IMG/VR virus record: IMGVR_UViG_3300048924_000203
Span: 1-22,231 of that record
From: a virus
DNA: 22,231 bases
Reading direction: 5' to 3' (one strand)
The translations under genes were made by a program, and so were the position numbers. The notes beneath the pieces are model-generated. The model worked only from the letters and a program-made list of their open reading frames with translations, was not told the origin of the DNA and searched no databases. This document shows, in pieces, positions 1 through 22,231 of this stretch (its first letter is position 1; each line of letters starts with the position of its first letter).

Positions 1-62
1 TGCTGCTCGAGTTGACCGGCAACGGCGAACAGTCCATCCGCAGTGACTCGCAGTGCCCCCAT
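1..62 (-). CDS. N-terminus of a host gene, possibly WXG100/ESX-associated type (partial)
   Basis: Reading leftward from ATG at 62 gives an open 20-codon start (MGALRVTADGLFAVAGQ...) that runs off the window. The short N-terminus, with a hydrophobic helix and a Q-L-E ending, resembles the start of small mycobacterial ESX-associated or DUF2580-like proteins, but 20 residues do not prove it. It begins 24 bases downstream of the tRNA 3' end on the same strand, so it should be the chromosomal neighbour outside the prophage. It may instead be a chance ORF. Confidence 0.4.
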   Translation of the reverse strand, partial: MGALRVTADGLFAVAGQLEQ

Positions 63-85
63 GCCTGCAGTTTAGCGGCGAGATT

Positions 86-130
86 TGGTGCCCTCGGTGA
101 GATTCGAACTCACACTGCACGGATTTTGAG
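86..130 (-). tRNA. 3' half of a tRNA gene; attachment-site core (attL or attR)
   Basis: On the minus strand the sequence folds as the 3' half of a tRNA. An anticodon loop CTCAAAA (130-124) is followed by TCCGT, a 5-base variable loop, the T arm GTGAG-TTCGAAT-CTCAC (113-97), then CGAGGGC, a discriminator A and CCA (88-86). The 5' half is missing: bases to the right (131 on) do not restore the anticodon stem and have no D arm. This is what a prophage integrated into a tRNA 3' end leaves at one junction. The loop would read anticodon CAA (Leu), but the short variable loop does not fit a leucine tRNA, so the isotype is left open. Confidence 0.75.
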
Positions 131-135
131 TTAGT

Positions 136-238
136 CTTCGCCTGCTTTCGCCTGCGTTCGTTATCTTTCGCCGCATCAACACCATCCACGACACCGGCTT
201 TCGCCTGCCTTCGTGACGTTTCGCCTGCTTTCGGGACC
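136..238. repeat. Two blocks of 10-bp-phased TTTCGCCTGC repeats; probable integrase arm-type sites
   Basis: TTCG occurs at 137, 147, 157 and 167, and again at 200, 210, 220 and 230. This gives two blocks of four units at exactly 10-bp spacing; the best units read TTTCGCCTGC. They lie on the prophage side of the tRNA fragment, where tyrosine integrases bind arm sites. Immediately right, TAACCGG is repeated at 244 and 255 (11-bp spacing). The position and helical phasing are seen; integrase or excisionase binding is inferred. An architectural or HTH-protein binding site is the alternative. Confidence 0.65.
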
Positions 239-253
239 GTTTGTAACCGGAAA

Positions 254-658
254 CTAACCGGTACGCGATCCTGGCGGCCACCGCTGATCGAGGTCCACGA
301 TCCCGTTGATCACGTTGAGCTGGCCGATGCGCGGCAGCGGTTCCATGCCCGCCGCGAAGCTGCCAGCGATCTCCATGATCTGACCGAGCGCACGGGGCAA
401 TTGCTTGGGCTCGATGCTGGCTATGACTGGCCTGATTGCGCGTACGAAGTCCGCGAGCATCGTCGGGATGACCATGTGCAGCTCAGACAGGCCGAGTGCG
501 TGCATGACGGCGGGGATGTCTGCGGTGAGCTGACCTGCTTCGATGGCGTCGACGGCCTCTGTCTCGATGCCCGCTTCGTCGGCGAGGCGGTCCTTTGACC
601 ACTCGCGCGCCAGCCTGGCGCTACGAATGTCGTCAGCGAAGTCCACAGTCACACGCAC
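254..658 (-). CDS. HTH (XRE-like) DNA-binding protein, 134 aa
   Basis: The product has an XRE-type helix-turn-helix at about residues 10-45 (RSARLAREWSKDRLADEAG...VDAIEAG). A hydrophobic helical C-terminal half with no recognised domain follows. GTG at 658 is the start and there is no strong Shine-Dalgarno sequence. The gene points leftward towards the attachment site, in the place where many temperate mycobacteriophages carry the integrase. It could be a second lysogeny regulator, an antitoxin-like protein or an accessory integration factor. The HTH call is reasonably firm; the role is unknown. Confidence 0.65.
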   Translation of the reverse strand: MRVTVDFADDIRSARLAREWSKDRLADEAGIETEAVDAIEAGQLTADIPAVMHALGLSELHMVIPTMLADFVRAIRPVIASIEPKQLPRALGQIMEIAGSFAAGMEPLPRIGQLNVINGIVDLDQRWPPGSRTG

Positions 659-757
659 GAGGGTAGGGAATCCTCATTTCTGGGAATCGACTGTCAGATT
701 GCCCACATTTAGGTTTACGATCGCGCCAATAACTGTCGTTTGATGGGTGGGGTGGTA

Positions 758-976
758 ATGCGCGCGGGGTATGAGGCGAACAGGCAACAGCTCGTTGCTG
801 AGTTCGAGGGGGTAATCCGGTCACTGCGGATTTCTGAGTTGACCAGCCGTGATCTCTGCGACCTCCTACGCGTGCTCTACATGGTCATCCGCCGCCGCCG
901 GGGGAGCGCCGCCGCCGAGGAGATCGCCAACAGTGCCCGTTCCGCTGCGGAAGCGCCGCGACTTCGACTTGTGTAG
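758..976 (+). CDS. Small helical protein of unknown function, 72 aa
   Basis: The start chosen is ATG 758, behind a G-rich stretch (gggtggggtgg); TTG 740 and ATG 743 are in-frame alternatives. The product is helical and ends in a basic Arg/Ala-rich tail. Its last 111 bases overlap, convergently, the 3' end of the leftward repressor gene, so one of the two reading frames may be under little selection here. It is the only rightward ORF left of the main early promoter. It has no family that I recognise and could be spurious. Confidence 0.4.
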   Translation: MRAGYEANRQQLVAEFEGVIRSLRISELTSRDLCDLLRVLYMVIRRRRGSAAAEEIANSARSAAEAPRLRLV

Positions 977-1324
977 AGGCTCAACTTCCGGCGCAGGCTC
1001 TGCGCCGATCGGCTGACGTCCGGCCAGGCGGACCTTCAACTCTTCGATCAGTTCGTCGTCGGGTATGTCGCCCAGCCCTCGGTGAACTTCTATCGTCTCG
1101 CCGGCCTCCGCTTCGGCGATGAACCCTGCGGCGACGAGTGCCTCGACGGGCGGTCGGCTGTAGGCCCGCGCGAACTGTATGGCTAGCTCGGCGCTGGGCC
1201 GCGGGGTCTGCCCCGTCTTCCAGCGCGAGAGGGCGCCGGCGTCGATTCCTGACTGTTCGGCGATGTCCTTCTGCGCAGCTCCCTTACCTACGCGCTCGAC
1301 GTAGGACCACCAGGTCGTTGCCAT
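866..1324 (-). CDS. Immunity repressor-like HTH protein, 152 aa
   Basis: The protein starts MATTWWSYVERVGKG and has an XRE-type HTH at about residues 17-38 (QKDIAEQSGIDAGALSRWKTG). It continues with a helical region and an acidic segment (IPDDELIEELKVRLAG), then a low-complexity Gly/Ala tail. ATG 1324 is preferred over the GTG/ATG codons further upstream because the HTH domain conventionally begins near it. It is transcribed leftward from the intergenic region holding several palindromes, opposite a Cro-like gene. That is the layout of a lambdoid immunity switch, and this N-terminal type is common among mycobacterial prophage repressors. It probably represses the rightward promoter at 1475-1503 to keep lysogeny. 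Confidence 0.75.
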   Translation of the reverse strand: MATTWWSYVERVGKGAAQKDIAEQSGIDAGALSRWKTGQTPRPSAELAIQFARAYSRPPVEALVAAGFIAEAEAGETIEVHRGLGDIPDDELIEELKVRLAGRQPIGAEPAPEVEPLHKSKSRRFRSGTGTVGDLLGGGAPPAAADDHVEHA

Positions 1325-1345
1325 CCGAGCAGCGTACTTGCATAG

Positions 1346-1429
1346 ACGCAATTGCGTAGGTGCTGTTCGGCACATTGTGTTCACGCAATCATGCTGGCAG
1401 GCGAGTTACATGCGTGTGATTTCGCATGT
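1346..1429. promoter_or_regulatory. Candidate operator palindromes upstream of the repressor gene
   Basis: There is a perfect 12-bp palindrome, ACGCAATTGCGT, at 1346-1357, 21 bases upstream of the repressor ATG. A second ACGCAAT lies at 1383-1389 inside an imperfect palindrome with ATTGTGT (1374-1380). A further inverted repeat ACATGCG/CGCATGT spans 1408-1429 with an 8-base spacer. Sites of this type between divergent regulator genes are usually repressor or Cro operators. Which protein binds which site cannot be told from sequence. I found no convincing leftward -35/-10 pair. Confidence 0.5.
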
Positions 1430-1474
1430 CATCGCCACAATTCGCCTCCGTTATCAATCTGTTACCTAACCTCA

Positions 1475-1513
1475 TTGTCTAGACATGATTGATCCCATAC
1501 GATCAATCATGTC
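1475..1513 (+). promoter_or_regulatory. Rightward early promoter (PR-like) overlapped by a 13-bp inverted-repeat operator
   Basis: TTGTCT (1475-1480) and TACGAT (1498-1503) are separated by exactly 17 bases, a good mycobacterial SigA-type promoter. The -10 sits within a perfect inverted repeat, GACATGATTGATC (1482-1494) and GATCAATCATGTC (1501-1513), with a 6-base centre. The -35 sits in the palindrome TGTCTAGACA (1476-1485). Binding at the repeat would block the polymerase, so this is the likely on/off point for the early genes. The next gene starts 28 bases downstream. Confidence 0.75.
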
Positions 1514-1541
1514 CAAACAAACATGCAGATCAGGAGGTGAA

Positions 1542-1787
1542 ATGTTGGCGACACTCGCGCTCAAACCCGACGGACTCGCGAAGGTCCGCAAGCTCGCGCG
1601 CATCGACACCGACGCCGAACTCGCCAGACGTGCCCGCATCGATCCCGGCAATCTCTCGCGCGTCCTCAGCGGCAAGGCCGCACCCGGCCCGAAGTTCATC
1701 GCCGGGATGTTGGAGACCTTCGGCACCGAATGGTTCAGCGACCTCTTCGAGGTGCTCCCGTCCGAGGTTGACGGGGAGGTCGCATGA
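1542..1787 (+). CDS. Cro-like HTH regulator, 81 aa
   Basis: ATG 1542 follows a near-perfect Shine-Dalgarno AGGAGG (1532-1537) with a 4-base spacer; the in-frame ATG at 1485 lies upstream of the promoter -10 and is rejected. The product has an XRE/Cro-type HTH at about residues 24-45 (DAELARRARIDPGNLSRVLSG) and a short acidic C-terminus. It is the first gene after the rightward promoter and divergent from the repressor, the place of Cro. It probably binds the same operators and lowers repressor expression during lytic growth. Confidence 0.75.
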   Translation: MLATLALKPDGLAKVRKLARIDTDAELARRARIDPGNLSRVLSGKAAPGPKFIAGMLETFGTEWFSDLFEVLPSEVDGEVA

Positions 1788-2023
1788 TCACCGACCTGAC
1801 ACAGGCGCCCGACGTCGTCGACCAGGACCAGGCCGCCAGCCACGCGCCCGCGCAACTGTTCGACCAGAAAGCGACTCGTGCCCGTCTCGGCGGCATCGGC
1901 CTCACGAAGCTCTACGAGCTGTGGCGGAGCGGCGAACTCGGCTCCGTCTACGTCGGGAAGCTCCGTTTCTCGTCCGAGGCTCAGATCACGGACTACATCC
2001 AGCGGCTGGAGTCGGCATCATGA
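1784..2023 (+). CDS. Excisionase-like MerR/AlpA-type HTH protein, 79 aa
   Basis: After a 25-residue leader the protein reads KATRARLGGIGLTKLYELWRSG...GKLRFSSEAQITDYIQRL. This is the winged HTH pattern of excisionases and AlpA/HTH_17 proteins: helix, helix, short wing, then a residue pattern ending in a basic helix. It starts at ATG 1784, overlapping the previous stop by 4 bp. Its place right after the Cro-like gene and near the attachment site fits a recombination directionality factor. A small transcription regulator of the same fold cannot be ruled out. Confidence 0.65.
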   Translation: MITDLTQAPDVVDQDQAASHAPAQLFDQKATRARLGGIGLTKLYELWRSGELGSVYVGKLRFSSEAQITDYIQRLESAS

Positions 2024-2361
2024 CCGCGCGCCGGAAGCCGATCCTCCCTGAGGTACTCCGCCTACTCGGCTCGACGCCGCAGCGACCGCTTGCCATCGAG
2101 GGCGCGCTGGACAAGTCCAATCGGAACACCAAGACGTTGTCCGACCTCGCGGCCGACATACTCCGCTCAGTCGGCACACACCGCTGCAACGACTGTGGCG
2201 ACAGCATCACCGTCACCGCGGCGGCCGGTGTCGCTGAGTTCGCGGCGTATCACCGCTGGCTTGGCCGACATGAGCGTTGCGACGAGATCGATCGCCTACG
2301 CGATGAATCGCAGGCGATCGCTGATCGGCGTGCTGCGGCCGAAGGGCGGGTGGCCCTGTGA
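2020..2361 (+). CDS. Hypothetical phage protein with a CxxC pair, 113 aa
   Basis: ATG 2020 overlaps the preceding stop by 4 bp. The first 50 residues suggest a winged-helix or helical region (VLRLLGSTPQRPLAIEGAL). After this come HRCNDCGDS and later GRHERCDEI, which could hold a zinc ion. The protein ends in a helical arginine-rich tail. I recognise no family. The upstream part of the same open frame (from 1489) overlaps the Cro-like and excisionase-like genes and is not thought to be translated. Confidence 0.6.
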   Translation: MTARRKPILPEVLRLLGSTPQRPLAIEGALDKSNRNTKTLSDLAADILRSVGTHRCNDCGDSITVTAAAGVAEFAAYHRWLGRHERCDEIDRLRDESQAIADRRAAAEGRVAL

Positions 2362-2525
2362 ACGCCGCGTGGGCTTGGGCGATGGTTTTCTCCTGCGCGG
2401 TCGCCGGTGTGACCGGATGGATCGTCTCCGGCCGCGTGATCCTACGGTGCGCCGACAACGAGGAGCGTTCGTTGGCGCACGTGCCGGGCGACGACTTCCC
2501 TGAAGACGATTGGTGCGCCCAGTGA
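2358..2525 (+). CDS. Small membrane protein, 55 aa
   Basis: GTG 2358 starts with a 4-bp overlap to the upstream stop. Residues 3-29 form one hydrophobic segment (AWAWAMVFSCAVAGVTGWIV), followed by an acidic hydrophilic tail (DFPEDDW). It looks like a single-pass membrane protein with the tail probably outside the helix on one face of the membrane. No family is recognised. Confidence 0.6.
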   Translation: MNAAWAWAMVFSCAVAGVTGWIVSGRVILRCADNEERSLAHVPGDDFPEDDWCAQ

Positions 2526-2944
2526 TTCGCCGTGGGCTGGCCGAATTCGGTCGGTGGATCGAGGGTCTGGTGGCCCCCGCGCCGCAGGTGCAGTTCGGGG
2601 TCGATGAGGCTCGCGAGGCGCAGCAGACGCACGACGCCGATGAGCTGATGGCGTTTTTCAATCTTGATCCTGCCGCTGCGGATGCGGCAGGAACTGGCCC
2701 CGGCGAGGCGAGCGTTCCCCCCACGCCCTCGCCGGGGCAACCCGACCCCGTCGACCAGGCCGACGCAGTGCGGCTGCTGATCGAAGACCACTACATCACG
2801 TCGGTCTCCTGCGACACCGTCTGCGCCTGCGGCCAGTGGCGTGGACACCACGCCTCGCACGCCGATCACGTGGCCGACGTCGTTAGCAACATGCTCACCG
2901 CTGATGCGCGAATGGCTGCTGCCACCAACAAGTTTCGCAGTTAA
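2522..2944 (+). CDS. Hypothetical phage protein, 140 aa
   Basis: GTG 2522 is chosen because it forms the usual 4-bp overlap (GTGA) with the upstream stop; GTG 2513 and TTG 2510 are in-frame alternatives. A short amphipathic N-terminus leads to a Pro-rich linker (about residues 70-85). A C-terminal part then contains SCDTVCACGQWRGHHASHADHVADV, where the Cys/His cluster CxxxCxC...HHxxHxxH may bind metal. The frame ends directly before a strong hairpin. Function unknown. Confidence 0.6.
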   Translation: MIRRGLAEFGRWIEGLVAPAPQVQFGVDEAREAQQTHDADELMAFFNLDPAAADAAGTGPGEASVPPTPSPGQPDPVDQADAVRLLIEDHYITSVSCDTVCACGQWRGHHASHADHVADVVSNMLTADARMAAATNKFRS

Positions 2945-2946
2945 GA

Positions 2947-2976
2947 AGGCCTCGACCGGGGCAACGGTCGAGGCCT
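2947..2976 (+). terminator. Strong hairpin, possible terminator or processing site
   Basis: A perfect 12-bp stem, AGGCCTCGACCG (2947-2958) with CGGTCGAGGCCT (2965-2976), has a 6-base loop and lies 3 bases after the stop of the previous gene. There is no U-tract, which is common for actinobacterial terminators. It separates the regulatory genes from the secreted PE-PPE gene. Confidence 0.65.
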
Positions 2977-3014
2977 GAACACAGAGAAAAACACACCCGA
3001 TGAAAGGAAACTCC

Positions 3015-4328
3015 ATGTCCGCACACATCCTATCCACCCGGCAGATTCTTGCCGGCATAACGGCCGGAGCGGCTATCGCAGCCGCTATCGCCGGTACCCC
3101 CAACGCCCAGGCCGCGTCTCTGTTCGTACCTGGCACTGACGGCACCAGGCCTGGCGCGGCCAACACCGTCGACGTGTCCTGGCTGGACCACGGCCGGTTC
3201 GGCACCACCGCAGCATGCATCTGCGACAGCAACCTGTACCCGGCCAGGCTCGGCCCCGGCGTCGGGAACGACAGCGCGGCGCGCGGTAAGGAAGCCGTGG
3301 TGCAATACCTGCTCGCGCACCCCGAGATCGAAGACGTGATCGGCGGCTCGCAGGGCGCCGGCGTGGTCTACGAGGCCGCGATGGATCCGCGTTTGGCCGG
3401 TCGCACGCTCCACCTGCATCTGTACTCGAACATGGACACCCCCGGTACGTCGGCTCGCGCTCGCGGTGTCAAGGGCCAGGACATCCCGTTCACCGGGCTC
3501 GAAGGCGGCGAGACGCCGAACACCAGCGGCCCGAACGTCGACATCACCACGGTGAATCACGAATGGGACCCGATCGCCCGCGCTCCCAAGTACCAGCTGA
3601 GCTACCTGTTGTCGGTGCCGACGGGCGTCGTCGGGTTCCTGGTTTACCACGGGGCGCTGGGTGGGCCGTACGGCGCGATGCAGATCAACTACGACGGCGC
3701 GACGGTGACCAAAACCGGCAACCACACGGTGATCACGCTGCGCGACCCACTGACCCCGTGGGGCCAGCTCGCCACCATCGCGGTGACCAACGTCGCCGGG
3801 GAGCGCGCGGGCTACGTGTTCCAGACGTTGATCAAGCCCGCCGACGACGTGCTGTCCGGATTCCTCAAAGCCACCGGCGGCTACGACGTGCCTGGCGTGG
3901 CCACGGTAGGACCGACGACACCCGGCGAGCTGGCGCACGCCGCCCAGCACTTGGTGAACGGGTTCACCAATGCCGCAAAGGATTTTGCTGCTATCCCGGC
4001 CAAGCTGGCTGCTTGTCCCAAGCCGAAGGTCACCACGCCGCCGACGGCCGCGGACGTGCCAGCTAGCACGCCTAGCTCGGCTAGCTCGATCACGTTGACC
4101 GCCGACCAGACCGCCAAGGCGGTGTCGAAGCCCAAGACCGACAAGCAGGCCAAGGTCGACAAGCCGAAGCGTTCGTCGCAGCTCGGCGGCCCTGGTAATC
4201 CGGTGCACGACACCGTCAAGACGGTGCAGGGCGTGCTCAAGCAGTTTGCACCGAAGCCGGCTCCGAAGCCGAAGTCGGCTCCAAAAGCCAAGCACGCCAG
4301 CGGCGTTGATGCGGGCGGTGCATCGTGA
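3015..4328 (+). CDS. Secreted PE-PPE-domain (cutinase-like) serine hydrolase, 437 aa
   Basis: ATG 3015 is chosen over ATG 3000 because AAAGGA (3003-3008) sits 6 bases before it. The N-terminus is a Sec signal peptide: a charged start, a hydrophobic Ala/Gly/Ile run (11-27) and an AQA cleavage site at about residue 33. The mature part matches the PE-PPE (PF08237) alpha/beta-hydrolase domain, with a GxSxG nucleophile elbow GGSQGAG at 110-116 (Ser112) and a likely catalytic His in VNHEWDP. The C-terminal 95 residues are low-complexity Pro/Lys/Ala repeats (APKPAPKPKSAPKAK) that may bind the cell wall. In mycobacteria the domain usually follows a PE or PPE module; here it stands alone with a Sec signal. 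It is a likely lysogenic-conversion or host-envelope-modifying factor; the substrate is unknown. Confidence 0.8.
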   Translation: MSAHILSTRQILAGITAGAAIAAAIAGTPNAQAASLFVPGTDGTRPGAANTVDVSWLDHGRFGTTAACICDSNLYPARLGPGVGNDSAARGKEAVVQYLLAHPEIEDVIGGSQGAGVVYEAAMDPRLAGRTLHLHLYSNMDTPGTSARARGVKGQDIPFTGLEGGETPNTSGPNVDITTVNHEWDPIARAPKYQLSYLLSVPTGVVGFLVYHGALGGPYGAMQINYDGATVTKTGNHTVITLRDPLTPWGQLATIAVTNVAGERAGYVFQTLIKPADDVLSGFLKATGGYDVPGVATVGPTTPGELAHAAQHLVNGFTNAAKDFAAIPAKLAACPKPKVTTPPTAADVPASTPSSASSITLTADQTAKAVSKPKTDKQAKVDKPKRSSQLGGPGNPVHDTVKTVQGVLKQFAPKPAPKPKSAPKAKHASGVDAGGAS

Positions 4329-4624
4329 GCTTGGCCGAGACCATGAGGGCGGTCGACCAGCTCGCTATCGCGTTCTGGTTCGACTACCTGCCGCCCGGCG
4401 CGCGGCCCCTGGATACCCGGGACCAGGCCGCGATGCAGCGGGCATTCCACCGGGCGCTGGCCTACGGCATCGAGGTCGGTCTGACCGCTCAGCAGGTTGC
4501 AGACGCCGCGTTCTACGGGCGCCGGGTGGCCCTGGCTGGCAACACGCCGGTGTGCCTGGCTGGTCGGTCGTTTCACAAGTTCGCCTCCGACGTGGAGGCG
4601 TGTTTTCAGAGGGGAGAGAGCTAG
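4325..4624 (+). CDS. Hypothetical protein downstream of PE-PPE gene, 99 aa
   Basis: GTG 4325 overlaps the PE-PPE stop by 4 bp, so the two are probably co-translated. The product is mostly helical (MRAVDQLAIAFWFDYLPPG...AFHRALAYGIEVGLTAQQVADAAFYGRR) with no signal peptide and two cysteines near the end. I recognise no family. It could be an intracellular partner or regulator of the secreted protein. Confidence 0.6.
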   Translation: MSLAETMRAVDQLAIAFWFDYLPPGARPLDTRDQAAMQRAFHRALAYGIEVGLTAQQVADAAFYGRRVALAGNTPVCLAGRSFHKFASDVEACFQRGES

Positions 4625-4678
4625 ATGGGTGCCTGTGGTCTACCCGCCGCACCGACCGGGACAAATATGCGAAACCTA

Positions 4679-4707
4679 TTGTCTTACAAGGGCTTTCGGC
4701 ATAGGAT
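4679..4707 (+). promoter_or_regulatory. Internal rightward promoter, near-copy of the early promoter
   Basis: TTGTCT (4679-4684), 17 bases, TAGGAT (4702-4707): the same -35 and spacing as the early promoter at 1475-1503, and a -10 differing by one base. It lies in a 246-base gap without a gene (4625-4870). The palindromic operator of the early promoter is absent, so this promoter may fire in the lysogen. It would drive the CDGP gene and the long gene series after it. Confidence 0.65.
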
Positions 4708-4770
4708 GAGTGTATCAGCTAGCGGAATTGAGTCCGCAGGCGTGACGGAACGGAGTCCGGAATCCACTGA

Positions 4771-4788
4771 CCGATCCATTTGGATCGG
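4771..4788 (+). promoter_or_regulatory. Leader hairpin in the 5' untranslated region
   Basis: CCGATCC-ATTT-GGATCGG forms a perfect 7-bp stem with a 4-base loop, about 60 bases after the predicted start site of the 4679 promoter and 82 bases before the next ATG. There is no U-run after it. It may be an attenuator, an RNA stabiliser or a protein site. Two GAGTCCG copies (4730 and 4753) lie just upstream. Confidence 0.4.
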
Positions 4789-4870
4789 AAACACCGACAG
4801 CGGGCGAACTTTGGCGAGCGCTCCCGCTGCCGGTGCCATTCACCACAACACCCATGGAAGGGGTTGCAGC

Positions 4871-5083
4871 ATGTCCGAAAGTACCCGAAAGCCGGAACGG
4901 AACACCCGTTCGGTCCCGCCCGAAGTGACCGCAGCGATGGCCGAGCTGCACGACGTGCTCGACTCGCTGGCCGACTTGAACATCCCGACTCTCGGGGGGA
5001 TCGCCAGGGACGCCAAGCGGGCTGCAACGGTCTGCACCGACGCACTCCTTGACATGGCCGCAGATATGGCGGTGTCGGCATGA
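4871..5083 (+). CDS. Small helical protein, 70 aa
   Basis: ATG 4871 follows GGAAGGGG with a fitting spacer; the frame is open from 4625 but that part has no translation signals and holds a promoter. After a charged N-terminus the protein is an amphipathic helical hairpin (EVTAAMAELHDVLDSLADLNIPTL...). It overlaps the secreted CDGP gene by 4 bp. No family is recognised; it could be a small coiled-coil partner. Confidence 0.55.
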   Translation: MSESTRKPERNTRSVPPEVTAAMAELHDVLDSLADLNIPTLGGIARDAKRAATVCTDALLDMAADMAVSA

Positions 5084-5484
5084 TCCACACGACGGTTCAC
5101 AAACGCACCGCCCGCCGCATCGTCGCTACTGCAGCATCTGTGATCGCCTTCGGCGCAACGGCTATCGGCTACGCAGGCCACGCCCAGGCCGACTACGCGC
5201 CGGGGTGTGAGCGCATCGTCTGGGGTTTCATGATGTCCGGCTACCGCACGATCTGCGACGGGCCACGCCACCCCGACGGGTCGTGGGATCGAACCCGCCG
5301 GGAGTGGACCCCCGGCGGCAACGTGCCCTATCGGGTGAACTGCGGCGGCTACTCGTGCTGGTCGTCGGGCGGCTACTACCGGGCCGAGTCCACGCAGCGA
5401 TTCGACATGTACCCCGTCACCGATGACACGGTGCTCCCGAACGAGCCCGGTTGGCTGCCAGCGGGATCGGTGGTCATCCGATGA
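5080..5484 (+). CDS. Secreted CDGP-domain protein, 134 aa
   Basis: The N-terminus has a twin-basic and hydrophobic signal (RTARRIVATAASVIAFGATAIG) ending in an AQA site at about residue 37. The mature part starts with Cys43 and contains TICDGPRHPDGSW (CDGP at 59-62), the defining motif of the mycobacterial CDGP-domain family. A second cysteine pair in CGGYSC probably forms disulfides. The family is small, exported and of unknown function. It sits in the same cargo region as the PE-PPE hydrolase, so the prophage adds at least two exported proteins to its host. Confidence 0.8.
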   Translation: MIHTTVHKRTARRIVATAASVIAFGATAIGYAGHAQADYAPGCERIVWGFMMSGYRTICDGPRHPDGSWDRTRREWTPGGNVPYRVNCGGYSCWSSGGYYRAESTQRFDMYPVTDDTVLPNEPGWLPAGSVVIR

Positions 5485-5582
5485 GGCCGTACATGGAGCT
5501 GGTCGGCGGAGTGATGGTGCTGCTGGGCTGGCTGGTTGCCCTGGCCCTGGCCCCGCTGGTGTACGCGGCGGTGACCCGATGA
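5481..5582 (+). CDS. Very small membrane protein, 33 aa
   Basis: This reads MRPYMELVGGVMVLLG..., a single hydrophobic segment (about residues 7-30) ending VTR. It overlaps both neighbours by 4 bp (ATGA), which supports translation despite its size. It is a probable single-pass membrane peptide placed after the exported CDGP protein. Function unknown. Confidence 0.55.
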   Translation: MRPYMELVGGVMVLLGWLVALALAPLVYAAVTR

Positions 5583-5773
5583 ATCCGGCGGAAGCCGTGC
5601 CAGCCGAGTTTGATCGAGTGAAGGCCATCGTCGACGCGCACGGTGCCGCTCTGATGTTGAATCCCGAAGGGGGCCTACTGGTCTTCCCTTCTCGCCGTTG
5701 GCGGTACCGGGGCCGGCATCGAGCCAACCGTTTCAGCGTCCGCGTTCACGACCTCACTGGCGGTGCGTTATGA
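5579..5773 (+). CDS. Small basic protein, 64 aa
   Basis: ATG 5579 overlaps the upstream stop by 4 bp. The N-terminal half is helical (AEFDRVKAIVDAHGAAL). The rest is a strand-rich segment with a cluster of arginines (SRRWRYRGRHRANRF), suggesting contact with nucleic acid. No family is recognised. Confidence 0.5.
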   Translation: MNPAEAVPAEFDRVKAIVDAHGAALMLNPEGGLLVFPSRRWRYRGRHRANRFSVRVHDLTGGAL

Positions 5774-6267
5774 GCGATTTGGAACGCGTCTTCGTCGTCC
5801 GTCCGGCCTACGACTGCATTGGTGTCCAGCCGTGCGTCCACGGGTCTTTGAACTGCAAGCCCGGTACCGGCGGATCTCATGGTCGGCACAACGCCGAGAT
5901 GAATTTCACCGTTCGGGGCCCGGATGCAGAGATCACCTTGGTGATCGGAACAGGGTGGGATTTGCCGACGGTTCCCAAGCATCACCGGATCAGGAAGTTG
6001 CTGGAGTGCCCCAGTGGACGTTTCGTCGAAATGCACACAGCTCACCCACGTTTCGAAGGCCAAGCGGGCAACGAACCTGGTGGCGACGGAACGTGCAAGG
6101 ACTGGACCGGGTGCTACATCAGCACCGGGTATCGGATGGCAGAAGAACCGGCTCTTCTCCTGGTCGAGAAGGGGTCCGATGCAGTGTGGGAGTGGCTCGA
6201 AACCCTCTACGCGGAAACACAATCCGAGATGGCCGCAGTGCGTGCGGCTGGGGAGGCCAACTCATGA
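5770..6267 (+). CDS. Hypothetical phage protein, 165 aa
   Basis: ATG 5770 overlaps the previous stop by 4 bp. The protein is beta-rich (VFVVRPAYDCIGVQPC...VRGPDAEITLVIGTGWDLP) and then CKDWTGCYISTGYRMAEEPALLLV, ending in a helix (AVWEWLETLYAETQSEM). Cysteines come in pairs that could bind metal. It is of the kind often seen in actinophage early regions, but I cannot name a domain or function. Confidence 0.6.
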   Translation: MSDLERVFVVRPAYDCIGVQPCVHGSLNCKPGTGGSHGRHNAEMNFTVRGPDAEITLVIGTGWDLPTVPKHHRIRKLLECPSGRFVEMHTAHPRFEGQAGNEPGGDGTCKDWTGCYISTGYRMAEEPALLLVEKGSDAVWEWLETLYAETQSEMAAVRAAGEANS

Positions 6268-6638
6268 CTGTCCTGCATGAGCAGCAAGCGGTGGATTGGT
6301 TGGCGGTGGAGTTCGTGTGCAACGGCACTCCGATGCGTCTCGGTGATGATCGAGCCACGTTGGAGGCGGCGGTGTTGACGATCGGGTTCCAACTGACGGT
6401 GAAGCAGATCGCGGAACGCTGCGGCACGCACACCTGCAGGGTGTCCCGCATCCTGAATGATCACGGCGCGGTCCAGTGCCTGATCTGCCGACGGAACCTG
6501 CTGTGCACCAACGGGATCACCCCTGAGCATGTTGGATCGAATGGTCTGCGGTGCGGCATGTCTGGCTACCAGATCGGCGATGCCGCACGGGCAGGTTTGA
6601 TCCGGGCTGCCAACCGCAAGATGGCGAGGCTCGGATGA
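6264..6638 (+). CDS. HTH and Cys-motif protein, 124 aa
   Basis: A helix-turn-helix is visible at about residues 44-70 (LTVKQIAERCGTHTCRVSRIL). A C-terminal motif CLICRRNLLC (residues 73-82) may hold zinc. It starts at ATG 6264 with a 4-bp overlap. The pattern fits a small phage DNA-binding regulator; its target is unknown. Confidence 0.55.
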   Translation: MTVLHEQQAVDWLAVEFVCNGTPMRLGDDRATLEAAVLTIGFQLTVKQIAERCGTHTCRVSRILNDHGAVQCLICRRNLLCTNGITPEHVGSNGLRCGMSGYQIGDAARAGLIRAANRKMARLG

Positions 6639-6979
6639 TGCCCAGTGAACTTGTGGCCTGCCCCGGCTGTGGCCGGAATGTGTTGACCGCGTATGGCCAG
6701 TACAACCCGCACAACGGCGCGGAAGGTGTTGCGGGGGAGTGCTTCATGTCTCGCATGCCGATGCCAATCGTCGGACACGACGAAGAGTCAATGGAGGAGC
6801 GCGCTGCCATCGTCGCCGGCCTGGCCAGGCAGGTTCAGGACGAGGACCCGGCCGCTGTGTGGAAGTACCTGACCGCAGTCCCCGCGGTGTTCGTACAGGA
6901 GTTGCTGCAGGTCGCACTCGCCGGTCTTGACGTGGAAGGCAAACGGGTGAAAGACATCTGGGAAAGGTGGGCGGCATGA
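6635..6979 (+). CDS. Zinc-ribbon-like protein, 114 aa
   Basis: ATG 6635 (ATGATG; 6638 is possible) overlaps the upstream stop. The N-terminus has LVACPGCGRNVLTAYG, a CxxC half zinc-ribbon, and a later Cys in GECFMS. A helical C-terminal half (AAVWKYLTAVPAVFVQELLQVALAGLDV) follows. Family unknown. It belongs to the tightly packed early genes. Confidence 0.55.
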   Translation: MMPSELVACPGCGRNVLTAYGQYNPHNGAEGVAGECFMSRMPMPIVGHDEESMEERAAIVAGLARQVQDEDPAAVWKYLTAVPAVFVQELLQVALAGLDVEGKRVKDIWERWAA

Positions 6980-7248
6980 ACGACACCAGAGTAGACCGGG
7001 TCGCTGCCGCAGTCGCGGAGGTCCAGGGACGCGGCGTCGACGCGAAGTACGCAGTACGAGTGCTGCACAGTGCTGTTGAAGAGTGGTCAGGGTTCGCGGA
7101 CGAGTTGCCTTGCGGTGACGTCGATGTGGCTCGTGTGGGGATTCTGCTGCGGAAGTCCCGTGGACGGTTCTCCGCCAACGACATCCCAGCTGCACACACC
7201 GCGCTGTCGGCGGCTCGCGATGCAATTCGGAAGGTGGCGGCACGATGA
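6976..7248 (+). CDS. Small helical protein, 90 aa
   Basis: ATG 6976 overlaps the stop of the gene before by 4 bp. The product (VDRVAAAVAEVQGRGVDAKYAVRVL...) is mainly helical with a short acidic stretch and ends in a basic helix. No motif is recognised. Confidence 0.5.
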   Translation: MNDTRVDRVAAAVAEVQGRGVDAKYAVRVLHSAVEEWSGFADELPCGDVDVARVGILLRKSRGRFSANDIPAAHTALSAARDAIRKVAAR

Positions 7249-8054
7249 CCGCGTCATTGACCAGCACCTGCGCCTGCGGACATGGAACGACGCACCACTT
7301 CTGGCATCAAGTCGCGTACACGCACTGCAAGGTGTGCCTGTCATGCGGTGGTGACGTCACGGACCGGCGCGGCTGCTGCCAGCGCCCGAAACGCTGCCCC
7401 TGCAACAAACCCACGCAGGAACCCACCCCCGACCCGCACGGCGACGTACCGGGCCCCAGCGGCAACGCCGACACGAGTACCGGCGATACGCAACCCAATC
7501 CAAACCCCACAGGGGACGAAACGAATCGAGGAGAAGTAGTGACTGATATGCACTCTGTCGCCCTACGGGCAGGCGTGTTCCATGTCGTCGAGCGCGAGGC
7601 CAAGGCGGCCAAAGAAGCCGCGAAGGCCGAACTGTCGGGGCTGCTGATGGCCGGCGACACCGTCGCAGGCCGGGTCGGCGACGAGATTCTGTGCAAAGCC
7701 TCGTGGTCGAAGGGATCGGCGCGGGTTGTCGTGACCGACGAGAAGGCATTCACCGCGTGGGTGAAAGAGAAGCATCCGACCGAAATTGTCGAGAAGGTGA
7801 ACGAGGCGTACGTCAAGTCGCTCAAGCAGATTGACGGCGTGCTGGTCGACGCGGCCGGTGAGATCGCACCCGGTATCGAGGTGAAGGTCGGTGACCCGTC
7901 GCTGTCGGTCCGGGCCGAGAAGGGCGCGTTGGAGCTTGTCGACAAGCTGATCGCGGAGGGGCGGGTTTCCCTTGGCGGGATCAAGGAACTGGTCACCGAA
8001 GCCGAGACCGTGGTCGTTGTGGAGGGCGAAGTGGTTGAGGGGAGTGACGTCTGA
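7245..8054 (+). CDS. Zinc-ribbon plus recombination-associated phage protein, 269 aa (or 171 aa from an internal start)
   Basis: From ATG 7245 the first 52 residues are rich in Cys/His (CACGHG...HCKVCLSCGG...CCQRPKRCPC), a likely zinc module. A Pro/Asn/Gly linker follows (about 54-98). The rest is soluble (FHVVEREAKAAKEAAKAEL...ASWSKGSARVVVTDEKAFTAWVKEKHP) and of the type often found just before phage RecA-like ATPases. GTG 7539, in frame, has GAGGAG before it, so the C-terminal part may also be made alone. It ends one base into the ATPase start (TGATG). The function is inferred only from this neighbour: a partner of the ATPase, perhaps for single-stranded DNA. Confidence 0.6.
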   Translation: MTASLTSTCACGHGTTHHFWHQVAYTHCKVCLSCGGDVTDRRGCCQRPKRCPCNKPTQEPTPDPHGDVPGPSGNADTSTGDTQPNPNPTGDETNRGEVVTDMHSVALRAGVFHVVEREAKAAKEAAKAELSGLLMAGDTVAGRVGDEILCKASWSKGSARVVVTDEKAFTAWVKEKHPTEIVEKVNEAYVKSLKQIDGVLVDAAGEIAPGIEVKVGDPSLSVRAEKGALELVDKLIAEGRVSLGGIKELVTEAETVVVVEGEVVEGSDV

Positions 8055-9049
8055 TGGCTCTCAAAACGAGGAAGCCGACGGGTATCCCGCCGTGGCCGCT
8101 GATCCTGATTGAAGGACCGGAGAAGTCGGGGAAGTCCTGGGCGGCAGCGCAGTTCACCGCATCGGAGCGGATCGGTAGCGCGTACTGGATCGACCTCGGT
8201 GAAGGCGCAGCTGACGAGTACATCGAGATTCCCGGCGCCAAATACGAGGTCATCGACCACGACGGTTCATGGTTCGACATCGTCGGACAGGTCCGCGAAG
8301 TCGAGGCTATCGCCGCCGCCTCCGAGAAGCCGGTGGTGCTGATCATCGACTCCATGACCGCCGAGTGGGACATGATCAAAGACTGGATCAGCGTGCGCGC
8401 CAAGGAATCCCGATCAGCGAAGAAGAAGCTGGCGGAGGACCCGAACGCTGAGATCAAACCGTCGATGAATCTGTGGAACGACGCGGCGAGTCGGCATTAC
8501 GAGCTGATGCGCATCTTGATGAAGTTCCCCGGCATCGTGATCATGACGGCGCGCGGCAAGGAGACCGCCGCGCTGGACGCTGATGGCAGGCCGATCGAGA
8601 AGGCGAAGGACTACCGGGTCGAGGGTCACAAAAACCTGCCGTACGACGCGTCGGTGTGGATGCGGTTGTCGCGTGACGATCATCCGCAGGTGATCGGCTG
8701 CCGGTCGGTGAAAGCTGGTGTGCAGCCGGGTGTGGATCGTCCGATCAAACGCGCTGACCTGACGATCGAGCATGTGGTGTTCGACGTCCTGGGCCTGGAC
8801 GTCGCAGTTACCGCGCCCCGTGAGCTGACTGACCTGGTAACTGATGAGTGGGCGATCGCTGAGTCTGCGCGCGCCGAGCTGGGCGCGTACATGAAGGCGC
8901 ACAAGATCGGCTACAAGCCGGTCGCCGAGCGGTTCGCCAAGGAGCACGAGGAAGACCTGGCGGAAACCCGAGATGTGCAGGCCATCCGGAATCTGCTGGA
9001 CGAGCTGAAGCAGGACGTGGCCGCCGCGGCTGAGGCGGTTCCAGCATGA
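8054..9049 (+). CDS. Sak4/AAA_24-type RecA-like ATPase, 331 aa
   Basis: A P-loop GPEKSGKS (residues 21-28) follows the strand WPLILIE. A Walker B strand VVLIID (94-99) is followed by a serine and a methionine (SMT). Then a segment near residue 160 (IVIMTARGKE) carries the sensor-like strand. This order and length fit the phage Sak4 and AAA_24 group: short RecA-like ATPases that anneal or pair single-stranded DNA, usually with an SSB. The C-terminal 90 residues are helical and charged. It is probably the phage recombination or replication-repair ATPase. A DNA-packaging or NTPase role is less likely given the early position. Confidence 0.75.
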   Translation: MALKTRKPTGIPPWPLILIEGPEKSGKSWAAAQFTASERIGSAYWIDLGEGAADEYIEIPGAKYEVIDHDGSWFDIVGQVREVEAIAAASEKPVVLIIDSMTAEWDMIKDWISVRAKESRSAKKKLAEDPNAEIKPSMNLWNDAASRHYELMRILMKFPGIVIMTARGKETAALDADGRPIEKAKDYRVEGHKNLPYDASVWMRLSRDDHPQVIGCRSVKAGVQPGVDRPIKRADLTIEHVVFDVLGLDVAVTAPRELTDLVTDEWAIAESARAELGAYMKAHKIGYKPVAERFAKEHEEDLAETRDVQAIRNLLDELKQDVAAAAEAVPA

Positions 9050-9423
9050 CGGTGATCATCAACGCAGGGTCGCGGATCGGCGGTGAACCGCAGGGCTGGA
9101 CCAACACCATCGAGCAGGCGCGCAAGGAAGCGCGGGCGTGGCTGGACAGGATGACTGCCGAGGGCTTCACCGATGTTGTGCTGGTCGACACAGGCCGCGA
9201 AGAGGCCGGGCGTTGGACGTTCCTGTTCCACCACATCGTCACCGGAGTTGAGGTGCCGCTGCGCGTCCACGGGATCGACGACCTCGACGCATACAAGCGG
9301 CAGCACAAATTCGAGCCGTGTGTGTACTGGAAGGACAGCAGTAGCGCCGAACCGCAGCTCGATGATTTTGCCGCACATGGGTTCTCGAAAACCATGACGT
9401 TCGTGGCGGTGTCCGATGAGTGA
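9046..9423 (+). CDS. Hypothetical phage protein, 125 aa
   Basis: ATG 9046 overlaps the ATPase stop by 4 bp. The product alternates helices and strands (TIEQARKEARAWLDRMTAEGFTDVVLVDTG...RWTFLFHHIV). It has no recognised domain. Its fixed place between the RecA-like ATPase and an HNH gene suggests a DNA metabolism role, but this is only context. Confidence 0.55.
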   Translation: MTVIINAGSRIGGEPQGWTNTIEQARKEARAWLDRMTAEGFTDVVLVDTGREEAGRWTFLFHHIVTGVEVPLRVHGIDDLDAYKRQHKFEPCVYWKDSSSAEPQLDDFAAHGFSKTMTFVAVSDE

Positions 9424-9787
9424 CACCGGGTTTAGCCAAGAAGTGCGGGACCAGATCGACGGCCGGTCGATGGGCATCTGCGAAGTATGCGGCCACGGCC
9501 GAGTCGAGGAACGGCACCACCGCCGGCCACGTCGTGCTGGTGGATCGCGGCTGGCCGACACGAACACTGCGGCCAACGGTCTCGGGTTGTGCCGGGACTG
9601 CCACAGGATGATCGAGTCGCACCGCACGGTGGCGTTGTTGATGGGCTGGCTGCTGACCCAATACGCCTCCCCGGCAGTGAATTCGGTCGTGTACAGGGGC
9701 GAGAGGGTGTTCCTCACTGACGGTGGCGGTATCGCCGTGGCCGGTGTCGACCCGGCGAAATCGCGCCTGATCGGTGGTGCGGTATGA
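9416..9787 (+). CDS. HNH endonuclease, 123 aa
   Basis: The order is CEVCGHG (Cys22, Cys25), HH (34-35), ANGLGLCRDCH (Asn54, Cys59, Cys62, His63) and a following His69. This is the HNH nuclease fold with a CxxC/CxxC structural zinc site. A C-terminal beta-rich tail (MGWLLTQYASPAVNSVVYRGERVFLTDGGG) follows. It starts at ATG 9416, overlapping the previous gene by 8 bp. It sits in the replication/recombination stretch rather than beside a terminase, so it is more likely a DNA repair, homing or host-DNA nuclease than a packaging one. Confidence 0.8.
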   Translation: MSDTGFSQEVRDQIDGRSMGICEVCGHGRVEERHHRRPRRAGGSRLADTNTAANGLGLCRDCHRMIESHRTVALLMGWLLTQYASPAVNSVVYRGERVFLTDGGGIAVAGVDPAKSRLIGGAV

Positions 9788-9981
9788 AACCCGAACTTCC
9801 TGAGCGGGTTCGTCGGCGGCGCCAGTTCCTGCGGCGGCACGTCTGGATCCTGTGGGGCTTGTCGCTGCTGTTGTCCGTGCTGGCGGCGATTCACGCTGTG
9901 CGTGGGTATCCGTGGATCGGTGCACTGTACGTCGCCGAAACGATCCTGATTCTCCTCGTGATCGTGGCGGTGACCGAATGA
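9784..9981 (+). CDS. Small membrane protein, 65 aa
   Basis: After a very basic N-terminus (RVRRRRQFLRRHVW) there are two hydrophobic segments (about 19-37 and 42-62), giving a two-helix membrane hairpin with both ends probably inside. It overlaps both neighbours by 4 bp. No family is recognised. Confidence 0.6.
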   Translation: MKPELPERVRRRRQFLRRHVWILWGLSLLLSVLAAIHAVRGYPWIGALYVAETILILLVIVAVTE

Positions 9982-10541
9982 GCGCCGTCGACTATCACTT
10001 CCTGCCGGGCGTGAGCTTCACGCTCGACGGTGAAACCCTGCCGGCCAGTGAGTTGTGCTGGGCCATGATCGCGCCGTGCGGATGCATCTCGGCTGTTCAC
10101 ATGGTGACCGAGAACGCTGTCACGGAGACCGCGGCGTGGAAGGTGATGGCGGGTAGCGCGGCGGAACTCAAGCGCGACAAGGCCCGTGGATTCACGATCA
10201 AGATGGCCAAGGTCGACGCGGTCTGCCGGCTCCAAGATTGCCCGCATGATCCGAAGTGGGGATACGCGGATGCGCCTCGTCCGGAGGGCTATTCGTGGGC
10301 TGCGCATATGAATAGCCGGGTCCTCCACCTGGTCAAGCTCGAAGAGTCAGACGGTGAACGCGAGTGGGTTGAATCGGGCAGCGATGGCTGGCGCACGAAG
10401 GTCGCTAGTTTGTGCGAGAAGTCGGAAGAGATCGTTCGCGTTTGGAGCCGGAAGTGGTACCGCACGGACGGGAAAGTCGAATGCTCGCAATGTGTTAAGC
10501 GCGCTGAACGTCTGATCCGAGATGGCCAGGTGTCCGCATGA
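9978..10541 (+). CDS. Hypothetical phage protein, 187 aa
   Basis: ATG 9978 overlaps the membrane protein stop. The N-terminal half is beta-rich with CWAMIAPCGCIS. The middle has CRLQDCPHDP, and the C-terminus reads KVECSQCVKRAERLIRDG. The CxxC at the end resembles a zinc-binding knuckle. No domain is recognised. Confidence 0.55.
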   Translation: MSAVDYHFLPGVSFTLDGETLPASELCWAMIAPCGCISAVHMVTENAVTETAAWKVMAGSAAELKRDKARGFTIKMAKVDAVCRLQDCPHDPKWGYADAPRPEGYSWAAHMNSRVLHLVKLEESDGEREWVESGSDGWRTKVASLCEKSEEIVRVWSRKWYRTDGKVECSQCVKRAERLIRDGQVSA

Positions 10542-10972
10542 GCGAGCGCCGATATGTCTACCGTCTCGTGGTCGACAAGTGGCCGACCGACGATGGTCGC
10601 CCGTTCATCGATCAGCCGCTGCATTGGTGGGAGCGGCTGGCGGACGCACACCAGGGGCGAGAGCCAGGTTTCGTCCTCCCGTCGTGGCTGCCGGCCGATT
10701 TGACCCCTTACCTGCCCCGCCGTGGCGGCTTCGACTATGAGGGCTACCTAGACCCTCCGCCGTTCTGCCAGCGTGTTGGTGATCCCGGTGAGCCCCCCGA
10801 ACGCGACTACCCAGGGTCTCCTGGCTACGACGTCATCGCTGTCCCGCACGCCACGCCGCGGCGCCGGTTCCAGCGCGCCGGGCTCGTCGCGGCGGCCGAA
10901 CAGCTCCGCGCCTGGGGTTGCACGGCTCATGTGGAGCGTGCGGAACTCGGTGCTTGGGAGGCGATCCCGTGA
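10538..10972 (+). CDS. Hypothetical phage protein, 144 aa
   Basis: ATG 10538 overlaps by 4 bp. The protein is rich in Pro, Trp and Tyr in its first two thirds (WERLADAHQGREPGFVLPSW...YEGYLDPPPFC) and ends in a helical and beta part (RAGLVAAAEQLRAWGCTAHVERAE) that resembles small actinophage proteins. Function unknown. Confidence 0.55.
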   Translation: MSERRYVYRLVVDKWPTDDGRPFIDQPLHWWERLADAHQGREPGFVLPSWLPADLTPYLPRRGGFDYEGYLDPPPFCQRVGDPGEPPERDYPGSPGYDVIAVPHATPRRRFQRAGLVAAAEQLRAWGCTAHVERAELGAWEAIP

Positions 10973-11271
10973 CCGGCCGTAAGTCGGCGACGATCCCGTT
11001 GCCGATGGAGCTGCCGGTATGCGAGATATGCGAGACAGCGGGCCCATGCGACTGCCAGGCGCTGATCGACGCCGAGCACCAGGCCGCGCGCGAGCTGCAC
11101 GACGCTGCCGGTGTCGGCGGCCCGTGTGGCTGCTGGCACCAGGTCGTCATCCACGAGGGCCATTGCTGCTTCCGGGACGACCCGACACCGCTCGACGAAA
11201 TCAGTGCCTGGCAGGCACCGATCTGTGGGCATTGGCCCGACTTCATCCAACGACCGGAGGTGACCGGATGA
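10969..11271 (+). CDS. Cys/His-rich small protein, 100 aa
   Basis: GTG 10969 overlaps the previous stop by 4 bp. The product carries PVCEICETAGPCDCQ and GPCGCWHQVVIHEGHCC, giving nine cysteines and several histidines, a likely multi-zinc or disulfide-poor metal protein. It lies two genes before the helicase. No family is recognised. Confidence 0.55.
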   Translation: MTGRKSATIPLPMELPVCEICETAGPCDCQALIDAEHQAARELHDAAGVGGPCGCWHQVVIHEGHCCFRDDPTPLDEISAWQAPICGHWPDFIQRPEVTG

Positions 11272-11642
11272 CCGGGGCGGAAGCGGCTCAGGCTGTTGCG
11301 GATCACCTGTGCGGATTCAACTACCAGTGGACGACCGAAGTTGAACTGCAGGAAGCGATCTGGGACGTGCTTCCCGCAGCGTTTCCAGCTGACCGTGAGC
11401 GCTCGCTGTCTCGACGCGACAGGCCCGACTTCCTCGTCGACGTCGACGGGTTCTCGGTCGCTATCGAGGTGAAGGTCGCAGGAGCACGCAACGCAGTTCT
11501 GCGGCAGCTCGGCCGCTACGCCGAACACGACCAAGTCGACGCCATCGTCCTCGCGTCCGGGCGGCGCGTTCTTGCCGCCGGAATGCCCGAAATCATCCAT
11601 GCCAAGCCTGTTTTGGCAATTCATCTTGGAGGTCGCCTGTGA
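11268..11642 (+). CDS. PD-(D/E)XK-fold nuclease-like protein (VRR-NUC/RecB-like), 124 aa
   Basis: The core reads RPDFLVDVDGFSVAIEVKVAG: an Asp (54), then E-V-K (67-69) after a hydrophobic strand, the PD-(D/E)XK catalytic pattern. It is preceded by an alpha helix with a Glu (TEVELQEAIWDVL) and followed by RQLGRYAEHDQVDAIVLAS, a typical core helix and strand. GTG 11639 of the helicase overlaps its stop by 4 bp. In many phages a small nuclease of this fold is paired with an SNF2 helicase, which fits a branched-DNA or replication-restart role. Confidence 0.7.
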   Translation: MTGAEAAQAVADHLCGFNYQWTTEVELQEAIWDVLPAAFPADRERSLSRRDRPDFLVDVDGFSVAIEVKVAGARNAVLRQLGRYAEHDQVDAIVLASGRRVLAAGMPEIIHAKPVLAIHLGGRL

Positions 11643-13354
11643 GCGCCGTTGGAACCATTCGCCGCCAAAAGCACTGGTGGATCATCACGGCCGAACCGCA
11701 CGTCATGATTCGACTCAAACGGCTACTGCCGGGTGTGTCGATCGCGAAGGCCGACTCTCTCGCTGTCACGGCCACAGAGGAGATGGCCCAGGAGATTCGG
11801 TGGGCGATGCAGCGCTGGACGTTTGAGATGCCTGACGCTGACCGTGCTGAGTTGGCTGCGAAGGCCCGATCGGCCGATGACCGTGAACTGCTCGTTGACC
11901 GTATCCGTTCTGGCACAGGGTTTCTGACTCCCGGTGTCGGCTGGCTGGGACCAGCGTCCCCGCTGCGGGACTATCAGCAGCTCGCCACTGACCTGACCAG
12001 GACGACCGGCGCCACACTGATCGTGGATGAACTCGGTCTCGGCAAGACCCTGATGTCCCTCGCTTTGTTGGAGGATCCTGCCGCCCGGCCGGGCGTCGCA
12101 GTGACGCTCACTGGTCTGCCGGGCCAATGGCTGCGCGAACTCAACAAGTTCTACCCGCAGCTGACCGGTGTTGAACTCAAAACCGGGCAGCCGGACAAGG
12201 AGTTGAAGCGGATCTTCAGGGGCGGCGAGCACGTCTCCTACGACCTGATCGTGCTGAACTACGCGAAGCTCGCCAACCTCGGCCCGGTGCTGGCCGACTA
12301 CGTGCACACGGTGATCTTCGACGAGATACAAGAGCTGCGCCGCACCGATTCACTGAAGTATCAGGGCGCGAAGAGCCTGGTGGCGAAGGGCGCCACTGTG
12401 TGTGGGCTGAGCGCGACGCCGGTCTACAACTTCGGCGGCGAGATGTACTCCGTGATGAACATCGTCAAGCCCGGATGTCTCGGTGATCGTGACGAGTTCC
12501 TGCGCGAATGGTCCGGGTCCGGAGGGGATATCGACTCGAAGGTCCGCATCAAGAACCCTGCAGCGCTGCGGTCGCACCTCACGCGGCGTGGTCTGTTCCT
12601 TCGTCGGACCCGTGCTGATGTCGGTATCCAGCTGCCGGCCATCGAGAGCATCGAGCAGCTCGTGCCGTCCGATAGCAACGTTCTGAATGAGTTGTCCGGC
12701 AACGCCATCGAGATGGCACGTCTCATCCTGTCGGCTGACTCATCGAACACGACGAAGTGGCAGACCTCCGCGGAGCTGGACTGGAAGATGCGCCAGGCGA
12801 CGGGAGTATCGAAGGCCCCGTTCGTCGCGGACTTCGTTCGGCTGCTGCTGTCCAGTCAGGAGAAAGTGCTGCTCCTGGGGTGGCATCGCAGTGTCTACGA
12901 CATCTGGATGGAACGGCTCAAGGAATTCAAGCCGGTGATGTACACCGGCACTGAGTCGGTGAACGCGAAAGGTCAGTCCTTCGAGGCGTTTACGAAGGGA
13001 GACGCCCGCGTACTGATCATGTCGCTTCGGTCCGGCGCCGGCCTCGACGGGCTGCAGGAGGTGTGCTCCACGCTGGTGTTCGGTGAGCTGGACTGGTCGC
13101 CTGGTGTGCACCGTCAGGCCATCGGTCGGCTCGGGCGGCCGGGCCAGACGAACGGTGTCCTCGCCTACTTCTGCGTGACGAAGGACGGGTCGGACCCGGT
13201 CATCCTCGACACGCTGAATATCAAGTCGATGGAGTCGGACAAGCTCATCGAGCCGGACATGAAGAACGGTGGATCGGCTATGGCTGTAGTGCCGTCGCAG
13301 CACATCAAGAAGCTGGCCGAGTCGATCTTGGCCTCTGCGAAGGCGAGTGCCTGA
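11639..13354 (+). CDS. SNF2-type DEAD/DEAH-box helicase, 571 aa
   Basis: About 105 residues of N-terminal extension lead to SPLRDYQQLATDL (Q-motif-like). Walker A is DELGLGKT (130-137), the DEAH-type box is DEIQ (228-231) and motif III is GLSATP (257-262). The second RecA domain has a LLLGWHRS strand, SLRSGAGLDGLQ (motif V) and QAIGRLGRPGQ (about 493-503, motif VI). All parts of a SNF2/HepA-like ATP-driven DNA translocase are present. GTG 11639 is the start, overlapping the PD-(D/E)XK gene. It probably works with that nuclease in phage replication, recombination or repair. Confidence 0.85.
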   Translation: MSAVGTIRRQKHWWIITAEPHVMIRLKRLLPGVSIAKADSLAVTATEEMAQEIRWAMQRWTFEMPDADRAELAAKARSADDRELLVDRIRSGTGFLTPGVGWLGPASPLRDYQQLATDLTRTTGATLIVDELGLGKTLMSLALLEDPAARPGVAVTLTGLPGQWLRELNKFYPQLTGVELKTGQPDKELKRIFRGGEHVSYDLIVLNYAKLANLGPVLADYVHTVIFDEIQELRRTDSLKYQGAKSLVAKGATVCGLSATPVYNFGGEMYSVMNIVKPGCLGDRDEFLREWSGSGGDIDSKVRIKNPAALRSHLTRRGLFLRRTRADVGIQLPAIESIEQLVPSDSNVLNELSGNAIEMARLILSADSSNTTKWQTSAELDWKMRQATGVSKAPFVADFVRLLLSSQEKVLLLGWHRSVYDIWMERLKEFKPVMYTGTESVNAKGQSFEAFTKGDARVLIMSLRSGAGLDGLQEVCSTLVFGELDWSPGVHRQAIGRLGRPGQTNGVLAYFCVTKDGSDPVILDTLNIKSMESDKLIEPDMKNGGSAMAVVPSQHIKKLAESILASAKASA

Positions 13355-13818
13355 TGCGCGCGATCACCGTACGACAGCCCTGGGCCTGGCAGATCGTCAA
13401 CCAGCGCAAGAACATCGAGAACCGTACCCGGAACATCGCTGGCAAGTACCGCGGGCCGGTGGCGATCCACGCGGCACTCAAGGCTGATGAGGAAGCGCTG
13501 CGGCGACTCCCGCGGCGCGCGCCCGAATGGGTTACTGAGCCACGCGTTTTCGACTACGGCGTGTTCCTCGGCGTGGTCGACCTTATCGACGTCCACTACG
13601 CCCATTCCTGCTTGAAACGGCGAGAGGGCATCGCGTTGGTGGGGCCTCCAGAGCCCTGCTGTGAGCCCTGGGGTCAGCGCAGCGACGTCTACCACCTGGT
13701 GCTGGACAACCCGCGCCCTATCCCGCTGAAGGACCAATTCACCTACCGCGGCGCCCTCGGCCTGTGGACGCCACCCCCCGACATCGCCGACCGAATCAGA
13801 AAGCTGGTGGACGCATGA
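13354..13818 (+). CDS. ASCH-domain (PUA-like) protein, 154 aa
   Basis: The N-terminus RAITVRQPWAWQIVNQRKNIENR matches the ASCH motif QPWA..I..G.K..E.R. It is followed by a strand-rich core with IAIHAA-like and GVFLGVVDLIDV strands, and ends YRGALGLWTP. ASCH domains are PUA-related and bind RNA or modified nucleobases. ATG 13354 shares one base with the helicase stop. It may act in RNA-level control or on modified bases; no partner enzyme is evident. Confidence 0.75.
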   Translation: MRAITVRQPWAWQIVNQRKNIENRTRNIAGKYRGPVAIHAALKADEEALRRLPRRAPEWVTEPRVFDYGVFLGVVDLIDVHYAHSCLKRREGIALVGPPEPCCEPWGQRSDVYHLVLDNPRPIPLKDQFTYRGALGLWTPPPDIADRIRKLVDA

Positions 13819-14492
13819 GCACCGTCGAAGAACAAAGAGCGTTCAAGTGGATGAAGGCGTCGACGCGGAACCATCAGATGACGATCATCCGCGACGACGG
13901 GCTGTACCGGCACATCCGATTCAAGGAGCCCGGCACCGGAATCTGGTGGTTCGACCTAGTCACCTGGCCGGGACACCTGGTCGTCACCGGTGATATCGAG
14001 GACTTCCACTTCGCTCGCATCGACGACATGTTCCAGTTCTTCCGCAAGCCGCCCGGATACATCAATGCGTCGTACTGGTCTGAGAAGCTGCGCGGCCCAG
14101 TCGATCCGAAGGTGTATCAGCCCGAGATCGCGAAGCGGATGGTGTTCGAGGAGTTCTGGGAACGCCGCGGCGAACACCCCGGCCAGGCCGCTGCGATCTG
14201 GCGGGCTCTCCGTTACCAGGTTCTCGACGACGAAACCCTGTGCTCTGAGGAGTCCGTGCACCGGGCGCTGAGCGGCTTTCGCTACCGGCTCTCCATTCCA
14301 GTTGAGCCGGAGAGTGACTTTGTCCCGCAACTCATCCCGCGCCGACACAGCGTGCTGTATCAATTCTCGGACACCTGGGAATGGGACCTCCGCGACTACG
14401 ACTGGCACTTCCTGGTGTCCCTGCATGCGATCGTCTGGGGAATCAGCCAGTACGACAAGGCGAAGAGCCTCACGGTTGAGGTGTCGGCGTGA
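13815..14492 (+). CDS. Hypothetical phage protein, 225 aa
   Basis: ATG 13815 overlaps by 4 bp. The protein is aromatic and acidic: RHIRFKEPGTGIWWFDLVTWPGH, then GDIEDFHFARIDDMFQFF and a C-terminal DWHFLVSLHAIVWGISQYDKAK. It is a phage protein type that occurs widely with replication genes; no catalytic motif is clear. Function unknown. Confidence 0.65.
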   Translation: MSTVEEQRAFKWMKASTRNHQMTIIRDDGLYRHIRFKEPGTGIWWFDLVTWPGHLVVTGDIEDFHFARIDDMFQFFRKPPGYINASYWSEKLRGPVDPKVYQPEIAKRMVFEEFWERRGEHPGQAAAIWRALRYQVLDDETLCSEESVHRALSGFRYRLSIPVEPESDFVPQLIPRRHSVLYQFSDTWEWDLRDYDWHFLVSLHAIVWGISQYDKAKSLTVEVSA

Positions 14493-14839
14493 TGGCCGGC
14501 GTAGCACGGGAAGTCAGAGCTGAGCGTCTGGCGCTGGTGAAATGCCTGACCGCACAGGGTTGGTCTGCGTTCGCGATCGCCGATCGGCTCGCCGTTTCCG
14601 AGCGGAGTGTTGTCCGGTACCGACGCGAGGCAGGGTGCGGGCAACCGGTAGCTCGTCACCTGACCGCCGCCGACGTCGCCACTGCCGGCGAGATGCTCGA
14701 CGACGGATGCTCGTATGAAGAGGTAGCGAGAACGCTCGGGGTTAGCGCCTGGTCCATCGCGGTGAGATACCCGGGTCGCAGTTGGACGCCGTCGCAGGTC
14801 TCGGCTTTCGGCAACCTGCACAAGAGGTTCCGCGCATGA
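14489..14839 (+). CDS. HTH DNA-binding protein with two helix-turn-helix units, 116 aa
   Basis: The first unit is LVKCLTAQGWSAFAIADRL followed by a recognition helix with RSVVRYRRE, a homeodomain-like HTH. The second is MLDDGCSYEEVARTLGVSAW followed by a RYPGRSWT wing. GTG 14489 overlaps the preceding stop; ATG 14492 is just as likely. This two-HTH type is common in mycobacteriophages. It probably binds phage DNA as a regulator or replication accessory factor. Confidence 0.65.
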   Translation: MMAGVAREVRAERLALVKCLTAQGWSAFAIADRLAVSERSVVRYRREAGCGQPVARHLTAADVATAGEMLDDGCSYEEVARTLGVSAWSIAVRYPGRSWTPSQVSAFGNLHKRFRA

Positions 14840-15285
14840 GTGATGACCTGGTCACCCGCACGGAGAACGTGCTCGAAGGTGTCACTGAAGGGCCGTGGGA
14901 GGTCGTCTGGGAGACCGAAGAGGGCGAGTACGGCGGTGGAGCGCAGTACGCGTATGCGATCTACGGCCCGGCTGACCGCGCCACCTTGGACTCCGACGGG
15001 TGCAGCGACGACTACAAGGAGCGCTACGGGCACCAGATCACTGAGATCGTCGGCCTGTCGGACGCTGACGCTGAATTCTTCGCTGACTCAAGGCAGTTGG
15101 TGCCGGAGCTGCTCGCCGAGGTCAAGATGCTGCGCCGTGCAATGGGAACCATCAAGCGCAAAGCGGAGATCGGAGATAGCCAGACGAGCATCCCCAGCGA
15201 CGAACGAATGATGGGCGCCGCCAACAACAGATTCAAAACCATCCTGAACATCATCAAAGGAGTCGAGAACCATGAGTACCACTGA
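14836..15285 (+). CDS. Ead/Ea22-like phage protein, 149 aa
   Basis: The features that suggest this are EGVTEGPWEVVWE at the start, a beta-rich middle, and DADAEFFADSRQLVPELLAEVKMLRRAM, which mirrors the '...PW...A.FIA.AR.LVP.LL.E' pattern of Ead/Ea22-like proteins. These are early phage proteins of unknown function. ATG 14836 overlaps by 4 bp; the 3' end overlaps the next gene by 14 bp. Confidence 0.6.
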   Translation: MSDDLVTRTENVLEGVTEGPWEVVWETEEGEYGGGAQYAYAIYGPADRATLDSDGCSDDYKERYGHQITEIVGLSDADAEFFADSRQLVPELLAEVKMLRRAMGTIKRKAEIGDSQTSIPSDERMMGAANNRFKTILNIIKGVENHEYH

Positions 15286-15709
15286 CGACCGCGACCGCGG
15301 CCTATACCGCAAGTACGAGCTGTATCGCGTCAAGGAAGACGACTCAGGGAACGTCATCGAGCACTACCAGGTGACTGATCCGTTCTTTGTGCTGCGCTAC
15401 ACCACTGATCCGCACGCGCGGGTGGCGCTGGAGGCGTACGCCGATTCGTGCGGCGAGGAGTATCCGGGACTTGCCGCTGATCTGTACCGCGCACTCGGTA
15501 TCAGAGTCGAAGTCGCCCAGGTGGATATCAGCACATCGCTGAGTCAGTACCTCGGCAAGCACTACCGCGGCCGATGGGTAGCGGTCCGGCATGGCCACGT
15601 CGTGGCCGCCGGTCACACGCTCGCGGAGGCGAAACAGAGATCTGAGGGTTACCCCGACGGACGGACCCTGCTCTATGTGCCGGAGTCCGGTGAGGACGAG
15701 AAGCGATGA
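15272..15709 (+). CDS. Phage protein with a DUF5678-like C-terminus, 145 aa
   Basis: AAAGGAG (15256-15262) lies 9 bases before ATG 15272, one of the best ribosome sites in this series. The N-terminal part has KYELYRVKEDDSGNV...FFVLRYTTDPHARVALEAYAD, the usual shape of a family seen in actinophages. The C-terminal part, YLGKHYRGRWVAVRHGHVVAAG then AEAKQRSEGYPD, resembles DUF5678. The function is not known. Confidence 0.6.
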   Translation: MSTTDDRDRGLYRKYELYRVKEDDSGNVIEHYQVTDPFFVLRYTTDPHARVALEAYADSCGEEYPGLAADLYRALGIRVEVAQVDISTSLSQYLGKHYRGRWVAVRHGHVVAAGHTLAEAKQRSEGYPDGRTLLYVPESGEDEKR

Positions 15710-16824
15710 GTGACAACACTTCAATCGAATGGTGCGACTCGACGTGGAATCCAGTTTCGGGGTGCACCGAGGTGTCGCCTGGCTGTGATCACTGCTACGC
15801 CAAGACGTTCGCGGAACGGTGGCGCGGTACGCCGGGGCACTATTTCGAGCGCGGGTTCGACGTGCAGCTGCGGCCCGAGAAACTCGGCCAGCCGCTGCGG
15901 TGGCGGCGGCCGCGACGCATCTTCGTCAACTCGATGTCGGACCTGTTCCACGACGAGGTGCCCGACGAGCACATCGCGAAGGTGTTCGCGGTGATGTGCC
16001 ATGCGAGCCACCACACGTTCCAGTTGCTGACCAAGCGGCATGCGCGGATGCGCTCGCTGCTCTCGTCAGATCGGTTCCGCGAGTTGGTGTTCACGTCGAC
16101 CGAGCTGGACCCGCGGAGCCCGGACGGCACAACCGACATCCTGACCGACTACTGGCCGTTGCCGAACGTCTGGCTCGGCGTCAGTACCGAGAATCAGCAG
16201 TGGGCCGACATCCGCATCCCCGCGCTGCTGGACACCCCGGCGGCGGTCCGATTCATCAGCGCCGAACCACTACTCGGCCCGATCGACCTCAGCCGTTGGG
16301 TGTGCAACTGCGGCTCCGCAACGGACGACGACGCCGACCATTACGGCTGCACTGCCTGCACATGCGCGCGGTACGTCGTGGATCACAGCGACCCGGAGCC
16401 GCATCACCCGGAAAACGTTGACATAGAAGACGATCCAAACTGCCTGGCTCATCACCCAAAGCTGGGCTGGGTGATCGTCGGCGGTGAGTCCGGGCCTGGC
16501 GCAAGACCAATGCACCCAGACTGGGCGCGGTCACTGCGCGACCAGTGCACGGCTGCTGGTGTGCCGTTCCTGTTCAAACAGCGTGGTGAGTGGACGTGGA
16601 GCGAATCGGACCAGTTCCGTGTCCCGACAAAGCCGTACACCAATCGCGTTGCCGTGATGCACGGCAATGGCATGACGGCGATGACGAAGGAGAATCCCTT
16701 CAACCCCTTCGAGCGCGGGCATCCGCATTGGGCTACCCGCATCGAACGTGTCGGCAAGAAGCGTGCCGGCCGCGAGCTGGACGGCCGCACCTGGGATGAG
16801 TTCCCGGAGGTGTCCGGTGTCTGA
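15706..16824 (+). CDS. DUF5131 (phage Gp37/Gp68) family protein, 372 aa
   Basis: The start IEWCDSTWNPVSGCTEVSPGCDHCYA carries the family's cysteine signature (Cys20, Cys27, Cys30). FVNSMSDLFHDEVP, FQLLTKRHARM, NVWLGVSTENQ, FISAEPLLGPI and WVIVGGESGPGARPM are the other conserved blocks. The family is widespread in phages; the spacing of three cysteines suggests a metal or Fe-S cluster, as in radical-SAM-like proteins, but the reaction is not known. A 50-residue insert (199-250) with six more cysteines splits the fold between two conserved blocks. It overlaps its DUF1643 neighbour by 8 bp. It is a solid family call. Confidence 0.85.
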   Translation: MSDNTSIEWCDSTWNPVSGCTEVSPGCDHCYAKTFAERWRGTPGHYFERGFDVQLRPEKLGQPLRWRRPRRIFVNSMSDLFHDEVPDEHIAKVFAVMCHASHHTFQLLTKRHARMRSLLSSDRFRELVFTSTELDPRSPDGTTDILTDYWPLPNVWLGVSTENQQWADIRIPALLDTPAAVRFISAEPLLGPIDLSRWVCNCGSATDDDADHYGCTACTCARYVVDHSDPEPHHPENVDIEDDPNCLAHHPKLGWVIVGGESGPGARPMHPDWARSLRDQCTAAGVPFLFKQRGEWTWSESDQFRVPTKPYTNRVAVMHGNGMTAMTKENPFNPFERGHPHWATRIERVGKKRAGRELDGRTWDEFPEVSGV

Positions 16825-17362
16825 CCAGCTTGCCCTCATCGGCGATTCAACGCCGGCCACCGAGTGCAGCGCCGTGATCAGTGACTGCGGCCGTTACCGG
16901 TATGAGCTGCGGCGCATCTGGGATCCGACCGGGCCGCTGCTTGAGTTCGTCATGTTGAACCCGTCGACGGCTGACGGCTCGATCGATGACAACACGATCA
17001 GGCGCTGCATCGCGTTCGCTAAGGCGTGGGGTTACGGCGGCATCGTCGTACGCAACTTATATTCGCTCCGCGCCACGAATCCCGAAGTGTTGCTGAACTA
17101 CTCAGGCGACAGCTATGGGCCGCGCAACGACGAATTCCTGGGCAACAACGTAGCTGACTGCACCATCGTCGCTTGGGGCGCTCACGCCGCCACGCTGTCT
17201 GCCAGCGCCGTCGCCACGATCAACACCCTGCAGCTGTGTCGGCCACGCCTGTTCTGCCTCGGCACCAACCAGAACGGATCGCCCAAGCACCCGCTGTACG
17301 TGCCGGCCGACCGCACACCTGTGCGCTGGCATCCCAACCGGAAGGAGGCGACCCATGCCTGA
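16817..17362 (+). CDS. DUF1643-domain protein, 181 aa
   Basis: GTG 16817 sits 6 bases after GGAGG (16806-16810). RYELRRIWDPTGPLLEFVMLNPSTADGSIDDNTIRRC followed by GIVVRNLYSLRATNPEVL matches the DUF1643 family, of unknown function. A later CxxxLGTNQNGSPKHPLYVP block ends the domain. DUF1643 and DUF5131 occur together in phages, which the 8-bp overlap here reflects. The role is not known; it may handle a nucleotide or modified base. Confidence 0.8.
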   Translation: MSDQLALIGDSTPATECSAVISDCGRYRYELRRIWDPTGPLLEFVMLNPSTADGSIDDNTIRRCIAFAKAWGYGGIVVRNLYSLRATNPEVLLNYSGDSYGPRNDEFLGNNVADCTIVAWGAHAATLSASAVATINTLQLCRPRLFCLGTNQNGSPKHPLYVPADRTPVRWHPNRKEATHA

Positions 17363-17570
17363 GACGGCAGCGAAACCGATGGACGTGTTCATCGTGGTGG
17401 ACAGCGCAGATGACCCGGTATATCGGCATCCATCCCGCGTCGCTCGGGTGCTGCTGAGCCAATTCGAGGTCCAGTCGCTCACCATCCTGGAGCGCGCTAC
17501 GGGCATGACATCCACCTACCGCTCCAACCCCGAAGGCGCTACACCGATCGGTAGGGGCAGCAATGCCTGA
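17355..17570 (+). CDS. Small protein, 71 aa
   Basis: AAGGAGG (17342-17348) is 6 bases before ATG 17355, an excellent ribosome site inside the DUF1643 gene's end. The product has a strand-helix start (MDVFIVVDSADDPVYRHPSR) and a C-terminal disordered part. No family is recognised. Confidence 0.55.
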   Translation: MPETAAKPMDVFIVVDSADDPVYRHPSRVARVLLSQFEVQSLTILERATGMTSTYRSNPEGATPIGRGSNA

Positions 17571-17934
17571 CAACCTGGAGCGCATCTACCGCGCCATCCC
17601 GCAGGTCGAATGCAAGGGCCTCTGCTCCCAGGCCTGTGGCCCGATCGATATGTCACGGGAGGAACGGCGGCGTATCGCTGAGCGCGGCGTCGTCATCCCG
17701 CCGCCGGACAGTGCCTTGGCGAACCTGCTCGACAACCCCGACTACCGCTGCCCGGCGTTGGACGACAACCAGCGGTGCACCGTGCACGAAGACCGTCCAC
17801 TGATCTGCCGGCTTTGGGGCGCAGTGGAATCCATGCCCTGCCCGCACGACTGTGAAGTCACACCGGGCCTGCTGATGGATCCCGGCGCGCAGTCCCTGAT
17901 CGGACGGTCACTGCGGCTGGACGTGACCAGATGA
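17563..17934 (+). CDS. YkgJ-type cysteine-cluster protein, 123 aa
   Basis: Eight cysteines: CKGLCSQAC (17, 21, 25), CPALDDNQRC (63, 72), CRLWG (82) and CPHDC (93, 97). The CxxxCxxxC...C...C...RPLICR pattern is that of the YkgJ family, thought to bind zinc or an Fe-S cluster. YkgJ proteins are linked to oxidation or metal chemistry in several contexts, but no reaction is proven. ATG 17563 overlaps the previous gene by 8 bp. Confidence 0.75.
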   Translation: MPDNLERIYRAIPQVECKGLCSQACGPIDMSREERRRIAERGVVIPPPDSALANLLDNPDYRCPALDDNQRCTVHEDRPLICRLWGAVESMPCPHDCEVTPGLLMDPGAQSLIGRSLRLDVTR

Positions 17935-18086
17935 GTAGCTGCTGGTGTGGCGCCGGTGTCGTCTGCGAGGGCCAGAGCCGGTTCGACAACCTCACCGAGA
18001 AATGCGCCGGATATGGGCCGGAGGAGGACGACTCCTCCCACGCCGTTCACGTTCCCTACCAACAGAAACCGGAGACAACCCCTTGA
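17931..18086 (+). CDS. Small Cys-containing protein, 51 aa
   Basis: ATG 17931 to TGA 18086 with 4-bp overlaps on both sides. The start MSSCWCGAGVVCEGQ has three cysteines; the rest is acidic and disordered. It is short but the ATGA and TTGA junctions to both neighbours support translation. Function unknown. Confidence 0.5.
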   Translation: MSSCWCGAGVVCEGQSRFDNLTEKCAGYGPEEDDSSHAVHVPYQQKPETTP

Positions 18087-18811
18087 CCATTTACTGTTAC
18101 GACACTGAGTTCCACGACGATGGCCGCACCATCGATCTGATCTCGATCGGCATCGTGTGCGAGGACGGCCGCGAGTACTACGCGGTCAACGTCGACTGCG
18201 ACTTCTCGCCGATCTGCAACGACGACTGGCTGTGGACGAACGTCGTCCCGCACCTGCCGACCACGAAAACGGATTGGGACGACCCGCTTCGTGGCCGATT
18301 CGGGGACACCCGCCTGGACCTTCACGCCGCCGCGGTGAAGCCGAAATGGGTCATCGCCAACGAGGTTCGCCAATTCCTCGTCGGCGACATCAAGCCCATC
18401 GGCGAGAAGGACGGCGAACCGGTCTACGCCAGCGAGGACCTCCCACAGCTGTGGGCCTACTACGGCGCCTACGACCACGTCGCCCTGGCGCAGCTCTGGG
18501 GCCCGATGATCAGCCTGCCGGACCTCATGCCGATGTGGACTCACGACCTGATGCAGCTCATCGAGCCGCTGCAGCTTTTCGAGATGCCGGCCCATCACGG
18601 CGACGAGCACAACGCCCTGGCCGACGCCCGGTGGAACCTCGAAGTACTCCGCGCTGCCCGCCAGCACGTGGTTGATGCAGTCGACCCGCTGGATCCGATC
18701 CGGGAGGCGTACGACGAGTACCGGGCCGCTCTGGCCCGGCGAGAACACGGCGCCGTCGCGGCCGATCACCTCATCCGCGCGGTCGAAGAGCACCTGCAGG
18801 AGAAGAAATGA
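18083..18811 (+). CDS. DEDDh 3'-5' exonuclease of the RNase AS (Rv2179c) family, 242 aa
   Basis: TTG 18083 overlaps the previous stop by 4 bp and starts directly at the domain: TIYCYDTEFHDDGRTIDLISIG (Asp7, Glu9). WAYYGAYDHVALAQLWGPM (Asp131) and DEHNALADARWNL (His176, Asp181) complete the D-E-D-h-D site. The DTEF.DDG.TI.LISIG block and YDHVALCQLWGPM-like block are those of the mycobacterial RNase AS, which shortens adenylate-rich RNA 3' ends. A TTG start and about 60 additional C-terminal residues are notable. It may alter host RNA turnover or process phage RNA or DNA ends. Confidence 0.85.
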   Translation: MTIYCYDTEFHDDGRTIDLISIGIVCEDGREYYAVNVDCDFSPICNDDWLWTNVVPHLPTTKTDWDDPLRGRFGDTRLDLHAAAVKPKWVIANEVRQFLVGDIKPIGEKDGEPVYASEDLPQLWAYYGAYDHVALAQLWGPMISLPDLMPMWTHDLMQLIEPLQLFEMPAHHGDEHNALADARWNLEVLRAARQHVVDAVDPLDPIREAYDEYRAALARREHGAVAADHLIRAVEEHLQEKK

Positions 18812-19218
18812 GCACCGGACTCTCGCCCCGCCAGATGTACCGCCTCGACATGGCGTGCACTGCAATCCACGAAGCATTCGTCGACGGCAGAGGACCGCTC
18901 ACCGGCCTGTACCTCGTCGGGTCCGCCGTGAAGGGTGACAACTCGGCCGGCCGCCGCGACGTCGACGTGCGCCTCATGCTCGATGCACCCGAATACGCCG
19001 CACTCGTCGACACGATCGGCATCCACGCCGTCCGGTTCCTCGGCATCGCCATCGGCGACCACCTCGCAACGATCAGCGGCCTGCCGATCGACTTCCAGAT
19101 ACAGCAGACCCAAGAGGCGAACGAAAAGCACGGCGGCGCATACCGAAACCCGCTCGGCTGCCGCTCACTGTGCAACTTCATCGGCGACGGAGAGCCCTCG
19201 AAGGCGGAATCACGATGA
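18808..19218 (+). CDS. Nucleotidyltransferase-fold protein, 136 aa
   Basis: LYLVGSAVKG (Gly38, Ser39), RRDVDVRLML (Asp51, Asp53) and GLPIDFQIQQ (Asp95) give the GS...DxD...D pattern of the minimal nucleotidyltransferase (MNT) fold, with all three carboxylates present. Its length is that of stand-alone MNT proteins, which either modify a partner toxin or are free transferases. No HEPN partner is in sight. It overlaps the exonuclease by 4 bp, so the two may act on the same RNA end, but that is inference. Confidence 0.7.
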   Translation: MSTGLSPRQMYRLDMACTAIHEAFVDGRGPLTGLYLVGSAVKGDNSAGRRDVDVRLMLDAPEYAALVDTIGIHAVRFLGIAIGDHLATISGLPIDFQIQQTQEANEKHGGAYRNPLGCRSLCNFIGDGEPSKAESR

Positions 19219-19445
19219 GTGACGTCTACACGTGCACCTACCAGCAGCTGTTCAACGAGTTCGGCGCGCCCGGCATCCCGAACACCTACGAAGCCACGCT
19301 GTTCAAGAACGGCAAGCGGGTCAAGTCACGCACATATCACTGGCGGCGGAACGCCGAAAGCCAGTGCCTGCGTTGGCGTCAGCTGCACGACGCGACCGTG
19401 GAGGCCGTCGATGAGCCCCTTCGGGGCGCCGGATGCATGACCTGA
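19215..19445 (+). CDS. Hypothetical phage protein, 76 aa
   Basis: ATG 19215 overlaps by 4 bp. It is a small basic protein (YEATLFKNGKRVKSRTYHWRRNAESQCLRW) with a beta-hairpin-like start and a helix at the end. No family is recognised. Confidence 0.55.
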   Translation: MSDVYTCTYQQLFNEFGAPGIPNTYEATLFKNGKRVKSRTYHWRRNAESQCLRWRQLHDATVEAVDEPLRGAGCMT

Positions 19446-19603
19446 CCGACCCGACCGATCCGGATGTCACCGCAGCGCTGGAGTCCAAGTGCGGAATCTG
19501 CCAAGCACAACCCAGCTTCTGGTGCACCAACCCATGCGGCGGCGGACCACTACCCGGCCGCCTCGTCCATCACCAACGAATCCCGCTCCCGGCCAAACGA
19601 TAG
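19433..19603 (+). CDS. Zinc-finger-like small protein, 56 aa
   Basis: ATG 19433 overlaps the preceding gene by 13 bp; the frame is too short to be found by length alone. SKCGICQAQPSFWCTNPCGGG then LVHHQR gives CxxC, two more cysteines and a histidine pair, a plausible zinc finger of the type seen in actinophage proteins. An SD (AGGAG) for the next frame follows just after its stop. Confidence 0.55.
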   Translation: MHDLTDPTDPDVTAALESKCGICQAQPSFWCTNPCGGGPLPGRLVHHQRIPLPAKR

Positions 19604-19615
19604 GAGAACCGAACT

Positions 19616-19657
19616 GTGAACAGATGCTCTGCGCAATGGGATCGGATGCAGCGATGA
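19616..19657 (+). CDS. Possible 13-aa leader peptide
   Basis: AGGAG (19602-19606) is 9 bases before GTG 19616, which opens a 13-codon frame (MNRCSAQWDRMQR). Its stop overlaps the ATG at 19654 of the next gene as ATGA. The alternative start ATG 19624 of the next gene is too far from the SD. The arrangement implies translational coupling through a short leader, although it could be a chance frame. Confidence 0.35.
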   Translation: MNRCSAQWDRMQR

Positions 19658-19962
19658 GCTCGGCTGCGCAGGCGCCCGGATTCGACGTGGACGCCAAGAA
19701 GATCCTGAAGGCGTACCTCGATGCCGGTTGGACCGCGACGAGTTCGACGAACAGTCACATGATCCTGCGGGCACCGGACGGTGTCACGACGACGGCGTTG
19801 TGCAGCCGGGCGAACGGCCGGACCGGGAAGAACGCGATGGCCCCGCTGAATCGGTGGCTCCGCACCCAGAAGCGTGCCCAGAAACCGCAGGACAAACCGA
19901 AACCTGTAGTGCGACAGCCTCGAAAGGTAGGTGCTTCTGATGGCCGGCGTCGCTGCTCCTGA
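19654..19962 (+). CDS. HicA-like (dsRBD-fold) protein, 102 aa
   Basis: The ATG at 19654 is chosen because it is coupled to the short frame at 19616. The core is KILKAYLDAGWTATSSTNSHMILRAPDGVTT, similar to the HicA pattern of a helix, 'aGW', an [ST]-xx-SH block and a beta hairpin ending in a hydrophobic strand. The usual catalytic His is at NSHMIL. A basic tail (RTQKRAQKPQDKPKPVVRQP) follows. HicA proteins are mRNA interferases; a HicB-type antitoxin is not seen beside it. A phage RNA-binding role is the alternative. Confidence 0.5.
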   Translation: MSSAAQAPGFDVDAKKILKAYLDAGWTATSSTNSHMILRAPDGVTTTALCSRANGRTGKNAMAPLNRWLRTQKRAQKPQDKPKPVVRQPRKVGASDGRRRCS

Positions 19963-20263
19963 CACCAGCCCCGCATCGGCCTGGCGGTCACCGTCATTGG
20001 TTCCGGCGCCGTGCCAGATGAACGAGACCGGGCACTGCAAAGCGGGCCGTCACGGACGGTGCCCGTACCGGCCCGGCGGCCCGTGCGCGAACGGCATCCG
20101 GATCAACGAGGCATGGGTGACGGTCCCGTACGGGAGCAACGGCCACCTCAGTGCGCTCGTAGTCGCTGAACTTGTTGAACCACATCACATCTACCGCTGC
20201 CCGTGTAAGTGCCACCACGAGGGCATCCCGGGGCAACTAGACCTATTTGGAGGACTGCTATGA
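19940..20263 (+). CDS. Cys/His-rich protein, 107 aa
   Basis: ATG 19940 is preferred to GTG 19931. The protein has GHCKAGRHGRCPYRPGGPC and, near the end, YRCPCKCHHEG; these clusters may bind two metal ions. The start overlaps the HicA-like gene by 23 bp. No family is recognised. Confidence 0.5.
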   Translation: MAGVAAPDTSPASAWRSPSLVPAPCQMNETGHCKAGRHGRCPYRPGGPCANGIRINEAWVTVPYGSNGHLSALVVAELVEPHHIYRCPCKCHHEGIPGQLDLFGGLL

Positions 20264-20469
20264 CAGGTTTGCGTGACCTGATCCGCGACAACATCGGCGG
20301 AGTCCTGGCCGTGTTCGATGAGCACGAGGCCGGCATCTACTCGGCCGAAGACATCGGCACCGAGGAAGACCGGTACAGCTGCCCGCAGAAGTGCGCATTC
20401 ATTGGGACACAGTCGGAATGGTGCGACCACCTGGCCGACAAGCTGGCCGATGCGTTGGAGGCGAAATGA
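20260..20469 (+). CDS. Small acidic protein, 69 aa
   Basis: GGAGG (20249-20253) precedes ATG 20260 by 6 bases. The protein is acidic with CPQKCAFIGTQSEWC, a CxxxC and a third cysteine. It overlaps both neighbours by 4 bp. Function unknown; the acidity leaves room for an inhibitor or anti-regulator role, which is speculative. Confidence 0.5.
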   Translation: MTGLRDLIRDNIGGVLAVFDEHEAGIYSAEDIGTEEDRYSCPQKCAFIGTQSEWCDHLADKLADALEAK

Positions 20470-20774
20470 ACCCCTATCTCGACACGGTCGAAGAAGAAGA
20501 CAAGCCGGTCAAGGTGTTGCCGTGTCGGTCCGATCCCGACCAGTGGTTCGTGGAAGCCACGACCCCGCGCAACAGTGAGGTCGTCGACGCCGTGATCCGC
20601 GAGTGTCTCCGGTGCCCAGCACTCGATGCGTGCGGTGAACTAGCGGCGAAAATCCGGCCGACGCACGGGGTGTGGGCAGGCCGGGACTGGACGAAGCCCC
20701 CGTCTCATCAGCCGCGCGGTGACCGAATCACGCGGCAGCACATGGCCGGTGCCCGAAAGAGAGAAGCGACGTAA
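20466..20774 (+). CDS. WhiB-family iron-sulfur transcription factor, 102 aa
   Basis: Four cysteines (20, 47, 50, 56) in LPCRSDPDQWF...ECLRCPALDACGELA and the following GVWAG (68-72) turn are the WhiB signature for a [4Fe-4S] cluster. A basic C-terminus (TRQHMAGARKREAT) can bind DNA. Phage WhiB proteins, as in TM4, can replace or block a host WhiB and change cell division or superinfection. It is the last gene before a hairpin, so it may also time late transcription. Confidence 0.85.
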   Translation: MNPYLDTVEEEDKPVKVLPCRSDPDQWFVEATTPRNSEVVDAVIRECLRCPALDACGELAAKIRPTHGVWAGRDWTKPPSHQPRGDRITRQHMAGARKREAT

Positions 20775-20775
20775 C

Positions 20776-20791
20776 GGGTGCCGTCGCACCC
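20776..20791 (+). terminator. Hairpin after the WhiB gene
   Basis: GGGTGC-CGTC-GCACCC starts just after the WhiB stop and is followed by TTT only. The stem of six GC-rich pairs is a weak intrinsic terminator at most. It marks the end of the long operon and the start of the region holding short repeats. Confidence 0.45.
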
Positions 20792-20812
20792 TTTGCATAC
20801 CGTTAAAGCCCT

Positions 20813-20841
20813 ACCAATGCCCCACCAATGCACCACCAATG
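20813..20841. repeat. Three ACCAATG repeats at 11-bp spacing
   Basis: ACCAATG occurs at 20813, 20824 and 20835, exactly 11 bp apart, in the 103-base gap after the WhiB hairpin. The repeated unit is close to CCCCACCAATG. A protein binding site with one turn of the helix per copy is the simplest reading. A half-site ATGCACC (20828-20834) resembles the palindromes at 21521-21727. Confidence 0.5.
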
Positions 20842-20877
20842 CCCCACTTAAAAGGACATGACTACTGGAGGATGAGA

Positions 20878-21069
20878 ATGACAGTCGCGCAACGCCGTTG
20901 GGCATCGAAGGCCACGTTGGCCAAATATCTCGACGTGGACCCAGAGACCATCGAACGGTGGCGCGAACAGGGGCTGATCACGGCGTACCGGTGCGGGCCC
21001 AAGCTATTGCGGTACGACATCGCTGAGATCGACGACATGATCACCTCCAGCACCGAGGTGGCCAGCTGA
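20878..21069 (+). CDS. MerR/AlpA-like HTH protein, 63 aa
   Basis: GGAGG (20867-20871) is directly in front of ATG 20872 but 6 bases before ATG 20878, so 20878 is the start. The sequence RWASKATLAKYLDVDPETIERWREQGLITAYRCGPKLLRYDIAEID is a typical excisionase or AlpA winged HTH. A second gene of this fold is at 1784. This copy lies beside the putative replication gene and may regulate it or help the initiation complex. Confidence 0.65.
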   Translation: MTVAQRRWASKATLAKYLDVDPETIERWREQGLITAYRCGPKLLRYDIAEIDDMITSSTEVAS

Positions 21070-21092
21070 TGACCGCAGCGAGGCGGCGATAG
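21069..21092 (+). CDS. Seven-codon minicistron between two genes
   Basis: ATGACC...GATAG (7 codons and a stop) begins on the last base of the HTH gene (TGATG) and ends on the first base of the next gene (TAGTG). It could carry ribosomes from one gene to the next, but it is also short enough to be chance; AGGCGG before the GTG start is an independent ribosome site. Confidence 0.25.
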   Translation: MTAARRR

Positions 21093-21583
21093 TGGGACGC
21101 CGCAACCCCATCCACGTCATCGGTGACCCGATCCGGAAGGGCGTCACCTGGCTGTCCGATGAACTGATCCGGTCCGGGGCGCACGACGACGCCCTCGGAT
21201 CAGATGGCTTCGTCGTCATCGCGTTCCTGTTGTCGTGGGCGACCTCGCCGGACACGGCGAATCGTGTCTGGGAAACGTCCGCTGCCCACATATCTGAGCA
21301 TTTCGGGTGGGGCGCCAACCGTCGGCGCGCTACCAAGGCCATCGAATCGGCCGTCAAAGACGGACGTCTCATCGTCCGGGAGTACTTCCAGAACGGACAG
21401 ATCGTCCCTCGGCGCCGTGCCTATGTCGTCGCCGCCGGCGGCCGCCGATTCACCGACAAGGAACGCCTGTGCTGGTCCGATCCGATTCGTATCCCTGACC
21501 GCAAGGCCGCCGACTCCGACTTGCACCAGAACGGTGCAACGCCGATGCCCGGTTCTTGCACCACAAAGGTGCAAGACCGATGA
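21092..21583 (+). CDS. Putative replication initiator, winged-helix protein, 163 aa
   Basis: GTG 21092 starts the frame after AGGCGG. The protein has VIAFLLSWATSPDTANRVWETSAAHISEHFGWGANRRRATKAIESAVKDGRLIVREYF, the shape of a winged-helix replication or replisome-organiser protein: helices, an RRRA recognition helix and a wing. Its C-terminal 20 codons contain two copies of the TTGCACC/GGTGCAA palindrome (LHQNGA, SCTTKV). As in lambda O, an initiator gene that carries its own binding sites would place the origin there. The replication role is inferred from this layout; a regulatory HTH protein is the alternative. Confidence 0.55.
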   Translation: MGRRNPIHVIGDPIRKGVTWLSDELIRSGAHDDALGSDGFVVIAFLLSWATSPDTANRVWETSAAHISEHFGWGANRRRATKAIESAVKDGRLIVREYFQNGQIVPRRRAYVVAAGGRRFTDKERLCWSDPIRIPDRKAADSDLHQNGATPMPGSCTTKVQDR

Positions 21584-21727
21584 CCACGACATGCACCAGA
21601 ACGGTGCAACTTCAGACGGCAAATACGGCGCCAACCTTGCACCTTTTCTTGTGCAACATCACGGCCCGCACCATGCACCGTTCCGGTGCAACATCGCGGC
21701 CCGAACCTTGCACCAACGGTGGTGCAA
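21521..21727. repeat. Six TTGCACC-N5/6-GGTGCAA palindromes; candidate iteron origin
   Basis: Copies start at 21521, 21556, 21591, 21637, 21673 and 21708, each 19 or 20 bp, with arms (T/A)TGCACC and (G/T)GTGCAA and a 5- or 6-base spacer. Start-to-start distances are 35, 35, 46, 36 and 35 bp. A shorter relative, ATGCAC-TGC-GTGCAA, lies at 21802-21816. Two copies are within the end of the putative initiator gene and four in the 338-base gap (21584-21921). The repeat number, spacing and place next to a winged-helix gene suggest an iteron-type origin or a cooperative operator. Confidence 0.8.
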
Positions 21728-21737
21728 CACAGGACAA

Positions 21738-21759
21738 CCTACTTACTTACGTAAGTAGG
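21738..21759. promoter_or_regulatory. AT-rich palindrome after the iterons
   Basis: CCTACTTA (21738-21745) and TAAGTAGG (21752-21759) pair around CTTACG, and a second register, TACTTAC/GTAAGTA (21744-21757), is also perfect. It is the most AT-rich structured spot just right of the repeats. It could be an unwinding element, an operator or a weak terminator. The rest of the gap to 21921 has no gene that I can see. Confidence 0.5.
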
Positions 21760-21921
21760 AACCTCACGTCCAGCAGGGGGATTGGGACAACCAAACCCGT
21801 CATGCACTGCGTGCAAGACGGATCCAAAAACCCCTACCGCAACGTGACTGCCCAATCACCGAAGCAACTCAGCCATCGAGGTAACCAACAGACCGCACGC
21901 ACGGAGAGAACGGAGCGACCG

Positions 21922-22231
21922 ATGCCCGACCGATACGGAGAACCCGACGACGAACCGATCGTGGATCTCGATGCGCCTGTCACTGATTTTGATTCGGGGC
22001 GTCGTGCTCGTGAAGCGGCCGCCGCGCGTCAGCGCGCCAGTGAGCAGCGCGGCCGGTTGGCTGAATCCCGTGCTGTTCACGCGCCGCTCGACTCCGCCCA
22101 GTCCGCGGCTGTCCGGCAGCATCGGCACGCTGTCACCGATCGGGCTGAGGCGTGGCGCCGCGCCGCGCGGATCGCGAACTGCCCGCTGTGTGACGACGAG
22201 GGCTACACGCCTGGGCTGATGATTTGCGACC
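21922..22231 (+). CDS. Charged phage protein with a zinc-knuckle-like end (partial)
   Basis: ATG 21922 follows ACGGAGAGAACGGAG and the frame stays open to the window end (103 codons). The N-terminus is acidic (DDEPIVDLDAPVTDFDSGRR), then a long charged Arg/Ala/Gln helix, then CPLCDDEGYTPGLMIC, the first half of a zinc ribbon or a DnaJ-like knuckle. Similar frames occur after replication genes in mycobacteriophages. The function cannot be named from this part. Confidence 0.6.
   Translation, partial: MPDRYGEPDDEPIVDLDAPVTDFDSGRRAREAAAARQRASEQRGRLAESRAVHAPLDSAQSAAVRQHRHAVTDRAEAWRRAARIANCPLCDDEGYTPGLMICD

What the first reader, a model, noticed from the sequence alone, without database searches (positions are those of the whole stretch)
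21521..21727. Six regularly spaced TTGCACC/GGTGCAA palindromes overlapping the end of a putative initiator gene
Seen: six 19-20-bp palindromes at 35-36 bp steps (one step is 46, about one helical turn more), with the first two coding and the others in a gene-free gap, plus a shorter seventh copy at 21802. Known: lambda O and similar initiator genes carry their own iterons. Inference: this is the phage replication origin, with the 21092-21583 protein as the initiator. The palindromic, not direct, type of iteron is unusual.
Basis: partly seen in the sequence, partly recalled or inferred. Interest (0 to 1): 0.75.

Follow-up and report, generated by a model that had tools for sequence, protein, structure and literature searches.

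The report
Phage replication origin: phased palindrome ladder
Next to a small DNA-binding gene of a mycobacterial virus lies a ladder of evenly spaced palindromes that every known relative keeps, almost certainly the site where the gene's protein docks to start copying the viral DNA; it works like the classic phage lambda origin, but this mycobacterial family appears to be undescribed.

Summary
Six 19-20 bp palindromes stand at 21521-21727 and a short seventh at 21802; none occurs elsewhere in the 108,881-bp virus record. Every homologue found of the 21092-21583 protein (52 mycobacteriophage records, other viral contigs, Mycobacterium prophages) carries the ladder beside the gene, and no ladder was found without it. 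Rung spacing is about 25, 35.5 or 46 bp, so changes come in whole helical turns. Half-sites switch together within a lineage (WTGCAC, ATGCCC, GTGCAC), as expected for one dimeric protein reading duplex DNA. In three related phages the same slot holds either this gene plus ladder (Sejanus) or a different annotated replication-initiation protein (Mask, Mao1). Best explanation: a lambda-O-like initiator with its iterons, an A+T-richer segment and a covarying terminal hairpin. Binding and replication are untested. New variant of a known kind.

The parts
21092..21583 (+). ORF1: putative initiator, 163 aa, predicted winged-helix protein (phrog_14897); conserved part is about residues 1-140, the tail encoded by rungs 1-2 is absent from most homologues
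   Evidence: phrog_14897 E=2.7e-52, annotated 'unknown function'; 65% identical to Sejanus gp85 'RepA-like replication initiator'; AF2 pLDDT 80, pTM 0.71, tail below 60; alignments A1/A2
21521..21539 (.). rung 1 TTGCACCAGAACGGTGCAA (inside ORF1 tail)
21556..21574 (.). rung 2 TTGCACCACAAAGGTGCAA (inside ORF1 tail)
21591..21609 (.). rung 3 ATGCACCAGAACGGTGCAA
21637..21656 (.). rung 4 TTGCACCTTTTCTTGTGCAA, a 20-mer; several relatives also have a T-tract 20-mer at the matching rung
21673..21691 (.). rung 5 ATGCACCGTTCCGGTGCAA
21708..21727 (.). rung 6 TTGCACCAACGGTGGTGCAA, a 20-mer
21732..21792 (.). candidate DNA-unwinding segment: GGACAACC direct repeats at 21732-21739 and 21785-21792 flanking the palindromic TACTTACTTACGTAAGTA tract (21738-21759)
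   Evidence: least stable 60 bp from ORF1 start to hairpin+300 is 21736-21795; same place in 12 of 16 lineages
   Evidence: all 150 pair cells standard, 3 pairs with compensatory changes; keeps ATGCAC/GTGCAA where the ladder has switched to ATGCCC
21580..22231 (+). ORF2: open frame starting at the ATGA overlap with the ORF1 stop, through the ladder and on to 22458 (beyond the window); likely translated but not conserved as peptide
   Evidence: open through the ladder in 12 of 14 lineages without an inserted gene; frame shared in only 40% of identical columns against 99.6% in ORF1
21922..22231 (+). downstream zinc-finger gene (to 22458), related to phrog_21540 and to the C-terminal part of phrog_3171 replication initiation proteins; lies in the same frame as ORF2; absent at this place in Angel
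20878..21069 (+). small MerR-type HTH gene upstream; not the array's partner, since counterparts sit in Mask and Mao1, which lack the array

Best explanation
This is the replication origin of a temperate mycobacterial phage. ORF1 is a small winged-helix initiator that binds each rung as a dimer, one subunit per WTGCAC half-site (inferred). Rungs about 3.4 helical turns apart (sometimes 2.4 or 4.4) put successive dimers at a constant rotation of about 0.4 turn, so 5-10 dimers can wrap the DNA into one nucleoprotein complex (spacing shown, wrapping inferred). The strain opens the neighbouring A+T-richer segment with its pair of short direct repeats; the covarying terminal hairpin then marks the single-stranded side where host helicase or primase is loaded (inferred). 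The gene-plus-ladder is a cassette that can be exchanged for other initiator cassettes.
For: Linkage: the same 52 phage records hold ORF1 and the array; 9 of 9 viral-contig and 7 of 7 Mycobacterium-genome homologues found have the ladder; the viral-contig ladders found by DNA pattern all have ORF1. Phasing: step modes 25.25, 35.4 and 46.3 bp (n=10, 53, 5). Duplex half-sites: the outer A/T position shows no pairing covariation (45 pairs, 44.1 expected), and whole ladders switch half-site. Natural swap: Sejanus and Mask are 99.7% identical on the right flank, but the slot holds ORF1+ladder or a phrog_3171 replication initiation protein (E=7.5e-86); Mao1 has phrog_3926 (E=6e-40) there. Selection on DNA: array nucleotide identity equals that of ORF1 while the frame is not kept. 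Gideon carries a 446-bp insertion exactly between ORF1 and rung 1, leaving both intact. Fold matches include phage HTH and RepA-like initiators. Submitters already call Sejanus gp85 and GoldenAsh gp46 'RepA-like replication initiator'.
Against: No binding or replication data exist. ORF1 has only a DNA-binding-sized domain and no lambda-O-like partner domain; no DnaB-type helicase was found in G000, and the zinc-finger gene is not at this place in all relatives. The A+T-richer segment is weak (41-55% A+T against 32-39% in ORF1) and is not the least stable stretch in 4 of 16 lineages. No significant match to a solved initiator structure. GC skew gives no support.
Confidence: 0.84

Rival explanations
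1. The ladder is an operator array through which ORF1, or another phage regulator, controls early transcription; ORF1 is a regulator, not an initiator.
For: ORF1 looks like a bare DNA-binding domain; the ladder lies inside an early-type operon; initiators often also autoregulate.
Against: In Mask and Mao1 the slot is filled by genes of replication-initiation families; the ladder lies downstream of, not at the promoter of, ORF1; the known cluster G (BPs) repressor operators have a different sequence (CGACATATGTCG) and are dispersed over the genome (PMC4557955); the flanking hairpin and A+T-richer segment are unneeded.
Confidence: 0.1
2. The palindromes act as hairpins in RNA or single-stranded DNA, for example an attenuator or structured transcript.
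For: Each rung can fold; the terminal element covaries.
Against: The rungs' outer position does not covary; mixed half-sites (ATGCCC with GTGCAA) break the stem in L075/L077; spacing moves in whole helical turns, which single strands do not need; no Rfam match. This may still hold for the terminal hairpin alone.
Confidence: 0.03
3. The array is a partition centromere (parS-like) or a packaging site.
For: Phage parS loci are short-repeat arrays (PMC7157519).
Against: No ParA-type match to PF01656 in G000 (only this one family was tried); G000 carries an integrase gene, as does Angel; no ParB or terminase is linked; mycobacteriophage parS repeats are 8-bp direct repeats.
Confidence: 0.03

Closest known systems
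Phage lambda ori and O protein
   Same: Initiator gene and iterons overlap or abut; iterons are 18-19 bp inverted repeats bound by dimers; an A+T-rich stretch lies next to them (PMC5043065, PMC6022878)
   Different: No detectable sequence relation to O; no partner-binding domain seen; 5-10 rungs at about 35 bp instead of 4 iterons; ladder at or after the 3' end of the gene; covarying terminal hairpin
RepA_N initiators and semi-palindromic iterons (plasmid pTZ2162, V. cholerae satellite PLE RepA)
   Same: DNA-binding dimer on semi-palindromic iterons next to a mobile element's own origin (PMC7145576)
   Different: No RepA_N Pfam match; PDB fold matches not significant
RepA-like origins of extrachromosomal mycobacteriophage prophages (Miko, CRB1)
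   Same: HTH initiator in mycobacteriophages
   Different: The authors found no repeats there (PMC7157519); those serve plasmid-like prophages, whereas phages with this ladder, such as Angel, carry integrases
phrog_3171 and phrog_3926 mycobacteriophage replication initiation proteins (Mask gp84, Mao1 gp83)
   Same: Occupy the same genomic slot
   Different: Unrelated sequence; other or no repeats

Membership tests
lambda O / ori-lambda type origin | Tandem 18-19 bp inverted-repeat iterons in or next to the initiator gene | tested here: met
   definition in PMC5043065 and PMC6022878
lambda O / ori-lambda type origin | A+T-rich unwinding segment beside the iterons | tested here: inconclusive
   least stable 60 bp lies there in 12 of 16 lineages, but it is only moderately A+T rich
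lambda O / ori-lambda type origin | Initiator with DNA-binding domain plus a C-terminal domain that binds the helicase loader (P) | tested here: not met
   ORF1 is about 140 conserved residues; only a weak sub-threshold Pfam match
lambda O / ori-lambda type origin | O-type dimers bind each iteron | not testable with these tools
   needs EMSA or footprinting
RepA_N initiators | RepA_N N-terminal domain | tested here: not met
   no Pfam RepA_N hit; PDB fold hits not significant
phrog_14897 protein family | Profile match over the domain | tested here: met
   E=2.7e-52, residues 14-143
parABS partition site | Linked ParA ATPase | tested here: inconclusive
   no PF01656 match in G000, but other ParA-type families were not tried and the record may be incomplete

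The most novel reading that the evidence does not exclude
The origin is kept translatable on purpose: a frame started at an RTGA overlap with the initiator's stop runs through the ladder and stays open in nearly all lineages although its peptide is not conserved, so ribosomes (or the transcription they protect) crossing the origin may be part of how it is activated or timed.
Probability: 0.3. Interest if true: 0.72.

Novelty: new variant of a known kind. Interest (0 to 1): 0.52.

Why it matters
It supplies a precise, testable candidate for the lytic replication origin of cluster G mycobacteriophages and a wider family of Mycobacterium prophages; I found no published description of it in the open-access library searched. 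The natural initiator swaps (Sejanus, Mask, Mao1) and the lineages whose half-sites have switched together (WTGCAC to ATGCCC or GTGCAC) give ready-made material for asking how an initiator and its origin change specificity together.

Tried and rejected
Chance origin of the array: rejected. Coding-repeat explanation (the ladder as a conserved peptide): rejected by the frame test. Hairpin reading of the rungs: rejected by lack of covariation and by mixed half-sites; kept open for the terminal hairpin. Upstream MerR-type HTH gene as the binder: rejected, since counterparts occur without the array in Mask and Mao1. The known BPs repressor as binder: its operators have a different sequence. Fusion of ORF2 with the zinc-finger gene as the true initiator C-terminus: in Sejanus the zinc-finger gene is separate and in Angel it is absent at this place, so the shared frame in the window is probably coincidental. 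GC-skew support: not found. Nothing useful: Rfam, NCBIfam, PDB sequence search (one hit at E=2e-5 on a repeat protein over 26 residues, taken as spurious), plasmid collection. BPs and Halo could not be checked; the accessions I tried, from memory, are not in the collection. One gapped viral-contig pattern failed for technical reasons.

Full report
Observation. The window holds six palindromes WTGCAC-n7/8-GTGCAA starting at 21521, 21556, 21591, 21637, 21673 and 21708, and a short copy ATGCACTGCGTGCAA at 21802. These are the only matches in the window; a first-order Markov null gives 0.01 on average. In the whole 108,881-bp virus record the family occurs only here.

The gene. The 21092-21583 product is phrog_14897, annotated as unknown function, 65% identical to Sejanus gp85, which its submitters call a RepA-like replication initiator, and about 60% identical to cluster G phages such as Angel, where most records say hypothetical protein. 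With 15 sequences AlphaFold2 gives pLDDT 80 and pTM 0.71: a winged-helix-like core up to about residue 140 and a disordered tail. The best viral structure matches are phage HTH proteins, including Gordonia phage RepA-like initiators; no solved structure matches significantly. The window's tail (residues 144-163, coded by rungs 1-2) is missing in most homologues, whose stop codons lie before or just inside the ladder. The overlap with the gene end is thus variable, not a fixed feature.

Linkage. The 52 phage records that encode a homologue are as many as those found by nucleotide search with the array, and the same phages. Homologues from viral contigs and from Mycobacterium genomes all have the ladder next to the gene. 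Scanning 2.9 million viral contigs for two adjacent rungs recovered six true ladders, all beside the gene; the other hits are unrelated repeats. In L068 and L078 an extra open frame stands between gene and ladder. In phage Gideon a 446-bp insertion stands exactly before rung 1, with gene and ladder intact; its length suggests an MPME mobile element, but I did not test that. Gene and ladder can be separated by a few hundred bases but have not been found one without the other.

Geometry. Across 16 lineages the centre-to-centre steps fall at 25.25, 35.4 and 46.3 bp on average (10, 53 and 5 cases). The classes differ by about one helical turn, so insertions and deletions between rungs keep the rotational phase. 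This indicates proteins on duplex DNA that touch one another.

Half-sites. The outer base is A or T independently on the two sides (45 pairing combinations, 44.1 expected), so the rungs are not selected as hairpins. Note that positions 2-6 were fixed by the search pattern and are uninformative there. Whole ladders have changed half-site together: mostly ATGCCC in L075 and L077, GTGCAC in L069, WTGCAC elsewhere, and mixed ATGCCC/TTGCAC rungs exist. This is what one dimeric protein reading each half independently would leave. L046, a close relative of L075/L077 (tree), still has WTGCAC; the proteins differ near the predicted recognition helices (A65V, S68A and the G74-N76 region in window numbering, alignment A2), a lead only.

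DNA or peptide. A frame beginning at an RTGA overlap with the ORF1 stop is open through the ladder in 12 of 14 lineages without an inserted gene, while the two other forward frames are open in 2 and 1. In one of the 12 (L063) the overlap is CTGA, so its start codon is doubtful. Yet in pairwise alignments only 40% of identical columns are in the same frame (33% expected by chance), against 99.6% in ORF1, although nucleotide identity is the same (64% and 65%). The DNA is conserved and the peptide is not. That the frame nevertheless stays open is not explained; my suggestion is that translation coupled to ORF1 protects transcription through the origin, as transcription through the origin activates lambda ori (PMC5043065).

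Flanking elements. After the last rung comes the least stable 60 bp of the region in 12 of 16 lineages, with two short direct repeats whose sequence varies between lineages but tends to be shared by both copies (GGACAACC in most; AAGAAAACCC in the L046 group; seen by eye). Then comes the terminal hairpin CCGTC-A-TGCAC / GTGCA-A-GACGG: every one of 150 pair cells is a standard pair and three pairs show compensatory changes. In L075/L077 it keeps ATGCAC/GTGCAA although the rungs have changed, so it is a different element from the rungs.

Natural swap. Sejanus and Mask are 99.7% identical on the right of this locus and 96% on part of the left, yet the slot between a small HTH gene and a zinc-finger gene holds ORF1 plus ladder in Sejanus and a phrog_3171 replication initiation protein in Mask (E=7.5e-86). 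Mao1, more distant, has phrog_3926 there (E=6e-40) with its own short direct repeats behind it. Unrelated initiators filling one slot is the best functional evidence available without experiment.

Mechanism. I infer that ORF1 dimers bind the rungs, wrap the phased ladder, open the A+T-richer segment and expose the hairpin side for the host replisome. Shown: the array, its conservation, phasing, half-site behaviour, linkage and swap. Inferred: binding, wrapping, opening and loading. How a protein this small recruits a helicase is open; no DnaB-type helicase was found in G000, and the neighbouring zinc-finger gene, related to the C-terminal part of phrog_3171 initiators, might help in some relatives but is not present at this place in all.

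Compared with what is known. Lambda ori consists of nearly perfect 18-19 bp inverted repeats bound by O dimers beside an A+T-rich stretch (PMC5043065, PMC6022878), so palindromic iterons are the expected type here. ORF1 has no detectable kinship with O and lacks its second domain, so it works like lambda O but is not filed as a member. RepA_N-type iterons (PMC7145576) are also semi-palindromic, but ORF1 has no RepA_N match. The RepA-like origins of extrachromosomal mycobacteriophage prophages showed no repeats (PMC7157519). I found no paper describing this ladder, within an open-access library that lacks most subscription journals.

Limits. Lineages are related, so counts are not independent. 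The frame and stability tests rest on 12-16 sequences. GC skew does not help: the change at the ladder ranks 78th-87th of 480 positions in the part of G000 read, and is of opposite sign in Angel. The G000 record may be incomplete, and its host is inferred from relatives only.

Noticed in passing
window 20812-20847: Three short direct repeats of the form CCAATGC(C/A)CC(A) in tandem (period about 13) just upstream of the small MerR-type HTH gene at 20878; a possible regulator site or second repeat array.
   Followed up: no
window 20469-20774: WhiB-like gene upstream of the origin; Jeon has a WhiB gene just before its replication initiation gene, and L010 has a WhiB-like frame just after the ladder.
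   Followed up: partly
L082 942-1388 (phage Gideon): A 446-bp insertion, MPME-like in length, sits exactly at the first base of rung 1, between the initiator gene and the ladder, leaving both intact.
   Followed up: yes
L065 3433-3827: In a Mycolicibacterium palauense prophage five rungs are repeated in the same order 208 bp further on, a segmental duplication of most of the ladder.
   Followed up: partly
L022 3816-3971, L043 357-512, L040 4578-4740: Other viral contigs carry arrays of different palindromes (ATGCACCA..TGGTGCAC and similar) at other spacings without this gene; possibly unrelated origins or operators.
   Followed up: no
L007 6808-7343 (Sejanus gp86): The annotated gp86 joins the ladder frame to what looks by eye like an HNH homing endonuclease, so its first part is probably not a real protein domain.
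   Followed up: partly
G000 22670-23686, just beyond the window end (L011 3670-4686): A DNA cytosine methyltransferase-like gene lies just downstream of the origin region (read from its sequence, not searched).
   Followed up: no
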